From Pyrinomonadaceae bacterium (GTDB lineage Bacteria; Acidobacteriota; Blastocatellia; Pyrinomonadales; Pyrinomonadaceae), in NCBI GenBank assembly GCA_030841085.1, contig JAVEDP010000041.1, positions 1 through 64,000 on the forward strand: a stretch of DNA of 64,000 bases, in the 5' to 3' direction. The translations under genes were made by a program, and so were the position numbers. Below are positions 1 through 64,000 of this stretch, piece after piece. Position 1 is the stretch's first letter. Every line of letters starts with the position of its first letter. The notes beneath the pieces were generated by a model. That model did not search any database. It was not told the origin of the DNA and saw nothing but the letters and a program-made list of their open reading frames with translations.

Positions 1-722
1 GAGCCGAGCGACTGCAAGTAAAGAATATTAAAAGTGCCGGTGCCGTTTTGTGCAGCCGCCTGCAACGTGCTCGAAACCAATGCTGACGCTTGTTGGTTCC
101 CGGCCAACAAATCAATTGTTCCCTGGGTGATTCTTCCGGTTAATGCCGTGTCCTGAGTTAGAAAATAAATCTTCAGCACGCCGAGTAACATCACCACTGA
201 GCCAACCAACGTATAGAGGAAGAATTTTATTGCCGCGTAGAGACGATTCTCTCCGCCCCAAATTCCAATCAAGAAATACATCGGTACCAGCGACACTTCG
301 AAAAACAGGTAGAACAAAAACAGATCCATCGAGGTGAAGACACCAACCACCGCTGTCTGTAACAGCAGCAGCAAGACGTAGTATTCCTTCTCACGTTTTT
401 CGATGTACTTCCATGACGACAACGCAGCGATGACGCCTAACAACGTTGTCAAAACAATCAACAGCACGGCCACGCCGTCCGCGCCCATCTGATAGCGCGC
501 ACCGATTACCGGGATCCATTGATGGTCCTCGAGGAACTGCATGCCGCCCAATGCGCGGTCATATTTCAGCAGTGCCAGCGAAGCGACGAAGGCCACTCCA
601 AACCAGGCGGTGGCAAACTTTTTGATTTGATCCGACTGGCCCTTCTTGAATAGGACCAGAATGATGAGCGCGCCCAGCGTGGGCAGCCAGGTCACGATTG
701 AAAGTATTGGCAGACTGTTCAT
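1..722 (-). CDS. nuoM: NADH-quinone oxidoreductase subunit M, 3' end cut by window
   Basis: Proton-pumping antiporter-like membrane subunit of respiratory complex I. Reading back from the ATG at 720-722 gives MNSLPILSIVTWLPTLGALI and then several long hydrophobic helices. The stretch FFEVSLVPMYFLIGIWGG is the NuoM/MrpD signature, with the membrane-buried Glu that takes part in proton translocation. About 240 residues are present and the remaining C-terminal half lies off the window. It follows nuoL on the same strand, separated by an inverted-repeat element. Family identity is certain; only the length is unknown. Confidence 0.95.
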   Translation of the reverse strand, partial: MNSLPILSIVTWLPTLGALIILVLFKKGQSDQIKKFATAWFGVAFVASLALLKYDRALGGMQFLEDHQWIPVIGARYQMGADGVAVLLIVLTTLLGVIAALSSWKYIEKREKEYYVLLLLLQTAVVGVFTSMDLFLFYLFFEVSLVPMYFLIGIWGGENRLYAAIKFFLYTLVGSVVMLLGVLKIYFLTQDTALTGRITQGTIDLLAGNQQASALVSSTLQAAAQNGTGTFNILYLQSLG

Positions 723-730
723 AGTTTATC

Positions 731-835
731 GTCCGTAGTTAGTAGTCAGTTGTCAGTGGCCTTTCTATTACTAAGCCAGCCCAAACCTCGACCGTCAACA
801 CGGGGTCAGACTGCAACTGACAACTGACCACGGAC
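731..835. repeat. Inverted-repeat element, family I (nuoL/nuoM junction)
   Basis: The left arm (from 731) starts GTCCGT and contains CAGTTGTCAGT. The right arm (to 835) is its imperfect reverse complement, with CAACTGACAACTGACC followed by GGAC. The arms enclose about 55 bp of unrelated sequence. The element fills the gap between two complex I genes and would form a long hairpin in the mRNA. I saw no second copy in this window. Confidence 0.75.
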
Positions 836-841
836 CGCACT

Positions 842-3400
842 TCAAAGTATTAAAGCAAAAACGCTCTTAACCGCTCGCGCGATGTCGGCGCCAAAGAACA
901 GGGCGACAGCGACAACCAGCCCCAACACCATCACCAGCGCATAGTTTTGTGCAAAGCCGGTCTGTGCCGCGCGGAACAGCGGCGACATTAAGCGAGCAAC
1001 AAATGCGGCAACCGCATTCACCACGCCATCTACAAAATACTGATCGGTGCCGCCGGTGATGCGGCTTGAAAGTCGCGTTAACCAAGCCGAACCGTTAACA
1101 GCGCCGTCGACAACTTTTGAATCGAAGGCAAACACGCCGCGCGCCGCATCCATTACCCGACGCGTGACGGCCCAACCGAAAAATTCATCAACCCAATATT
1201 TGTTGTAACTCGCCTGGTAAAGAGGCCGAAGTCGAGCCGCCCAAATATCCGGCAAACGCGTGTCCTTTACATAGAATAGATAGCCAAGACCGATGCCAAT
1301 ACCGGCGACCAGCAAAGAGATGACGATGAACAACCACTCGGTCAACGTTTCGCTGTGCAGTCTCGATTCCGCCACATGCGCGAGATTGAAACCTTCGTCG
1401 CCGTATGGCGATGCAACTTCCTTAGCTTCAGTCCCTGGCGGCAAAACTTCGGCGCGCGCTCTCACTTCGCCTTCGACTGGTTTGCCGGCACTATCCAACA
1501 TCTCTTCCTTACCAAAATTATGGGTCGTTGGATTCCAGATGATCGGGTCGAGGAAGTTAACGATATTCATGCGGCCGCCGATGTGCTTGCCGCCGGTGAA
1601 CGCTGTGCTGATGCCGACGAACCCGCCAACTGTTGCCAGCACTGCGAGCACTGCTAACGGCACCCACATCGAAGCGGGCGACTCATGCGGGATGTGCACG
1701 CCATGGCCATGATCGGCGGCACCGTGCGCCGCGCTGCCGGTTGGTCCAACGTGCTCGCCGGGCTCGTGCCGCGGCCGATCCCCTGCCGACTCGAATTTCG
1801 CGTCGTGCTGGGTCAGGCCTTTGTCGAACGCCGAAGCGTGGGCTTCATCAGCTTCGCCGCCCGCTTGTTCCCGAAGAAATTTTTCCTTGCCCCAAAACGT
1901 CATCGCCACCAAACGCGTCATGTAGAAAGCGGTGCACGTGGCCGCGATTGTGCCGACAATCCACACAATCCAACCCACCGGTATGTAACGCGTCGACGCG
2001 GCGTTCCAGAGAATCTCATCTTTGGACCAGAAGCCGCTAAACGGAATGATGCCGCAGATGGCCAACCAGCCTGCGAGAAAAGTCAGGTATGTGTAGGGCA
2101 TGTACTTTCGCAGGTTGCCCATGCGGCGCATGTCCTGCTCGTGATGCATGCCGTGAATCACACTGCCGGCGCCGAGGAACATCAGAGCTTTGAAAAACGC
2201 GTGCGTCATTACATGAAAGATGCCAATCGCAAACGCACCAACGCCGCAGGCCATGAACATGAAACCCAACTGCGAAACGGTTGAGTAAGCGAGGACTTTT
2301 TTGATGTCGTTTTGCGTGATACCAATCGTTGCGGCAAACAACGCCGTAGCCGCGCCAACTAAAGCCACGACCATCATCATCGTTTGGGAATGCTGAAAGA
2401 TGACGTTGGTGCGCGTGACCATGTAAAGTCCGGCCGTGACCATCGTGGCCGCGTGAATCAACGCGGAAACAGGAGTTGGACCAGCCATCGCATCCGGCAA
2501 CCAAACGTGCAGCGGCAATTGCGCGGATTTACCGCAAGCGCCTATGAAGAGTCCGAGCGCGATCCATGACAGGAGTCCCCAATGCCCCAGCCGTTCAAGC
2601 GGGTAACTCGCTGCCTGCCCGAACACGTTAGTGTATTGAGTGGTGCCGAACGTAGCGATCACGCCAAAGATCGCAAGTGCAAAGCCAAAGTCGCCGACGC
2701 GGTTGGTGATGAAGGCTTTGCGCGATGCATTTGCGGCTTCCTGGCGATCGAAGTAGTAACCAATCAACAGGTACGAACAGAGGCCCACACCTTCCCAACC
2801 GACAAACATCATCAGGAAGTTTGAGCCCATCACCAGCACCAGCATCGAGAACATGAACAGGCCCATGTACGCGAAGAAGCGATAAAAGCCGGTGTCGCCG
2901 TGCATGTAGCCGGTAGCGAAAACGAAGATGCACAATCCGACGCCGGTTACGATCAGCATGAAGATCGATGAGAGAGCATCAAGCTGGTAGCTCCACTCGA
3001 CATTCAGGACTGAACCTTCGCCAACCGGTATGCCGGCAGCATTAATCGGTTGACCATCTTCTCCATTCAGCCGTTGGGCCTGCTGAGCCTGCCGTTCTCC
3101 GTGGGGTTCGATGAAGGCCCTGCCCGTTACCCCTTGCGTCATGCGGACCGCGCCACCCGGAATCCAGGTGAAGCTGAAAGCGCCGTCCTGGCTGGTCACG
3201 TAGGTTTGCGGCCACATCGCATTGCCGCCGAATGCGTACGAGTAAACCGCCGCAACAGTTATGAGAAACGCCAGCGCTATCGAGCCGACAGCAATGCCGC
3301 CGATGAGTTTTTCCGAGAAACGCAACTTCCGGCCGAGCAGACCATTGATGGCCGCGCCGGCAAGAGGAAGAAGTGGAACTAGCCAGATGTATCTATACAT
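842..3400 (-). CDS. nuoL: NADH-quinone oxidoreductase subunit L
   Basis: Largest antiporter-like membrane subunit of complex I. The 852-residue product starts MYRYIWLVPLLPLAG. An upstream in-frame ATG at 3436 would add 12 residues encoded by an intergenic repeat, so the ATG at 3400 is preferred. Visible family signatures are FVGWEGVGLCSYLLIGYY, the TPVSALIHAATMVTAG proton-channel helix and SGFWSKDEIL. Between the core and the C-terminal lateral-helix region there is a long hydrophilic, His- and Gly-rich insert around residues 535-590, unusual compared with the roughly 610-residue E. coli protein. It sits between nuoK and nuoM. The role is certain; the function of the insert is unknown. Confidence 0.97.
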   Translation of the reverse strand: MYRYIWLVPLLPLAGAAINGLLGRKLRFSEKLIGGIAVGSIALAFLITVAAVYSYAFGGNAMWPQTYVTSQDGAFSFTWIPGGAVRMTQGVTGRAFIEPHGERQAQQAQRLNGEDGQPINAAGIPVGEGSVLNVEWSYQLDALSSIFMLIVTGVGLCIFVFATGYMHGDTGFYRFFAYMGLFMFSMLVLVMGSNFLMMFVGWEGVGLCSYLLIGYYFDRQEAANASRKAFITNRVGDFGFALAIFGVIATFGTTQYTNVFGQAASYPLERLGHWGLLSWIALGLFIGACGKSAQLPLHVWLPDAMAGPTPVSALIHAATMVTAGLYMVTRTNVIFQHSQTMMMVVALVGAATALFAATIGITQNDIKKVLAYSTVSQLGFMFMACGVGAFAIGIFHVMTHAFFKALMFLGAGSVIHGMHHEQDMRRMGNLRKYMPYTYLTFLAGWLAICGIIPFSGFWSKDEILWNAASTRYIPVGWIVWIVGTIAATCTAFYMTRLVAMTFWGKEKFLREQAGGEADEAHASAFDKGLTQHDAKFESAGDRPRHEPGEHVGPTGSAAHGAADHGHGVHIPHESPASMWVPLAVLAVLATVGGFVGISTAFTGGKHIGGRMNIVNFLDPIIWNPTTHNFGKEEMLDSAGKPVEGEVRARAEVLPPGTEAKEVASPYGDEGFNLAHVAESRLHSETLTEWLFIVISLLVAGIGIGLGYLFYVKDTRLPDIWAARLRPLYQASYNKYWVDEFFGWAVTRRVMDAARGVFAFDSKVVDGAVNGSAWLTRLSSRITGGTDQYFVDGVVNAVAAFVARLMSPLFRAAQTGFAQNYALVMVLGLVVAVALFFGADIARAVKSVFALIL

Positions 3401-3401
3401 T

Positions 3402-3486
3402 AGTCCAACGTCCAAGGTCCAAAGTCCAAAGTCCAAGGTCCGCCAGTCAGAATCGACTTTGGACTTTGGACGTTGGACGTTGGACT
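3402..3486. repeat. Inverted-repeat element, family C copy 1 (nuoK/nuoL junction)
   Basis: The left arm is a run of GTCCAAAGTCCAAGGTCC-like heptamers. The right arm is the complementary GACTTTGGACTTTGG run. The element begins just upstream of the nuoL start and reaches into the nuoK stop codon. Other copies lie at 19259-19330 and 27611-27676. Confidence 0.85.
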
Positions 3487-3904
3487 ACCACTTGAGAATA
3501 TCAATCTCATCAACCCAGATCGTTTCCTTGTTACGATAGAGCGCAATCACAATTCCTAATCCGATCGCAGCTTCAGCCGCCGCCACAACAATTACGAACA
3601 CCGCAAAAATCTGTCCGGCAACGGCGTTTACGTTGCCTGTGTCCTGAAGGTAACGGGACATGGCAATGAAGTTGAGATTCGCCGCGTTAAGAATCAATTC
3701 AATCGACATGAAGATGACGATGATGTTGCGCCGCGTCAGTACGCCCGCAACTCCGATAATGAAAAGCAAAGCGCCGATAATGAGAAACTTTGAGAGGTCG
3801 GGATGCTGCGCCTTTTCCCAGGCGACCGCAAAGCGGCCATTGCTCGCAGCTTGGAGCAACATACCGAACGCCGGACTTAGAAAGTTAAAGAGAGCCAATT
3901 GCAT
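3485..3904 (-). CDS. nuoK: NADH-quinone oxidoreductase subunit K
   Basis: Small membrane subunit of complex I with three transmembrane helices, homologous to MrpC. The conserved core [20 protein letters not shown] followed by [14 protein letters not shown] carries the buried Glu residues of the proton path. At 139 residues it is about 40 longer than usual, because the reading frame offers no Met close to the normal start. The extension ([16 protein letters not shown]) is hydrophobic and could be real or could mark a missed non-ATG start. The start codon overlaps the end of nuoJ by 20 bp, which suggests translational coupling. Confidence 0.95.
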
Positions 3905-4601
3905 TTTCGTCTTGTGCTATTGAAATCGTCTGAAGCTTTGCAATTTCCGGATCGTGTTGCGCTTCGGCTTGCAGTACTTCCGGCGCGGTATCGTCAACCG
4001 CTGCCTCCTGCTTCAAGGTTCTGGCTAACATCACCGAGCCGATGATTGCCACCAGCAAAAGGACGCTGGCAATTTCAAACGGCAGCGAGCCATAGCGATA
4101 AAGCCCGTTGCCTACGCGTTCAGTTTCTTTGGTAATGCGCGAAGAGCCGGTCGCTGCCTGCGGCAGATTTTGTTCGTCCGCGGTACGCTGGCCGGCCGCC
4201 ACGGATACTGCCGTTTCATCTCGTTTCTGCAAACCTTCGTAGCCGACGTTGATGGCATAAAGTAGTCCGGCAACCAGCAGCGCGCAGAAAATGACGCTGG
4301 TGGTTACCTGTCTGGGATGGTTGAAAATTTCTTCGCTGCCGCGCTCTTCCGAGCCGACGTTGACCAGCATGATGACGAAGAGAAACAAGACCATCACGCC
4401 ACCGACGTAGACCAGGATTTGTACGCCGGCGATAAACTCCGCGCGCAACAGAATAAAGAGTGCAGCCACCGAAACGAGCGAAGAAATCAGAAAGAGCGCG
4501 CTGTGAATGGTGTTGCGGGCCATCACGGTTAAAAGCGCCGCGAAGATGGCCGCAATAGAGAAGATCCAGAAGAAAACTGATTCCCAACCGGAAAGAATCA
4601 T
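3885..4601 (-). CDS. nuoJ: NADH-quinone oxidoreductase subunit J
   Basis: Membrane subunit of complex I. The 238-residue product has five hydrophobic segments, with the family pattern [18 protein letters not shown] near the N-terminus and [18 protein letters not shown] in the third helix. The C-terminal third includes a soluble loop and a charged tail rich in Gln, Ala and Glu ([17 protein letters not shown]). The gene overlaps nuoK and follows nuoI after an inverted-repeat element. Confidence 0.95.
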
Positions 4602-4608
4602 AAGAATA

Positions 4609-4693
4609 GTGCTGAGTACTGAGTGCTGAGTACTGAGTCAGAGTGAAAGCCGCAGGTCTTATGTTTTGCTCAGCACTCAGTACTCAGTACTCA
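4609..4693. repeat. Inverted-repeat element, family D copy 1 (nuoI/nuoJ junction)
   Basis: The left arm is a GTGCTGAGTACTGAGT tandem. The right arm, CTCAGCACTCAGTACTCAG, is its reverse complement. About 30 bp separate the arms. A second copy lies at 12544-12670, between prfA and the histidine phosphatase gene. Confidence 0.85.
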
Positions 4694-4704
4694 TAACTGT
4701 TTTT

Positions 4705-5238
4705 TCAGCGCGTGTACTTGACCGTCTCGCGTCCCTGCTCCAGCATCTCGCGGTTCCAAACGAAGCCGGCGCGCGAGTAAGTTGCCAACTCGAAATCCTG
4801 CGTTAACTCCAGGCACGACGTCGGGCACGCTTCCTGGCACAGCGCGCAGAACATGCAGCGCGATGTGTCAAAGATAAACTCGTCGAGCACTTTCTTCCTG
4901 CGCGGCTTACCAGCGACGGTGATCTCGACATCCATCGCCAACACGTCGATGCAGTCTTCCGGACAAGCAATCGCGCAAAGGTTACAGGCGATGCAGAGCG
5001 TGTCGTGCGTTTCCGGATCCATGTTGAGCCGCGGCGCGCCGTGGAAACGCGGCGCCACGTCCGGACGAACTTTAGGATACTGCTCGGTGTAAATGCCTTT
5101 GCCTGCGACTGAGTCCTTATCAATGATGGCGCCAATGTTGTATTTCAAAGTGAGCCGCAGGCCTTGTAACAGATCGGCCATGAAAAAGCGGCGCAGCTTG
5201 GTCATGAATTTAGGCTTGGGAACTTTTACTAAAGGCAT
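4705..5238 (-). CDS. nuoI: NADH-quinone oxidoreductase subunit I, 8Fe ferredoxin-type
   Basis: Peripheral-arm subunit that carries two [4Fe-4S] clusters (N6a and N6b) and passes electrons to NuoB. Two ferredoxin motifs are visible, CIACNLCAIACPEDC and CMFCALCQEACPTSC. The start at 5238 (MPLVKVPKPKFMTKLRR) gives 177 residues. A longer frame back to 5343 would translate an intergenic repeat and was rejected. The N-terminal amphipathic stretch (FFMADLLQGLRLTLKYNIGA) is typical of NuoI membrane attachment. Neighbours are nuoH upstream and nuoJ downstream. Confidence 0.97.
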   Translation of the reverse strand: MPLVKVPKPKFMTKLRRFFMADLLQGLRLTLKYNIGAIIDKDSVAGKGIYTEQYPKVRPDVAPRFHGAPRLNMDPETHDTLCIACNLCAIACPEDCIDVLAMDVEITVAGKPRRKKVLDEFIFDTSRCMFCALCQEACPTSCLELTQDFELATYSRAGFVWNREMLEQGRETVKYTR

Positions 5239-5250
5239 GTTGTTATTTCG

Positions 5251-5358
5251 AATTGCCGATTTCCGATTGCCGATTTGAACCACATCGCCTTGCGCGGCAG
5301 TCATGGTTCCGCTGTGCTCGTCTTTCCAATCGGCAATCGGCAATCGCCAATCGGCAAT
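5251..5358. repeat. Inverted-repeat element, family E copy 1 (nuoH/nuoI junction)
   Basis: One arm repeats GATTTCCGATTGCCGATT and the other repeats CAATCGGCAATCGG, in inverted orientation. The element occupies nearly the whole gap between nuoH and nuoI. Related copies lie at 8280-8367 and 55127-55256. Confidence 0.85.
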
Positions 5359-5361
5359 GTC

Positions 5362-6687
5362 CTAGCCCTCGCTGGCTGCCGGGACAATCGGCGCCACCGC
5401 GGGTTTTCCGCTCGGTACGTTCACCAGACGAATGTTGCGGCGTTGATTCTTCAAATTAAAATCGCGCGAACGCCAATTGATCCTTGCCAGCGACAGCCCG
5501 GTTAGACCAAGCCCGGCAAGTCCCATCACAATCATTAGCGCTTTTCCAATCGGCGTCAGATCCAGACCCGACGACAGCGACTCGATCGTCTTGATTCCAC
5601 GCCAACCGTTAAGCGCCTGCACTATAAAGATCGCAAGTGCCGAAATCACAATGTTGATTAGCGCGGATGGAATCAACCACTTCCAACCGATGTCCATTAA
5701 CTGATCGTAGCGAAAGCGCGGCAGCGTCCAACGCAGCCAGAAATACAAATAAAGAATTGCCAACAGCTTGAAGATAAAGACTAAGAGACTGACTATAACA
5801 TAGAGATTGTGGTAGCCATTCGCCTCGGTATAGCGGTAGACAAACGGAAAATACCAACCGCCGAGATAAACCGTCACCGCCACCGCCGAGACGATTACCA
5901 TCGCCGCGTACTCCGCCATGAAAAAGAGCGACCAGCGAAATCCGGAATACTCCGTGTGGAAACCGGCAACCAATTCCGACTCAGCTTCCGGCAAGTCAAA
6001 AGGCGCGCGATTATTTTCCGCGATGCCGCTTACCAGAAAGATCAAAAAACCGAGCGGCTGATAAACGAAGAACCAAACTGAGTCTAACTGTTGCGCGTGT
6101 ACGACTCCGGAAAGCGAAAGCGTGCGCGCAAACATCAACGCGCCAACGAGCGACAATCCCATCGCCACCTCATACGAGATCATCTGCGCGCTGGATCGGA
6201 GCGCGCCCAACAGCGAATATTTTGAATTCGACGACCAACCCGCCAGAATCAAGGCCAGCACGCCCACACTCGACACGGCCAGGACAAACAGCAACCCGAT
6301 GTTTACATCGGTTATTACGGCCCAGTCGGGGCCGAAAGGAATTACTGAAAATGTGATGAAGGCAGCGGCAACCGCAATGTAAGGAGCGAAGAAGAATATC
6401 CAGCGGTCGGCTTTCTCGGGAATGAAATCTTCTTTGGTTAAGAGTTTGATGCCGTCCGCGATCGGCTGCAACAACCCCCACGGGCCAACGCGCATTGGTC
6501 CAAGTCGCGCCTGCATGAAGGCGGAAATTTTTCGCTCGAGGTACGTCGCATAAGCGACCCAGCCGGCCACCAGCGTAACGACCAGTCCAATCTGAATAAA
6601 TGGCCAGATGAAATGGTTGATCGTGTCGCCGCTGAAAAATTTCAGCAGCAACTGGTTAATAAATTCGATTGGAGCGAAGAAAAGCAC
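5362..6687 (-). CDS. nuoH: NADH-quinone oxidoreductase subunit H
   Basis: Membrane subunit that forms the quinone-binding chamber of complex I together with NuoB and NuoD. The signatures YLERKISAFMQARLGPMRVG, QPIADGIKLLTKED and PFDLPEAESELVAGFHTEYS are present. The GTG at 6687 is chosen as start (VLFFAPIEFINQ); CAGGA stands about 7 bases upstream. The longer ATG frame from 6777 translates an inverted-repeat element (RTDIPVCPLNSDRDRQE). The length is then 441 residues. The C-terminal soluble tail (about 60 residues after the last helix, NLKNQRRNIRLVNVPSG) is longer than in E. coli. Confidence 0.95.
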   Translation of the reverse strand: MLFFAPIEFINQLLLKFFSGDTINHFIWPFIQIGLVVTLVAGWVAYATYLERKISAFMQARLGPMRVGPWGLLQPIADGIKLLTKEDFIPEKADRWIFFFAPYIAVAAAFITFSVIPFGPDWAVITDVNIGLLFVLAVSSVGVLALILAGWSSNSKYSLLGALRSSAQMISYEVAMGLSLVGALMFARTLSLSGVVHAQQLDSVWFFVYQPLGFLIFLVSGIAENNRAPFDLPEAESELVAGFHTEYSGFRWSLFFMAEYAAMVIVSAVAVTVYLGGWYFPFVYRYTEANGYHNLYVIVSLLVFIFKLLAILYLYFWLRWTLPRFRYDQLMDIGWKWLIPSALINIVISALAIFIVQALNGWRGIKTIESLSSGLDLTPIGKALMIVMGLAGLGLTGLSLARINWRSRDFNLKNQRRNIRLVNVPSGKPAVAPIVPAASEG

Positions 6688-6705
6688 TTGGTTTTCCTGA
6701 TCCTG

Positions 6706-6770
6706 GTAGGACAGGCATTCCTGCCTGTCCCGGTCGCTGTTAAGCGGACAGACAGGAATGTCTGTCCTAC
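6706..6770. repeat. Inverted-repeat element, family B copy 1 (nuoD/nuoH junction)
   Basis: The core is GTAGGACAGGCATTCCTG-type sequence, and each arm is itself palindromic (GGACAGACAGGAATGTCTGTCC). It sits directly upstream of nuoH. Related copies lie at 10045-10171, 18522-18620, 34564-34798, 43578-43605 and 44505-44608. Confidence 0.85.
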
Positions 6771-6804
6771 TCTTCAATCCTTTGTGCAGAGAGTGCTCAA
6801 GACG

Positions 6805-7938
6805 TCACCTGTCAATCTCACCCAGAACAATATCGAGCGTCCCAATAATCGCAACCACGTCCGCAACCAAATGGCCCAAACAAAGTTGCTTCAGCGCTTG
6901 CAGGTTGATTAGCGACGGCGGACGGACGCGCACACGCCAGGGCTGTGCTGTTCCATCGGAAACCAGGTAACAACCGATCTCGCCCTTTGGACCTTCGATG
7001 GAATGATAATAATCGCCGACCGGCGGCTTAACGATCTTCGGCAGCTTGGCGTTAACTGGTCCATCAGGCAGATTTTCCAGCGCTTGATTGACAATCCGTC
7101 GCGACTGCCGCATCTCTTCCAGGCGAACCAGGTAACGATCGTAGGTGTCCCCGTTTTCACCAAGCGGAATATCAAAATCCATCTCGGCGTAGGCCGCGTA
7201 CGGTCTCGACTTGCGAATGTCCCAGGCGACTCCCGAGCCGCGCAAAGCCGGACCAGACAAACCAATCGCTACAGCTTCATCGGCTGAGATTACGCCGATG
7301 CCGACCGTGCGGCTCAGCCAGATGCGATTTTCAGAAAGCACCGTCTCATATTCATCAAGCCGCGTGGGAAAATTATTAACAAACTGCTGGACGTCTTCGG
7401 TGAAGCCATCGTAAGCATCGTTTGGCATGCCGCCGACGCGCCAGGCGTGACAAGTTAAGCGCGCGCCAAACTGTCGCTCGAATATTTTGAGTATCTCTTC
7501 GCGTTCGCGCAGGGCCCAAAGCAAAACCGTAACCGCGCCGATGTCGAGCGCATGCGTCGCCAACCATAACAAGTGCGACGCGATGCGATTCAGCTCAGTC
7601 AGAATTGTTCTGAGGTAATGGGCTCGCCGCGGCACCGGCAGATTCATCATCTGTTCGACCGTTTCCACCCAAACTAAACCATTCGAAACTGCCGCGATGT
7701 AGTCGAGCCGATCCCAGTACGGCGCAATCATCGTGTACATGCGGTTCTCGGCGATTTTCTCCATGCCGCGATGCAGATAGCCGATGTCGCAATCGAGATC
7801 GATGACGGTTTCGCCATCAAGCTTGAGGATAACGCGCAGCACGCCGTGCGTTGACGGATGCTGCGGCCCCATGTTCAGCACCATCTCTGGGCTGTCGAGG
7901 AGCGTTTCCTGAGTTGTGGCTATTTCTACCTGGTGCAT
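6805..7938 (-). CDS. nuoD: NADH-quinone oxidoreductase subunit D, 49 kDa type
   Basis: Peripheral-arm subunit that shapes the quinone site, related to NiFe-hydrogenase large subunits. The N-terminal motif [15 protein letters not shown] contains the conserved His that lines the quinone pocket. [16 protein letters not shown] and the C-terminal DIVLGEIDR end are also typical. The 377 residues match the usual length of stand-alone NuoD, so it is not fused to NuoC. The upstream gap holds a family A repeat and then a small unknown gene. Confidence 0.97.
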
Positions 7939-7948
7939 ATGAATTTAT

Positions 7949-8007
7949 GTAAAGCAAACTGTTAGTTTGCCTCAATGCGTCCGACGCAAACTAACAGTTT
8001 GCTTTAC
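7949..8007. repeat. Inverted-repeat element, family A copy 1
   Basis: GTAAAGCAAACTGTTAGTTT on the left is matched by its exact reverse complement on the right, around a short spacer. Other copies in the window are at 9450-9533, 13311-13395, 17668-17753 and 52633-52718. The arms are nearly identical between copies while the spacers differ. Confidence 0.9.
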
Positions 8008-8010
8008 AAG

Positions 8011-8271
8011 CTAAGCAGCTGCCGGCGCCGGTTCGGAAGGAACATAGCAACCGGTCACCTTCCATGGTTCGATAATTAAACCGATCTCTTGCGCTTCGCC
8101 GGTTGAACGCTTTTTTGCCAGCTTGCTTACGATCGCCGTCGCCGCACTTGCTTTGTTCCAAACGTTGCGCGGCTCCATTGTCTCGGTTAAGACAAACCCC
8201 GCCACCTTCGCCGCTTCCGGCGAGTCGAAGACTTTTGCTTCATATTGGGCAGCGATCTCTTTTGGCGTCAT
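8011..8271 (-). CDS. Small protein of unknown function between nuoC and nuoD
   Basis: An 86-residue product starting MTPKEIAAQYEAKVF from the ATG at 8271. A longer frame to 8313 would include repeat-derived codons. It has no signal peptide, membrane segment or cysteine pattern. It is mixed alpha/beta in character, with an Ala/Pro tail (PSEPAPAAA). I do not recognise a family. Because it sits in the nuo cluster, on the same strand and between two subunits that are usually adjacent, an accessory or assembly role in complex I is possible but unsupported. Confidence 0.65.
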   Translation of the reverse strand: MTPKEIAAQYEAKVFDSPEAAKVAGFVLTETMEPRNVWNKASAATAIVSKLAKKRSTGEAQEIGLIIEPWKVTGCYVPSEPAPAAA

Positions 8272-8279
8272 CGTCGCAT

Positions 8280-8367
8280 TTCCGATTGCCAATTGCCTGC
8301 CGATTTCTTGCAAGTTAATAGCGCAGGTTTTTCAATCGACAATTGGCAATCGCAAATCGGCAATCGC
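8280..8367. repeat. Inverted-repeat element, family E copy 2
   Basis: TCCGATTGCCAATTGCCTG on the left is opposed by CAATTGGCAATCGCAAATCGG on the right. It fills the gap between nuoC and the small unknown gene and provides the spurious in-frame extension of that gene. Confidence 0.8.
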
Positions 8368-8369
8368 AG

Positions 8370-9281
8370 TCACTTATCCTTCGGCATGACTTCTTTCCCG
8401 CCCTGGAAAATCTCGCGCATCATGCGCTCCTGCGGCACAGAAAGTATTTCCAAACCATAACCGCGCCGTTGTTCGAGTTGTTCGCGTTGCACCTCAGTCA
8501 TTACCGGCAGATGTCTTTGCGTCCAGGCATTCTCAATAAACTCGAGTGGATAATCTTTTCTTAGCGGATGCCCTTCCCAATCAGGCGGCAACAGAATGCG
8601 GCGCAGGTCCGGATGATTGTCAAAGCTCACGCCAAAAAGATCGTACACTTCGCGTTCCATCCAATTCGCCGATGGCCAGACGCCGGTAACACTGTCAATG
8701 CTCGCGCCGTCCGCCAGCGCCACCTTCAAACGCACGCGTTCATTTCGCGGAATCGAAAAAAGGTTGTAGACAATTTCGAGCGGCGCGTCGGCTCGCATCG
8801 GATAATGCACACAAGTGAGATCGGATAAGTAATTGAAACGCGCGTCCGGATCGTCGCGAAGAAACGTGGACACTTCAACAATGCTTTCACGATTAACACG
8901 TACCGCAACCTGGCCAAGAAATTCGGACGGCTCACTGATTGCGCCAGTAAACCTGGCCCTAAGTTTCTTTACTAACTTATTTTCGGAAGCATCGACGGGC
9001 TTGGGCCCTTCTTCCTTCTTCTTGACGGGAGCTTTCGGCGGACCGGCCGCAGGAGCTGCGGCTTTTTCGGAAAGCGATTCTTTTACTGCAGCGACGCGCG
9101 ACTTTGCTTGCTCAACCATCGCGGTTTTTTCCGCGTCGGCGCCAGCCAGTTCGCCGCCAGCGGGAATGGAAGAAGGCGGCGGCGTGCCGCTGGAATCCGC
9201 AGGCACCACAACGCCCGCAGGTTCCTGCGCAGTCTCGTCAGCCCGTTTGCCCGGATCGGGCTTGTCGCTGTCTTCGGCCAT
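8370..9281 (-). CDS. nuoC: NADH-quinone oxidoreductase subunit C with long N-terminal extension
   Basis: Peripheral-arm 30 kDa subunit of complex I. The NuoC domain occupies roughly residues 105-270 and is recognised by YLSDLTCVHYP, SANWMEREVYDLFGV and HPDLRRILLPPDWEGHPLRK. The first 100 residues are low-complexity, rich in Ala, Pro, Lys and Glu (for example PKAPVKKKEEGPKPVD), and are not part of the family domain. The total of 303 residues compares with about 200 in many bacteria. It is the first gene of the downstream nuo block, 9 kb from nuoAB. Confidence 0.95.
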   Translation of the reverse strand: MAEDSDKPDPGKRADETAQEPAGVVVPADSSGTPPPSSIPAGGELAGADAEKTAMVEQAKSRVAAVKESLSEKAAAPAAGPPKAPVKKKEEGPKPVDASENKLVKKLRARFTGAISEPSEFLGQVAVRVNRESIVEVSTFLRDDPDARFNYLSDLTCVHYPMRADAPLEIVYNLFSIPRNERVRLKVALADGASIDSVTGVWPSANWMEREVYDLFGVSFDNHPDLRRILLPPDWEGHPLRKDYPLEFIENAWTQRHLPVMTEVQREQLEQRRGYGLEILSVPQERMMREIFQGGKEVMPKDK

Positions 9282-9449
9282 TAGCTTTTGAGTCTCGCGC
9301 TCACACTGTCACTGCAAGTGCGATCGGTTCAACATTGATCGCGCCCACGACTTAGGCGAAGTGTTAAATGCTATTGCAAAAGGTCGGCAGAGATGGATTT
9401 AAGCATGGCGCTAATTCGCTGTCAACCAACTTGTTATCGCGGATTCCGC

Positions 9450-9533
9450 GTAAAGCAAACTGTTAGTTTGCGGCCGTCCATTGGCTTATAGTTGACAGCT
9501 AACCAACCAACGCAAACTAACAGTTTGCTTTAC
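9450..9533. repeat. Inverted-repeat element, family A copy 2
   Basis: Arms GTAAAGCAAACTGTTAGTTT and its reverse complement, with a spacer of about 40 bp. It lies in the 373-bp gap between the divergent nuoC and rpmE genes; the rest of that gap contains only the putative rpmE promoter. Confidence 0.9.
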
Positions 9534-9571
9534 GATCCGCGCAAACTAACCACGACTTAGAGCACGCCAAC

Positions 9572-9601
9572 TTGACCACACAACCTGCGAAACCCTATCA
9601 T
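9572..9601 (+). promoter_or_regulatory. Putative sigma-70-type promoter of rpmE
   Basis: TTGACC at 9572-9577 and TATCAT at 9596-9601 are separated by 18 bp. They lie about 55 bp upstream of the rpmE start. Each box differs from consensus by one base. Confidence 0.4.
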
Positions 9602-9654
9602 GTGATGTTTGAAAATGAGGCATTTAGCCGTCTATAGATGAGGGTTACAAGACA

Positions 9655-9888
9655 ATGAAACCAGGAATTCACCCCGAGTATCACGAGATTACTGTCAGTT
9701 GCGCGTGCGGCGAGAGCTTTAAGACGCGTTCAACCAAGGGCGGCGACTTGCACGTGGAAATCTGCTCGGCCTGCCACCCGTTTTTTACCGGTAAACAGAA
9801 GCTGGTCGACACGGCGGGACGCGTGGATCGCTTTAACAAACGCTACGGCAAGAAAACGCCGACAGAAACGACTACGCCCGCAGCGTAA
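9655..9888 (+). CDS. rpmE: 50S ribosomal protein L31, zinc-binding form
   Basis: Ribosomal protein of the large subunit that bridges to the small subunit head. The 77 residues begin [20 protein letters not shown], and zinc ligands are expected at Cys16, Cys18, Cys37 and Cys40. This makes it the Cys-containing (C+) type rather than the zinc-free paralogue. A GAGGG ribosome-binding site precedes the ATG. The C-terminal Thr/Ala tail is slightly longer than usual. It is followed by a DUF1385 gene and prfA, a gene order also known from other phyla. Confidence 0.95.
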
Positions 9889-10044
9889 AGCGCTGCTGCT
9901 CTGCCGAGGACAAAGTGATTTCGAGACGACACTAGCGAAACTTTAAGATGAGACGCCGGCTGCGGTTGAGCGTTCAGGCTTTAGCTTGCCTCTTGCGGGC
10001 AATCACTAAAGGTTGAACTCCAAACGAGCCGGCGTTAGTGTTTA

Positions 10045-10171
10045 GTAGGACAGACATTCCTGTCTGTCCCTGACAAGTAGGACAGACATTCCTGTCTGTC
10101 CCTGACAAGTAGGACAGACATTCCTGTCTGTCCCTTAATAAAAAAAGGACAGGCAGGAATTCCTGTCCTAC
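10045..10171. repeat. Inverted-repeat element, family B copy 2, with tandem copies
   Basis: Three direct copies of a unit containing GTAGGACAGACATTCCTG are followed by one inverted copy (AGGACAGGCAGGAATTCCTG). It lies directly upstream of the DUF1385 gene; the final bases come close to its ribosome-binding site. Confidence 0.9.
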
Positions 10172-10183
10172 AAGGAAAAACAA

Positions 10184-11380
10184 TTGAGCACAAACGAAAG
10201 AGATCTAATCGTAGGCGGCCAGGCGGTGATCGAAGGCGTCATGATGCGCACACCCAACGCCTATGCCATCGCCGTGCGCAAAGCAGATGGAACCATCGTC
10301 AACACGGCAGCGCGACTGCCGAAGTGGAGCGATAAGTATCCGCTGTTGAAATTGCCAGTGTTAAGAGGCAGCGCAGTCCTGGTGCAATCGATGGGTCTCG
10401 GAATCAAGGCGCTAAACTTTTCCGCCAACGAAGCTTTTGCGGACGCGCAGGAAGCGGAAGTTGAACAAGTAGAATTCGCACTGACGCCGGCCGTAATTGA
10501 AGGTGAAGGCGATTTCGCTGGAGTCACCGGCGCGGTACCCGGCTTGTTTCCTATCCCGACGCAAAAACGTTCAAAGGATGAAATGAAGAAGGGTGGCACC
10601 ACGGCCGCCGCTGGTTCGATCATTTTCGCATTGATCTTTAACGTGCTGTTGTTCGTCGCTGCTCCGTTGTTGCTGACCAACGCGTTGTTCATTGCTGCCG
10701 GTTGGGCGCCAACGCCCGCCGTCACCTCGACCACAACGCCGGAAACTCAGGCGCAGGCGAACGATTCAGCGAATGTTGCGACCGAAAGCGTTGACAAACC
10801 GTGGTACACGCGAGGGTGGACAGCGACGAAGACCTATCTTCATCCCGTTCGACCTTCAATTGCTTTTAATTTGGTCGATGGCGTAATCCGCATGTCGTTT
10901 TTTCTGATCATGATCTTCAGTTTTTCGTTGCTGAAAGATTTGCGACGCGTGTTCGAGTACCACGGAGCCGAACACAAAACCGTCTTTACCTGGGAACGTG
11001 GGCTGCCGTTGACGGTCGCAAACGCGCGACCGCAACCTCGTCAACATCCGCGCTGCGGCACCAGCTTTTTGATGATTGTGATGCTCGTCTCTATCGTGTT
11101 GTTTTCAGTCGTCAAGTTTGATTCGTTGATTTACAACTTTCTGGTGCGCATTGCGTTGATTCCGATTGTCGCCGGCTTGTCGTATGAAATCATTCGCGTG
11201 TCGGCCAAAAAAGAGAGCGGCTGGTTCTTTAAAGTAATCACGCGGCCCGGCGTTTGGCTGCAAAACATTACGACGCAGGAACCCGACGATCAGCAACTCG
11301 AGGTTGCCATTGAAGCCTTGAAGGAATCGTTGAAGCTCGAGCCGCAACCGGCGGAAGCAGCGCTGGCGCCAATGTCCTGA
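10184..11380 (+). CDS. DUF1385 family membrane protein (YqhQ-like)
   Basis: A 398-residue integral membrane protein of the DUF1385 family, whose biochemical role is not established. The start is TTG at 10184 with an AAGGA site 8 bases upstream. Family signatures are [14 protein letters not shown] at the N-terminus, [21 protein letters not shown], and a central [14 protein letters not shown] followed by [16 protein letters not shown]. There are at least four hydrophobic helices, and a Thr/Ala-rich insert near residues 185-205. The position between rpmE and prfA matches the conserved neighbourhood in Firmicutes and suggests co-regulation with translation genes. Confidence 0.9.
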
Positions 11381-11461
11381 ATTTAGTGTCCGATGAGCTT
11401 TCAGCTTGTCGTAGGTTGAAAAGAAGAAACTCGACAAACTAAAGTTTTGTCGAACAATGAG

Positions 11462-12538
11462 ATGTTACAGAGACTCGAACAAATAGAGGCGCGCTACGAA
11501 GAGCTGGCGAATGAGCTGTCCGCACCGGAGTTGCTGGCGGACCAGGCGGCCTATACGAAAGCGGCCCGGCAACATCGAAACCTGGGCGAGATAGTTGAGA
11601 AATATCACACCTGGAAAACGCTGAACGAAGAGTTAACGGGTGCGCGCGAGTTGCTCGACACCGCCGACGACGACGAGATGCGCGAGATGGCACGAGCCGA
11701 GGTGGAAACTCTGCAACGGAAACTGGAGAAAACCGACACCGAACTAAAAGTGCTGTTAGTTCCGTCTGATCCGAATGACGAGAAAAATGTAATCGTGGAA
11801 ATCCGCGCGGGCACCGGCGGCGACGAAGCGAGTTTGTTCGCCGGCGACATGCTGCGTATGTACAGTCGCTATGCCGAGAAGCAAGGCTGGCGCTTTGAAG
11901 TGCTCGACTCTTCGGAAACGGGAATCGGCGGCATCAAAGAAGCGGTCGTTTTGATCGAAGGCGAAAAGGTTTATTCAAAGATGAAACACGAGTCGGGCGT
12001 GCATCGCGTGCAACGCGTTCCGCAAACCGAAGGCAGCGGACGAATTCACACCTCCGCGATCACCGTAGCGGTACTGCCCGAAGCTGAAGAAGTCGACGTA
12101 AAGATCGATCCGAAAGAGTTGCGAATTGACACCTTCTGTTCCTCTGGCCCGGGTGGCCAGTCGGTGAACACAACTTATTCGGCAGTCCGCATCACACATC
12201 TGCCGACGAATGTGGTTGTGTCCATGCAAGACGAAAAATCCCAAATCAAGAATCGCGAGAAAGCGATGCGCGTGTTGCGCGCTCGCCTGCAGGAACTGGA
12301 AGAACAAAAGCAGCACGATGCAGTTGCCAGCGAACGCCGTTCAATGGTTGGTTCCGGCGACCGCTCTGAAAAGATTCGCACTTATAACTTCAAGGAAAAC
12401 CGCGTCACTGACCATCGCATAGGGCTCACGATTCATCAGCTCGACCTGGTTATGGAAGGTAACCTTGACGAAATTATTCAGGCCCTCATCACCCACGATC
12501 AGGCTGAGAAACTTAAGAATGAAGCAGTCGCAGCCTAA
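11462..12538 (+). CDS. prfA: Peptide chain release factor 1
   Basis: Releases the finished polypeptide at UAA and UAG codons. The GGQ motif that enters the peptidyl transferase centre is at residues 231-233 ([15 protein letters not shown]). The tripeptide that reads the stop codon is P-Q-T ([15 protein letters not shown]), which marks RF1 rather than RF2. The start [16 protein letters not shown] at 11462 fits the family N-terminus; a TTG five codons upstream was not chosen. The product has 358 residues. No prmC methyltransferase gene follows, although it is a common neighbour. Confidence 0.97.
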
Positions 12539-12543
12539 AAAAA

Positions 12544-12670
12544 GTGCTGAGTGCTGAGTACTGAGTGCTGAGTACTGAGTTTCAGGTTTCCGCTCCAGAG
12601 TTCGATAGCTTCAAAGGTTAACATTCGTCTTAACTCAGCACTCAGCACTCAGCACTCAGCACTCAGCACT
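12544..12670. repeat. Inverted-repeat element, family D copy 2
   Basis: The left arm is GTGCTGAGTGCTGAGTACTG and the right arm is an ACTCAGCACTCAGCACTCAG tandem that runs up to the start codon of the next gene. No ribosome-binding site is left between the repeat and the ATG at 12671, which is unusual. Confidence 0.85.
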
Positions 12671-13303
12671 ATGCCTTTAACCACCCACGTCATCATCATT
12701 CGTCACGGCCAATCGCAGGGCAACGCTGAAGGTCGCTTTGGTGGCCATACCGACACCCCTCTTTCAGCCCGCGGCCGCAAACAAGCGGAAGCTACTGCCC
12801 GCGCACTCGCATCGGAAAAATTCGACGCCATCTATTCCAGCGATCTGCCGCGAGCGATCGAAACGGCGACACCTCTGGCTGAGCGAGTTGGCATCGAGCT
12901 GGAGGCCAGCGAAGCATTGCGCGAACGCAGCGTCGGCGTCATGGAAGGTTTAACTTTCGAAGAGGCTGCGGAACAACATCCGGAACAATACCAGGCGCTG
13001 TTACGGCGAGATTTCGAGCACGTCCTGGCAGGCGGAGAAAGTTATCGGCAAACGCTTGATCGGGCGTCGCGAAAACTTGACGACGCAATAGACCAGCACA
13101 AGGGCGGACGAATTGTGATGTTTGCGCATACCGGAACGATCTGCATTTTGATTCTGCACTTGATGGGCGCGCTGGACGCGCCTGACCTTAAACCAGTTTG
13201 GATTGCCACCTCCAATTGCGGCATCGCGCGTTTTGATTTGCGTTCAGACGGGTTCGTCCGCGTTCTCAACATCAACGACACACGGCACCTCAACGGAATC
13301 TAA
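12671..13303 (+). CDS. Histidine phosphatase family protein (phosphoglycerate-mutase-like)
   Basis: A 210-residue enzyme of the histidine phosphatase superfamily, branch 1. The catalytic motif is R11-H12-G13 (IIRHGQSQGNAEGRFGGHTD). The second half has the SSDLPRAIETATPLA and HTGTICILILHLMG signatures that complete the phosphate pocket. The substrate cannot be told from sequence; relatives include CobC-type and broad-specificity phosphatases. Cytoplasmic, with no signal peptide. Confidence 0.88.
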   Translation: MPLTTHVIIIRHGQSQGNAEGRFGGHTDTPLSARGRKQAEATARALASEKFDAIYSSDLPRAIETATPLAERVGIELEASEALRERSVGVMEGLTFEEAAEQHPEQYQALLRRDFEHVLAGGESYRQTLDRASRKLDDAIDQHKGGRIVMFAHTGTICILILHLMGALDAPDLKPVWIATSNCGIARFDLRSDGFVRVLNINDTRHLNGI

Positions 13304-13310
13304 AAAAATT

Positions 13311-13395
13311 GTAAAGCAAACTGTTAGTTTGCGGTGGTTCGTCAGCACCCAACTTGAGTGGCTACCAACCAACGCAAACTAACAGTTTGCTTTAC
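13311..13395. repeat. Inverted-repeat element, family A copy 3
   Basis: Same arms as the copy at 9450. It lies between two convergent genes, so it could act as a bidirectional termination or processing hairpin. Confidence 0.9.
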
Positions 13396-13404
13396 GATAA
13401 CAAC

Positions 13405-13878
13405 TCATGGCGTCGAGATTCGCGCGCGCTCGGCGTTAGCCCAGTCGCAAAGCGTCTTCTTGTCTTCAGCCGAAAGCTTCGAGCCGGGATGCAGCGGAGT
13501 ATAAATGCTCAGCGGCATCTGGCCATCTTGAACCTGTTCACACATGTCTCTCAGCCGGCGAGCTTGTTTGTCCTTATCATAAGCACCCCACTGCGAGAGG
13601 TTCATCGCGCCGCGCGCATCATTCACATCACTAATCACAAGCCAGGACGAAGGCGCCACATTCGAGTACCACGGCCAGCGCGTCTTATTCGAATGACAAT
13701 CATTGCAAGAGCGGTCGAAGATCGCCTCTGCTTGCGGGCTAACTTGTAAATGCGACTCGATAGTCTGGGTTGGATCAATCGCAGGATTTGCCTTGGGCAT
13801 GCGATAAAACTGAATGATGATAAAGCCGGTGGCTAACAAAATAACGAGCCAGCGAAGAACTCTGAATGATCGTTTCAT
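13405..13878 (-). CDS. Membrane-anchored haem-binding domain protein (single CxxCH)
   Basis: A 157-residue c-type haem protein. One N-terminal transmembrane helix (LVILLATGFIIIQF) is followed by a periplasmic domain with C58-N-D-C61-H62 in the context CNDCHSNKTRWPWYSN. This is the signature of the Haem_bd family. A later GQMP may give the axial Met. The ATG at 13878 overlaps the stop of the preceding gene as ATGA, so the two are probably translationally coupled. It is the last gene of a five-gene operon headed by an ECF sigma factor, which suggests electron transfer or sensing in the periplasm. Confidence 0.85.
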   Translation of the reverse strand: MKRSFRVLRWLVILLATGFIIIQFYRMPKANPAIDPTQTIESHLQVSPQAEAIFDRSCNDCHSNKTRWPWYSNVAPSSWLVISDVNDARGAMNLSQWGAYDKDKQARRLRDMCEQVQDGQMPLSIYTPLHPGSKLSAEDKKTLCDWANAERARISTP

Positions 13879-14996
13879 GCTCGTAGTTTTCTCCTGCGCC
13901 ACAGAATAGCGACAGTTGAAAGCAGAGTCACGCCAAGAATTGCAGCGCCATACTTGATGCGGTTGCCGCCGGGAAAAAACGACAGGAAACCTTCCGTAGA
14001 CATTCCTGCTCCCTGGGCCACCGCGGCCTTGACGCTACCCGCATCCTGCGACCCTACGGTCGCGATGATTCTGTTGCTGCCGTCGGCGGAGATCTTTCTA
14101 ACGCGTGGTCCACTCGAGATATTCGGCAAAGTAAATCCAACTTCAAGCACATAAATGGCGCCATCCGGTGACGCGGCGACGCCATTGGGAAAATACGGAG
14201 GATCTGTCCGCAAAACTACTTCTGTTTTTCGGTCCGGATTAATCCTAAGGAGCCGGCGGTTTCCTGCGTCGGCAACGTAAACTGATCCGGAAGAGCTAAC
14301 TGCCAAACCGGTCAGGCTTCCGTACGCTGTGCCAAATAATGAGGGCTTGTCATCGACGGTTCTGGTGGTTAGCTCTCGGGCCAAAGTCGTTACCGAACCC
14401 TCCATCGTTACTTTCCGCACGGCAGCACCATCGCTGAGATACAAGCTGCCATCTGGTCCAAACGCCATGCCCCCGACGCTACTGAATTTGGCGGCAGCAC
14501 CCTTGCCGTCCTGGTGACCGTAGGCGCCACCCGCCAAACTTATCACCTGCCCGTCAGGCGAGCGACGCAGCAAAACTGTTCTCATCTTGGTGTGGTTGTT
14601 TTGATCTACTAGATACATGTTGCCGTCGCGATCCAACCAATTGCTCATGCTGCGCGGCGGATGAGTTGTGGGTTCCAATAGATAAGTGCTAGTCCCGTCG
14701 GGTCTCATCTTCCAGACATCGCTCACCCATTTCTGTCCCTCGTAACTGATATCTCCACCATAAATATTGTCCTGCGCATCAATCGTCAGTTCGTGCACAT
14801 GTCTGCCGCTGACACCGGCGCGAAACACAGAAAGCCTTCCCTGTTTGTCGATCTTCCAAACAGTTTCCAGGTCGCTGAAGTAAACATTTCCGGCGCGATC
14901 CAAAACGATACCCGTGGCGGGATGAGCAGCTGCTGCTGAAAACAAGAATAGCGGCGTGAACAACACAAGCATCACGATTAAGAACTTATGTTTCAT
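13875..14996 (-). CDS. Exported, membrane-anchored beta-propeller (NHL/SMP-30-like)
   Basis: A 373-residue protein with an N-terminal signal peptide (KFLIVMLVLFTPLFLFSAAA). Repeated blades follow, of the form GIVLDRAGNVYFSDL, LTIDAQDNIYGGD and LAVSSSGSVYVADAGNRRLL. It ends in a single C-terminal transmembrane helix and a positive tail (VAILWRRRKLRA), so the propeller should face the periplasm. The ATG at 14996 is preferred to a TTG at 15029. Propellers of this type bind ligands or partner proteins, or hydrolyse lactones; no catalytic assignment is possible here. It overlaps the haem-binding gene downstream. Confidence 0.8.
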   Translation of the reverse strand: MKHKFLIVMLVLFTPLFLFSAAAAHPATGIVLDRAGNVYFSDLETVWKIDKQGRLSVFRAGVSGRHVHELTIDAQDNIYGGDISYEGQKWVSDVWKMRPDGTSTYLLEPTTHPPRSMSNWLDRDGNMYLVDQNNHTKMRTVLLRRSPDGQVISLAGGAYGHQDGKGAAAKFSSVGGMAFGPDGSLYLSDGAAVRKVTMEGSVTTLARELTTRTVDDKPSLFGTAYGSLTGLAVSSSGSVYVADAGNRRLLRINPDRKTEVVLRTDPPYFPNGVAASPDGAIYVLEVGFTLPNISSGPRVRKISADGSNRIIATVGSQDAGSVKAAVAQGAGMSTEGFLSFFPGGNRIKYGAAILGVTLLSTVAILWRRRKLRA

Positions 14997-15029
14997 GAAG
15001 ACTCCGATACGGCAGCAACACAATATCAA

Positions 15030-15689
15030 TCAGCGTCCGGTACAATTGGTCGAGCAGCGTTCAACTTTTATGTCGCGGACTCCTCTCAACACGCCATCAG
15101 CGCCGCGGGTCAGTTTGAGAATGGAACCAAAGGTTCCCTCGCCCGCGAGCTTCCCACGCATTTCCGGAGTAATGAATGTATCGCCCTCAAACAAGAACTC
15201 ATCGATCCAGTACTCGGGATATCCGGGTCCGGATACAAACGCATGAATGTGAGCAGGATTGTTGCGTCCCGGATAAGGCGCGGGCTTTATCGTGCGAAAC
15301 TCGTAACGCCCCTCAGCGTTCGTTCGCAGCAAGCCATGAATACGCGTGTTGCGATTATCGCCGCCACTTTCCGACAGCTTGGAATAATGGCCGGTAGCGT
15401 CCGTTTGATAGACCCACAAATTCATTCCCGGCAAAGGCGTGCGCCCATCAGGCGCGTAGATCGTTCCTGAGATGATCAGCGGATCGCCCGGCTCATTGTC
15501 TAATACCGTCGCGATCTTCCAGGGTAAGTTTGGTGAGTTGGTGTTCAGAGCTGCCCTTACCCGGGTTTGGCCCCGACAACCCCACATACTAAGCAAGCCT
15601 AGTTGCAAAGATGGCAACGCCATTGCAAACAGCGAAGCATGCTTAATAAAACTTCTGCGACTAAAGTTCCGGGACTGATTGTTCCGCAT
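15030..15689 (-). CDS. Tat-exported intradiol ring-cleavage dioxygenase-like protein
   Basis: A 219-residue protein of the protocatechuate 3,4-dioxygenase superfamily. A twin-arginine signal (SRRSFIK at 10-16) is followed by a hydrophobic stretch. The four non-haem Fe(III) ligands of the family appear to be conserved: Tyr102 (DATGHYSK), Tyr139 (IKPAPYPGRN), His147 and His149 (PAHIH). An active intradiol dioxygenase would open catechol-type rings, but here the protein would be folded in the cytoplasm and exported. Its operon partners are a sigma/anti-sigma pair, a propeller and a haem protein, and no aromatic catabolism genes are near. The substrate is unknown. Confidence 0.83.
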   Translation of the reverse strand: MRNNQSRNFSRRSFIKHASLFAMALPSLQLGLLSMWGCRGQTRVRAALNTNSPNLPWKIATVLDNEPGDPLIISGTIYAPDGRTPLPGMNLWVYQTDATGHYSKLSESGGDNRNTRIHGLLRTNAEGRYEFRTIKPAPYPGRNNPAHIHAFVSGPGYPEYWIDEFLFEGDTFITPEMRGKLAGEGTFGSILKLTRGADGVLRGVRDIKVERCSTNCTGR

Positions 15690-15720
15690 GTTTGTCTTCT
15701 CCTGATTAAGTCTTTGACTG

Positions 15721-16920
15721 CTAACGTACCAGTCCCCTTACCTCGCCAACTGCGCGAATCCAGAGGCCAACTGTCTTCTGCGGTTGGGACTCGCGAGTCC
15801 AGGTTGTCTCCATTTTGTCTCGCCACTGTTGCAGCATTTGCTCGTTGAGTTGCAAGACTCCTTCGCGCGAAACTCCATCCGGCGGCGCGACCAGCAGAGT
15901 CAAACGATCGTAGACGCGCTCGCGATCGGTTCCCTGGACGCGGGGAAGTAGATGCCACAAAGTCAACGAGTCGCGCGGTCTCGCCTGACCCAAAAGGACA
16001 TCAAGCGTTGGAATTATGGACCAGTTTTTATCGTTCGGTTCGAAATCAAACTTTGAAAGTGCCAGTCGAAACGGTTGCGACGCATCTTCAAAGTACGGCG
16101 TGCCCGGTCCAATCCCGGGACGCGTCGCGCAACTCGCGCCCGCCGGGACCATTGACTCCCTGTCCTTCAGCTGTAGCGCAACCCACCCCATCGTAACGTG
16201 CAAGAGTCCCGCGCCATTGTCGTCAACCTCCAGCGTGTACGCACAACCAAGATCCGCGGCCACCGCCGCAGGCGTGTCGACAAAGAACAGCCGCGGCGGC
16301 GCCCAAATCCTCGCGCTCATCTTTCCACGCGCAAGCTCGAGTCGATGTTCCGTGGCTCTTGCTGTCACCAGGCGCACGCGCGTATTCGGATCGATCTCCA
16401 CCTGGCCAATTGAACCGACATCAATCTGCGCGCGCGAGGAGCCATCAGTCTCCAGCCACTCGCCCAACGCCAGCCGGCCTTTTTCATCGATGGGTAACGA
16501 GGCAATTCGTGGAGAACCATTGAGCCGAACTACTTCCCAGAAAGGCAGTGACGGTCGCGGGTAAAAATAAAGCGCGCCGATACCGGTAATAAGAAGCAAC
16601 ACCGCGGCCACCGGCACCAAACGCCAACTTCGCAAGGTAGACTTTCGCCCGGAAACCTTTCGCTTGGAAACAAGCGAATGCGGTTCCTTCACGAGCGTAC
16701 CAACGGCGTCCAATTGAACCTGGAACTCGAGCCAGAGTGAGTCCGGAGCGGACAGTTGCGGCAATCGCTCCGCGAGTTTTACTCCGAGCTTTATCTCTTC
16801 AAACTGCTCGCGACAGCGGTTGCAGGCAATCAAGTGCTCGGCAATCCGGCGCGAGTCTTCGCCGGAGATTTCACCATGGCAGTAGGCGGATAAGTCTTTG
16901 GCAACGTGCTGCGAAAACAT
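15721..16920 (-). CDS. Anti-sigma factor with zinc-finger and FecR-like domain
   Basis: A 399-residue single-pass membrane protein. The N-terminal anti-sigma zinc-finger domain contains HLIACNRCREQF (the H-x3-C-x2-C pattern). A transmembrane helix (VAAVLLLITGIGALYF) near residue 110 leads to a periplasmic FecR-like region (GEWLETDGSSRAQIDVGSIG). A C-terminal region of about 100 residues has no recognised domain. The gene begins 2 bp after the sigma factor stop, the usual arrangement for an ECF pair. The FecR part implies that a periplasmic signal is relayed to release the sigma factor. Confidence 0.85.
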   Translation of the reverse strand: MFSQHVAKDLSAYCHGEISGEDSRRIAEHLIACNRCREQFEEIKLGVKLAERLPQLSAPDSLWLEFQVQLDAVGTLVKEPHSLVSKRKVSGRKSTLRSWRLVPVAAVLLLITGIGALYFYPRPSLPFWEVVRLNGSPRIASLPIDEKGRLALGEWLETDGSSRAQIDVGSIGQVEIDPNTRVRLVTARATEHRLELARGKMSARIWAPPRLFFVDTPAAVAADLGCAYTLEVDDNGAGLLHVTMGWVALQLKDRESMVPAGASCATRPGIGPGTPYFEDASQPFRLALSKFDFEPNDKNWSIIPTLDVLLGQARPRDSLTLWHLLPRVQGTDRERVYDRLTLLVAPPDGVSREGVLQLNEQMLQQWRDKMETTWTRESQPQKTVGLWIRAVGEVRGLVR

Positions 16921-16922
16921 TT

Positions 16923-17513
16923 CTAATCTCCCAAAACAACTTCGCCCCGCAAGTGATATAGCTTTCTGGCAAGGGCCTGATGGCCACGATTAAGTCGAGA
17001 GGCCACCGTACCCTTTGAGCAACCTAGTACGTTGGCGATTTCTTCGTAGGAAAGTCCTTCGACATACTTCAACAGTATCGGCAGGCGCCATTTCGGTTTC
17101 AATTCCTGGATTGCCGCTCGGACGCAGTCGGCAACTTCACGTTTCGCATAATGTTTCTCCGGCCCCCTTCTATCTGCGACCTTGCTCATCGGATTCGATT
17201 CTCCAAACGGAAGAAAGCGTCTGCGCTTTCGTTGCTCGTCGATGCAGGTGTTTACGACCATGCGATAGAGCCAGGTGGTAAAAGCGGAATCGCCGCGAAA
17301 CTGGCCGATGTTCGTCATTAGCTTCAGAAAGATCTGTTGCGAAACGTCGCTGGCCGCTGCTTGATCACCGCCCAATGAATAGACTGCGATAGAAAACACC
17401 TTGTCCTTGTAGCTATCAAACAACAGACCAAAGGCATCCCTGTCCCCCTGCTGGCAGGCTGCGATGACGCGCTCATCAATTGTCGGTTCCGCCATTAGCG
17501 CGCGCTGCTCCAT
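16923..17513 (-). CDS. RNA polymerase ECF-type sigma factor
   Basis: A 196-residue sigma-70 family protein of the extracytoplasmic function type. Region 2 is represented by DAFGLLFDSYKDKVFSIAVY and DVSQQIFLKLMTNIGQF. Region 4 is represented by LPILLKYVEGLSYEEIANVL and CSKGTVASRLNRGHQALARK, a helix-turn-helix for the -35 box. No region 3 is present. The ATG at 17513 has a GGAGGAGCGG stretch just upstream. It heads an operon with its anti-sigma factor and three exported proteins, which are presumably among its targets. Confidence 0.93.
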   Translation of the reverse strand: MEQRALMAEPTIDERVIAACQQGDRDAFGLLFDSYKDKVFSIAVYSLGGDQAAASDVSQQIFLKLMTNIGQFRGDSAFTTWLYRMVVNTCIDEQRKRRRFLPFGESNPMSKVADRRGPEKHYAKREVADCVRAAIQELKPKWRLPILLKYVEGLSYEEIANVLGCSKGTVASRLNRGHQALARKLYHLRGEVVLGD

Positions 17514-17607
17514 CCGCTCCTCCGTTTTTGACTAACAAAGATTAGACGGCCGGAGTTCCAGTTTGCTTCCAATAAAGAATCCACACCGGTTTGTCTCGCT
17601 GCCTGGA

Positions 17608-17655
17608 AACGAAAACAGGCGCAAAGAAGCGACAGAGCCGACTTCTTTGCGCCTG
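17608..17655 (-). terminator. Rho-independent terminator
   Basis: A 14-bp perfect stem (CAGGCGCAAAGAAG at 17616-17629, partner at 17642-17655) is followed on the minus strand by TTTTCGTTT. It is placed downstream of the gene at 17783-18454 and insulates the sigma-factor operon. Confidence 0.75.
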
Positions 17656-17667
17656 AGATTACAGCAA

Positions 17668-17753
17668 GTAAAGCAAACTGTTAGTTTGCGGTGGCACGTT
17701 GTCACTCAAAGCTGAATGCTGCGCAACCGCCGCAAACTAACAGTTTGCTTTAC
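17668..17753. repeat. Inverted-repeat element, family A copy 4
   Basis: Same arms as the other family A copies. It lies between a stop codon at 17783 and the terminator hairpin. Confidence 0.9.
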
Positions 17754-17782
17754 AACGAACGAAAGCTCTAATGAGCGAGCGA

Positions 17783-18454
17783 CTATCTCGTGACGCGCAC
17801 GAGCATTTCAGTTCCCGGCTCGATTTTCAGTTCTTTGCTGCCCTGCACCGCCAGCGAACCTGCGCCGCCCGCGCCTCCGAGTATCAAACCGATCGCGGCG
17901 CCTTTTCCGCCGCCGACAATCGCGCCCAGCACGGCTCCGGCGCCGGCTCCAATTGCGCCGCGCTTGATGGTTTGGTTCCTGCGACTGCCGGACTCGACAC
18001 CGCCCTCGTTGTCCGCGCGCGACCCGGAGTCGCCGCCGTAAACACGCGTCACGTATCCGTGCAGCGTGCTCGTGCGATCACCGAGCGCGATCGTATCAAA
18101 CGCCAGGTTCATGCTGGTGCGGCCTTGGATCTTTCCTGACTTTTGAATCGAGCTGATGTGCCCGGTGATTCTGCCTTCGTTAAAGCGCACCGGATCAAGC
18201 GCCGTCGCCGTAAACCTATCGCCGACGCGCGAGTCTTTGCTCGATAGACCGTCCTCGATGCGAATCTTCAAATTGGTGCCGACCGGAACTATTGGACCAA
18301 GCGGCGTCGTCCCGGTCCGGGTCGTCGTCGTGCGGCGCACAGTCCTTCGCAATCTCGGTCGCGTGCGTCTTTGCGCCGCAACCAGCATAGGCAGCGACAA
18401 CATAACTAAGAGAGTCAACAGCGATATCAATCGCCTGGAATTAACCGACTTCAT
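17783..18454 (-). CDS. Exported glycine-zipper protein of unknown function
   Basis: A 223-residue protein with a signal peptide (ISLLTLLVMLSLPMLVAAQ), then a basic Arg/Thr-rich linker. A beta-rich central region follows (KIRIEDGLSSKDSRVGDRFT). Near residues 160-200 there is a Gly/Ala membrane-like segment with the GxxxG spacing of glycine zippers (GAGAGAVLGAIVGGGKGAAI). The ATG at 18454 has GGAGG 7 bases upstream. Glycine-zipper domains often pack in or against membranes. No specific function can be given. Confidence 0.7.
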   Translation of the reverse strand: MKSVNSRRLISLLTLLVMLSLPMLVAAQRRTRPRLRRTVRRTTTTRTGTTPLGPIVPVGTNLKIRIEDGLSSKDSRVGDRFTATALDPVRFNEGRITGHISSIQKSGKIQGRTSMNLAFDTIALGDRTSTLHGYVTRVYGGDSGSRADNEGGVESGSRRNQTIKRGAIGAGAGAVLGAIVGGGKGAAIGLILGGAGGAGSLAVQGSKELKIEPGTEMLVRVTR

Positions 18455-18521
18455 TTGTGAACCTCCGCAGCGCATTAGTGTGCGCTTAACTGAAATTGTT
18501 TTAGAACGCGAGGGGTACTAA

Positions 18522-18620
18522 GTAGGACAGACATTCCTGTCTGTCCCTTCAAATGTAAGACAGACATTCCTGTCTGTCCCTTATTTTGTCGAAGAGGACA
18601 GGCAGGAATGCCTGTCCTAC
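18522..18620. repeat. Inverted-repeat element, family B copy 3
   Basis: Two direct units (GTAGGACAGACATTCCTG and a variant beginning TAAGACAGAC) are followed by an inverted unit. It sits at the 3' end of nuoB. Confidence 0.88.
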
Positions 18621-18623
18621 CTT

Positions 18624-19253
18624 TCAAACGGGGGTGGCAATACTCTGCGCTTCGGCACGGTTGTTTGCAATTAACTCTTCGCCATCGTCGAGCGACTGCT
18701 GGCGATGCACCGTGCCGTCGGATTCAAAAATGTATGCCGAGGGCGCTTCGCGCATGATGATGTCCTGCAAACGCATTAAGCCATACAGCAACGCTTCCGG
18801 CCGCGGCGGACAACCGGGGATGTAAACGTCCACCGGAATGCAGCGATCGACGCCCTGCATGGTCGAGTAGGAATCAAACGGCCCGCCGGTCGAGGCGCAC
18901 GCGCCCATGGCGATGGCCCACTTTGGCTCTGGCATTTGTTCATAGACTCTGCGGACGACAGGGCCCATCTTTAAGGTGACCGTGCCGGCGATAATAATCA
19001 GATCGCTTTGCCGCGGACTGGGGCGAAACACGCCGGCGCCAAAACGATCGATATCGAACCGACCGGCGCCGGTTGCAATCATTTCGATGGCACAGCAAGC
19101 GAGTCCGAAGGTCATGGGCCACAACGCAGACTTGCGCGCCCAGTTCACCACCGGCGCAGTCATGTCGAGCGCCTTAGCGCCGACAGTTCGCCGCACCGAA
19201 TTCATCAGTGTGTCGAACCTGGTTAGGACGAAGCCTTGATCGTGTTCAGCCAT
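18624..19253 (-). CDS. nuoB: NADH-quinone oxidoreductase subunit B
   Basis: Peripheral-arm subunit that holds the terminal [4Fe-4S] cluster N2, which reduces quinone. The cluster ligands are all visible: the tandem Cys53-Cys54 ([11 protein letters not shown]), Cys119 (MGACASTGG) and Cys148 ([15 protein letters not shown]). The 209 residues fit the family. It follows nuoA after a family C repeat and ends the two-gene nuoAB block. A family B element, then an unrelated gene, follow downstream, and nuoC is 9 kb away. Confidence 0.97.
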
Positions 19254-19258
19254 TTGTT

Positions 19259-19330
19259 AGTCCAAAGTCCAAGGTCCAAAGTCCAAGGTCCGTGAGTCGC
19301 AAATGACTTTGGACTTTGGACATTGGACTT
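19259..19330. repeat. Inverted-repeat element, family C copy 2 (nuoA/nuoB junction)
   Basis: Heptamer-rich arms of the GTCCAAAGTCCAAGGTCC type oppose GACTTTGGACTTTGGACATT. It occupies the short gap between nuoA and nuoB. Confidence 0.85.
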
Positions 19331-19339
19331 TTGACGAGT

Positions 19340-19753
19340 TCAAGCCCATTCCAGCGCGCCTTTGCGCCACGCGTAATAATAACCAACAACCAAAATGCCG
19401 ATGAACACAAACATCTCAATCAGCGCAAATTTGGTGAACGAAAAATCGTCGCCCATGAAGATGATGGCCCACGGCAACAAAAAAATAGTCTCGACATCAA
19501 AGATCAAAAACAACATAGCTACGATGTAGTAACGAACGGTGAAACGCGAGTGCGCATCCGTAATCGGATCGATGCCGCATTCGTACGGCCGCATCTTTCC
19601 TTTACCGTAAACAGCCGGCCTTAGAAAACGTCCCAGAATGATTGGCAGAACTGGAAAAGCAATCGCCACCACGAAGAAAATCATCACCGGCCAGTAAGCC
19701 GTTATTGGCGACCCAATATTCGCCGTCGCTGTTGTGGTTGCCTGAAGCAGCAT
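19340..19753 (-). CDS. nuoA: NADH-quinone oxidoreductase subunit A
   Basis: Small membrane subunit of complex I that lies close to the quinone chamber. Three hydrophobic helices are visible. The family signatures are KMRPYECGIDPITDAHSRF, with the conserved Cys-containing loop, and FLIFDVETIFLLPWAI. It has 137 residues. It is the first gene of the nuoAB pair and has a good promoter about 90 bp upstream. Confidence 0.96.
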   Translation of the reverse strand: MLLQATTTATANIGSPITAYWPVMIFFVVAIAFPVLPIILGRFLRPAVYGKGKMRPYECGIDPITDAHSRFTVRYYIVAMLFLIFDVETIFLLPWAIIFMGDDFSFTKFALIEMFVFIGILVVGYYYAWRKGALEWA

Positions 19754-19843
19754 TTAACTAATGGCTTCGTTTTGATTTCGCGGTCGGGAGCGTTGTGCGA
19801 ATTCGTATTCGGGAACTTTTTCTGAATTATTGAAAACGAAAAG

Positions 19844-19873
19844 ATATTAAGTGGCGCACAAGATCAATGTCAA
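19844..19873 (-). promoter_or_regulatory. Sigma-70-type promoter of nuoAB
   Basis: On the minus strand, TTGACA (19868-19873) and TAATAT (19844-19849) are separated by 18 bp. They lie about 90 bp upstream of the nuoA start. The -35 box is perfect and the -10 box is close to consensus. Confidence 0.6.
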
Positions 19874-19951
19874 CGATGAGTTTAGGCATGCCCTGGCTTT
19901 GCTCCATAGGAGCCGAATGTTCGTAGCTTCAGCCAACCCACGACGAGGATA

Positions 19952-20014
19952 GCTCTGTAGGAGCGAAACATTCGTAACAAGCGAACGGTGCGGGTCTTCC
20001 CGCTCCTACAGAGC
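19952..20014. repeat. Inverted repeat (GCTCTGTAGGAGCG arms)
   Basis: GCTCTGTAGGAGCG at 19952-19965 is matched by CGCTCCTACAGAGC at 20001-20014. A partial relative occurs near 38060-38190. Apart from this repeat and the nuoA promoter, the 300-bp gap between nuoA and the next gene holds nothing recognisable. Confidence 0.75.
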
Positions 20015-20053
20015 TCGGAACTTTTTTCAACCAAATCTATAAACATTTCGTCC

Positions 20054-21967
20054 CTAATGGGACTTCGGCAGGCGAGATAACTCTTTCGGAGCGGAACTGG
20101 AATCTTTCGTCTTCTGCAAATACAGCTTTGCTACTTCCAAACGTCCTACGCCGTTTAGTTCTTTCGCTGTAAGTCTCTCGACAACAGTCGAGATTTGTTC
20201 AAAGTCCGACGTGATCAACGGCTCTACCGCACTCCGAAAATCAAAACCGACCTTCGGTCTGGCAACGGTCGATCCTGAGGCGGGGAAAGCTGTCAGGCTT
20301 AGATTGGGCACTGCCCCATCTCTCAGGTCGAACCGATCGAGTTTATTGATCATTTGCACTGTTTGCTCGAGCGCCGCCAGCGCCTGATCCTTGTCGAGCT
20401 TTGCCAGGACAGCGGTTCTGCCAAAAAGGATCTTGGCTGCGTTTGCTGACGGCTGTTTAGTAAGATCGCGATCAATATCATTGAGTAGATCGAGGGCGCG
20501 TTCCCGTGCGAAGTTTATTTCGCTGGGCTCGATCTTATCTGGTTTTGACGCCAACAAACGTTGCGCAATCGCAATCCTAACGACTGCGCGCCGGGAAACG
20601 TCGTTAATCGTCGGAGAGATATCGATGGCCTTCCCGATTTCAGCCTTCTCAATGAAAAACAAAGCGGCACGATAGAGCACGAAAGAAACCGCATCCGCAC
20701 GCAGATCGTCATTGTCGATTTTCCCGGCAATCCGTTTTGCGTGAACGTAGTCTTCAGGTCTCGTTGCCAGTGCCGCATGGGCATAGGCAACACTCCTAAA
20801 CGCGGCGTTGCTTTCTTTATCAGCACTGTCTTCTAACTCAGAGATGTTCTTTTCGTAGAATTCTTGTTTGGTGAGATGCTTCGTTGTATCTGCGATGTCC
20901 GCAGTAGTTTGCGAGGCTCCACTGACCGGTCCACTTTCGGCAACGGGATCAAGCTGACGATGTAACTGGGCGAGAAATCCCTGTGCCGATGGGGCAAGTT
21001 CCGGCGCAAAGCCTATATACCGGCGCGCGATGAAGTTGCCCAGAATCAGAATCTGCTGCGCCCTCTGTTTTCCCTCTGGAGTATTAATCGCGACTGGCTG
21101 CGTCAACAGCCTTTCGTAAACGGCAATCAGGAAACTCTTAGCGCGCTGAGGTTCGCTCGATGCGACGGCGGCAAGATTCTGCTGAGCTGGATTTAAGACG
21201 AGTATTTGTTGGCCATCCGAATTCGCGGAAAAAGTAAGGCCCGGTCGAAAGAGATAGCCCGCCAGGATCTGCGCTTCCGCAGGATCGGGCGGACTGCTGC
21301 TGAATTTTGCAAGCGCCAGATCGAAGAGTCGATTGGCAAGTTGCACATCCTTTTTACGCAAGCTGGTCAAAATGTGTTGCAGTTTGTACGAAAGACCATC
21401 GGCCAAACTTGCTGCAGCCAACGAGAATGCCTCTTCGGCGTTCGAATCCACAATCTGCTGGGCCATGCTCAGTAGTTGCTCGCTGCGCGCCGTGCGATCG
21501 TCAAAAGCGCCGCGCTCTTTCTTATCGTTCGTTTCGTGCTCAGACATTTGCGTCAGGAATTCGTCTGCCAACTTCGGATCGTGCTTACGTGCTACGTTGA
21601 GGACAGTCGTGCGCAAATCACTTTGCGCCGAGCCAGTGAAGAACGCCTTGAGCTTCTCGTCCCTGGGACCAGAGGACACCTGATCAGTCATGTCCCATGC
21701 CTTGCGGAGCCACTTTGCCGCCTGACCAGGAGTTTCGTCCCAAAGCAAGTCGGCGGCGTCGGCGAGGGCCTGGACCGCCGCGTTCTTATCATTCCAGAGC
21801 GGCGCTTCGGCAGCAGTTTGCTTGACCATTGAGATCGCCTGCTGTCGCTGCCTTTGACGCTTAAGTTCTTTCTCGCTGGTAGGAGCGAATTGCTGTGATA
21901 GCGCCGTTGAAACCAGGAGCGGAAGAAGAAGGAAAGAAACCAGGCGTGCTTCGTATGATCTTTTCAT
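20054..21967 (-). CDS. Large exported alpha-helical protein of unknown function
   Basis: A 637-residue protein with an N-terminal signal peptide (SFLLLPLLVSTALSQQF). The rest is predicted from composition to be mostly helical, with many Ala/Leu/Lys/Asp heptad-like stretches (for example EEAFSLAAASLADGLSYKL and FEQISTVVERLTAKELNG). These could be degenerate helical repeats of the TPR type, but no consensus is clear. No catalytic motif or lipobox was seen. It lies 22 bp downstream of another exported unknown gene on the same strand, so the two are probably co-transcribed. Confidence 0.75.
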   Translation of the reverse strand: MKRSYEARLVSFLLLPLLVSTALSQQFAPTSEKELKRQRQRQQAISMVKQTAAEAPLWNDKNAAVQALADAADLLWDETPGQAAKWLRKAWDMTDQVSSGPRDEKLKAFFTGSAQSDLRTTVLNVARKHDPKLADEFLTQMSEHETNDKKERGAFDDRTARSEQLLSMAQQIVDSNAEEAFSLAAASLADGLSYKLQHILTSLRKKDVQLANRLFDLALAKFSSSPPDPAEAQILAGYLFRPGLTFSANSDGQQILVLNPAQQNLAAVASSEPQRAKSFLIAVYERLLTQPVAINTPEGKQRAQQILILGNFIARRYIGFAPELAPSAQGFLAQLHRQLDPVAESGPVSGASQTTADIADTTKHLTKQEFYEKNISELEDSADKESNAAFRSVAYAHAALATRPEDYVHAKRIAGKIDNDDLRADAVSFVLYRAALFFIEKAEIGKAIDISPTINDVSRRAVVRIAIAQRLLASKPDKIEPSEINFARERALDLLNDIDRDLTKQPSANAAKILFGRTAVLAKLDKDQALAALEQTVQMINKLDRFDLRDGAVPNLSLTAFPASGSTVARPKVGFDFRSAVEPLITSDFEQISTVVERLTAKELNGVGRLEVAKLYLQKTKDSSSAPKELSRLPKSH

Positions 21968-21989
21968 GATTCGAGATCCTCCGTTAGTT

Positions 21990-22634
21990 CTAACGTGCTT
22001 TGGTGGGCAACGACGTATTCACGCTATAACTACCATCATCATGAATATCCACCTTGATTTGAAATCGAGCCTGCAGATGACTGGCGAAGCCCCAGGCTTG
22101 CGGGTATTGAATCATGATGGTTTTCTTCAGCTTGGCGTCATAGACACTGATAATAGGGTGGAAGAGGAAAACCTGTGACCTCATTTCCTGCTCTCTTGAT
22201 AGCTTGATTGCTTCTGGACTGACCTTACCTGGAGAAATCTCAACCAGGTCCCGTGGTTGGTTTCTCAATCTTTCCTGAATCTCAGGACTGAGAGGGATCT
22301 GGAACAGGATCTTTCGATTCTCCGGGAATACAAGAATTTTCTTGACCCCACCTTCTTTGATCAATTCGCCAACTCGCGCCGCGCTGACGGTCCCGAGTTG
22401 TCTTTCCTTCCAAACTTGCCAAAGGGCTGCCTCGGTAGCTATGCGAAACTCGTAGGCAATCTCCCAATTACTTCCGGCATCATTAATGCCCGGAGCGTTG
22501 AGCAAAACGATTTCTACGGTTGCCGTCTTTGGTATCTCAGGAGGAATTGGCAAAGCTGCCGCGTGCTTGCCTGGCAGGCTGCCGGCGGCGAGAAACAAAG
22601 TGGCCGCGAGACTTAAGGAAAGGCGTTTTATCAT
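21990..22634 (-). CDS. Exported protein of unknown function
   Basis: A 214-residue protein with a signal peptide (RLSLSLAATLFLAAGSLPG). The mature part mixes beta segments (TVEIVLLNAPGI, WEIAYEFRIA) with a charged helical middle (RNQPRDLVEISPGKVSPEA). It ends with another beta-rich part. No known domain is recognised. It is the first gene of a probable pair with the 637-residue exported protein downstream. Confidence 0.7.
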   Translation of the reverse strand: MIKRLSLSLAATLFLAAGSLPGKHAAALPIPPEIPKTATVEIVLLNAPGINDAGSNWEIAYEFRIATEAALWQVWKERQLGTVSAARVGELIKEGGVKKILVFPENRKILFQIPLSPEIQERLRNQPRDLVEISPGKVSPEAIKLSREQEMRSQVFLFHPIISVYDAKLKKTIMIQYPQAWGFASHLQARFQIKVDIHDDGSYSVNTSLPTKAR

Positions 22635-23106
22635 TGTCTTTCCACCTCTCCGACATCCTGAATCAAAGCGGATTTACTGGGCGAGCTGCCGAACCAGGTC
22701 TTGGTGATCGTCCCATCCTCTATTAAGACCTTTGCCGGGATCAGAGTTATACCCGTCGTCACCTACCAGTGATGACCGGTTTTTTTTGTTTCATTGGGAA
22801 TTCTTGCGGCTGCCCTACTCAAGTCAAGTGCGGTGTCTTGAACTACATAGACTACAGTCCTGTCGTGGAAGAATTGAGTGAGAGAAGCAAACTGCATAAT
22901 ATCCCAAGGAACTGATAGGGCGATGCGGTTGAATAGGTCACCGAGGGTGAATCGGCGATGGCCGCATACTATCAGTCGAAACATCCTTGTCAAGCACTTT
23001 ATGAGGTGGGTGTATCATTAGTTCACGGAGTTGTTTCAGGAGTCGGAGAGCTTAATTAGGTCGCAGAGAGCGGCATGAAAAGATGAGGACAGCGGGCGAA
23101 CGCTCG
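22635..23106. other. Intergenic stretch without a recognised gene
   Basis: A short minus-strand frame at 22763-22993 could encode 76 residues but has no ribosome-binding site or familiar sequence. No inverted-repeat element is evident here, unlike most other gaps in this window. The start of the upstream exported gene is presumably driven from this stretch. Confidence 0.5.
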
Positions 23107-23604
23107 TCAATTTGCCTGGTCGTGGGACTTGCCGGCGAGGAGCGCGATCGCATGATTGAGAACCGGAGCGATCACGGCAAAGCTTTCCTTCACTGCCTTG
23201 GGTGAGCCGGGCAGATTAATTATCAATGTGCCGCAACGAATGCCGCAGACGCCGCGCGAGATCATGGCCATCGGCGTTTGCTTGAGAGTCTCCATGCGCA
23301 TTGCTTCCGCTAAACCCGGCGCTGCGCGTTCAATTACAGACAGTGTAGCTTCGGGCGTGTTGTCGCGCGGAGAGAAGCCGGTGCCGCCGGTGGTGATAAT
23401 CAGATTGACATTGCGCCAGTCGGAAAATTCTTTCAACGCCTCGGCGAGTGGATCCGGATCGTCGGAAAGGATGCGCTGGGCCACAATCTCAGCGCCAAGA
23501 TCTTTCAGCAGTTGGACCAGGATCTCGCCCGACTCATCTTTCCGCTCGCCACGAGAGCTGGCATCACTGACGGTAATCACAACTGCTCGAATTGGGTTTG
23601 ACAT
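23107..23604 (-). CDS. MoaB/Mog family molybdenum cofactor biosynthesis protein
   Basis: A 165-residue protein of the MogA/MoaB fold, which adenylates molybdopterin before molybdenum insertion. The motif LIITTGGTGFSPRDNTPEAT is the ligand-binding loop of the family, followed by GTLIINLPGSPKAVKESF. The N-terminus (RAVVITVSDASSRGERKDES) also matches. MogA and MoaB cannot be separated by eye. mobA and modA are also in the window, at 46.7 and 56.4 kb, but not in the same operon. Confidence 0.9.
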   Translation of the reverse strand: MSNPIRAVVITVSDASSRGERKDESGEILVQLLKDLGAEIVAQRILSDDPDPLAEALKEFSDWRNVNLIITTGGTGFSPRDNTPEATLSVIERAAPGLAEAMRMETLKQTPMAMISRGVCGIRCGTLIINLPGSPKAVKESFAVIAPVLNHAIALLAGKSHDQAN

Positions 23605-23760
23605 ACTGTTTCCTTAGCAACACTTCTAACGAAAGTCACATCTTAGCCGGTCAATGTGCCTCGGCCAACGCATTCCTCAGAATTCGGCGGCTCAATAATG
23701 TATCTAGTTGCGCGATCAGGGATATAATCCTGGTCTCAATTATCGGTTTTGCTAAACAAT

Positions 23761-26700
23761 ATGAAATCAAACTCTAACCTTTACAAAATATCTTCACTCT
23801 CAACGATTTGCCTGCTCGCCGCGAGTTCCGTACTCAGCGTTCCTAACTACATTGCGGGTTCGTCAGCCAAGGATCCCAACATCCGGAATGAGCATGTCAA
23901 TCGCATTGCGCCCGCAAGTATGAACTCTGGCCTCGCCAACCAATTAATGCGCGGCTTGCCGCTGCAGTTTGAACCAAACGAGGGACAGGCTGAGTCACGC
24001 TTTGATTTCTTATCTAGGGGGCGCGGTTACAGCGTGCAATTCAATTCGGCAGAAGCAGTTTTCGCCCTGCAAACCTCGACCGTCAAGAGCACTCCGCCCT
24101 CGGGGAAACAAACAATATCCCTTCAACAAGTAACGATGAGGCTCGTTAACGCGAACCTCACTAAAGGTGTCGGGCAGCAGGCGCTACCTGGCCGAGTAAA
24201 TTATTTTAGCGGCAGCGATCCGCGGCGGTTTCATACCAACATTCGCACCTACGGCGGCGTTCGCTACGCACGAGTTTACCCGGGGATCGATGTTGTTTAC
24301 TACGGCAAGCAACGTCAGCTCGAGCACGATTTCATTGTCGCGCCAGAGGCGAATGCCGATCAGATAAAGCTCCGGTTTGAAGCGGCCGACGCAGTTAAGC
24401 TGAACGCGGCCGGGGGTGTCACAATTTCCGCGGGCGCCAGTGTGATGAATCTGGAAAAGCCAGTTGCGTATCAAATCGTAAATGGCGAACGTCGCGTTGT
24501 TGCCAGCAGCTATACGTTGAACAGCGACAACAGCATTGGTTTCAAGCTGGGCCAATACGATCACGAACGACAGTTGGTCATCGATCCGGTTTTGTTCTAC
24601 TCCTCTTTTCTTGGTGGCTCAGCGGCAGATGCGGCAAACGACATTGCGCTCGATCCCGCCGGCAACATTTACATTACCGGCGGCACGACGTCAGCCGAGT
24701 TTCCGCGTACCGATGGATCCGCGAGCAAGGGCTCGTTTGATGTGTTCATCACGAAACTCAATCCCACCGGCACGGCGATAATCTTTTCTACCTTGCTCGC
24801 GTCCAGCGGCAACGATTCGGGTTTGAGTATAGGCCTCGACTCCAATAGAAATGTTTACGTTTCGGGACTCACGGATAATGCGGGCTTTCCCCTAACCGCG
24901 GGTGCGTTTCAAACGACTCACTCAAATCAGGACGGCTTCGCAGCGAAGTTGAATTCGACCGGGAGCGCTTTGCTTTACTCAACTCTGCTTGGCGGTTCGC
25001 CACAAATTAATAATGGCGCCAGGATGGTGGTGGACCAGGCCGGCGATATGTATCTGACCGGCTCGACTTATGCAAGCAATTTTCCGACAACGAGCAATGC
25101 CTTTCGCCAAACCGTAAATCCATTTACCGGAACTAACTTTCTTAGCTCGACGGATTCTTACGTGGCGAAAATACACCCTGCCGGCGCGGGCGCGGCGGAT
25201 CTTGTGTACTCGACCTACCTCGGCGGCAACCTTGGAGACGAGTCTGCCAGAATCACATTGGACTCAGCCGGCTTTGTCTACGTCACGGGCTACACACAGT
25301 CTACAAACTTTCCGACCACCGCTGACGCCTTACAACCGTTCCCAACCACGACAGATGCGGGTATTCGCAACGGTAACGACATTGGGGATGCTTTTCTTGT
25401 GAAGATGGACCTCAGTAAATCGGGCGCCGCGAGTATGGTCTATGCCACTTACATTGGCGGCACGGGCAGAGACGTCGCGCGCGGAGTAGCCTTGGATCCC
25501 GCCAAAAACGTTTACCTCACGGGCCGCACCGACTCCGGTAATTTTCCAGTGTCGGCCACCGCGCTTCAGTCCCACAGCGCCGGTGGCACCGATGTCTATG
25601 TTATGAAGCTGAACCTGTCGCGCCCCGGAACAAGTGGATTGATATATTCAACCTACCTTGGTGGCAGCGCCGATGAAGATCAGTTTGGAGGCGGGATCGC
25701 GGTTGACAGCGTCGGCAACGCTTTCGTGGTCGGTGATACGCGATCGACCAACTTGCCGGTTACGGTCGGCGCGTTTCAACCGTCCAATGGCGGCAACAGT
25801 GATGTGTTCTCGGCGCCCGGCGGCGACGCTTTCGCCGCCAAGCTGAATAGCGCCGGCACGGCACTTGTTTATTTTACCTACCTGGGTGGAAGTGGCGGCG
25901 ACAATGCGAGCGCGATCAGGCTGGACGCAAAAGGCAACGCCTATCTCGTCGGTTATACATTTTCACCAAACTTTCCGTTGAGTCCGAACGCGTTACAAAC
26001 CACGCAGGCGGGACAGTTTGACGCCTTTGTTGCTTGCATCGATGTGCCGTCAAGTTTTGGCCACTCCGGGGTCCCGGCAGTGCAGAAGGAAAACTCCGAA
26101 ACACTTGCTGACGCTTTACCAAACCCGATCGATGAGGCACAAAAGTTTGTGCGCCAGCAGTACATCGACTTTTTGAATCGCGAACCGGACGCGCCTGGTT
26201 TGTCTTTTTGGACCAACGAAATTACAAGCTGTGGAACCGATCCGGTTTGCATTTCTCTCAAGCGAATAAACGTCTCCGGCGCGTTTTTTCTATCGATTGA
26301 ATTTCAGCAAACCGGTTATCTGGTGTACAGAACGTACCTGTCGGCATTTGCTCGTATTCCTCGTCTTAACGAGTTTTCGCCGGACACGCGGGTTATCCGG
26401 GACAGCGTGATCGTGAATTCGCCGGGTTGGGAACAGGCGCTCGAAAACAACACGCAGGCGTTCATGCTGGCATTTGTGCAGCGCTCTGACTTTTTGTCGG
26501 CTTTCCCGGCTTCGCTGACCGCCGATCAATTTGTAAGTCAGTTGGATGTCAATGCGGGCGGCGTGCTTTCACCATCTGAAAAGTCGCAACTGGTCGCGGT
26601 GCTGGGGGCGACGCCGGCTGACCCGGCGAAGCGCGCTTCAGTTTTGCGCTCAGTCGCGAGCGATACTACTTTGCGAGATCGGGAGTTCAATAAAGCTTTC

Positions 26701-26883
26701 GTCTTGATGCAGTACTACGGCTACCTGCAGCGTAATCCCGATGATCCTCCGGATACAGATAACAGCGGCTACATCTTCTGGTTGGGAAAACTGGATGACT
26801 TCAACGGAAATTTCGTCAAGGCTGATATGGTGAAAGCATTTATCAGCTCGGGAGAGTATCGCACGCGCTTTGGACAGAATTGA
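23761..26883 (+). CDS. Secreted SBBP-repeat beta-propeller protein with DUF4214-like C-terminus
   Basis: A 1040-residue secreted protein. A weakly hydrophobic signal segment (SSLSTICLLAASSVLS) is followed by an N-terminal region with ARVYPGIDVVYYGKQRQLEH, the usual lead-in to SBBP proteins. About eight SBBP units of the type YSTYLGGS...IALDPAGNIYITGGT...FP follow between residues 280 and 770. The last 260 residues contain FVRQQYIDFLNREPDAPGLS and FVLMQYYGYLQRNPDDPPD, helical repeats resembling DUF4214. The ATG at 23761 is chosen over a TTG at 23749. Such proteins are frequent in Acidobacteriota, with unknown roles at the cell surface or outside. Confidence 0.88.
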   Translation: MKSNSNLYKISSLSTICLLAASSVLSVPNYIAGSSAKDPNIRNEHVNRIAPASMNSGLANQLMRGLPLQFEPNEGQAESRFDFLSRGRGYSVQFNSAEAVFALQTSTVKSTPPSGKQTISLQQVTMRLVNANLTKGVGQQALPGRVNYFSGSDPRRFHTNIRTYGGVRYARVYPGIDVVYYGKQRQLEHDFIVAPEANADQIKLRFEAADAVKLNAAGGVTISAGASVMNLEKPVAYQIVNGERRVVASSYTLNSDNSIGFKLGQYDHERQLVIDPVLFYSSFLGGSAADAANDIALDPAGNIYITGGTTSAEFPRTDGSASKGSFDVFITKLNPTGTAIIFSTLLASSGNDSGLSIGLDSNRNVYVSGLTDNAGFPLTAGAFQTTHSNQDGFAAKLNSTGSALLYSTLLGGSPQINNGARMVVDQAGDMYLTGSTYASNFPTTSNAFRQTVNPFTGTNFLSSTDSYVAKIHPAGAGAADLVYSTYLGGNLGDESARITLDSAGFVYVTGYTQSTNFPTTADALQPFPTTTDAGIRNGNDIGDAFLVKMDLSKSGAASMVYATYIGGTGRDVARGVALDPAKNVYLTGRTDSGNFPVSATALQSHSAGGTDVYVMKLNLSRPGTSGLIYSTYLGGSADEDQFGGGIAVDSVGNAFVVGDTRSTNLPVTVGAFQPSNGGNSDVFSAPGGDAFAAKLNSAGTALVYFTYLGGSGGDNASAIRLDAKGNAYLVGYTFSPNFPLSPNALQTTQAGQFDAFVACIDVPSSFGHSGVPAVQKENSETLADALPNPIDEAQKFVRQQYIDFLNREPDAPGLSFWTNEITSCGTDPVCISLKRINVSGAFFLSIEFQQTGYLVYRTYLSAFARIPRLNEFSPDTRVIRDSVIVNSPGWEQALENNTQAFMLAFVQRSDFLSAFPASLTADQFVSQLDVNAGGVLSPSEKSQLVAVLGATPADPAKRASVLRSVASDTTLRDREFNKAFVLMQYYGYLQRNPDDPPDTDNSGYIFWLGKLDDFNGNFVKADMVKAFISSGEYRTRFGQN

Positions 26884-26909
26884 GAATTGCGTAAAGCCGC
26901 GCTTGAGAA

Positions 26910-27323
26910 TTATTTCATGCGCGCATGCTCTTTCAACCAACATCGATCCATCACCACTAATAGACCAGCGGCGGCGGCACGCTGGGCCGCAGCACCGTCG
27001 ATCACGCCTTCCTGGAGCCAAACGGCTTTTGCTCCAATCGCGATTGCTTCATCTACCGCGGTTCCGGCTTCACTTGAGCGTCGAAAGATATCAACCAAAT
27101 CTATCTTGCCCGGAACTTCGGCAAGGGACGCGTATGCCTTTTCACCAAAGACTTCGGTTTCGTTTGGATTAACCGCAATGACTTTGTAGTCGCGCCGCTT
27201 CATGTAGGACGCGACGCCATACGAAGCGCGTGAAGGACTGGAAGACAATCCGACAACTGCAATGGTGCGACAGTCGTCCAGAATCTTCTTGATCGTTTCG
27301 CGGCTATTGATTTCCAAAGTCAC
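26910..27323 (-). CDS. CoA-binding protein (YccU-like Rossmann domain)
   Basis: A 137-residue single-domain protein of the CoA_binding family, the same fold as the CoA-binding domain of succinyl-CoA synthetase alpha. Visible signatures are TIAVVGLSSSPSRASYGVAS at the nucleotide loop, KVIAVNPNETEVFGEKAYAS, and the helix with AKAVWLQEGVIDGAAAQRA. Its physiological role is not established. It ends convergently with the SBBP-repeat gene. Confidence 0.9.
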   Translation of the reverse strand: MTLEINSRETIKKILDDCRTIAVVGLSSSPSRASYGVASYMKRRDYKVIAVNPNETEVFGEKAYASLAEVPGKIDLVDIFRRSSEAGTAVDEAIAIGAKAVWLQEGVIDGAAAQRAAAAGLLVVMDRCWLKEHARMK

Positions 27324-27389
27324 TCCCTATGTATTCTTGTGCGCGGCTTAACCAAAGGACTAGTCAACGGCTTTGGCTAACGCGGCTTT

Positions 27390-27556
27390 CGCTAACGCGG
27401 CTTTGCCGCCTTCCGTGCGGTAAGGCTCTGCCTTACCGCTAGATTCCAAAAAACTTCTTGAGGCTATGCCTCAATTGCGAGGCATAGCCTCGGGAAAGAA
27501 GAACAAGCCGTCGGTAAGGCGGAGCCTTACCGCACGGAAGGCAGCGAAGCTGCGGC
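27390..27556. repeat. Long inverted-repeat element with nested hairpin (family R copy 1)
   Basis: The outer arms contain CCTTCCGTGCGGTAAGGC and its complement. The arms are themselves palindromic (GGTAAGGCTCTGCCTTACC). An inner hairpin is built on GAGGCTATGCCTC and GAGGCATAGCCTC. A related GC-rich element is at 52768-52990. Together with the family C copy at 27611 it accounts for most of the 370-bp gap. Confidence 0.75.
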
Positions 27557-27610
27557 GCGTCTTGCGCTCGCCCGTGCTTCAACCCAACTTCGACTGACTG
27601 TCCAGAATTC

Positions 27611-27676
27611 AGAGTCCAAAGTCCAAGGTCCGCGAGTCGCAACCGACTTTGGACATTGGACATTGGACTTTGGACG
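27611..27676. repeat. Inverted-repeat element, family C copy 3
   Basis: AGTCCAAAGTCCAAGGTCC opposes GACTTTGGACATTGGACATT. It ends just downstream of the carB stop codon. Confidence 0.85.
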
Positions 27677-27693
27677 AGGAACTGCTCGCCGCG

Positions 27694-30600
27694 CTATCTG
27701 ACGGCCGCGCTTGCCGCATGCAACTCCTGCAACGACCGCACCTGCATCGGTCCGCCGGCCGCGCGCGCCCCAATCGCTTCCTCGATTGCTTGCGCGCCAG
27801 TCATGGTCGTGACGCAGGGAACGTTGTACTGCAACGAAGCCCGCCTGATTGCCTGTTCATCAAAGTGCGACGCGCGGCCCAACGGCGTATTGATCACCAA
27901 CGCGATTTCGCCTCGCTTAATATGGTCGACAATATTCGGACGCCCCTCGTTCACTTTGAAAACGTTCGTCACTTTCAAACCAACTTCGCGCAGACGCTCG
28001 GCCGTACCCAGGGTCGCGATAATGTCGAAACCCAAGCGAGCCAGTTTGCGCGCCAGAATTACCGCTTGTCCTTTGTCGGCATCGTTAACGCTGATGAATG
28101 CGGTTCCCTTTTGCGGCAGCGTCAGTCCCGCGCCCAGCATCGCCTTGCCATATGCTTCCCCAAACGTGTCGCCGACGCCCATCACTTCGCCCGTCGAGTG
28201 CATCTCCGGACTCAAGATCGGATCGACACCGGGAAATTTTACGAACGGAAATACCGGCGACTTTATAAAGAAACGATTGACGGTCAGATTCGCGGGCAAG
28301 CCAAACTCGCTTAATGCCTTTCCCGCCATCACCTGGGCAGCGATGCTGGCAATCGGAACGCCCGTCGCTTTCGAAACAAACGGAACAGTACGCGACGCGC
28401 GCGGGTTAACTTCCAGAACGTAGACGCGGTGGTCCTTAATCGCAAACTGAATATTCATTAAGCCGCGCACTGACAGCGCCGTCGCCAACAGACGCGTGTA
28501 GTGACGCATCGTTTCAATGTGCTCGGGATCGATTCGCACCGGCGGCAGAACGCACGACGAATCACCGGAATGAATTCCAGCCTCTTCGATGTGTTCCTGA
28601 ATCGCAGCAATGACGCAGGTTGATTCGTCGGCGAGTGCGTCGACGTCAAACTCAGCGGCGCGCTCGAGAAACTTATCAATCAACACCGGGCGGTCGGGCG
28701 TGAAACCGACCGCCGTGCGCACATATTGATCCAGACTCTCTTCGTCATAAACGATCGCCATGGCGCGCCCGCCGAGCACATAACTCGGACGCACCAGCAC
28801 CGGATAACCAATTTCTTCGGCTACCGCTTTGGCTTCTTCAGCCGTTGCCGCCATGCCGTTTTCCGGTTGCGGAATGCCAAGCTCGCGCAGCAGCGCGCCG
28901 AAACGTTTGCGGTCCTCCGCTAGATCAATCGAGTCAGCACCGGTGCCAATAATTGGAACGCCCGCCTGGTGCAAACGCATCGCCAGATTCAATGGCGTCT
29001 GACCGCCAAACTGCACAATCACGCCTTCCGGTTTCTCGACATCGACGATGTTCATTACGTCTTCAAACGTCAGCGGCTCGAAATAGAGCCGATCGGAAGT
29101 GTCGTAATCCGTCGAGACTGTTTCCGGATTGCAGTTCACCATGATCGTTTCAAAGCCTGCCGCGCTCAGGGCAAACGCAGCATGACAACAGCAGTAGTCA
29201 AACTCAATTCCCTGCCCAATGCGGTTCGGCCCTGAACCAAGAATCATAATCTTGCGACGATCAGTCGGCGCCGCTTCATTCTCTGTTTCGTAAGTTGAAT
29301 AAAGGTACGGCGTGAACGACTCAAACTCTGCGCCGCAGGTATCGACGCGTTTATAAACTGGAACAACACCCGCGTTTTTGCGAAACGCGCGAACTTCGTC
29401 TTCGGTTTTTTCAGTGAGATAGGCCAGGCGACGATCGGACAGTGCCACCTCTTTGAACGAACGCAAAAGTTCGACTGGAATCTCTTCCAGCTTCAGACCT
29501 TCAACCGACTTTTGAATTTCCATCACATCCTGAAGCTGTTCCAGGAACCACGGATCGACGCGCGACAGACGGTATATTTCCGAAATGGGCCAACCGTGTT
29601 GCAGCGCGTATGTGATGTACGAAAACCGCTGCGAATTAGGGCGCGCCAGCTTGCGCTGCAGTTCATCGGTGGTGACATCTTCCAAACGCAAGGGCTTGAC
29701 CGCTTCAAGAGAACGCAGGCCTTTGAAAAGTGCTTCTTTGAACGTTCGGCCGATGGCCATCACTTCGCCAACCGACTTCATCTGCGTGCCCAGCACGTCC
29801 TCGGCTTCCTTGAATTTTTCAAAGTCCCACTTGGGAATCTTCGCGACCACGTAATCAATCGTCGGCTCGAAAGACGCCGGCGTTTTTTTCGTGATGTCGT
29901 TGGGAATTTCGTCGAGTGTGTACCCGACCGCCAGCTTTGCCGCGATCTTGGCAATCGGAAATCCGGTGGCTTTTGAGGCAAGCGCTGATGAACGCGAGAC
30001 GCGCGGATTCATTTCAATGATGCGGATGTCGCCGTTCTCAGGATTGACCGCAAACTGGATGTTCGATCCGCCGGTTTCCACGCCAACCTTGCGAATAATT
30101 GTGATGGCCATGTCGCGCATTGTCTGATATTCGCGATCGGTCAACGTCTGCGCCGGCGCGACTGTGATCGAGTCGCCGGTGTGCACACCCATCGGATCGA
30201 AATTTTCAATCGAACAAATGATCACGACATTGTCGGCAATGTCGCGCATCACTTCGAGCTCAAATTCCTTCCAGCCGAGAATTGATTCTTCCACCAGGAC
30301 TTCATGCATCGGCGAAGCAGCCAATCCGTTGGCGACGATCTCTTCAAACTCTTCCGGGTTGTAAGCAGTGCCGCCGCCGGTTCCGCCTAACGTAAATGAA
30401 GGACGAATGATGGCCGGATAGCCGGTCTCTTCTACGATTTGCTGCGCCTCGGTCCAGGATTTTGCGAAGCCGCCGCGCGGCATTGCCAACCCCGCTTCGT
30501 CCATTGCCTGCTTAAACAACATGCGATCTTCCGCGATCTTGATTGCCTCGCGCTTAGCGCCGATCATTTCGACGCCGCATTCTTCAAGCACGCCCGAATC

Positions 30601-30909
30601 GTCGAGGGCGATTGCAAGATTCAGCGCGGTCTGACCGCCAACCGTCGGCAACAGTGCGTCGGGTCTCTCCAGGCGAATGATGGCGCTGACTGCTTCAACT
30701 GTTAACGGTTCGATATAGGTAACGTCGGCCGTTTCCGGGTCAGTCATGATCGTTGCCGGATTAGAATTCACCAGCACGACCTTGTAGCCTTCCTGTCGCA
30801 GCGACTTGCACGCCTGCGTCCCGGAATAGTCAAACTCGCACGCCTGCCCAATAACAATTGGACCGGATCCGATGATTAAGATTTTGTGGATGTCAGTGCG
30901 TTTGGGCAT
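27694..30909 (-). CDS. carB: Carbamoyl-phosphate synthase large subunit
   Basis: Makes carbamoyl phosphate from bicarbonate, ammonia and two ATP for pyrimidine and arginine synthesis. The 1071-residue protein has the duplicated ATP-grasp architecture: first half with [20 protein letters not shown] and [20 protein letters not shown], second half with [20 protein letters not shown]. Each half has the ATP-grasp signature ([13 protein letters not shown] and [13 protein letters not shown]). A C-terminal MGS-like allosteric domain follows ([20 protein letters not shown]). The ATG at 30909 ([17 protein letters not shown]) is preferred to one seven codons upstream. carA is not in the window. Confidence 0.97.
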
Positions 30910-31032
30910 GCTTCGAGCGAACACTTTCAACTACTTAAGACGCGGCGGTCACGGTCGAAGCATTATACATAGCAATTCAGGGTGACAAAAATTCGACGCT
31001 CAAAAGACTGACAGCGCCGAACGCGCGCACTT

Positions 31033-31060
31033 TAAAAAAAAGCGGACGATTCTGTCCGCC
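31033..31060 (-). terminator. Rho-independent terminator of the DnaC-like gene
   Basis: A 6-bp stem GCGGAC/GTCCGC with a 6-base loop is followed on the minus strand by a run of eight T. It lies about 30 bp downstream of the stop codon at 31087 and separates this gene from carB. Confidence 0.8.
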
Positions 31061-31086
31061 ATTGAGTTACTACGAATGAATTGCAT

Positions 31087-31950
31087 CTAGGCTTTTGCGG
31101 AATCAAGTCGGCGCTGGTCCAGGCGCTTACGAAAGTCTTCACCTTCGATCATCACCTTCTTACACATTTCATACAGACGGCTACGCAAGGGAGTGCCGAT
31201 GCGTTCTTCCAACGTAGTCATTTCCTGAATGCGTTCAGAAGTAAACTTTCGCGACCGTCGCGGTGCAGCTGTTTCCGAATCGGGTTCTGTTGAGGTTCGC
31301 GCTTCATCCAGATAGTTAGTGGTGAAGATAGTTAGTCGTTTGTTGTTGTAACGCGTGTTGATGATCTGATAGAGCGTGTCGCGCACCCAATTCGTAGGCA
31401 CTGACGCGCCCAACTCGTCGAGCACCAGAACTTCGGCCTGGTAAACGGGCGCCAGCACCCGCGTTTCGGAAGTTTGTGAGATTGGATTGTACGAATCCTG
31501 AATGGCTTTCAGCAATGAACCCGATTCGTAAAAGAGGCAAGCGACGCCTTTCTTCTCAATCAAATCCCTGAGCACCGAAATCGCGAGGTGCGTCTTGCCC
31601 ACACCAACCGGTCCCATAAACAAAAGTCCCGTTTCAGCCGCCGGGTAATCGTCCACCAGCCGCGACGCAAAGCTGTGCGCAAAATACTGCGACTCATGTT
31701 TCGGGTAGTAATTGTGGAATGAGCACTGGCGAAAGCGCGGCGGAATGCGCGCCGCGTCTAATGCTCGAGAAGCGCTGTTGGTACGGCGGCAGTCGCAAAT
31801 CACGGCGCCTTTGCCTTCTTCCAGGCGCGTGCCGGTGCCAAAGCAGATCGGACAAACATCGTCTCCAGCTTTATCATTCTCGAGCGACCTCGGGGCCCCA
31901 CGATTCTTGGCAATACTGACTACGTTTGTTTCTTGCTTATCAGATGACAT
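31087..31950 (-). CDS. DnaC/IstB-like ATP-binding protein with zinc finger
   Basis: A 287-residue AAA+ ATPase similar to helicase loaders (DnaC, DnaI). An N-terminal zinc-binding pattern is C33-P-I-C36 and C52-D-C54 (CPICFGTGTRLEEGKG then VICDC). Walker A is at 113-120 (GPVGVGKT), Walker B is VLVLDELG, and a sensor-1-like IFTTNY follows. The zinc finger plus ATPase arrangement is typical of the DnaC-like proteins of Acidobacteriota and Cyanobacteria rather than of transposon IstB. No transposase gene is adjacent, which favours a chromosomal role in replisome loading. A terminator follows. Confidence 0.85.
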   Translation of the reverse strand: MSSDKQETNVVSIAKNRGAPRSLENDKAGDDVCPICFGTGTRLEEGKGAVICDCRRTNSASRALDAARIPPRFRQCSFHNYYPKHESQYFAHSFASRLVDDYPAAETGLLFMGPVGVGKTHLAISVLRDLIEKKGVACLFYESGSLLKAIQDSYNPISQTSETRVLAPVYQAEVLVLDELGASVPTNWVRDTLYQIINTRYNNKRLTIFTTNYLDEARTSTEPDSETAAPRRSRKFTSERIQEMTTLEERIGTPLRSRLYEMCKKVMIEGEDFRKRLDQRRLDSAKA

Positions 31951-32171
31951 TTCGGGGAATGCGCTCGAGGAACGAAACTTTCCGGCGAACCAATCGAATC
32001 TTTGCGACGTCGAATTATAGCATCGCGTGACATTGGGACAAGGAAACGTGACGCTCGAAGGTGTTAATTAACCTGATTGGCCGCGCGGGTTCGGAAATAC
32101 TTTGCCAAACTGCCGTGATACTTCTCGTTTAGTTTGAAGAAAGCTTCAATCATAAGGGGTTGGTTGTTATT

Positions 32172-32654
32172 ATGAATGGTGAATTTATCGAAAACGAAAT
32201 GCCGTTACTGCATTCATTACTGAGTAAATTGGGCCTCAGCCGGATAAAGGCCGAGCGACACCCGATCCGTGTCTTTCTGCTTGACGACGATCGCCGCCGG
32301 CATCGTTGGTTTGCCGCGCGTTTCAAAGGCGACCAGGTTGACGTTGCCGTTACCGTCAAACGAGCTCAGCAGATGCTGAGCACAAACGCTTACGACGCAA
32401 TCTTTTTGGATCACGATCTGCATCCCGAACATTATCACGCGCCAAGTAGCGATGATGAACGCACTGGTTACGCAATCGCCGTATGGCTGGCTGCGAATCC
32501 GGAGCTGCAACGCGCTTCGACCATCATGGTTCATACGCGTAATGCTGACGGTGCGATGCGCATGGTCGAGGAACTGCGCCGCGCCGGCCGCACCGCCGAC
32601 TACGTTCCCTTTCCGATGCTGGCTGAACGCATCAAGCATTACTGGGCACGGTGA
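32172..32654 (+). CDS. Receiver-like domain protein, probably cREC type
   Basis: A 160-residue protein with one receiver-type domain from about residue 31. The acidic pocket is in RVFLLDDDRRRHRWF. The second strand, DAIFLDHDLHPEHY, carries the LDHDL motif, and the end has GYAIAVWLA with STIMVHTRNADGAMRM. LDHDL together with a late His-x-x-N is characteristic of the cyclic-phosphate-processing receiver family (cREC) rather than of ordinary response regulators. There is no output domain. The ATG at 32172 is chosen over a TTG at 32160. No partner kinase or nuclease is adjacent. Confidence 0.75.
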   Translation: MNGEFIENEMPLLHSLLSKLGLSRIKAERHPIRVFLLDDDRRRHRWFAARFKGDQVDVAVTVKRAQQMLSTNAYDAIFLDHDLHPEHYHAPSSDDERTGYAIAVWLAANPELQRASTIMVHTRNADGAMRMVEELRRAGRTADYVPFPMLAERIKHYWAR

Positions 32655-32663
32655 GGCGGGAAC

Positions 32664-32839
32664 CCGTAAATCGTAAATCGTGAATCGCAAATAGTGATTG
32701 AGTGTTACTGAGCAGCATCTCGCCTTCCAAGGAAACAACGAGAAGCTACGTCAAGACTCAAGGATTTGAGGTTGTCCAGGAAACAGCAGATCCTGATAAC
32801 GCGGAACTACTATTCACGATTTACGATTCACGATTTACG
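32664..32839. repeat. Inverted-repeat element, family F
   Basis: GTAAATCGTAAATCGTGAAT at the left (32666 on) is opposed by ATTCACGATTTACGATTCAC at 32812 on. The roughly 120-bp spacer shows no gene. The right arm stops a few bases from the 3' end of the tRNA gene. Confidence 0.8.
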
Positions 32840-32846
32840 GATTTTT

Positions 32847-32922
32847 TGGTGGCCAGGGACGGGATCGAACCGCCGACGCCGGCCTTTTCAGGGCCGCGCT
32901 CTACCAACTGAGCTACCTGGCC
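32847..32922 (-). tRNA. tRNA-Phe (anticodon GAA)
   Basis: A full cloverleaf can be drawn on the minus strand. The acceptor stem is GGCCAGG/CCTGGCC with A73 and an encoded CCA. The D arm is GCTCAGTTGGTAGAGC. The anticodon loop CTGAAAA sits on a GC-rich stem (CGGCC/GGCCG). The T arm is GGCGG-TTCGATC-CCGTC. Length is 76 nt including CCA. A consensus promoter lies directly upstream. Confidence 0.97.
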
Positions 32923-32944
32923 AACCGGGCAGGAAAGACCGCGT

Positions 32945-32974
32945 AGTATAGGGACTAGTGAAAAGAACTGTCAA
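32945..32974 (-). promoter_or_regulatory. Promoter of tRNA-Phe
   Basis: On the minus strand, a perfect TTGACA (32969-32974) and TATACT (32945-32950) are spaced by 18 bp. The -10 box is about 22 bp before the mature tRNA 5' end. Confidence 0.75.
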
Positions 32975-33020
32975 ATTACGCGGGAACTTGCCAGTTTGTC
33001 AGATTCGTTACAAAAAAGCG

Positions 33021-33048
33021 TTGACTGATTACTGGCCGGGTGTATAAT
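33021..33048 (+). promoter_or_regulatory. Strong orphan plus-strand promoter
   Basis: TTGACT at 33021-33026, a 16-bp spacer and a perfect TATAAT at 33043-33048. No plus-strand gene follows for more than 8 kb. The next 200 bp is non-coding, and beyond that is the 3' end of a minus-strand gene. The predicted start of transcription is near 33055. Confidence 0.6.
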
Positions 33049-33054
33049 TCGGGC

Positions 33055-33235
33055 CGTTGAGGATGGGGTTGGCGCCCAAACGTCAGTCCAGTTGAAAGAC
33101 GACATCCGATTCAAACTTGAAAGTGCCCGCCAGTGCCAGCTCGGCCGCCGATCGCGCCCCCCGCAGTCGCTACCTTCGAGCTGGCACAGCTATTTTCAGC
33201 CTTCATAAATTCCGCCGCCAGCACCCAGCCTTCCT
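33055..33235 (+). ncRNA. Candidate structured non-coding RNA of unknown family
   Basis: This gene-free stretch follows a near-consensus promoter. It contains a perfect 11-bp stem (GTGCCAGCTCG at 33133-33143 with CGAGCTGGCAC at 33177-33187) enclosing a 33-base GC-rich loop. Smaller possible pairings are GGATG (33061-33065) with CATCC, and AGGA/GG near the 5' end with the CC/TCCT region near 33225-33235, which would close the molecule. A length near 180 nt with a closing stem is compatible with a 6S-like RNA, but no diagnostic consensus was recognised. No clear intrinsic terminator was seen, so the end is a guess. Confidence 0.35.
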
Positions 33236-34562
33236 ACTCTTCAATTCCAGCACGCAGCATTAAATTTTTCCGCTGCAGCGTCGCGTCCGCAATAATATTT
33301 TTTTCGTTTGCGTTGACGAGCTGCCGCTCGCGCATGACTACCGCGCCATCGATTATCACATCCCTGACATCGTTTGCCTGGGCTGAGTAAACCAATGTCG
33401 ACGCCAACTGGGGCGCGCGCGGAATCGAATGAACGTTGTCGAGTGCTACAACGATCACATCGGCGCGTTTGCCGACCTCCAAACTGCCAATCTCGTTTTC
33501 GAGCCCAAGCGCCCTTGCGCCGTCGATGGTTGCGATGCGAAGGGCGCGCGCGGCGGGAATAACTTCGGGCCCGTGCAACGCCTTTTGTAACAGCGCCATC
33601 GTGCGCATTTCCGTGAACATGTCGAGGCGGTTGTTGCAGGCAGCGCCATCAGCTCCAAGCGAAACGGAGATGCCGCGATCGAGCATAGTTGCAACCGGAG
33701 CAATACCCGAACCAAGTTTTAAGTTCGAAGAGGGACAGTGCGCCACATTCGTCTGCGTCGTTGAAAGTATTTCCAATTCCTGTTCGTCCAGATGAACGCA
33801 ATGGGCCAGCATCACGTGCCTGCCCGATAAGCCAAGCGAATCGAGATATGCGACATTGCGCAAACCGGAATCGCGTTCCACCAATTCGCACTCGTTCCGA
33901 TTTTCTGATGAATGCGTATGGACCATAACGCCTCGCTCGCGCGCCAGCTGTGCGACGCGGCCAAGAAGTTCACTCGTGCAACTCAGCGCGAACCGCGGCG
34001 CAAAGCAGTAGCGTATGCGGCCATTCGCAGAACCGTGCCAGCGTTCCAGTAATTCGAGTGAGGCATTAATCGATTCGTCTGTCTTTTCGTGAAGGCCGGC
34101 GGGCACATCGTCGCCGCGGTCCATCATGCACTTGCCGACGGTGGCGCGGAATCCAGTTTCTGCGACGACTTTGAAAACTTCTTCTGTGTGGCTGACCGTT
34201 TCCATGGTCAACGCGCAAGTGGTTCCGCTCTGAATCAATTCGGCAATGCCCAGTTGAGCTGATGCCCTAATTGATTCGGCGGTGTGCCCCGCTTCCATCG
34301 GCCAAACGCGTTTCTTGAGCCAATCAAGCAACGACAGATCGTCCGCAGCGCCGCGAAAAAGGGTTTGACACAGATGGATGTGGGTTTGCACGAACCCCGG
34401 TAAAACAGCGCAGTCGGTAGCGTCGATGACAACGTCTGCCGTCATGCCGCGCTCAGCGATTCTTGTAATGCGACCGCCTTCAATCAGCAGATCGCCTTCC
34501 TGGACTGCCTCGTGCGCGTCCATGGTCAGGAGCGTTCCGCCTTTGATGAGAATTGATTCCAT
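33234..34562 (-). CDS. Amidohydrolase, deaminase-type (MTA/SAH/5'-deoxyadenosine deaminase family)
   Basis: A 442-residue metal-dependent hydrolase of the amidohydrolase superfamily. Metal-binding motifs are VQTHIHLCQTLFRG (HxH on strand 1), VHTHSSENRNECE, MLAHCVHLDEQEL and SLGADGAACNNRLDMFTEM. The Asp and Asn-Asn context of that last motif is typical of S-adenosylhomocysteine/methylthioadenosine deaminases and of chlorohydrolases such as AtzA/TrzN. The exact substrate is uncertain. The ATG at 34562 (MESILIKGGTLLTMD) is used; the longer frame to 34646 translates a family B repeat. Confidence 0.87.
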   Translation of the reverse strand: MESILIKGGTLLTMDAHEAVQEGDLLIEGGRITRIAERGMTADVVIDATDCAVLPGFVQTHIHLCQTLFRGAADDLSLLDWLKKRVWPMEAGHTAESIRASAQLGIAELIQSGTTCALTMETVSHTEEVFKVVAETGFRATVGKCMMDRGDDVPAGLHEKTDESINASLELLERWHGSANGRIRYCFAPRFALSCTSELLGRVAQLARERGVMVHTHSSENRNECELVERDSGLRNVAYLDSLGLSGRHVMLAHCVHLDEQELEILSTTQTNVAHCPSSNLKLGSGIAPVATMLDRGISVSLGADGAACNNRLDMFTEMRTMALLQKALHGPEVIPAARALRIATIDGARALGLENEIGSLEVGKRADVIVVALDNVHSIPRAPQLASTLVYSAQANDVRDVIIDGAVVMRERQLVNANEKNIIADATLQRKNLMLRAGIEE

Positions 34563-34563
34563 A

Positions 34564-34798
34564 AGTAGGACAGGCATTCCTGCCTGTCTGATTCTGCTCG
34601 TCGCCCTACAATCATCCGGGCAAATTAGAGACTTGCCATCTATCATCTAACATTTTTCATTGGTCCCCACATCTTAGGTCACGCGGGGGCTCTTGTCTTC
34701 AGATGAAAAATGATAGATGAGAAATGGTAAATGGAAAATCTTATGTCTGACTGACAAGAGCTCGCTCACACACGGACAGACAGGAATGTCTGTCTTAC
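34564..34798. repeat. Nested inverted repeat: family B arms around family N
   Basis: The outer arms are family B (GTAGGACAGGCATTCCTG at 34565 and GACAGACAGGAATGTCTG near 34776). The inner arms are ATCTATCATCTAACATTTTT (about 34639) and GATGAAAAATGATAGATGAG (about 34702). A second, unrelated inverted repeat therefore sits inside the first. Nothing else is recognised between recA and the amidohydrolase. Confidence 0.75.
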
Positions 34799-34849
34799 CG
34801 ACGCGCCGGATTATCCGTTTAGAGTGCCGGACTGTAAAGCGCTAAAGCA

Positions 34850-34903
34850 AAGCACAAAATAGGCGCTCGGCCAGGACTAACAAAAGTCACGGGCCGAACG
34901 CCT
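34850..34903 (-). terminator. Rho-independent terminator of recA
   Basis: A 12-bp stem (AGGCGTTCGGCC/GGCCGAGCGCCT on the minus strand, one G-T pair) with a 19-base loop is followed by ATTTTGTGCTTT. It begins about 20 bp after the recA stop codon. Confidence 0.7.
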
Positions 34904-34923
34904 CTTTCTTTCCTAAGTGTTGC

Positions 34924-36000
34924 TTACTTTTTGTCGCCGGTAGCAGCCTTAGCAACTGGCGCCGGCTCAGGCTTTTCCTCGCGCACCGGCAGACCGAGTT
35001 TCACCTTCACTTCTCTTTCAATGCGCTTGAGCAGGTCAGGATTTTCTTTCAATGACACTTTTGAGTTTTCGCGTCCTTGTCCCAAGCGGTCGCCTTTGTA
35101 GGAAAACCACGCGCCGCTTTTATCGACGACATTTTGCGCGACTGCCAAATCCAGAACATCGCCTTCACGCGAGATGCCCTCGCCGTACATGATGTCAAAC
35201 TCGCATTCGCGGAACGGCGGCGCCACTTTATTCTTCGCGACTTTGACTTTGGTGCGGTTGCCCACCACCCGGTCTCCGTCCTTGATGGCGCCGATGCGCC
35301 GGATGTCGAGCCGCATGGAAGAATAAAACTTCAACGCGCGGCCGCCAGTCGTAGTTTCGGGACTGCCAAACATCACACCAATCTTTTCGCGAATCTGATT
35401 GATGAAGATGAAGCACGTATTCGACTGCGCCACAATCGCTGTCAATTTGCGCAACGCCTGGGACATCAGGCGCGCCTGCAAGCCGGGCAACGAATCGCCC
35501 ATTTCACCATCGAGTTCTGCACGAGGAACCAGCGCGGCGACCGAGTCGACGACAATCACGTCGATTCCGTTTGAGCGCACCAGCGCTTCGGCAATTTCCA
35601 GGGCCTGCTCGCCGGAATCCGGCTGAGAAATCAGCAACTGGTCGATATCGACGCCGAGTTTACCGGCGTAATCGGAATCCATTGCGTGTTCGGCATCAAT
35701 GTAAGCAGCCACGCCGCCCGCTTTTTGCGCTTCGGCCACGATGTGCAGGGCCAGAGTCGTTTTGCCGGAACTCTCAGGGCCATAGATTTCAATAATGCGT
35801 CCACGCGGCACGCCACCGATTCCCACCGCTACGTCCAGACTTAGCGAAGTGGTTGAGATGGCGGGTATGTCTGAGACCTCACGCTCGCCCATGCGCATGA
35901 TTGATCCCTTGCCAAATCTTTTTTCAATACTTGCTAGAGCCGCTTCGACTGCCTTACCGCGGTCTGCGCTTATTCGATCTTCAGATGCCATGGCACTCAT
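34924..36000 (-). CDS. recA: Recombinase RecA
   Basis: DNA-dependent ATPase that promotes strand exchange and LexA cleavage in the SOS response. The 358-residue protein has Walker A at 74-81 (GPESSGKT), [18 protein letters not shown], the [12 protein letters not shown] Walker B region and the DNA-binding loop 2 region [18 protein letters not shown]. The C-terminal tail is Lys/Pro/Glu-rich. Two in-frame ATG codons (36000 and 35991) are possible starts; the first has GGAAG about 8 bases upstream. I could not recognise a LexA site upstream. A terminator follows. Confidence 0.98.
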
Positions 36001-36123
36001 CTCTTTCTTCCGCTCCTTTTCTCAACGCTGCTGCTGACCAGCTTGGCGCCGAGCATAACACATCGGACGCGAGAATGGAACAGTGTTTCATGCTTGCAAC
36101 AAACTATTTTTTTTGAGCTTAGT

Positions 36124-36453
36124 TCAACGTTCGACTAGTTCTGAAACCGGGCGGCCGGTGCGCCGTTCAACCTGTTGGCTGAGCGAGGGCATCTCGCCGT
36201 CAGCTTCGTCCTGCGAAATGCGTTCGACGCGCCACATGGGAAAGAACAGATCGCCCAAACCGATAAAGGGCTCGTCATGGGCGACGGCGTGTACCCAACT
36301 ATCAAAAGCGTTCAAGTCGAGGCCGCGCAAGAATACTCCGGCCTGAGTAATCTCTTCGAGCCTGCCCCAACATTTTTCGCGCGGCGAATGCAGCACAAGT
36401 ATAACTGCACTTCCCGGCTGAACGCCCGCACCGCCAGAATTGTCCGTTTTCAT
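36124..36453 (-). CDS. Small conserved-looking protein of unknown function
   Basis: A 109-residue soluble protein without a signal peptide. The first part is beta-rich (SAVILVLHSPREKCWGRLEEI, then AGVFLRGLDLNAFDSWVHAV). Next come a hydrophobic and aromatic stretch (FIGLGDLFFPMWRVERI) and an acidic tail ending RTGRPVSELVER. The composition looks like a genuine folded protein. I do not recognise its family. It lies on the same strand as recA and the ankyrin protein, with separate intergenic gaps. Confidence 0.65.
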   Translation of the reverse strand: MKTDNSGGAGVQPGSAVILVLHSPREKCWGRLEEITQAGVFLRGLDLNAFDSWVHAVAHDEPFIGLGDLFFPMWRVERISQDEADGEMPSLSQQVERRTGRPVSELVER

Positions 36454-36506
36454 ATCAATGCCAGAAATTTTGCAACGCCGGCTACTACCGCTTCACTGCC
36501 GCCAAA

Positions 36507-37346
36507 TCATTTGTGTTTCTTAGAGGCGTCGTTTAGAAGTTGGACCATCTCATCCCGATTGTTCTTAGCTGCCCAGGCCGCAGCGGTCAGTCCATCTTCG
36601 TCTTTAAGGTTTGGATCGGCGCCGTTTTCCAAGAGAAGTCGGGCGACGTCCTCATGGTCGTAGATAGCGGCCCACATCAAAGGCGTCCCGCCGACTTTGT
36701 TTTTGACGTTTGGATTAGCGCCTTTTGCGAGCAGCATTTCTGTGATCCTGGCATTTCCACGCTGTGCCGCCCCATGCAAAGCTGTATCCCCGCCGGAATC
36801 CTGCAAGTCGAGCTTTGCACCTCGCTCAAGCAATTGAGGTACGACATTTTCGCGTTCGCGCCAGACATAAAGCATCAAGGCCGTGACACCGTTTCCGCCC
36901 TGTGCATTCAAATCCAACTCTGGCCTGGCGAGGAGCAAATCGGCGACTGCGTCCTGTTTGTGTTCGAGCGCTCGCATAATCGCTGTATGGCCGGGTTCAT
37001 CTTTTCGATTAACGTCTGCGCCTGCTTTGAGAAGCGTATCGACGATAGTTGCATCGCCGCGAGCAGCAGCGGAAATCAGCGCCGTTGCGCCGCTATCCGG
37101 CTCTTTCGCATTTGGATCTATGCCTGCGGCAAGGAACGCATTAACGGCCAGCAGGTCGCTCGCCTTTGCGGCGGACAGAAACGACTCTTCATCGTAGTTG
37201 TAGCCGCGCAACTTCAGGAGCTGCTTAGCGGCTTCGGGCGTAGGCTTCGTGGGTTCAGAGTCAGCGCACGCATATAAGTTGAAGAGAATGAGAAGAGCGA
37301 GGATCGTCGCCGCCAATTTTTTTCTGTTGAAAGCAATGCTGGTCAT
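36507..37346 (-). CDS. Ankyrin-repeat lipoprotein
   Basis: A 279-residue exported protein. A type II signal peptide ends in the lipobox LYAC with Cys27, so it is likely lipid-anchored. The mature part contains about six ankyrin repeats (GATALISAAARGDATIVDTL, GHTAIMRALEHKQDAVADLL, GDTALHGAAQRGNARITEML, GTPLMWAAIYDHEDVARLLL). Ankyrin repeats mediate protein binding. The ATG at 37346 lies 5 bp after the stop of the cyclophilin gene, so the two form an operon. The partner is unknown. Confidence 0.9.
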   Translation of the reverse strand: MTSIAFNRKKLAATILALLILFNLYACADSEPTKPTPEAAKQLLKLRGYNYDEESFLSAAKASDLLAVNAFLAAGIDPNAKEPDSGATALISAAARGDATIVDTLLKAGADVNRKDEPGHTAIMRALEHKQDAVADLLLARPELDLNAQGGNGVTALMLYVWRERENVVPQLLERGAKLDLQDSGGDTALHGAAQRGNARITEMLLAKGANPNVKNKVGGTPLMWAAIYDHEDVARLLLENGADPNLKDEDGLTAAAWAAKNNRDEMVQLLNDASKKHK

Positions 37347-37351
37347 TTTTT

Positions 37352-38035
37352 CTAGAGACAAGGCGCAACGGTTGCTTTGGTAATGTGCACCGGCTTTGAG
37401 GGCTTCTCGCCTTCCGTTGGCGCGTGATTTATGGCGTCAACGACTTCCATACCGCTGGTCACCCTGCCGAACGCGGAAAACTTTCCGTCAAGATTCGAGC
37501 CGTTGCCGACGAGTATGAAAAAATTGGTGGTGGCGCTGTTTGGTTCGTTAGGCCGGGCCATCGACACAATGCCGCGCACGTGCTTAATAAGGCTGGGTTC
37601 GTCCGGAAGTTTGTGAGTCATCCTTTTCATCAACTCAATTCCCCACTTCTCGCTGGTCGATAGATTGCCTCCCTGAATAACGAAATCTTTAACGACGCGA
37701 CTGAAGGTGGTCGTATCGAACGCGCCAGTAGCTGATAAGTTGAGAAAGTTGCGAACATTTTCCGGCGCGGAATCGGGCAGCATTTCGATCGCGATGTTGC
37801 CGGCTTCAGTTTCAAGCGTAACGCATTGTTGGGCCATCTTTTCTACCGACGCGCTGTCGAATGGTTCGGGTTTCGTTGCGATCTCTTCGGCGGGTCTGGC
37901 GTTTTTCTTCGGCGGATCGGTACCTGACTCCGAATTCTTTGGTTCCTGCGCATTCAAAGACATTGCGAACGCCAGCACAGATATGACGATGTACAGAACG
38001 TCGCGCAGCGAATTTATGGACCCTTTATCTTTCAT
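37352..38035 (-). CDS. Exported peptidyl-prolyl cis-trans isomerase, cyclophilin type
   Basis: A 227-residue protein. An N-terminal hydrophobic segment (VLYIVISVLAFAMSLNAQE) indicates export, followed by a charged linker. The cyclophilin domain covers residues 70-225, with NFLNLSATGAFDTTTFSRVV, KDFVIQGGNLS, IVSMARPNEPNSATTNFFIL and SNLDGKFSAFGRVTSGMEVV. The usual catalytic Arg position is occupied in FSRVV. It probably assists folding of periplasmic proteins and is followed at once by an ankyrin lipoprotein gene. Confidence 0.92.
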   Translation of the reverse strand: MKDKGSINSLRDVLYIVISVLAFAMSLNAQEPKNSESGTDPPKKNARPAEEIATKPEPFDSASVEKMAQQCVTLETEAGNIAIEMLPDSAPENVRNFLNLSATGAFDTTTFSRVVKDFVIQGGNLSTSEKWGIELMKRMTHKLPDEPSLIKHVRGIVSMARPNEPNSATTNFFILVGNGSNLDGKFSAFGRVTSGMEVVDAINHAPTEGEKPSKPVHITKATVAPCL

Positions 38036-38061
38036 CGCACGTTAATGCTAGAGCGCTGTAG

Positions 38062-38184
38062 GCGCGAAATGTTTATAGACACCACCGCTACCCTTTCGAT
38101 CTCTTTCGCGAGAGCGAAACTGAAACAGTTTCGCTCTCGCGAAAAGGCTGTTAACGAAATTGTTTTCTATAAACATCTCGCTCC
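38062..38184. repeat. Nested inverted repeat (family P)
   Basis: The inner stem CTTTCGCGAGAGCGAAACTG (38103 on) has its complement ending at 38146. The outer arms are GCGAAATGTTTATAGA and TCTATAAACATCTCGC. It resembles the element at 19952 in its outer bases. Confidence 0.7.
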
Positions 38185-38274
38185 TATGGAGCGAAAACCG
38201 GTGTCTTGATGTGGATCATCACGGATATTATTAAAACCGAAATATCATCCCAAGGACGTTGCTCCAGCGGAATC

Positions 38275-39078
38275 TCAAATAAACTTGGCCGCCGACAACC
38301 ATTGCCCGCCGTCGACGACCAGAATCTCACCATTAATAAAACTCCCCGCGTCTGAACAAAGAAAAACTGCGGCACGCTCGATGTCGGCGATGCGCCCGAA
38401 ACGGCCGAGAGGAATGTTTTTCTTCAGTTTCTCTTTAACGGGTTCGGGCACCAGACGCTTCATGCCTTCAGTATCTTCAATTGGACCAGGCGCGATCGCG
38501 TTGACTCGAATGCCGTAACGTCCCCACTCAACCGCAAGGTTGCGCGTCAACGCGTCGACCCCGGCTTTGGCCGCGGAAACATGCAGCTGCATCGGCGTGC
38601 CGAGATAATGAAGGGTGGCGCTGATATTAAGAATCTGGCCGTTGTGCTGCTTCAGTTGCGCAAAAGCAGCGCGACAGACATTGAACGTGCCTTTCAAGTC
38701 GATGTCCACGACAGTGCCAAAACCATTTGGCGATAGCTCTTCGGCTTTGCAAAGAAAGTTTCCGGCGGCGCCATTAATAACAATGTCGATCTTGCCAAAA
38801 CGTTCGATGGCTGCTGCTATCGCCTTTTCCACTTCTTCCGGATTCCGCACGTCGGCGGTAACAGCAAACGCTTCGCCAACGTCGGCGTCTTGAGCGTGGG
38901 CGTCGTTGATAATTTTTGTCGCAGCTTCGAGGTGGTCCATGCTGCGACTGACCAACGCCACATTCGCGCCCGCTTCAGCAAGCGCACGCGCAACGCCGCC
39001 GGTGATGCCGGTGCCGCCGCCGGTAACAAACGCGACGCGATCTTTCAGAATTCCATCAACAAAGATTTTTTGGCTCAT
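38275..39078 (-). CDS. SDR-family oxidoreductase, 2,4-dienoyl-CoA-reductase-like
   Basis: A 267-residue Rossmann-fold NADP(H)-type oxidoreductase. The cofactor loop is FVTGGGTGITGGVARALAE. NGAAGNFL is the variant of the SDR NAG motif typical of 2,4-dienoyl-CoA reductases. The active-site segment reads ISATLHYLGTPMQLHVSAAK, so the usual YxxxK tyrosine is replaced, as in peroxisomal and mitochondrial dienoyl-CoA reductases; Lys is kept. It probably works in degradation of unsaturated fatty acids. The ATG at 39078 (MSQKIFVDGILKDR) is chosen. Confidence 0.85.
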   Translation of the reverse strand: MSQKIFVDGILKDRVAFVTGGGTGITGGVARALAEAGANVALVSRSMDHLEAATKIINDAHAQDADVGEAFAVTADVRNPEEVEKAIAAAIERFGKIDIVINGAAGNFLCKAEELSPNGFGTVVDIDLKGTFNVCRAAFAQLKQHNGQILNISATLHYLGTPMQLHVSAAKAGVDALTRNLAVEWGRYGIRVNAIAPGPIEDTEGMKRLVPEPVKEKLKKNIPLGRFGRIADIERAAVFLCSDAGSFINGEILVVDGGQWLSAAKFI

Positions 39079-39103
39079 GTCTGTAGGCTTTGTCCTCAAT
39101 AAG

Positions 39104-39192
39104 TGGCATAGACTTTAGTCTGTGCTCGATCGAGTAGCACAAACATTCAGTCTCTGTGCTTGTTACGGATAACACCGACTGAAGTCTGTGCT
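39104..39192. repeat. Inverted repeat (family O)
   Basis: GTGGCATAGACTTTAGTCTG opposes GACTGAAGTCTGTGCTAC, with inner repeats of AGTCTGTGCT and AGTAGCACAAACATTCAGTC. It fills the gap between the SDR gene and the PEP-synthase-like gene. Confidence 0.65.
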
Positions 39193-39193
39193 A

Positions 39194-41104
39194 CTACCCA
39201 CCGGCGATGTACGGCCGCGATTGAACAATATAAATCTGACCTTTCATGTACGCCCACTCGATGTCCTGATCTCGGCTGCCAAAGATACGCTTGATGGCCG
39301 TTGCTGCCGTCACCAAACGGCGAACCACAGTGTCAGTCAAAACAACGCGCTCGCCGGTGATGGCAATTTCTTTCACGCCGCCCCTCTCGTCAAACGTCAG
39401 CAAACTGTCTTCATCCGAGCGCGTCAAAACCTGAATGGCGTTCGCACGCGGCTGGTAGATAATTTGCTCGGCGACCTTTTTCCCCTCGACCACTTTGATC
39501 CCCAGGCCACGTTTGGCGCTGATATAGATTGCGCCCTTGTTTTCGTTATTGTAGGGATCGGTCGTAATCATCACGCCCGAACTTTCCGAGTTAATGCCTT
39601 CCTGAATCAGCACAGCCATAAAAATCTTCGAGTGGTCCACCGCCATGCGTTCGCGCGCTTCGTAAGCTTCAAAATTCCAAAGCGACGCCCACACAGTTTT
39701 GATTGCGTCGATCAGTTCCTGCTCACCCCTGACATTCGGCACCGTTGTATACAAACCCGCGCCGCTAAAATTCGGCAGGTCTTCCGAGTTGGAAGAACTG
39801 CGAACGAATAACCCTTTGCCGGCAAATTCCAGTTGCGCGCGCCGCATAATCTGCGCTCGCAGTTTCTCGTCGAACGTGCCTTGCTCGACGCGCTGACGGA
39901 GTTCCGTCAAACGCGCCCGCCGGTAAGCCGGATCGTGAACGAACTTCTGATCGTTCAGCAGCGCGTAAATCGCATCGTCCAGTTTGTTCGCCTTAAGAAA
40001 CTGATCGTAGTAATAAAAAGGAACGCTAAAGCCGTTCGGAACTGTAATGCCAGGCAGACGAGCGTTCATCAACTCGCCGAGGTTCGCCGATTTTCCGCCA
40101 AACGCGATACTGGAACTGGCGCGTTGCTGACTGAGTCCAAGCAAGCGCGTCTCAGAAAGATCAAACCTGGGTTTCACGACGTCGAGCCGCTGGGCCAGTC
40201 GCTTTTGATACTCGCGTAATTGATTGATGTCAGCACGCTTGATCGAATAGTTGTCACGGCGCGTCTCGAAGGTCACCCACCAACCGTCATACTGCTTCAA
40301 CTGCGTCGTCGCATTCTTGATGTAGGCGTTGGGGATGCCCCACCCTTTTGCGAGCAGGTTAATGTGCGACAAAGGCGTCGATGGCTTCGACGTGATCACC
40401 CCCGCGACTGGCGGCAATTGAATAGGCACTTCGTCGAGCACCAGTATTTCGTTAAAGCCTATCTCGATGTGCTCGTCGAGCTTGGGAATTACATGAATGC
40501 GACCGAGTCCCGTCGCAAGATTGAGCGCCTGGTATTCCTGCTCTCTGGCGATCTCGCTTTGCAAAACGCGTTGCACGCCGGCAAGCGCCCGCGATGCCTC
40601 GTCCTGCCGGTTGGAATTAGGTTTGTAGGCAACGGGAACGAAAAAAGTTCGGTTGATCACCTCGGCGGCAAGCTTGATCTGATCGGCGGAAATCAAATCT
40701 CCTTCCCAGAATTCAAAGGTCCAACGCTTGATGGGTGTTTGATAGGCGATGGTGCCAAGAATGAAGCGGCGGTTTGGTTTCAGATAATTGTTTTCAAAAA
40801 ACTCGCGGCCGCGCTCGAGGGACAAATAGGTTCCATTCACGAAATCCTTGTGAAAGGCATAGCGTTTCGTGTCGACGTAGTAAATTTTGTTCGCGTCCTT
40901 ACGATCGATGACGAACAGCACGTGCGGCAGTGCGTACGGTGTATTGGCGTCGTAGGTTACAGCAAGCGAATCAAACTCCGTCTGCGATTTCACCGCGCCA
41001 AGCGAGCGAGACGAAGCCGTCTGCGCGATGAAGCGCTCTGCTGTTACTGCCGAAGTCAAGAACAAAATCAGGCAAGCAACGACTAAATGATTTCTCGAAA
41101 GCAT
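39194..41104 (-). CDS. Exported PEP/pyruvate-binding (PEP-synthase-like) protein with permuted domains
   Basis: A 636-residue protein starting MLSRNHLVVACLILFLTSAV, an apparent signal peptide. After a unique region of about 220 residues comes a PEP-utiliser swivelling domain with the phospho-His motif TPLSHINLLA (His247). Then follows the PPDK_N ATP-grasp domain (GGKSANLGEL near 338, FVRSSSNSEDLPNFSGAG near 434, and a terminal VQSRP). This order, His domain before ATP domain, is the reverse of PEP synthase and resembles glucan water dikinase. The PEP/pyruvate barrel is missing. How it could use ATP outside the cytoplasm is unclear. Confidence 0.82.
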   Translation of the reverse strand: MLSRNHLVVACLILFLTSAVTAERFIAQTASSRSLGAVKSQTEFDSLAVTYDANTPYALPHVLFVIDRKDANKIYYVDTKRYAFHKDFVNGTYLSLERGREFFENNYLKPNRRFILGTIAYQTPIKRWTFEFWEGDLISADQIKLAAEVINRTFFVPVAYKPNSNRQDEASRALAGVQRVLQSEIAREQEYQALNLATGLGRIHVIPKLDEHIEIGFNEILVLDEVPIQLPPVAGVITSKPSTPLSHINLLAKGWGIPNAYIKNATTQLKQYDGWWVTFETRRDNYSIKRADINQLREYQKRLAQRLDVVKPRFDLSETRLLGLSQQRASSSIAFGGKSANLGELMNARLPGITVPNGFSVPFYYYDQFLKANKLDDAIYALLNDQKFVHDPAYRRARLTELRQRVEQGTFDEKLRAQIMRRAQLEFAGKGLFVRSSSNSEDLPNFSGAGLYTTVPNVRGEQELIDAIKTVWASLWNFEAYEARERMAVDHSKIFMAVLIQEGINSESSGVMITTDPYNNENKGAIYISAKRGLGIKVVEGKKVAEQIIYQPRANAIQVLTRSDEDSLLTFDERGGVKEIAITGERVVLTDTVVRRLVTAATAIKRIFGSRDQDIEWAYMKGQIYIVQSRPYIAGG

Positions 41105-41141
41105 CCGATCAGTTCCCTTTTTACATCCGCAAGTTTCAAGC

Positions 41142-41209
41142 AGTTCAGAGTCCAACCTTCAGGTTGCTCTTTCGTGACAACAACAAGCTAAAGCTTGAAC
41201 TCTGAACTA
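41142..41209. repeat. Inverted repeat (family Q)
   Basis: GTTCAGAGTCCAACCTTCAG opposes AAGCTTGAACTCTGAAC, with inner AACCTTCAGGTT and AAGCTAAAGCTT palindromes. A partial relative is visible near 9980-10020, downstream of rpmE. Confidence 0.65.
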
Positions 41210-41231
41210 CCGGCCTCTGCCCAAACTCCGC

Positions 41232-42689
41232 TTAGGCCACAGTCTTTCCCGTGCGCACCAGCAATTCTAGCAAATCATCAATGTGGCGGCGCTCCGTCAG
41301 AAAACTGTTGATGTTGATGCGCAAGACTCGCCGGTTGTTGAGGACAGTTGTGTGAATCCACGCTTCACCGCTGCGCTCGATTTCCTGTTGCAGTTTTTGT
41401 TGCAGACGATCCTGTTCACCGCCCGGCACGCTTACGTATTCAAGCGGCAGAAAACGAAAGCAACAGACGGCTGTTTCGATGTCATTCATGCGGTTAAAGT
41501 CGCTCAACTCGTCGATGCGTCTGGCAAAGTATTCGGTAAGCGCGATCTGTTTCTCCATGGCGGCGGCGTAGCCTTGCCTACCCATGAACTTTAGCGCCAT
41601 CCACAATTTCAGCGAGTTGAAGCGGCGCGTGCCCATTTGTCCATAACGAAAAAAATCAAATTCGACGTCTGCGCCACCGCGATCTTCATTCAAGTACTCG
41701 GGTGTGATATCACACGCGTCGCGCAAAATTCGACCACCATCGCGCACTAGTACCGCGCCGCAGGCAAATGGCACAAACATCCACTTGTGCGGATCGAAGG
41801 TTATCGAATCCGCGAGCGCGATGCCGTTTAGTTTTTCGCGATGCCGCGACGAGAAAGCGAGCGCGCCTCCATAAGCCGCATCGACGTGATACCAGCACTT
41901 ATTTTCGACGGCGATTTGTGCCAGTTCTGCCAGCGGATCGATTACGCCCGTGGAGGTTGCTCCGGCCAGACCAATGATGCAACAAGGAATAGCGCCGGCC
42001 TTCCGATCCTCGTCGAGCTGTTTTCGCAGGGCGTCGGTTTGAATGTGGAAATCGGGTCCGGTGGGAATCTTTCGCAGGCTGGCGCGGCCGAGACCGAGGA
42101 TGTCCACGCTTCTTTCAATTGAAAAGTGAACCTGGTCGGAAGCGTAAACAGTTAAGTCGCCGGACGCCGATCTCAAACCAGTCTGTACTGCAGTTTGATG
42201 AACGCGATCGCGCGCGCACTTGAGTGCAATCAGGTTCGCTTCCGTTCCGCCGCTGGCGAGGGTGCCAAAACTTTCCGGGCCATAACCAACCAATTCACAC
42301 AACCAGCGCAACACGCGCGCTTCGATCATTGCCGAGGTTGGTCCATTGCGCCAGGCGCCTGCGTTCTGGTTGAGCACCGACGTCAAGGCATCGGCCCAAA
42401 CGCCAATCGGCAATGGGGTGGGGTTAAACTGGCCGAAGTAGCGTGGGCTTGGGACCTGCATCGCATGGACCAATACTTCGTCAGTGAAGCGCGCCAGAAT
42501 TTCTTCGGCGGCAATGCCCTGCTCTGGAAAAGGCTCATCAAAGATTTTGAGCAAGTCCTGTGGGGTTGCTGAGGAGGTAACTTTTCTCGAGTCGAGCGTG
42601 GCTGCATAATCGGAGATGATCTTTGTAACTGCGCGTCCCAGTTGTTCGTGCTGAGTGGCCAGGTCATCGGTCGGAAGCGTTTTGGTCAT
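41232..42689 (-). CDS. Pyridoxal-phosphate-dependent group II decarboxylase
   Basis: A 485-residue enzyme of the aromatic-L-amino-acid/glutamate decarboxylase family. The PLP lysine lies in DSITFDPHKWMFVPFACG. Other signatures are FGTLASGGTEANLIALKCAR, CIIGLAGATSTGVIDPLAEL and YHVDAAYGGALAF. It would release CO2 from an L-amino acid to make an amine; aromatic and acidic amino acids are the commonest substrates, and sequence alone does not decide. The ATG at 42689 is preferred to one eight codons upstream. It is monocistronic, flanked by repeat elements. Confidence 0.9.
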   Translation of the reverse strand: MTKTLPTDDLATQHEQLGRAVTKIISDYAATLDSRKVTSSATPQDLLKIFDEPFPEQGIAAEEILARFTDEVLVHAMQVPSPRYFGQFNPTPLPIGVWADALTSVLNQNAGAWRNGPTSAMIEARVLRWLCELVGYGPESFGTLASGGTEANLIALKCARDRVHQTAVQTGLRSASGDLTVYASDQVHFSIERSVDILGLGRASLRKIPTGPDFHIQTDALRKQLDEDRKAGAIPCCIIGLAGATSTGVIDPLAELAQIAVENKCWYHVDAAYGGALAFSSRHREKLNGIALADSITFDPHKWMFVPFACGAVLVRDGGRILRDACDITPEYLNEDRGGADVEFDFFRYGQMGTRRFNSLKLWMALKFMGRQGYAAAMEKQIALTEYFARRIDELSDFNRMNDIETAVCCFRFLPLEYVSVPGGEQDRLQQKLQQEIERSGEAWIHTTVLNNRRVLRININSFLTERRHIDDLLELLVRTGKTVA

Positions 42690-42722
42690 AATGAACTTTG
42701 GATTAAATAACAAACTTCTTCA

Positions 42723-42842
42723 CTGGGACCGCGGGCGTCCCGCCCGCCAGGTACGCTAGCGATATGCAAATGCCACGAGGTTATTATCGATCTTCCTTTC
42801 GCGCTTCGCGCTCATTGCGGGCGGGACGCCCGCGGTCCCAGT
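42723..42842. repeat. Inverted-repeat element, family J
   Basis: CTGGGACCGCGGGCGTCCCG on the left and CGGGACGCCCGCGGTCCCAG on the right are exact complements, extended by GCCCGCC/GGCGGGC. It lies between divergent genes, so it cannot be a terminator for either. Confidence 0.85.
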
Positions 42843-42920
42843 AAAGAGGTTACGCTCAACTTTAGACTAGAATCTCATGCGCAGTTGTAAAGACGCAAAG
42901 CGGACAAAGACCTTGTAACA

Positions 42921-43565
42921 ATGAACAAAGCAACGTCAATTGCTCAATTTAAAGAAAGCCTGGAAGCTGAGATGCCCTCTTACGGCGTGACGCTTTCCAG
43001 GGAATCTCTTGATGGCTTGGCAAAATATTTTGAACTGCTTTCCGCGTGGAATTTACGTCTGCATCTCGTCTCGTTCCATTCACCAAAGGAATTTGCAACC
43101 AGACATGTGCTGGAATCTTTGTTGCTGTTGAAATATTTGCCGCCGGGCGCGCGCGTTGCCGATGTTGGATCAGGTGGCGGGCTGCCAATTATTCCTTGTC
43201 TCATCGCGAAGTCTGATCTGCAAGCAGTGCTGGTGGAGAGTTCGAAAAAGAAAGCCGTGTTCCTGCGCGAAGTCTTGCGCGAAACTTCAACGAAAGAAAG
43301 GGTCCAGGTGTTTGCCGAACGATTTGAGAACCTGGCAACTCCGCAAGTTGATTTCGTCAGCTGCCGTGCGCTCGAACGTTTCGAGACGATGTTGCCGCCC
43401 CTAATAAAATGGGCGCCGCCGGCTGGCACGCTGCTACTTTTTGGCGGCGAGGAATTAGGCAAAGCAATCCAGGCCCTGGCCCTTTCGAGCGAACGAATTC
43501 TGATACCCAATTCCGCGAGACGCTTCCTTTTCATCGTCAACAGAGCCGGAAGGCCAACCCGGTAA
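42921..43565 (+). CDS. rsmG: 16S rRNA (guanine-527-N7)-methyltransferase
   Basis: Methylates N7 of G527 in 16S rRNA with S-adenosylmethionine. The 214-residue protein has the SAM-binding motif RVADVGSGGGLPIIPCLIAK, followed by AVLVESSKKKAVFLREVLRE. The family motif VDFVSCRALERFETMLPP is also present. It begins at the ATG at 42921 and stands alone; mnmG and parAB, frequent neighbours elsewhere, are absent. Confidence 0.93.
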   Translation: MNKATSIAQFKESLEAEMPSYGVTLSRESLDGLAKYFELLSAWNLRLHLVSFHSPKEFATRHVLESLLLLKYLPPGARVADVGSGGGLPIIPCLIAKSDLQAVLVESSKKKAVFLREVLRETSTKERVQVFAERFENLATPQVDFVSCRALERFETMLPPLIKWAPPAGTLLLFGGEELGKAIQALALSSERILIPNSARRFLFIVNRAGRPTR

Positions 43566-43577
43566 TTCCCGCTTGGG

Positions 43578-43605
43578 ATCAGGACAGACAAGAATGTCTG
43601 TCCTA
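43578..43605. repeat. Family B hairpin unit, single copy
   Basis: One palindromic unit, AGGACAGACAAGAATGTCTG plus TCC. It lies 13 bp after the rsmG stop and may serve as its transcript-end hairpin. Confidence 0.7.
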
Positions 43606-43795
43606 CTTCTGGAACCCCGCTGCCTTTGGTTATTTATACCGCCTAGAGAAACATTAAGTGCCGGCCGACATTTCGCAGCGAAGTGTCGTCTACAAAAACC
43701 GCCTGATAGTTGGCTAAACGCCCCGGCCAACTCATCGGGTTCGCGGCCCAGTGCGCGCCGCGACTTATTCTCCCTAAGTGCCAGCGAAAGCAAAT

Positions 43796-44434
43796 ATGAA
43801 CCGCAAGACAAAATTCCTTTTCATCGCGGCGACCTTCGTTTCAGTATTACTCGTCGCGCCAGTCGCAAATGCAGATCCGCTGCAAATCGTCACGCAAAGT
43901 GGTGGCTTTCACTTGACCGGGTTGGGAAACAACGGCAACGGCACGCCTAACAACGAGTTTGATGTATTCATCGGCGATGCTCATTCGGAATCGAATACAG
44001 TTGATTCAGCGGGTGGCAGATTCATTGCGCTGATTAATCCGCTGACGTTCATCCAGGACTTTACGGGCGTCGGCTCGGAAGGAACTTATCCGCTCAACTT
44101 TTCGGAGTTGCTAACGGTTAACGGCCAGACGCAGACACTAAATTTGATTGGCTCACTGACTATCGGAACTTTCAGCGACTCGATCTCACTGCTTACTAAC
44201 TCGCGAATTATTTGGCAGTTCAATACGTTTACCGTTTCGGCGACGGTGCTGCCGGTGACCATTTTCGGCGCTGACAATGGCGCCTATCACGATTTTCTGT
44301 GCGCGCGGTTTGAGGTGAAACCGAATTGCGATACGACTGTTCCTGAACCAGCGACGATGGTGCTTTTGGGGACCGGATTGGCGGGCCTCGCCGCTAAAGT
44401 TCGCCAGCGGCGAAAAGCAAAGATTTCCGTCTGA
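43796..44434 (+). CDS. PEP-CTERM sorting-signal protein
   Basis: A 212-residue exported protein. A signal peptide (FLFIAATFVSVLLVAPVANA) is followed by a beta-rich, Cys-poor mature domain (PLQIVTQSGGFHLTGLGNNG). The C-terminus carries a PEP-CTERM signal: VPEPATMVLLGTGLAGLAA followed by a basic RQRRKAK. That tail directs sorting by an exosortase and removal of the anchor, usually for exopolysaccharide-associated surface proteins. No exosortase gene is in the window. The ATG at 43796 is used. A strong terminator follows. Confidence 0.9.
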   Translation: MNRKTKFLFIAATFVSVLLVAPVANADPLQIVTQSGGFHLTGLGNNGNGTPNNEFDVFIGDAHSESNTVDSAGGRFIALINPLTFIQDFTGVGSEGTYPLNFSELLTVNGQTQTLNLIGSLTIGTFSDSISLLTNSRIIWQFNTFTVSATVLPVTIFGADNGAYHDFLCARFEVKPNCDTTVPEPATMVLLGTGLAGLAAKVRQRRKAKISV

Positions 44435-44463
44435 TTCGAAGATTAAGCATCAACCAATCGCGG

Positions 44464-44499
44464 AAAAGGTGCGACGTTCAAACGAACGTCGCACCTTTT
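44464..44499 (+). terminator. Rho-independent terminator, possibly bidirectional
   Basis: A 16-bp perfect stem from AAAAGGTGCGACGTTC to GAACGTCGCACCTTTT with an AAAC loop. Its A and T runs would allow use on either strand. It follows the PEP-CTERM gene by 30 bp. Confidence 0.8.
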
Positions 44500-44504
44500 G
44501 GTTT

Positions 44505-44608
44505 AGTAGGACAGACATTCCTGTCTGTCCCTCCGCGCTAGATTTCAAATCTGAAATCTGAAATTTCAGATTTAATCAAAATGGACAGGCAGGAATGCCT
44601 GTCCTACT
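44505..44608. repeat. Nested repeat: family B arms around a family H palindrome
   Basis: The outer arms are GTAGGACAGACATTCCTG and its inverted relative near 44583. The interior, 44537-44573, is a palindrome of AAATCTGAAATCTGAAATTT and CAGATTT. The same AAATTTCAGATTTGA text recurs inside the GT39 coding region at 49651-49860. Confidence 0.85.
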
Positions 44609-46473
44609 TACGGAACGATTTCAAGCGCAATCAACTGTTGTCCCGAAACTACGAATTCGGCCGGCGGCAATTCGAACTCATAAACCGGCGACAAGACCGT
44701 CGGTGTGTAGCCCCCCGAATTTCGATCGCTGTTCAGCGTAGCCACAACCGAAGGCGGCAGATTCGGCAGTTCACTTGTGCCGATAACCGCGCCGGGAGTG
44801 ATGCGGAACAGTTTCACGTAGAGCCGGTCGCTCTTCTTCACTTTGTTAATGGCCCGCACCAACTGGCCCAGGTCCTGCGGTACGAAAGCCCGGGACGCCG
44901 AGCCTTCCTGCAACGCGCCACCATCGCCAACAAACACCAGCAACTGGCCCGGCGTCGCATCGTTCGGAATTTGCACCGGTATGCGCTGGACAAATTGTTT
45001 TCCAGATTCGGTCCTGACGTAAGCTTGCACCTCGATTTGTTCGCCGCGGTGCGCTTCCGTCTTATTCAGGGCAATGCGTTCGAGGGTCGCTGCATACTTG
45101 GTGTCGGTCGAGGAAATGTCGAGGTTCACGCCTTCGATTTGCACGTCGTCAAATCCACTGCCGAGCAGCGAGCTAATTGGTCCAGCAACCGAGCCGGCTG
45201 CGAGCACCGGCGAATTGGCCGCGGAAAAGCGCCGGTCCAGTTCAATGGATTCCTGTCCACGGACGTTGATATTGCCCTTGATCGTAATCGTCGAGTCGCC
45301 AAGCCCTCGCTCGCTCGAGGTGATCGTGTTGTAGACGGTTAGATTCAACAGCAGCGGCGTCAGAAAAGAATCGTTGGCGATCTCGTAAGAATAAGTGTCA
45401 CTGCGATCGCGGCTGGTGTGCAACTTGATCTTCACCGGAATCATTTTGGGCGCCTGACCCAATTCGCCGAAAACTCCAGACGCGCGATCCTGCGAAATCG
45501 ATCCCATCATCGTTCCCGGAATGGAAAGCTTAAACGAGTTATTGACGTTGGGAATGACGGTGACGACTGCCGTCTCGCTCATCGGCATGTCTGAAGCGCC
45601 CAAACTGAGAAATGGGTGGCCGAATGCATAAATGTGATTGCCGTCGCGAAACGTAACTGTGCCGGCCGCCGCGATCGAATAATCGCCGCGAACCAACTGG
45701 ACACTGATTGACGTTCCCGGTGTCAGCGTCTTTTCGTTCGGCGTACCAAGCGGCGTGATGTTAGCGGAACCGCCTGCTCCTGAAACCGGAAGCAGGCCAT
45801 TGGCCATAAGCTGCGGGGCAAACATTCCCAACGATTCCTGGCTAATGCCACCAAACACCATCGGCGTGGCAATCGGAACCATCTGCTGGCCGAGCAAAGG
45901 CATCAGGGGCGAACCTTGGGAAACGGGTGCAATCAGCGAAGCAGAAGTGACAGATTGTTTCGGCAGGTTTGGCTTCCAATCGGCGGAGGCTAACTGTGCG
46001 AAAGAAAATGCGCGCGGTTCTCTCGGGCCTCGGCGATTGTCGGCCGTGCCTTTCTCAAAGAGGTCGATCATTTGTTTGATCGGCGTAATGCCGGCTATCG
46101 GCTCTTTCGAAAATGGAAAACTAAAGGCAATCGCGCCGACTAATTTGTTATCGATGTAAACCGGCGAACCGGATATACCGGCAAAGACTCCGGTCTTTTC
46201 CACGTTCGCTCCGCTGAGCCTGGCGATGATTGCCGACTGTCTCGGACCGGGAAAACCGGGCAAAACGCCCAGGATTTCAACGGAAAATTCCTGCGGCTCG
46301 GTGCCCGAAAAAACAGTCTGGGCAGTCCCCTTCATGCCGGGACGAAGATCTTCAAGGGGAAAAAGCCTGACATCCGGACCGGGCAGGACGACCGCCGGTT
46401 TCTGTGCCAGAGCTGAACCGCTGAGAACTCCCAGCAGGATCGAAAACAACAAAACGTTGGCAAATCTTTTCAT
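44608..46473 (-). CDS. Exported SpoIVB-peptidase-S55-domain protein
   Basis: A 621-residue protein with a signal peptide (VLLFSILLGVLSGSALAQ). The N-terminal domain resembles peptidase family S55: LRPGMKGTAQTVFSGTEPQEF and the catalytic-type GVFAGISGSPVYIDNKLVGA around residues 95-115. The remainder is beta-rich, with repeated segments of unclear fold. S55 peptidases act in sporulation signalling in Bacillus, but no sporulation genes are seen here. Acidobacterial relatives are presumably periplasmic proteases or PDZ-like scaffolds. The ATG at 46473 has a GAGG ribosome-binding site. Confidence 0.85.
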   Translation of the reverse strand: MKRFANVLLFSILLGVLSGSALAQKPAVVLPGPDVRLFPLEDLRPGMKGTAQTVFSGTEPQEFSVEILGVLPGFPGPRQSAIIARLSGANVEKTGVFAGISGSPVYIDNKLVGAIAFSFPFSKEPIAGITPIKQMIDLFEKGTADNRRGPREPRAFSFAQLASADWKPNLPKQSVTSASLIAPVSQGSPLMPLLGQQMVPIATPMVFGGISQESLGMFAPQLMANGLLPVSGAGGSANITPLGTPNEKTLTPGTSISVQLVRGDYSIAAAGTVTFRDGNHIYAFGHPFLSLGASDMPMSETAVVTVIPNVNNSFKLSIPGTMMGSISQDRASGVFGELGQAPKMIPVKIKLHTSRDRSDTYSYEIANDSFLTPLLLNLTVYNTITSSERGLGDSTITIKGNINVRGQESIELDRRFSAANSPVLAAGSVAGPISSLLGSGFDDVQIEGVNLDISSTDTKYAATLERIALNKTEAHRGEQIEVQAYVRTESGKQFVQRIPVQIPNDATPGQLLVFVGDGGALQEGSASRAFVPQDLGQLVRAINKVKKSDRLYVKLFRITPGAVIGTSELPNLPPSVVATLNSDRNSGGYTPTVLSPVYEFELPPAEFVVSGQQLIALEIVP

Positions 46474-46710
46474 TAAAACCTCTTTGTTACTACAAATCGA
46501 CGGCGTCAAACGCCGGTTGTTGGACTATAGCTTTCGCCCCTACATGGGTCAAGCTAGTTATAAGTATCCCCGCTGAAGCAGCAACTGCAGAATCGCAGGC
46601 TGACTTCTTAGACGCACATTCGAGCCAAATCGTTCCTTGTCGGCCAGCGCATGGCGTGCTAATTTTCCGCCGAACTGTCGCCCAGCCTTACCCTGAACAA
46701 ATGACCATAG

Positions 46711-47313
46711 GTGAATAACATTTCGACGGACACCATCGCAGCCTTCATCCTTGCCGGCGGCAAATCGCGCCGTATGGGAACCGACAAATCGCAGTTGATG
46801 CTGGATGGCAAAAGTTTTGTAGAGCACGTTGCTGCCGCGCTCGCAAAAATCAGCGGCGAAATTACTGTGGTGGGCAAGCCGGCGACAGATTCCACCAAAC
46901 TGCCGCACGTGCCGGACGTTTACCCGAACTGGGGCGCGCTGGGCGGCGTGCATACCGCGCTGGCTTCAACCGATGCAGCCTGGTGTTTAATCGTCGCGTG
47001 CGATTTCCCTTTTGTTACCGCCGAGCTGTTCTACCGATTGGCGAGTTTGCGTGAAGGATATCAGGCGGTGGCACCCGTCCAAAGTGACGGCATCCCGCAA
47101 CCGCTTTGCGCCCTTTATCAAACTAAGCAGTGCCTGTTGCGGGCCGAGGAGTTAATCAATTCCGGCGAACGAAAACCAGTTGCTCTGCTACAATCGGTGC
47201 AAACGCGCTGGGTTCCATTCGCCGAGATCGAGGACTTGCCCGGAGCCGAACGCTTTTTTGAGAACATCAATACTGCGGCAGACTATGAACGCATTGTTGC
47301 GAAGGAAAGGTAA
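46711..47313 (+). CDS. mobA: Molybdenum cofactor guanylyltransferase
   Basis: Transfers GMP from GTP to molybdopterin-Mo to form the MGD cofactor. The 200-residue protein has the nucleotidyltransferase loop FILAGGKSRRMGTDKSQLML, then GALGGVHTALASTDAAWCLI and VACDFPFVTAELF, where the metal-binding Asp lies. The start is GTG at 46711 with only a weak ribosome-binding site. It stands apart from the MoaB/Mog-type gene at 23.1 kb and modA at 56.4 kb, yet together they show that the host makes and uses molybdenum cofactor. Confidence 0.92.
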   Translation: MNNISTDTIAAFILAGGKSRRMGTDKSQLMLDGKSFVEHVAAALAKISGEITVVGKPATDSTKLPHVPDVYPNWGALGGVHTALASTDAAWCLIVACDFPFVTAELFYRLASLREGYQAVAPVQSDGIPQPLCALYQTKQCLLRAEELINSGERKPVALLQSVQTRWVPFAEIEDLPGAERFFENINTAADYERIVAKER

Positions 47314-47394
47314 CGCGGATGGCTTAACTCCAGGGTCGGTGACGTAAATCGTCATGGACCACTGACAGACCATTGCATCCCAACTTTTATCTCG

Positions 47395-48348
47395 ATGCCC
47401 CGACGACGTTTCGGTAAAAAGTTATTCAAGTCGTTTTTGCCAATCCTTCTTGTATTGGTGCTTGCCTGCATCATTGCGCTCGTCTCGATTGTCCACGGAA
47501 TCACTCGCCCGCCCCGACAGCCTTATCTGGTCACGCCCCAATCGTTTTCCCAAATCAGCGGCTCAGCGTTGAAGGTAACGGACGAAAGTTGGCGCAATCG
47601 AGATGGCAGTGCCGCGCGCGGATGGCTTTTGCGTGGAGCTGAGGGAGGACCCGCCATCGTGCTTCTGCACAAGTACGGCGGCGACCGCTCCTGGCTCTTC
47701 AATCTTGGCATCAAACTAAATGAAGCGACCGGCTTTACTATCCTGTGGCCGGACTTGCGCGGCCATGGTTTGAATCCGCCGATAACTGCATCGACCTTTG
47801 GAATGAAAGAAGGCGACGATGTGCTCGCCGCTTTGGATTTCCTGCGCGGGCTGAAAGGCTCCAACCGAGAGCATTTGACGTCGGATGTTTTTGGAGTCTA
47901 CGGCGTTGAGTTAGGAGCTTACGCCGCGATGCGTGCGGCAGTTCACGATTCGACGGTGCGAGTGCTGGTCCTTGATTCGTTGCCGCGCAGTTCCGATGAA
48001 TTGATGAACGCGGGAGTAAGCCACCATATCGGCGTGACGAACACCGCAGTTCTGTCGGTGGCGCGTTTGGCGACTCGAATCTACTTCCTGGGCCGTTATC
48101 AAAACGGTTCCTCGTGTCAGATGGCGAGTCAGTTGAACAATCCGCGCGTGCTCTTGCTCGCGGGCGCTGATGATGGTTATCTGCGCGATTCGACTGCGGC
48201 CGTGCAGCCTTGTTTTCCGACTCAGGCAAACGTGGAAGCAAAATTGGATTTGCCGTTGACAGGTTACAATTTGCCTTCCGCGACCGGCGAACAAGGCGAA
48301 GGCTACGACCGCCGCGTCATAGATTTCTTCTCAAAAAACCTGCGGTAA
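47395..48348 (+). CDS. Membrane-anchored alpha/beta-hydrolase-fold protein lacking the nucleophile Ser
   Basis: A 317-residue protein with an N-terminal transmembrane segment (FLPILLVLVLACIIALVS). The hydrolase fold is recognisable from AIVLLHKYGGDRSWLFNLG, FTILWPDLRGHGLNPP and the C-terminal LLLAGADDGYL. At the nucleophile elbow, where GxSxG is expected, the sequence is G170-V-E-L-G174 (VFGVYGVELGAYAAM), so the Ser position is Glu172. Either it is a non-catalytic member or it uses another chemistry. It follows mobA by about 80 bp. Confidence 0.78.
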   Translation: MPRRRFGKKLFKSFLPILLVLVLACIIALVSIVHGITRPPRQPYLVTPQSFSQISGSALKVTDESWRNRDGSAARGWLLRGAEGGPAIVLLHKYGGDRSWLFNLGIKLNEATGFTILWPDLRGHGLNPPITASTFGMKEGDDVLAALDFLRGLKGSNREHLTSDVFGVYGVELGAYAAMRAAVHDSTVRVLVLDSLPRSSDELMNAGVSHHIGVTNTAVLSVARLATRIYFLGRYQNGSSCQMASQLNNPRVLLLAGADDGYLRDSTAAVQPCFPTQANVEAKLDLPLTGYNLPSATGEQGEGYDRRVIDFFSKNLR

Positions 48349-48355
48349 TCCCAAC

Positions 48356-50203
48356 TCACAACGGCGTGACCGCTACTATGGCTGTACGGCCGTTGTTTGC
48401 AATCACATCTATTTGGATTGACTCGGCCTGTCCCAAGGTATCCAGATCACCGACCGGAACTAAACACAAAACTGTCTTTCTGCGTTGGTGGCTTTCAGAA
48501 ACCAGATGGCGAATACCGTCATACATAACTGGCTCGTGGTCCTCTCCATAAACCACACGGCCCGCTGCGTAAAATTCCGGACTGCGATCATCTCGGTGTA
48601 ATCCAAAGACGGTCGCGCTGGCATAACCGCGCTCGTCGGCAAGTTGAATCAACCTTCTTGAAGACTCAGCATCAAAAATTCCGGGCGCAACGGACTGCAA
48701 GGCAACGACGACAATTGCGAAAGTTGCTGTGCCAATCAGAATTGCCGCGGCCTGCCGGCGGCGACGCAAAAGCAGCGCGAGCACGCCGGCAGTTGCGCTA
48801 ATTGCTGAGATTGTCAAAGCAGCGCGGACAGATATTGTTCCCGACTGCTTGGCCAAAATCAGAACCGCAATCGCGCCTATCAGTCCCAGCGCCCCAGTTG
48901 TAATGATTGGCAAATTGTCTTTAGCGCCGCGATGAAGTTGCGCCAGCCGCGAGCCAGCCAACAGGGCTACGGCAGGCAAAACTGGAAGTATGTACCCGGG
49001 AAGTTTCGAACTGGAAAAGCTAAAGAAGACCAGCGGTAAGAGTATCCAGGCCAGCGTAAAAGTTTGCAGCCGGCTTACGGGATCGTCGCTGCCCTTCCAA
49101 AATGCCTTGCGCGCTTTCAGCAAGCCGTCTATTAGCAGCGCACTCCATGGCAGTGCCAGTATCGGCAGAACCACCAGGTAATAGTAGACGGGGCCGGGAT
49201 GATGATATTTATTCGTAGCATAGCGCTCGAAATGATGTTTGATGATGAACTCGTCGAAGAAAAGTATTCCATGCTTCCAGAACATTGGGCCGTACCAAAC
49301 GGCTGCAACCGCCAGTGACAATGGAATACCCCACGCTATGCTCGACAAAATTTTTCGCGCCGGTGCTCTTCCGCGCAGCGTGTAATAAGCGCCAATCACG
49401 CCAAACGGAATCACAAATCCCACCAAGCCCTTCGCGAGCAGCGACAGTCCCATCGCAAAATAGAATGCCGCCAACAGACGCCGCTGCGATTTCCGATCAA
49501 CCTCGAGCTCCGCCGAAAAAAAGAAAGCGAGCGCCCAGGCAATAGTCATCGTAACCAGGATGTCAAAACTTAGAGCGCGCGAAAATGCAATCAATCCGCC
49601 GCTCGTGCCGGCAACGAAGGCGCTCCAAAAGCCGAGTGACCCGTACGGCCTGCTTGAAATTTCAGATTTGAGATTGCGCTGTTTTGAAACTTCAGACTTG
49701 AGATAGGTCTCGTTTGAAATTTCAGCGTTGAGATGGGTCTCACTTGAAATTTCAGATTTGAGACTTGGCTGGTTTGAAATTTCAGAGTTGAGATGGGCCT
49801 CATTTGAAATTTCCGATTCGAGGTTGGGCTGGTTTGAAATTTCAGATTTGAGATCTGAGATCGCTTCGCTGCGCTCAGTTCTTCTGCCAATCCAATAAAC
49901 CGCTGCAACAGTTAACAATCCGCTAATAGCGCTGGCCGAGCGCGCCGCCCATTCGGAAGCACCGAACAGTTTGAACGCCGCCATCGCCATCCAATAAAGC
50001 AGCGCGGGCTTTTCAAACCACAGATAACCACCCAGCGTCGGTGTAATCCAATCGCGGCGCAGAAACATTTCACGCGCGACCTGGGCATAGCGCGGTTCAT
50101 CCGGACCAATAAACGGAAGCTGGCCCAAACCATAGAAATAAAACAGAATGAAAGCGACAAAAAGTAAAATGCTGCCGCGCTTGGCAAGGATTGAAGGTTG
50201 CAA
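48356..50203 (-). CDS. Glycosyltransferase family 39 (ArnT-like) membrane protein with tandem-repeat insert
   Basis: A polytopic membrane glycosyltransferase of the PMT/ArnT type, which uses a lipid-linked sugar donor. The N-terminal part has FIGPDEPRYAQVAREMF, with the catalytic Asp-Glu just after the first helix, and GGYLWFEKPALLYW. The proposed start is TTG at 50203 with GGAG 9 bases upstream (615 residues); the frame continues to 50539 but through a repeat element. At residues 116-185 lies a hydrophilic insert of seven 10-residue repeats (SDLKSEISNQ type). Eight or more hydrophobic helices follow. The substrate is unknown. Confidence 0.83.
   Translation of the reverse strand: MQPSILAKRGSILLFVAFILFYFYGLGQLPFIGPDEPRYAQVAREMFLRRDWITPTLGGYLWFEKPALLYWMAMAAFKLFGASEWAARSASAISGLLTVAAVYWIGRRTERSEAISDLKSEISNQPNLESEISNEAHLNSEISNQPSLKSEISSETHLNAEISNETYLKSEVSKQRNLKSEISSRPYGSLGFWSAFVAGTSGGLIAFSRALSFDILVTMTIAWALAFFFSAELEVDRKSQRRLLAAFYFAMGLSLLAKGLVGFVIPFGVIGAYYTLRGRAPARKILSSIAWGIPLSLAVAAVWYGPMFWKHGILFFDEFIIKHHFERYATNKYHHPGPVYYYLVVLPILALPWSALLIDGLLKARKAFWKGSDDPVSRLQTFTLAWILLPLVFFSFSSSKLPGYILPVLPAVALLAGSRLAQLHRGAKDNLPIITTGALGLIGAIAVLILAKQSGTISVRAALTISAISATAGVLALLLRRRRQAAAILIGTATFAIVVVALQSVAPGIFDAESSRRLIQLADERGYASATVFGLHRDDRSPEFYAAGRVVYGEDHEPVMYDGIRHLVSESHQRRKTVLCLVPVGDLDTLGQAESIQIDVIANNGRTAIVAVTPL
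49651..49860 (-). repeat. In-frame 30-bp tandem repeat, seven copies, inside the GT39 gene
   Basis: Exactly 30-bp periodicity on the plus strand: each unit has the form NNNTTGAAATTTCAGATTTG followed by AGATNGGNCT. It encodes decapeptides such as PNLESEISNE, AHLNSEISNQ and PSLKSEISSE. The DNA core AAATTTCAGATTTGA matches the intergenic family H palindrome at 44537. Confidence 0.92.
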
Positions 50204-50220
50204 GTATAGTCGCTCCGCTT

Positions 50221-50322
50221 TGTCAGTGTGCAGTGGGCAGTGGGCAGTGCGCAGCAAATCCACTTGAGTCTGTCGTTGAAAAACTCCGAATACTGCACAC
50301 TGCCCACTGCTCACTGCACACT
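50221..50322. repeat. Inverted-repeat element, family G
   Basis: A CAGTGTGCAGTGGGCAGTGG tandem opposes TGCACACTGCCCACTGCTCA. It lies between the divergent GT39 and oxidoreductase genes, within the apparent frame extension of GT39. Confidence 0.8.
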
Positions 50323-50348
50323 CAAATGATAACAGGAAACAGGAAACC

Positions 50349-51341
50349 TTGACGCTACGGACCGCAGTCATCGGCGTGGGCCACCTGGGCCGGCAACACG
50401 CGCGCATCCATTCCGATCTCGCGTCTGAAAGTCTCACCCAGTTCGTCTCGGTCTGCGATCTCGACGAGGTCGCGGCTAAATCAATTGCTACGGAACGAAA
50501 CACCGCGTGGAGCAGTAACTGGCGCGAACTAATCGGCAAGGTCGATGCCGTAAGTCTCGCGGTGCCGACCGAGTCGCATTGCGAGATTGCTTGCGGTTTG
50601 CTTGAGGCTGGCGTGCATGTGCTGGTTGAGAAACCGATTTCGCGAACTCTGGACGAAGCCGATCAAATGATTGCCGCCGCGGATACAGGCGTTTCACTTT
50701 TGCAGATTGGTCATCTCGAGCGCTTCAATCCCGCGTTGATTGCGCTGCGCCCACACGTGCGCAAACCGGTCTATTTTGAAATTCACCGCGTCGGCGAGTT
50801 TACCGCGCGCTCGTTGGACATTGACGTCGTGCTCGACCTGATGATCCACGATCTCGATATCGTTCAATGGCTGGTCGGCGAAGAAATAGAAGTGACCGAG
50901 CTGCACGCAGTCGGCATTCCGATCCTGACGAACAAAGTAGATGCCGCAAATGCACGGCTGGAATTCGCATCGGGCGCCGTTGCCAACATTACGGCGTCGC
51001 GCGTGGGCACTGAAAAAATTCGGAAGATGCGATTTTTTCAGCCGCACGATTACGTCGCAATCGACTATGCAACTCGTCATGCGTCTATCAGCAGCCTGGC
51101 TCCGCCGACCGCCGAAGGCGCGTGGCCGGGAGTCAAAATTCACAATCTTGACGTCATCGACGTCGAGCCTTTGCGCGCGGAAATTATGTCGTTTGTTGAA
51201 GCAGCGCAGGCTGGCTTGGCCTCGCCAATTTCCGGCGGCGACGGGCGGCGGGCACTGGCGTTGGCGTTGCGAGTGTTAGATCGAATCGAAGAGCATACGG
51301 CGAAGGTACAGGTTGAACCGGTGGGCATGAGTCTCCCTTAA
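50349..51341 (+). CDS. Gfo/Idh/MocA family oxidoreductase
   Basis: A 330-residue NAD(P)-dependent sugar dehydrogenase-type protein. The Rossmann loop is TAVIGVGHLGRQHARIHSDL. The EKPISRTLDEAD segment is the family's conserved EKP motif, with Lys in the active site. The C-terminal part has VLDLMIHDLDIVQWLVG, with the catalytic-type His and Asp. The start is TTG at 50349 after AGGAAACC. Relatives near lipid A genes include GnnA-like UDP-sugar oxidases, but no lpx genes are present here. The substrate is probably a nucleotide or free sugar and cannot be named. Confidence 0.88.
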   Translation: MTLRTAVIGVGHLGRQHARIHSDLASESLTQFVSVCDLDEVAAKSIATERNTAWSSNWRELIGKVDAVSLAVPTESHCEIACGLLEAGVHVLVEKPISRTLDEADQMIAAADTGVSLLQIGHLERFNPALIALRPHVRKPVYFEIHRVGEFTARSLDIDVVLDLMIHDLDIVQWLVGEEIEVTELHAVGIPILTNKVDAANARLEFASGAVANITASRVGTEKIRKMRFFQPHDYVAIDYATRHASISSLAPPTAEGAWPGVKIHNLDVIDVEPLRAEIMSFVEAAQAGLASPISGGDGRRALALALRVLDRIEEHTAKVQVEPVGMSLP

Positions 51342-51346
51342 CATAA

Positions 51347-51483
51347 GAGCGGGGGCAAGCCACCCTTCCCCACCTGAGAGGCTGCCGAAGTCAGGTTTTT
51401 GACTCACGCTTGAGTTCCAACCTGATAAGAATATTCAAGATACCTTAGCTCGTGGTTGGGAAGGGTGGCTTGCCCCCGCTCTT
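51347..51483. repeat. Inverted-repeat element, family L
   Basis: AGCGGGGGCAAGCCACCCTT opposes AAGGGTGGCTTGCCCCCGCT at the two ends of a 137-bp stretch. The right arm lies in an apparent N-terminal extension of the next gene. Confidence 0.85.
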
Positions 51484-51511
51484 CTGCGCGGCGCTAGCTG
51501 GCCTCTTTAAC

Positions 51512-52636
51512 ATGTCGACACCAGCAAACGATATTTCTTCCTTTCTTGATGAGCGCATCGCCGCCGGCGATTTCCCTTCCGCTGTCTATCTTGTTGCTGA
51601 AAAGGGTTCAGCGATTTTTGCAGACGCGCGTGGCAATGCGGTCGTCAGCGCACAACCAATCGCAGCGACTCTCGAAACAATCTATGACCTCGCTTCGCTC
51701 ACCAAGCCACTCGTCACCGGTCTTTTATGCAATCGTCGCATCGAAGCCGGCGAGTTAACGCTCGACAGTTCCGTCGCGCATTATTTGGCTGAATTTGATC
51801 GGACTGACAAGCAAGAAATCACCGTTCGCCATTTGCTGACCCACACGTCAGGCTTGCCGGCCTGGCAGCCGCTCTACGTGCTCGCCGGCGGACAGCGGGA
51901 TCGCGCGCCGGGCGCGATTGCCAGCTTGAAGTTGGAATACAAACCAGGCACACGAGTCGTGTACAGCGATCTTAGTTTTATTCTGCTGGGATTTCTGTTG
52001 GAACGGATGACCGGAACGCGCCTGGCGCAACTCGCGCGTCAGGAAATTTTCGAGCCGCTAAAATTGCAGCACACATTTTTCAATCCCGAACAGGCGATGC
52101 AAACCGGAATAGCAGCTTGCGAGATCGGCAACGCCTACGAACGCGAGATGTGGAGCAACACCGGTGGCAGCGAGTATCGTGATTGGCGAAAAGATCTGAT
52201 TTGGGGCGAGGTCCATGACGGCAATGCGCATTTTCTCGGCGGGGCGGCGGGACATGCAGGGCTTTTCTCGACCGCGCAGGAAACTTTTGTGCTGGCCCAA
52301 CAATTCCTCGCGGGCGAAAGCAAATTATTGAAGCCCGAAACTTGCCAGTTGTTTCGACAAAACATGACGTCAGGTTTGGAAGAAGCGCGATCGCTCGGGT
52401 GGCAATTGGCGGCGACTAAAGATTCGACGGCAGGAACGGATTTACCCGGCGACAGTTTTGGCCATACAGGTTTTACCGGCACGAGCTGTTGGATCGATCC
52501 GCAGCACGAAAGAGTGTTCATTCTGTTGACCAACCGTACCCACGCCCGCGCTTTACCCTTCGCAAACATCAACAGCGTTCGGCGACGCTTTCACAGCCTC
52601 GCCGTTGCCGCGCTCGAAAATGGCGCTTCATCGTAA
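51512..52636 (+). CDS. Serine hydrolase of the beta-lactamase/class C (AmpC-like) fold
   Basis: A 374-residue protein. The catalytic S62-L-T-K65 motif is in YDLASLTKPLVTG, followed by RHLLTHTSGLPAWQPLY. The Tyr motif is YSDLSF, and the HTG-type third motif is FGHTGFTGTSCW. No signal peptide is seen from the ATG at 51512; the upstream frame is repeat DNA. Family members include esterases, D-aminopeptidases and carboxypeptidases as well as beta-lactamases. Without a signal peptide a cytoplasmic esterase or peptidase is more likely than antibiotic resistance. Confidence 0.87.
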   Translation: MSTPANDISSFLDERIAAGDFPSAVYLVAEKGSAIFADARGNAVVSAQPIAATLETIYDLASLTKPLVTGLLCNRRIEAGELTLDSSVAHYLAEFDRTDKQEITVRHLLTHTSGLPAWQPLYVLAGGQRDRAPGAIASLKLEYKPGTRVVYSDLSFILLGFLLERMTGTRLAQLARQEIFEPLKLQHTFFNPEQAMQTGIAACEIGNAYEREMWSNTGGSEYRDWRKDLIWGEVHDGNAHFLGGAAGHAGLFSTAQETFVLAQQFLAGESKLLKPETCQLFRQNMTSGLEEARSLGWQLAATKDSTAGTDLPGDSFGHTGFTGTSCWIDPQHERVFILLTNRTHARALPFANINSVRRRFHSLAVAALENGASS

Positions 52637-52718
52637 AGCAAACTGTTAGTTTGCGGTGGCTAGTTAGAACTTACCTTGAATTCTTGCTCACCGCCGCAAA
52701 CTAACAGTTTGCTTTACA
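52633..52718. repeat. Inverted-repeat element, family A copy 5
   Basis: Same arms as the other four family A copies, more than 35 kb away from them. It begins in the last codons of the serine hydrolase gene. Confidence 0.9.
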
Positions 52719-52767
52719 TTATCTCCACGGTCGCGATGTTGTAATCCGCTTTTCCTAAAACTCGGTG

Positions 52768-52990
52768 GCCACGCAACGGCTTTGCCGCCTGCTGTGCGGC
52801 GGCGGCTTTGCCCCGCCGTAGGACTGCCCGAAGAGTTTGGGCTACGCCCCTTGGTTTTGGGAATTTCTTCCGCGGTCAGCTTCAGCAAATGGGCCAAGCG
52901 TGATACTGAGGGGCATAGCCCTGTTCGAGATGAGCACGTAACGGCGGGGCAAAGCCGCCGCCGCACATCAGGCGGCAGAGCCGTAGCCCA
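52768..52990. repeat. Long GC-rich inverted repeat (family R copy 2)
   Basis: Arms such as GCGGCGGCGGCTTTGCCCCG and CGGGGCAAAGCCGCCGCCGC, with outer ACGGCTTTGCCGCCTG and CAGGCGGCAGAGCCGT. An inner TTTTGGGAATTTCTTCCGCG spacer is included. It fills most of the 390-bp gap before the sulfate transporter genes and is similar in style to the element at 27390. Confidence 0.75.
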
Positions 52991-53027
52991 GTAGGACTCT
53001 TGAAACCTACCGAATTCTCAAGATTAG

Positions 53028-54275
53028 CTAGATTGATGTTTTGATTATCGGTTGAGACGTCGCACTTGTGCGCGCGTCGTTGGGCAGGACGGTAAATGAA
53101 CTGAGGCCGAGAAAAACGCGATCGCCGGTTCGCAATCTGAATGCGTTTGTTTCCGGTTTGGGGCGAGTGCAAATCACTGGCTTAGCGTTGGAACGCTCGG
53201 GAGTTTCGGTCGTTAGATAGAAAGGCGTGTCACTTGTTTCACATGCGCCGCTGCTCGCCTCAAGCCGAATTCGCAGCCGCTCGTAAGCTCCCACAAAACT
53301 GATTTCTTCGACCACCCCGCTCGAAAGACAAGCATGTCCGGTAGGAAACTCCTGTGTCTTACTTATCAAAACATCCTCGGGACGGAAAATCAGCTTGACT
53401 GCCTGACCTTCCTTAAAGCGGTCGCCCAGCAAGCGCGCCGGCATCTGCGCGTTGCCGACCACAACGTGGCCGCGGCTGATTGTGCCTTCAAGAATGTTTG
53501 CCGCACCCAAAAAAGTCGCCACATATTCAGAAGCCGGATTGTTGTAAACCTCGCGTGGCGTGCCGATCTGTTCGATGTGGCCAACATTGATCACGGCAAT
53601 GCGATCGCCGAGTTCCAACGCCTCCTCCTGGTCGTGAGTAATAAAAATTGCCGGCACGTTGACCTTCCTCAGCAACGCCCGAATCTCGCGGCGCAGATGA
53701 ACGCGCGTCTGTGCGTCCAGCGCACCAAAGGGCTCGTCAAACAAGAGCACTTCCGGCTTGTAAGCAAGCGTTCGTGCAATCGCCACGCGCTGCTGTTGTC
53801 CGCCGGAAAGTTGCGAGGGATATTTCTTGCGATGCTCTTCCAATTGGACCAGCGATAATAGTTCGTTGACGGTGTTCTTTATTTCTTTGCGCCGGCGCCT
53901 CCTGATTCGCAGTCCATAACCGATGTTCTTCTCCACCGTCATCTTCGGAAACAGCGCATACGATTGGAAAATGACGCCGATGCCGCGCTCGCGGGGGGGC
54001 AACTCGGTTACCTCCTTGCCGTGAAGCATTATTTTCCCGGTGTAAGGCTGTTCCAGGCCGGCAATGATTCGCAGGATGGTGGTCTTGCCGCTGCCGGACG
54101 CGCCAAGTAACACCAGCGCTTCGCCTTCGGCAACATCGAATGAGATGTTTTCAAGCACGCTGGTTTTGCCAAAACGCTTGCTGATGCCAACGATGCTGGC
54201 GGCCGGTTGGGGCATACTTTCCGGTAATGGCGGCGTAATCGAAGAATCCATAATTCTGGCAACCTGGGCTTTCAT
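53028..54275 (-). CDS. Sulfate/molybdate-type ABC transporter ATP-binding protein
   Basis: A 415-residue ABC ATPase of the CysA/PotA type. Walker A is LLGASGSGKTTILRIIAG, the Q-loop is FQSYALFPKMTV, the signature is LSGGQQQRVAIARTLA, and Walker B is VLLFDEPFGALD followed by the H-loop ITHDQEEALELGDR. The C-terminal 150 residues form the TOBE/regulatory domain. The N-terminus is about 25 residues longer than usual. The ATG at 54275 has GAGG 8 bases upstream. It lies 10 bp after the permease gene, with the binding protein gene further upstream on the same strand. Confidence 0.9.
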   Translation of the reverse strand: MKAQVARIMDSSITPPLPESMPQPAASIVGISKRFGKTSVLENISFDVAEGEALVLLGASGSGKTTILRIIAGLEQPYTGKIMLHGKEVTELPPRERGIGVIFQSYALFPKMTVEKNIGYGLRIRRRRRKEIKNTVNELLSLVQLEEHRKKYPSQLSGGQQQRVAIARTLAYKPEVLLFDEPFGALDAQTRVHLRREIRALLRKVNVPAIFITHDQEEALELGDRIAVINVGHIEQIGTPREVYNNPASEYVATFLGAANILEGTISRGHVVVGNAQMPARLLGDRFKEGQAVKLIFRPEDVLISKTQEFPTGHACLSSGVVEEISFVGAYERLRIRLEASSGACETSDTPFYLTTETPERSNAKPVICTRPKPETNAFRLRTGDRVFLGLSSFTVLPNDARTSATSQPIIKTSI

Positions 54276-54284
54276 TCTTCAGCC

Positions 54285-55121
54285 TCAGTCGACGTCCAAC
54301 CAATCGCGCGCAAAAAACAGCACACTAAAAATTAGAAACGAAAAGAGCGCCAGCACAATGGCAATGGCATTGGCCGCTTCGATTTGGCCTTCATTAAACT
54401 TGGCAAAGATGTACAGCGGCGCGGTCTGCGTCCGTCCCGCCAGATTTCCCGAAACCAGGATCGTTGAACCAAACTCGCCGACCGCGCGAGCGAACGTCAG
54501 CAGCGCGCCGGAAACAATCGCGCCGCGCAGCGACGGCAAGGTGACGTGCCAGAAAGTTTGCCAGCGAGTTGCGCCAATGGTTGCCGAAGCCTCTTCCAGC
54601 GAGCGGCTCATGGTATCGAATACCGGCTTGATCACGCCGAACGCCAACGGAAATGTAACGAAGATATTTGCAAGGACTATCGCGCTCGCAGTGAACATTA
54701 TTTGGATTCCCTGCGGCCTTAGAAGGCGTCCGAGCGTTCCGTACGGTCCCCACAAAAGCAGTAATGCAAAGCCTGCTACCGCGGTCGGAATCGCGGTCGG
54801 CAGCGAGATAGTAACGATCAGCGCATTGCGTCCCAGAAAGTTGTAACGCGAAAGCACGTAAGCCGCGAACAGCCCAAAAAGAACATTGAATGCAGTCGCC
54901 CAAAAACTCGTGACCATGGAAAGCTTGAGCGCAAAGATCGCTTCCGGCGCATTCAGCGCCGCCCAAAAATTTCCCAACCCACTGCTCGTGCCAAAGATAA
55001 AGATCGATGCCAGCGGCAGAAACACCAGTGGCATCATCATGAAGATGAGCATCCAAATGCTCAACGGCCTCACTACATCAAAGCCGCGCACGTGCCGCAT
55101 TGTTGGAATTACTGAACTCAT
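54285..55121 (-). CDS. Sulfate/molybdate-type ABC transporter permease
   Basis: A 278-residue membrane protein with about six helices. The cytoplasmic EAA loop that contacts the ATPase is EEASATIGATRWQTFWHVTL. RAVGEFGSTILVSGNL is the CysT/CysW/ModB signature. Only one permease gene is present, whereas sulfate systems usually have CysT and CysW, so it may act as a homodimer as ModB does. The start MSSVIPTMRHVRGFDV at 55121 avoids codons from a family E repeat. Confidence 0.88.
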   Translation of the reverse strand: MSSVIPTMRHVRGFDVVRPLSIWMLIFMMMPLVFLPLASIFIFGTSSGLGNFWAALNAPEAIFALKLSMVTSFWATAFNVLFGLFAAYVLSRYNFLGRNALIVTISLPTAIPTAVAGFALLLLWGPYGTLGRLLRPQGIQIMFTASAIVLANIFVTFPLAFGVIKPVFDTMSRSLEEASATIGATRWQTFWHVTLPSLRGAIVSGALLTFARAVGEFGSTILVSGNLAGRTQTAPLYIFAKFNEGQIEAANAIAIVLALFSFLIFSVLFFARDWLDVD

Positions 55122-55126
55122 GATTT

Positions 55127-55256
55127 CATTGCCGATTGCCAATTGCCGATTGCCGATTGTCTAACTTTAAGAACCAGCGCCTGGGCCAGCTAACCGCGTA
55201 CATCTATAACCAGCTTGCTCTTAATTCGGCAATCGGCAATCGGCATTCGGCAATGT
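55127..55256. repeat. Inverted-repeat element, family E copy 3
   Basis: Arms of GCCGATTGCCAATTGCCGAT and CAATCGGCAATCGGC type, around a spacer of about 60 bp. It separates the binding protein gene from the permease gene. Confidence 0.85.
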
Positions 55257-55257
55257 C

Positions 55258-56289
55258 TTACTTCCTCTGCACCCGGTCGCGAAAGATTCCCTCAATCACT
55301 TCCGGATAGGCTTTATCCCAGCCGCCGAAATAGCTGATGTCAAAAGGCATTTCAACCGGTACGAATTCCGCGTTCTGCTTATTCAGTGCATCATTGGTGA
55401 CAGAATAAAAATGGTACTTGACGAAAGCCTGCTGCGCCTCGTCACTCCACAGGAATTGCATGAAAGCGTCTACGACCGCGCGCTTAGCTGGAGTTACGTT
55501 CTTGTCGATAACAACGGCGGGGTGCTCGCTGAAAATTGTTGCTTTAGGAGTAATGATTTCGAGCGGCGTCTTCTTCGCTTCCTTCATCAGCAGCCCCTCC
55601 AGCTCGTAGGTAATCAATGCATCACCGAATCCGGTTTCAAACTGAGTGCGAGCTTCGCGCGCTGAACCGGGCGTCGACTTCACATTTCGCCAGATGCCCT
55701 GGAGAAGTTGGAGCGCGCGCGCAGTATCCTGTTCACCGGACTGCTTTTCTGACTTCATTAACTCGGAACCATAAATCGCAAGTATGGACCATTGCGCGCC
55801 GCCCGAGCTGACTGGATCCGGATGAATTATTTCTACACCCGGTTTGGCTAGATCGGGAAAATCATGAATCCCTTTCGCGTTTCCACCTCGGACCAGAATG
55901 ACGAAAGGAGTTTTGTTCACGATCCCTTTGTAAGGTGTGTTGTGCCAATCGGTGGTTACAAATCCGCCATGCTGCAACCGCTGGGCGTCGCGATCGATCG
56001 ACAAGATAGCAACCTCGGCGGGCACGCCCTGCAAGATTTGATTGGTAACGGTTTCGGATCCGGCAAATGACGAAGTGAAGCCCATGTCCTGGCCATGCTC
56101 TCGTTTCCACTTGGCAGCAAAGGCAGGGTAAATTGCTTTCTCCAGCGACTCCTTCATGATGGAGAAGGCGTAAACGGTAATGTTCAGTCCGCCTCTTTCG
56201 GCGGGTTGTTGTGGCAGGCAACTCGCTAATAAAGCGAGCGCGAGCAGTACCGAAGTGAGTAAGACGGCTTTGTTGAAAGTCTGCTTCAT
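55258..56289 (-). CDS. Sulfate ABC transporter substrate-binding lipoprotein
   Basis: A 343-residue extracytoplasmic solute-binding protein. The signal peptide ends in a lipobox (ALALLASC), so it is likely lipid-anchored. The mature part fits the sulfate-binding (Sbp/CysP) family: FTSSFAGSETVTNQILQGVP, HPDPVSSGGAQWSILAIYGS and DALITYELEGLLMKEA. The serines of SSGGAQW are expected to contact the oxyanion. It is the first gene of the transporter operon and is divergent from modA, 118 bp away. Confidence 0.9.
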   Translation of the reverse strand: MKQTFNKAVLLTSVLLALALLASCLPQQPAERGGLNITVYAFSIMKESLEKAIYPAFAAKWKREHGQDMGFTSSFAGSETVTNQILQGVPAEVAILSIDRDAQRLQHGGFVTTDWHNTPYKGIVNKTPFVILVRGGNAKGIHDFPDLAKPGVEIIHPDPVSSGGAQWSILAIYGSELMKSEKQSGEQDTARALQLLQGIWRNVKSTPGSAREARTQFETGFGDALITYELEGLLMKEAKKTPLEIITPKATIFSEHPAVVIDKNVTPAKRAVVDAFMQFLWSDEAQQAFVKYHFYSVTNDALNKQNAEFVPVEMPFDISYFGGWDKAYPEVIEGIFRDRVQRK

Positions 56290-56407
56290 ACAGATAAACT
56301 AAGCCTTTCCGGCCCGCTCGAACCGGGCGCCTAACGGTTAAATTAACGGAGGATAACTGGTCTATACCATACCTTTGCCTGTTCTGGAAACAGCTAGTTT
56401 GAAACTG

Positions 56408-57178
56408 ATGAAAAAGCTCACAACCATTTGCCTGGCGCTGGCTTTCTCGAGTTGTAACTATCATTCGGCGACGAACCAGCCGGCCGCGCCTCAGGAACTG
56501 GTCGTTGCGGCAGCCGCTAATCTAACTGAGGCTTTCGCGGAAATCGGTCCACGCTTTACCAGCAAGACCGGTATTCGTGTCGTGTTTAGTTTTGGCGCCA
56601 CTGCGGAACTCGCAAAACAAATTGAGAATGGCGCGCCGTTTGATGTCTTTGCCGCCGCTGACACTGAGCATGTCGACTTACTCGACCAGGCCGGCGTAGT
56701 TACGCCGGGAACGCGTGCAATTTATGCGCGTGGTCGTTTGGTGTTGTGGTTACCGGCCGGGTCTTCGCTAAAAATTGGGCGTATCGAAGACATAACTGCA
56801 AAACAGTTTGACCGCATCGCGATACCCAAACCTGACGTCGCGCCTTATGGAAAAGCTGCGGTTGAGAGTCTTAAACAACTTGGCATTTGGAGTCAGATCG
56901 AGTCCCGGGTCGTTTACGCACAGAACGTTTCGCAGGCAAAACAATATGCTGCAACTGGCAACGCGGAAGTCGCATTCATCCCTTTGGCTCTGGTTAAAAC
57001 AGGCGACGGCACCTATCTTGAAGTCAATGAAAATCTGCATGAACCGATCAATCAGGCCCTCGCCGTGATAAAGTCTTCGGCGAAGCAGGATGCAGCACGG
57101 CAATTTGTCAGTTTTGTACTGAGTCCGGAGGGGCAACAACTACTTAAAGCTAACGGGTATTCGCTGCCGGGCCCTTAA
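56408..57178 (+). CDS. modA: Molybdate ABC transporter substrate-binding lipoprotein
   Basis: A 256-residue solute-binding protein. The signal peptide ends at a lipobox (LAFSSC). The ModA signatures are LVVAAAANLTEAFAEIGPRF, SFGATAELAKQIENGAPFDV and FAAADTEHVDLLDQAG. The ATG at 56408 is used; its ribosome-binding site is weak. No modB or modC gene is adjacent. The sulfate-type permease and ATPase divergent to it could serve both binding proteins. mobA and a MoaB/Mog-type gene elsewhere in the window are consistent with molybdate use. Confidence 0.92.
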   Translation: MKKLTTICLALAFSSCNYHSATNQPAAPQELVVAAAANLTEAFAEIGPRFTSKTGIRVVFSFGATAELAKQIENGAPFDVFAAADTEHVDLLDQAGVVTPGTRAIYARGRLVLWLPAGSSLKIGRIEDITAKQFDRIAIPKPDVAPYGKAAVESLKQLGIWSQIESRVVYAQNVSQAKQYAATGNAEVAFIPLALVKTGDGTYLEVNENLHEPINQALAVIKSSAKQDAARQFVSFVLSPEGQQLLKANGYSLPGP

Positions 57179-57341
57179 GCGAATCCGGCTCGCTCTCTGT
57201 ACGCGAACGCACAGAACTGGTATGCTACTCTGCGAAATTTGGCTAGGATCGTAACAATTTTCCTTCTCCCGCTATTTTAATTTCAATCGATATCAGGCAG
57301 GCAAGGTTCACCTTATTGCAGGGAGACCACAGGAACGACTT

Positions 57342-58913
57342 ATGAAGATATTGCTCTATTGCCCGGACAACGGCGTGACTCGAAATTTCATGCCCCACCT
57401 GTGGATGTTTCTGCTTCAGGCAATCACGCCGCCCGAGCATGAAGTGTTGCTGGTTGATGGCAACGCCCGGCCGATGAACGAGACGGAGCTGGTGAACTAT
57501 ATCCGCGAGCAGGGTGTCGGCCTGGTCGGCATTGGTGCGATGACGAGAATGGCGGCGCGTGCATATCGCATGGCTGACGCTGTTCGCGCCGCCGGCATTC
57601 CGGTTGTAATGGGTGGCCCACACGTTACCGAAGTTCCCGACGAAGCCCTCGGCAAAGACGGTGGTCCACGCCACGCCGATGCAATCGCACTCGGTGAAGC
57701 AGACGAGACCTGGCCGCAGATTGTGGCTGACGCGGCGAATGGCTGCTTGAAAGATATTTATGCGCCGGTCGACGAAAACGGCAAGGAACGCAAGCCCAGC
57801 CTGGAGCCCTACCCGGCAATTCCCTGGAACGAGATCGACCTTGATCAATTTGATATGGTGCCAAAGTTTGCCCGGCCTCTCTTAAAGCGTTATGGCTCAG
57901 GCTGGCAGGCGATCCATGTGATTCCCATGGAGTCAGGACGCGGCTGTCCTTATGGCTGTGAGTTTTGCACAGTCACCGGGTTCTTCGGAGATTCAATTCG
58001 ATTTCGCAGCAACGAAAGTGTCGTGCAGGAGTTGCTAGCGCTTAAGAAGAATGCCCGCGAAAATCTCAGTCAGGTCATCGTCTTTTTCATCGACGACAAT
58101 TTCGCGATCAATATCAAACGCACCAAATCGCTTTTACGCGACATCATCGCTGCCAAAGCGCAGGTCCCCTGGATGGCGCAGATAAGTGCAAACCTGCTGC
58201 GCGACGAAGAGCTGGTTGATTTGATTGCTGCATCCGATGGCAAGTGGGTTTTCATCGGCATGGAGTCAATCGATACCGCAAACCTCAAGGACATGAACAA
58301 GAGTTTCAACAAGCCGGCGGAATACGCGACCGTGTTGAATCGTCTGGCTGCGCGAAACATCTATGCGGTGACTTCATTTATTTTCGGCATGGACAACGAT
58401 ACGGCCGGCGTTGCCGATCGCACCTTGGAACAAATCGAAAGCTGGCCTCCGGGCTTGCCGGTCTTTGGACAGCTAACCCCATTCCCGGCGACGCCGCTCT
58501 ACGATCGCTTGGTGGCTGCGAACCGTCTGACACGACCGAAGCATTGGATGGAATTTGCGCCCTATCAAATGGCGCACGAGCCTCTGAAGATGTCGATTCC
58601 GCAGACGCAAGCGGAATTGGATGAGGCCTGGAGCAGATCGTACAGCCCCGAGCGCAATCTTCAGGCACTGGATGCTCTTAAAGATCAACACATCAGATTC
58701 CGTGTCATCCATTTGATCATGCGCTTGTTCTTCCGCGGCATCTATTTTCCGCAAATGAACAAACGCGCCTGGCTAAAAGTGATTGCTCAAAATCGTCGCG
58801 CGATCTTCGGTCTTTCGAAAGAGGCAGTGGGCAGGTGGCGTGCCGGTCGAAAGAACAAGCATCAGGTAACCCAGCCAGCCTCACCAGCAATCGGCGAAAA
58901 AAGAGCAGCCTGA
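57342..58913 (+). CDS. B12-binding domain radical SAM protein
   Basis: A 523-residue enzyme. Residues 1-130 form a cobalamin-binding-type domain (LVGIGAMTRMAARAYRMADA, then VVMGGPHVTEVPDEAL). The radical SAM core has the cluster motif C202-P-Y-G-C206-E-F-C209 after MESGRG. FFIDDNFAI and FVFIGMESID-like strands follow (IFIGMESIDTANL region). The C-terminal 150 residues are helical and basic, with a hydrophobic stretch (LIMRLFFRGIYFP) that may touch the membrane. Such enzymes methylate or rearrange unactivated carbons, often in lipids. The product is unknown. It is a single-gene unit. Confidence 0.88.
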   Translation: MKILLYCPDNGVTRNFMPHLWMFLLQAITPPEHEVLLVDGNARPMNETELVNYIREQGVGLVGIGAMTRMAARAYRMADAVRAAGIPVVMGGPHVTEVPDEALGKDGGPRHADAIALGEADETWPQIVADAANGCLKDIYAPVDENGKERKPSLEPYPAIPWNEIDLDQFDMVPKFARPLLKRYGSGWQAIHVIPMESGRGCPYGCEFCTVTGFFGDSIRFRSNESVVQELLALKKNARENLSQVIVFFIDDNFAINIKRTKSLLRDIIAAKAQVPWMAQISANLLRDEELVDLIAASDGKWVFIGMESIDTANLKDMNKSFNKPAEYATVLNRLAARNIYAVTSFIFGMDNDTAGVADRTLEQIESWPPGLPVFGQLTPFPATPLYDRLVAANRLTRPKHWMEFAPYQMAHEPLKMSIPQTQAELDEAWSRSYSPERNLQALDALKDQHIRFRVIHLIMRLFFRGIYFPQMNKRAWLKVIAQNRRAIFGLSKEAVGRWRAGRKNKHQVTQPASPAIGEKRAA

Positions 58914-59007
58914 GTCCGCACACATTCTTATCCGCGGTTGTGGTCTGAATTGTAGTACTATGGCCGCGCGGTAGAGCCCCCAAGACTAAACCGCCAAGGT
59001 TTGTTCA

Positions 59008-61452
59008 GTGCGCATTTTTCTCGCGCGTTTCCTGAGCGCCATTCTCCTGGCACAACTCGTATGTGCTCCTTCAGCTTTTGCTCAGGGCGACGTCCGCCCG
59101 CGGCGCTCGCAGCCCACTGCTGAGCCTTCTCAGCCCTCGCCTCCAACAAACCCAATAAATCCTACAACAAAGATTGGCCAGTGGCAGGCGCCGCCTGCTG
59201 CGATAATTACTGCGGCCAATAAGCTCGACACTATTGATTCCCGAAACGAACCCACCATTCGCGTTGCGCTCGCGACCGACGTACGTTCAGCATCAATCTC
59301 GACCACTGGACATTTGACGAACGCGACCGATATTGCCAACACGATGGTGGCGCTGGAGGTCGCCCGGGTGCGCGTCGAGGCGCGGCTTCTTTCGCCGCTT
59401 CCGCCCACAACAGAAGAGTCTTTTCGTTTAAGCCTTGCCGCATTGTCTTCGAAAGCAGAAGCGGAACAGAAAGCTCGCGAGATCAAAGAAGCTACTAACG
59501 AAGACTCGCAAATCACGCAGGACAATGAAACGAAGACATGGGGACTTTTGATCGCCGATCACTATTCGCAACAGGAAGCGGAAGAACTGCGCGCACGATT
59601 GCTGGATGCTGCGATCGACACGACTGTAGTGCCGTTGTCACCGTCCGGACCAACTGTGGCAAAGAATGGTGCCGGCATCACCACGGCAAGCATCCGATCG
59701 AATGTTCGGCTAGCGTCGTCGCGGCCAGCCGGGCCTTCTCGCGAAGTTGTAGCGTTCGCTGCCGGCTCAAGCCGTCTTTTTAGTTCCAGCGCGCCGGTCT
59801 TGTTTGGTTCGGACGATGAAAAGGCGCCGGTGCGTTTTAATGACAAGCCCTATCGCGGGCGCATCGAAGTGTTTGCAAACACTCGGGGCGCGCTAACCGT
59901 AGTTAACGTGATTGGGCTTGAGGACTACGTCAAAGGAGTTGTGCCGAATGAGTTGTCCGCCGGTGGCTATCCGCTGATTGAGGCGCACAAGGCGCAGGCA
60001 ATCGCGGCGCGCACTTACGCATTGAAAAACCGCGGCCAGTTTATGTCGCAAGGCTATGACCTGTTGCCAACGACACGGTCACAGGTTTATCGCGGGCTGA
60101 CTTCTGAGAATGCGCTTTCGTCACGCGCCGTCGACGAAACTCGGGGAATGGTGGCGACCTACAATGGCGAACCGATCAATGCGCTTTACACGTCGACGTG
60201 CGGCGGTCGCACCGAAGACGCGGCAAACATTTTCAACGATGCAGTTCCCTATTTGAAAGGGCGCGAATGCGCCGCCGAAGGTCGCGCGGCGCTGGCGAAT
60301 TTTATCGTCAAGACTTCGCGCGAACCAGCCGAACTCAAGACTCAACAAAATGTGGCGTTGGCGCGTGACGTGGCTTTGCTTGCCATTCAGAATTTCACAT
60401 CGTTGCGCGCGCGCGTTTCGGATTCCTGGCTTGATGCCGAGGCCCCGGTGTCGGACGTTCGCAGTTGGCTAGCGTCGGTTGCGCGTTTGGCCCATCAAAC
60501 AGCGCCGGCAGTTACCGAAGAAGTTAACCGTCCGCCCGAATTTGCCACCGCATTAAGCACGGCAGTTTACGGCGAAAGCCGCGCCAATACGTTACTCAAC
60601 GACGCCGACGTTGAATATTTTCTGGCGGTTCGCGATGCCGGCGAAATCCCGCAAGCTAATCGTGCCGACGTGGCGCAACTGATTCGCGATGGTTACATGT
60701 CGGTTTTGCCGGATGCGACGCTGCATCCGCGCGAGCCGCTCTCGAGGGGCCGCGCACTGCATTCCATCGCGCGCTTGCTTGAGGCGCGCAGTTTGTTACA
60801 ACTGCAAAAAGGACTTTCGCGGCCGACTAGCGACGATTCCCTTGTGCTGCGAAGCACGAAAGGAAAAGACCTACCCGTCAAGGTCAGCGCCGACGCTTTT
60901 CTCTTCCGACAGATAGGCGAAAGTCTTTTTCCGGTTTCGACAATCGCCCTGGTTGGCGGCGAGCCGGTCGCATTTCATGTGAACGTCGCGGGCGAAGTGG
61001 ATTATCTCGAAGTGCGGCCCGCCGCCAACGGAGCCGCTGCCGACCGGTTCTCGCCGTTTACTAATTGGACCACGGATTTAACCGCGGGCCAGGCACAGGC
61101 GCGTCTGGGACGTTATGCTTCCGGCATCGGTTCGCTTGTCGACATGCGCGTCATTGCGCGCGGCAGTTCTCGGCGCGCAACCGATCTCGAGCTGGTGGGG
61201 ACTCAGGGCACGGCACATGTTCGCGGCGGCCGTATTCGTTCAGCGCTGGGCTTGCGCGAGCAACTGTTTGTGATTGAACACCGGTACGACGATGACGGTC
61301 GCGTTGTTGGTTTCACTTTTCTCGGGCGCGGCTGGGGCCATGGCGTAGGTATGTGTCAGGTCGGCGCTTACGGCCTCGCGCGTCAGGGCTTTACCTACGA
61401 ACAAATCCTCAAGGCTTACTACACGGGAATTGAATTGACGCGAATGTATTGA
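59008..61452 (+). CDS. SpoIID/LytB-domain exported protein
   Basis: An 814-residue exported protein starting at a GTG (59008) with a signal peptide (FLSAILLAQLVCAPSAFAQ). Residues 120-220 include an SPOR-like segment (WGLLIADHYSQQEAEELRAR). The SpoIID domain starts near 280 (VNVIGLEDYVKGVVPNELSA, AHKAQAIAARTYALKN, STCGGRTEDAANIFND). It resumes only at the C-terminus with GRGWGHGVGMCQVGAYGLAR. About 330 residues are therefore inserted in the domain. SpoIID enzymes cleave glycan strands of peptidoglycan without stem peptides, which fits cell-envelope remodelling at division. Confidence 0.88.
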   Translation: MRIFLARFLSAILLAQLVCAPSAFAQGDVRPRRSQPTAEPSQPSPPTNPINPTTKIGQWQAPPAAIITAANKLDTIDSRNEPTIRVALATDVRSASISTTGHLTNATDIANTMVALEVARVRVEARLLSPLPPTTEESFRLSLAALSSKAEAEQKAREIKEATNEDSQITQDNETKTWGLLIADHYSQQEAEELRARLLDAAIDTTVVPLSPSGPTVAKNGAGITTASIRSNVRLASSRPAGPSREVVAFAAGSSRLFSSSAPVLFGSDDEKAPVRFNDKPYRGRIEVFANTRGALTVVNVIGLEDYVKGVVPNELSAGGYPLIEAHKAQAIAARTYALKNRGQFMSQGYDLLPTTRSQVYRGLTSENALSSRAVDETRGMVATYNGEPINALYTSTCGGRTEDAANIFNDAVPYLKGRECAAEGRAALANFIVKTSREPAELKTQQNVALARDVALLAIQNFTSLRARVSDSWLDAEAPVSDVRSWLASVARLAHQTAPAVTEEVNRPPEFATALSTAVYGESRANTLLNDADVEYFLAVRDAGEIPQANRADVAQLIRDGYMSVLPDATLHPREPLSRGRALHSIARLLEARSLLQLQKGLSRPTSDDSLVLRSTKGKDLPVKVSADAFLFRQIGESLFPVSTIALVGGEPVAFHVNVAGEVDYLEVRPAANGAAADRFSPFTNWTTDLTAGQAQARLGRYASGIGSLVDMRVIARGSSRRATDLELVGTQGTAHVRGGRIRSALGLREQLFVIEHRYDDDGRVVGFTFLGRGWGHGVGMCQVGAYGLARQGFTYEQILKAYYTGIELTRMY

Positions 61453-61572
61453 TGCAAAAAGTTCTGCATCTTTTGAACTTGACCTCTTCCCGCCGCTGCG
61501 TGTTAATTGCCTCAGACACGTGCTAGTTTCATAGCCAGATCGGCCGGAATAGTCCTGACAAAAGGAAACTTT

Positions 61573-62133
61573 ATGGCTTCAAGAATTGAACCTCTAATGA
61601 CTGTTGCGGATCTTGACGCCTGCCCGGACGACAACAATCGCTACGAGTTGATCGGAGGGGAACTATTCGTGTCTCGCGCTCCAGGTATTTCTCACCAACG
61701 CGTGCTTCTAAATCTTCAGATTGCATTGAGCGATTATCTTAAAGTTCACGCCATCGGAATTTTGGTTCCAGCACCAGGAATGATTCTTAGCGATTACGAT
61801 GCAGTGATTCCGGATATTTGCTTTGTTCGCAATGAACGATGGAATGAGGTTGTCACCGGGGAAGAATTTACTCGGGCTGTCGACCTGGTCATCGAAATCA
61901 TCTCTGCTGGCAAGGAGAATCGCGAACGCGATCTGAAGTTCAAGCGTCAGCTTTATGCAAAGTATGGCGTTCAAGAATATTGGATCGTCGATAGAGAAAA
62001 TCGGTGCGTCCTGATTTATCTTCTTCGGGGGAATATCCTTGAAGAGATTGCCAAGCTCACTGTTGAAGAGGAAATCACCACATCTTTGCTTCCGAGGTTC
62101 CAGTTGAAAGTATCTTCAATCTTTAATTTCTAA
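61573..62133 (+). CDS. Uma2 family endonuclease
   Basis: A 186-residue protein of the Uma2 (DUF820) family, restriction-endonuclease-like fold. The visible core is YELIGGELFVSRAPGISHQ, then VIPDICFVRNERW, DLVIEIISAGKENRERDLKF and YAKYGVQEYWIVDRENR. The acidic D/E...E-x-x-S/K active-site arrangement is present (Asp in PDI, Glu in VIEI). The ATG at 61573 has AAGGA 8 bases upstream. These genes are very numerous in some genomes; their cellular role is not settled. Confidence 0.88.
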   Translation: MASRIEPLMTVADLDACPDDNNRYELIGGELFVSRAPGISHQRVLLNLQIALSDYLKVHAIGILVPAPGMILSDYDAVIPDICFVRNERWNEVVTGEEFTRAVDLVIEIISAGKENRERDLKFKRQLYAKYGVQEYWIVDRENRCVLIYLLRGNILEEIAKLTVEEEITTSLLPRFQLKVSSIFNF

Positions 62134-62149
62134 CTTCGTCCCAACTTCA

Positions 62150-62395
62150 GTGAAACTAGCAGGCCAGGTAAGGGTGAATCTTTATGTTGTTCCTGATTGC
62201 CCGTTGTGTGCGCGTGCGCGCGACTGGCTAAACGAGCACGGCATTTCTTTCGTCGATTGTGACGTCGCCAATAACTTTGGCGCGCTGCGAAAGATGTACA
62301 AACTAACGCGGCAACGGCTAGTGCCCGTCGTTGAAGTTGAAGGCCGAGCGCTGGTGCGACCCAGCGACGAAGCGTTAACTGGCTTGCTTCTCTAA
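62150..62395 (+). CDS. Glutaredoxin-family protein
   Basis: An 81-residue thioredoxin-fold protein. The redox motif is CPLC in LYVVPDCPLCARARDWLNEH, followed by FVDCDVANNFGAL. The cis-Pro region is RLVPVVEVEGRALVRPSDEA. It is close to the NrdH/glutaredoxin length and would reduce disulfides or glutathionylated proteins in the cytoplasm. The start is a GTG at 62150, 16 bp after the Uma2 stop. Confidence 0.82.
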   Translation: MKLAGQVRVNLYVVPDCPLCARARDWLNEHGISFVDCDVANNFGALRKMYKLTRQRLVPVVEVEGRALVRPSDEALTGLLL

Positions 62396-62402
62396 TCGCA
62401 CG

Positions 62403-62498
62403 ATGCGTTTCTCACGCAATCAAATCATTGGCGCGCTGATCCTCATCGCCCTGCTCTGCGCGTTACTTCTTTACCGCATGTTATTCTCTCGCGCGTGA
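62403..62498 (+). CDS. Possible 31-residue single-pass membrane protein
   Basis: An ATG frame beginning 7 bp after the glutaredoxin stop encodes MRFSRNQIIGALILIALLCA and continues to a TGA at 62496-62498. It has a basic start, one hydrophobic helix of about 17 residues and a basic end, a layout common to small membrane proteins. No ribosome-binding site is obvious, but translational coupling to the preceding gene is possible. It may also be a chance frame. Confidence 0.4.
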   Translation: MRFSRNQIIGALILIALLCALLLYRMLFSRA

Positions 62499-62504
62499 GC
62501 GCTG

Positions 62505-62632
62505 ACAAATACAGAACCGGCAGCGGTAGCGACCGGGTGCTACACTCAACTTACCGTTAGCTTGCCGATATATTGAACATAAGGTTGAGTGCTGAGACCC
62601 GGTCGCTACCGCTCGCGGTTCTGTATTTGTTG
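62505..62632. repeat. Inverted-repeat element, family M
   Basis: ACAAATACAGAACCGGCAGC and GCGGTAGCGACCGGGT on the left are mirrored by ACCCGGTCGCTACCGC and GGTTCTGTATTTGTTG on the right. It lies directly before the miaA start codon, which follows 10 bp after the right arm. Confidence 0.88.
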
Positions 62633-62642
62633 TTCCACTAGT

Positions 62643-63581
62643 ATGAATGGTTCTCCGATTGCAATCGTTGGTCCAACTGCTTCCGGCAAGAGCACGCTTG
62701 GAATTGAAGTCGCGCTGCACCTCGGCGGTGAGATTATCAATTGCGACTCAGTCCAGGTTTACTGTGGGATTCAAATAGCGACAGCTAAGGTTCCATTCGA
62801 AGAGCGGCGCGGTGTGCCGCATCACTTGATTGATTTTGTCTCACCCGAAATCAATTACACCGCCGGCGATTGGGCCCGCGAAGCTGCCAAACGAATTGAA
62901 GAGATCGAAGCGCGTGGCCGAGTCCCAATTCTCGTAGGCGGCACGGGCTTCTATTTGCGCGCGTTGCGCAACCCATTCTTCCCCAGCCCACAAACTGACG
63001 AAGCAATCCGAGTTCGACTGAACTCGATTCGCGATAACAAGGGCGTCGAATATCTGCACCGGCTGCTGCGCAGGCTCGATCCGGAAAGCGCAGCAGAATT
63101 GTTTCCTCGCGATTGGCCACGCGTGCAGCGCGCAATCGAGGTTCGCCTGCAAACCGGCGCCCGCATGTCGCAGCAAAAAGTCCGCCGGCCCCAAGCGCCT
63201 GAAAGCACGCGTCGCCTGCGCGTTATCGTCCTGAATCCTCCGCGCGCCGAACTCTACCGGCGCATTAATGCACGCACTGAAAGCCATTTTTCCGCAGGGC
63301 TCGTCCAGGAAGTTGAAGAGCTGCTAAAGCTAGGCGTGCCTGCCAACTCGAACGCCCTCGGTGCGCACGGCTACCGCCGCGTGGTCGAATTCCTGCAGGG
63401 GAAACGCGACCTGCCCAGCGCCATTGAGCAAACAAAACTTGACGTGCGCCATTATGCGAAGCGGCAATTGACCTGGTTCCGACGCGAACCAGGTGTGGAA
63501 TGGTTTGAAGGTTTCGGAGAAGCTGAGCCGACACTAGCGGAAGTTTTACAGGCACTCCAAACCGCTCCCGGCAAAAGTTAA
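62643..63581 (+). CDS. miaA: tRNA dimethylallyltransferase
   Basis: Adds a dimethylallyl group to A37 of tRNAs that read UNN codons. The 312-residue protein has the P-loop IVGPTASGKSTLGIEVALH, the substrate motif EIINCDSVQVY, the VGGTGFYLRALRNPFFP stretch and the conserved RRVVEFLQGKRDLPSAIEQT and RHYAKRQLTWFRRE segments. The ATG at 62643 is used; the frame upstream is repeat DNA. It precedes hfq, the classical order. Confidence 0.97.
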   Translation: MNGSPIAIVGPTASGKSTLGIEVALHLGGEIINCDSVQVYCGIQIATAKVPFEERRGVPHHLIDFVSPEINYTAGDWAREAAKRIEEIEARGRVPILVGGTGFYLRALRNPFFPSPQTDEAIRVRLNSIRDNKGVEYLHRLLRRLDPESAAELFPRDWPRVQRAIEVRLQTGARMSQQKVRRPQAPESTRRLRVIVLNPPRAELYRRINARTESHFSAGLVQEVEELLKLGVPANSNALGAHGYRRVVEFLQGKRDLPSAIEQTKLDVRHYAKRQLTWFRREPGVEWFEGFGEAEPTLAEVLQALQTAPGKS

Positions 63582-63648
63582 AGTTTGTTTCACGAGCCGG
63601 ATATTCCTTGTCAGAAGGAAACGGCTGCGGTAGTCTGACTGTTCCCCC

Positions 63649-63975
63649 ATGTCACAATCCGACCCGACAGGTGTTGCCATGTTAGATGGAAAGGCTGCGC
63701 CGCAAAACATTCAGGACGCATTCCTGAACACAGTCCGGCGCGAAAAAACGACGGTCATTATCTTTCTGCTGAATGGCGCGAAGTTGACCGGCCGCATTCG
63801 AAGTTTTGATAAGTTTTCGGTGTTGCTTGAATCCGGCGCCCATGAACAATTGATCTTCAAACACGCTATCTCAACCATTTCCCAGACGCGGCGCACCAGT
63901 GGCGACCTGCGCTCGCACTCTCAAGCTGAACCTGCTTTTGACCCGGCCAGCAATCCCAACTCGCCTCAATCGTGA
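63649..63975 (+). CDS. hfq: RNA-binding protein Hfq
   Basis: Hexameric Sm-like RNA chaperone that pairs small RNAs with messages. The Sm1 motif is [20 protein letters not shown] and [20 protein letters not shown]. The Sm2 motif is [14 protein letters not shown], with Lys and His of the proximal poly-U pocket (KHAIS). The product has 108 residues, including an N-terminal extension that may be shortened to the ATG at 63679 and an acidic, Ser/Pro-rich, disordered C-terminal tail. It follows miaA by 67 bp. Confidence 0.95.
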
Positions 63976-64000
63976 CATTCCTTTAAACTCTTGCGAGCGA

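Follow-up and report, generated by a model that had tools for sequence, protein, structure and literature searches.

Layout of the operon

The window analysed here is a 64,000-nt stretch of a Pyrinomonadaceae contig (JAVEDP010000041.1) from the 4.69 Mb genome of a soil acidobacterium. On its minus strand, from 17513 to 13405, five genes form one tight operon encoding an ECF sigma factor (SIG), a membrane anti-sigma factor (ASIG), an exported intradiol-dioxygenase-like protein (IDO), an NHL propeller and a Haem_bd protein (Table 1). The genes are packed as a preliminary description had proposed: the gaps measure 2, 31 and 33 bp, one junction is a 4-bp ATGA overlap, and all five open reading frames were found at their coordinates. 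Palindromic repeat elements flank the operon at both ends. An Rfam search returned no match.

Table 1 Genes, promoter and boundary elements of the sigma factor operon.
Feature	Position	Strand	Evidence or remark
ECF sigma factor, 196 aa	16923..17513	-	Pfam Sigma70_r2 1.2e-15, Sigma70_r4_2 4.1e-15
Membrane anti-sigma factor, 399 aa	15721..16920	-	zf-HC2 2e-6, FecR 2.3e-6
IDO, exported PF00775 intradiol-dioxygenase-like protein, probable Tat lipoprotein, 219 aa	15030..15689	-	Dioxygenase_C 5.6e-18
NHL beta-propeller, signal peptide and C-terminal TM, 373 aa; variable cargo	13875..14996	-	NHL/TEN_NHL 3e-12
Haem_bd single-CxxCH protein, N-terminal membrane anchor, 157 aa	13405..13878	-	PF14376 9.3e-43
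ECF-type autoregulatory promoter GGAAGC-N17-GTCTAA	17542..17570	-	sequence; similar sites in relatives
Palindromic repeat element, upstream of promoter; boundary, outside mechanism	17668..17753	.	
Palindromic repeat element, between convergent haem-protein and phosphoglycerate-mutase-like genes; boundary	13308..13398	.	

The sigma factor belongs to the ECF type by its sigma2 and sigma4 domains, the adjoining anti-sigma gene and an autoregulatory-type promoter. The genome encodes 14 further sigma homologues, which are at most 36% identical to this one, and none of those placed in a tree fell inside its orthologue clade. Its presumptive partner carries an N-terminal zinc finger (H-X3-C-X2-C), of the kind that binds sigma in the cytoplasm, ahead of a transmembrane helix, the arrangement of zf-HC2 (ZAS) anti-sigma factors; H29, C33 and C36, together with the periplasmic C226, are invariant in 19 relatives. 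One transmembrane segment is predicted, with a hydrophobic stretch at about residues 102-120 by inspection and a helix at 102-119 in a low-confidence model; the predicted structure itself was set aside (pLDDT 46). The protein further comprises a conserved FecR-like periplasmic domain and a C-terminal extension. Paralogous anti-sigma factors have redox-type neighbours (AhpC/TSA, DoxX).

Within the haem protein, the CxxCH motif reads CNDCH, and this motif, export and the presence of attachment machinery predict covalently bound c-type haem; the genome holds three matches to Cytochrom_C_asm. The propeller is missing, eroded or split in several relatives of the genus and, further afield, has been lost or exchanged for Kelch, FG-GAP or Pfam-less family proteins.

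An exported dioxygenase-like protein with an altered second shell

Both its fold and a 2-Tyr/2-His non-haem iron site place the IDO in PF00775, of which it is the only match in the genome. The four iron ligands recognised in the preliminary description (Y102, Y139, H147 and H149) proved invariant in 24 relatives, and its proposal of Tat export is borne out by an SRRSFIK motif and by TatC in the genome. R11, R12, F14 and C38 are invariant in the genus. Because the cysteine is among them, the protein is probably a Tat lipoprotein, judged from a sequence whose lipobox around C38 (MWGC) is imperfect. The statement that intradiol dioxygenases are normally cytoplasmic overlooks secreted ones, which are known from fungi, Streptomyces (SACTE_2871) and spider mites (PMC9167512). 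In a Foldseek search, the secreted SACTE_2871 (4ilv) was the closest fold (E 2.5e-14; TM 0.73 by target).

Within the genome, the family of muconolactone isomerase (PF02426) had no match, the search for pathway genes having covered PF02426 and PF00775. Catabolic genes are likewise absent from the operon, as had been noted before. Characterised catechol 1,2- and protocatechuate 3,4-dioxygenases have a second shell with an Arg (R457, in RPAHIH) and a Gln (Q477, in TQ). At these positions the window IDO has N and E, and thus departs from the characterised enzymes. The H-3 Arg occurs in none of the 44 members of the IDO clade, while four of the distant paralogues have it, and the Gln is absent from most members. 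Against the NCBIfam equivalog cut-offs, the protein falls far below (52 versus 296 bits).

Linkage is retained while gene order changes

Of 29 Pyrinomonadaceae genomes with both an IDO and an anti-sigma gene, 21 have the two no more than 7 kb apart, with at least five gene orders represented; in two more of the 29, the genes are split at contig ends. The two genes co-occur significantly (p 3e-4), a value that overstates independence because the genomes counted share ancestry. Linkage persists in the orders SIG-ASIG-IDO, IDO-Kelch-SIG-ASIG, Kelch-IDO-SIG-ASIG, SIG-IDO-ASIG and ASIG-NHL-IDO, and despite a changed chromosomal site. For the haem gene and the anti-sigma gene, the corresponding figure is 24 of 39.

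The module also occurs in other families of Blastocatellia and was not seen outside the class in our sample: in a phylum-wide search the anti-sigma family did turn up beyond Blastocatellia, yet with no detected IDO or haem neighbour, 6 of the 13 loci having no called anti-sigma ORF. Sigma without IDO and IDO without sigma are both common among genomes, and the haem gene stands apart from the sigma pair in most. Conservation of the five-gene order did not hold up, since only 4 of the genus's 12 sigma-bearing genomes have all five genes, in one case with the propeller broken, and the cargo is exchanged further afield. With the propeller lost or exchanged and the order variable, we rejected a fixed five-gene unit.

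The promoter follows the cargo across genomes

As anticipated in the preliminary description, a candidate sigma promoter could be recognised upstream of the operon: the sigma gene, which comes first, is preceded by GGAAGC-N17-GTCTAA (17570-17542), and, of the relatives whose sigma gene also comes first, nearly all carry GGAAG[A/C/T]-N17-CGTCTAA ahead of it. Scanning the source genome with strict sequence patterns, we found GGAA-N18-CGTCTAA at two sites only, one being the operon promoter, and no second specific promoter site. The other (46636-46608) has a generic GGAACG and lies ahead of a gene whose exported product looks SpoIVB/S55-like on inspection; we record it as a lead.

Among relatives, the promoter precedes whichever gene opens the operon, SIG or IDO. 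We trained a matrix on sigma-gene promoters alone, 25 in all; upstream of IDO genes that are detached or stand first, it found the promoter in 14 of 17 genomes with the sigma gene as against 0 of 13 without it (p 4.8e-6, with the same overstatement through shared ancestry). At the detached IDO genes of three genomes (G094, G040, G041), the motif sits at -62 to -65. GGAAGA sites were located at FG-GAP and YVTN-type propeller genes in three genomes (G097, G116, G037), and a second promoter precedes the haem gene in another set of three (G109, G039, G041). GGAACA-type sites before the haem gene were also present in G032, a genome with no detected anti-sigma orthologue, and GGAAC is widespread among ECF -35 elements; for these reasons we make no claim that the sigma factor generally acts on the haem gene in trans. 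Within the window, no internal sigma promoter precedes the IDO gene (matrix score below 0). Sigma-70-type sites were no more frequent than expected by chance.

A candidate envelope stress regulon

Switch, promoter and cargo recur across the class, and together they constitute a real, undescribed envelope response; our literature search returned no paper containing both Blastocatellia and intradiol, and no description of the regulon. Of the earlier proposal that a dedicated sigma factor serves an exported dioxygenase-like protein and a haem protein, the association itself stands, supported by cross-genus linkage and a shared promoter, while the fixed five-gene unit does not. We estimate an even chance that the operon is part of an autoregulated ECF regulon, found across the class Blastocatellia, which remodels the cell envelope when phenolic or redox stress strikes. 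The regulatory part of this explanation we hold with high confidence; the phenolic or redox chemistry is evenly poised. Counting against the explanation are the missing H-3 Arg, the many genomes with sigma or IDO alone, the frequent separation of the haem gene from the sigma pair, the GGAACA-type sites of G032 and the failure to find a second specific promoter site in the source genome.

According to this explanation, an envelope signal would be sensed by the periplasmic domain of the anti-sigma factor, freeing the sigma factor and inducing the operon. Outside the cytoplasm, the IDO, as a lipid-anchored Fe(III) protein, might then oxidise a compound of the catechol or phenol type, with the haem protein as a possible electron carrier or redox sensor, while the interchangeable propeller may serve as a binding partner or scaffold. 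Rather than feeding catabolism, the system would probably shield the cell from soil phenolics or from the redox cycling of these compounds. The oxidation or sensing module of the preliminary description is still an inference: the IDO clade has the iron site and lacks the Arg and, mostly, the Gln. Tentatively, and with some doubt, the clade might be viewed as a new functional kind of PF00775: iron-binding, lipid-anchored envelope proteins without the classical catalytic Arg and Gln, whose task would be redox protection or signalling, not catabolism, and which would form the core of an undescribed ECF regulon across Blastocatellia.

Alternatively, the cargo could be the input of the switch and not its output. 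The IDO would then be no enzyme but an Fe(III) lipoprotein that binds a ligand and acts as sensor or scaffold; together with the haem protein and propeller, it would relay a phenolic, iron or redox signal from outside the cell to the anti-sigma factor. We consider this unlikely, even though the iron ligands are invariant in proteins whose second shell is altered, the IDO gene adjoins the anti-sigma gene (in L280/L281 it even lies between SIG and ASIG), propellers of a typical binding fold are interchangeable, and an NlpE-like lipoprotein is encoded between Kelch and SIG in L055. Many genomes keep the switch without an IDO, sigma-less genomes keep the IDO, and the sigma promoter is still found at detached IDO genes, which fits an output.

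It is rather improbable that the IDO is a conventional secreted dioxygenase of catechols or lignin phenolics for carbon catabolism, with an ECF switch sensing plant material. SACTE_2871 is its best structural match, and secreted enzymes of the intradiol superfamily cleave plant phenolics (PMC9167512). Yet the lack, among the two pathway families searched, of a muconolactone isomerase and of a second PF00775 protein counts against catabolism, as do the absence of catabolic genes from the operon, the replaced Arg and usually replaced Gln, and a sigma cargo that varies without polysaccharide or lignin genes. A generic ECF/anti-sigma pair beside an accidental mix of exported genes is very improbable: the five-gene order is confined to part of the genus, the cargo is variable and SIG-ASIG stands alone in some genomes (L129, L131), but the same few families accompany the switch at varied sites, in varied orders and families, the specific promoter follows them, and the promoter test largely refutes chance association.

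Few stress systems have been characterised in Blastocatellia, although these bacteria are common in soil. Because its sigma factor is defined, its promoter precise and its list of target families short, the regulon proposed here can be read from genomes and tested by reporter. It also brings to light an exported intradiol-dioxygenase-like family whose iron site is intact, whose second shell is altered and whose regulation is kept while its neighbours change, making a role of exported intradiol dioxygenases beyond catabolism directly testable.

Comparison with known systems

The IDO resembles the secreted Streptomyces dioxygenase SACTE_2871 (PDB 4ilt/4ilv) in being exported, in its short catalytic domain and in fold, but it has no visible fused binding module, is a probable Tat lipoprotein and is encoded inside an ECF sigma operon. 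With protocatechuate 3,4-dioxygenase beta and catechol 1,2-dioxygenase it shares the PF00775 fold and the 2-Tyr/2-His ligands; unlike them, it is exported, has the Arg457 and Gln477 equivalents replaced and lacks pathway neighbours.

On the regulatory side, the operon parallels ECF/zf-HC2 pairs (SigW, RpoE, RsrA-type) in its sigma2/sigma4 domains, its zinc-finger anti-sigma factor with one predicted transmembrane segment and its autoregulatory GGAA...GTC-type promoter, and adds the periplasmic FecR-like domain with C-terminal extension and an exported cargo of dioxygenase-like, haem and propeller proteins. An ECF sigma factor combined with a periplasmic FecR domain (PF04773) recalls FecI/FecR cell-surface signalling, whereas the anti-sigma factor here has an N-terminal zf-HC2 domain, and no TonB-dependent receptor is encoded among the operon genes and immediate neighbours examined, which sets the locus apart from that system. 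The haem protein, finally, is a strong match to Haem_bd (PF14376) proteins, CxxCH included, and differs from them in that its type is linked to the sigma pair in 24 genomes.

An autoregulated sigma-factor switch with exported cargo

ORF and sequence checks confirmed the five genes of the preliminary description, in the order and spacing it gave. By Pfam, their products are an ECF sigma factor (SIG), a zf-HC2/FecR anti-sigma factor (ASIG), a PF00775 protein (IDO), an NHL propeller (NHL) and a Haem_bd protein (HAEM). The sigma-factor promoter motif which that description proposed to seek upstream of position 17513 is present as GGAAGC-N17-GTCTAA; GGAAG[A/C/T]-N17-CGTCTAA precedes SIG in almost all relatives having SIG first, and a scan of the whole genome returned only two sites of the strict form GGAA-N18-CGTCTAA. 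Since no sigma-type promoter was found upstream of IDO in the window, transcription of the operon from that single promoter is the simplest reading. That the system is an ECF switch under its own control, with cargo that is exported, is well supported.

The second strict site lies 98 bp upstream of a gene whose exported 633-aa product was named SpoIVB/S55-like by inspection; this gene is a possible further ECF target. Ten copies of the perfect 17-bp palindrome GCAAACTGTTAGTTTGC are arranged in the window as five inverted pairs (0.02 expected), forming a dispersed REP/BIME- or MITE-like element, and one palindromic-repeat copy flanks the operon at each end.

Positions and loci of promoters, cargo genes and repeats
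Feature	Position or locus	Remark
ECF promoter	17570-17542	minus; 28 bp 5' of SIG start codon
Second strict site	46608-46636	minus
SpoIVB/S55-like gene	44608-46509	minus
GCAAACTGTTAGTTTGC inverted pairs	7954-8002, 9455-9528, 13316-13390, 17673-17748, 52638-52712	
Broken NHL gene	L032:6329-7562	closest relative
Kelch propellers	L054, L055, L063, L066, L067, L070	
FG-GAP propeller	L133	
NlpE-like lipoprotein	L055:9217-10080	PF04170; relative in L056
VHEWGTFT family	L128, L137, L140 (7579-8784), L146, L148 (7668-8894), L155, L054, L163 (6827-8041), L283 and others	no significant Pfam family
AGPPL(L/I)C(R/H)P family	L138:3753-4502, L276:2703-3515, L279:5370-6188, L282:7754-8470	
SIG-IDO-ASIG	L280, L281	other Blastocatellia families
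SIG-ASIG-NHL-HAEM	L290	other Blastocatellia families
SIG-ASIG-HAEM	L284	other Blastocatellia families
SIG-ASIG-VHEW	L283, L287	other Blastocatellia families

Conservation of the locus

The proposed five-gene order held in part: across the genus the locus is fixed in place (nuoB - gly-zipper gene - SIG - ASIG - IDO - (NHL) - HAEM - phosphoglycerate-mutase-like gene - prfA, with nuoB and prfA named by inspection of ORFs), but the complete set is found in 4 of 12 sigma-bearing genomes, the propeller being variable (missing in L034, L036 and L037, a remnant in L035, split in L032). The several ORFs of the L032 propeller reflect real decay or an assembly error. Among 119 genomes of the Pyrinomonadaceae, the family to which named relatives assign this genome, 49 have strong IDO matches, 47 strong anti-sigma matches and 29 both, within 7 kb in 21 of these; 24 of 39 genomes have HAEM close to the anti-sigma gene. 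Shared ancestry makes all these counts non-independent.

Other Blastocatellia families keep the promoter despite changed gene orders. The neighbours of paralogous anti-sigma genes include AhpC/TSA or DoxX genes, as well as further PF00775 proteins. Thirteen of the genomes sampled outside Blastocatellia encode a member of the anti-sigma family, with no operon cargo beside it in loci where genes could be called.

The cargo between or beside SIG-ASIG varies, comprising IDO, NHL, Kelch or FG-GAP propellers, an NlpE-like lipoprotein, the ‘VHEWGTFT’ family and the haem protein. The NlpE-like gene lies between a Kelch propeller and the sigma gene, with a related gene in the same place in L056. The exported VHEWGTFTS(I/V)AGKDG...EWRPLN proteins (~400 aa) repeatedly adjoin the pair; a second exported family (~250 aa; no Pfam match in two members scanned) sits immediately 3' of the anti-sigma gene.

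The promoter follows the cargo

Where IDO comes first, the motif precedes IDO and is missing before SIG; in genus-level groups g3, g13, g15 and g23, SIG-ASIG is last and IDO first or second. When upstream regions were scored with a matrix built from 25 promoters of sigma genes (random 99.9th percentile, 11.0), those of IDO reached at least 10.9 in 14 of the 17 genomes that have the switch and in 0 of the 13 that lack it, with the site almost always 62-65 bp upstream of the start codon; three of the 14 (g3) carry a GTCACA -10 variant and score lowest. Promoters of this type also precede HAEM in L095 and, as a second copy, in L132, L139 and L141, and in trans, GGAAGA sites occur before the FG-GAP lipoproteins of L178 and L201 and before a YVTN-like propeller in L171. 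Switch-linked and switch-less members are interspersed in the IDO tree, which suits ancestral sigma control with repeated joint loss of switch and promoter.

Detached IDO genes (G094, G040, G041) likewise carry the promoter, which favours IDO as enzyme output rather than sensor input. The conserved FecR-like domain, with its invariant Cys226, may be a periplasmic sensor through which a periplasmic signal would release sigma, and IDO and the haem protein could act on phenolic or redox-active compounds. Absence of the tested pathway genes weakens a catabolic reading. Family searches of the 4.69 Mb genome returned a single PF00775 match, one TatC, three Cytochrom_C_asm and no muconolactone isomerase. 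A literature search, thin for subscription journals, found no description of the regulon, and an earlier one is possible.

Comparison with known dioxygenases

Every IDO of the genus keeps the Tat motif and a cysteine at the lipobox position, and both features are common across the wider IDO clade. The IDO structure model (pLDDT 68, core residues mostly >70) best matches the fold of SACTE_2871, a secreted Streptomyces enzyme; fungi, Streptomyces and spider mites secrete intradiol dioxygenases that act on plant phenolics (PMC9167512).

Iron ligands are invariant among relatives. Arg and Gln aid catalysis in classical intradiol enzymes; none of 44 IDO clade members has Arg at the position three residues before HxH (four distant paralogues do), and Gln is Glu or Ser in most. 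The structural matches include the protocatechuate dioxygenase mutant R457S (PDB 2buv). With the ligands kept, IDO belongs to the PF00775 superfamily but is only a candidate catechol or protocatechuate dioxygenase, the IDO clade lacking the Arg and mostly the Gln of those classical enzymes.
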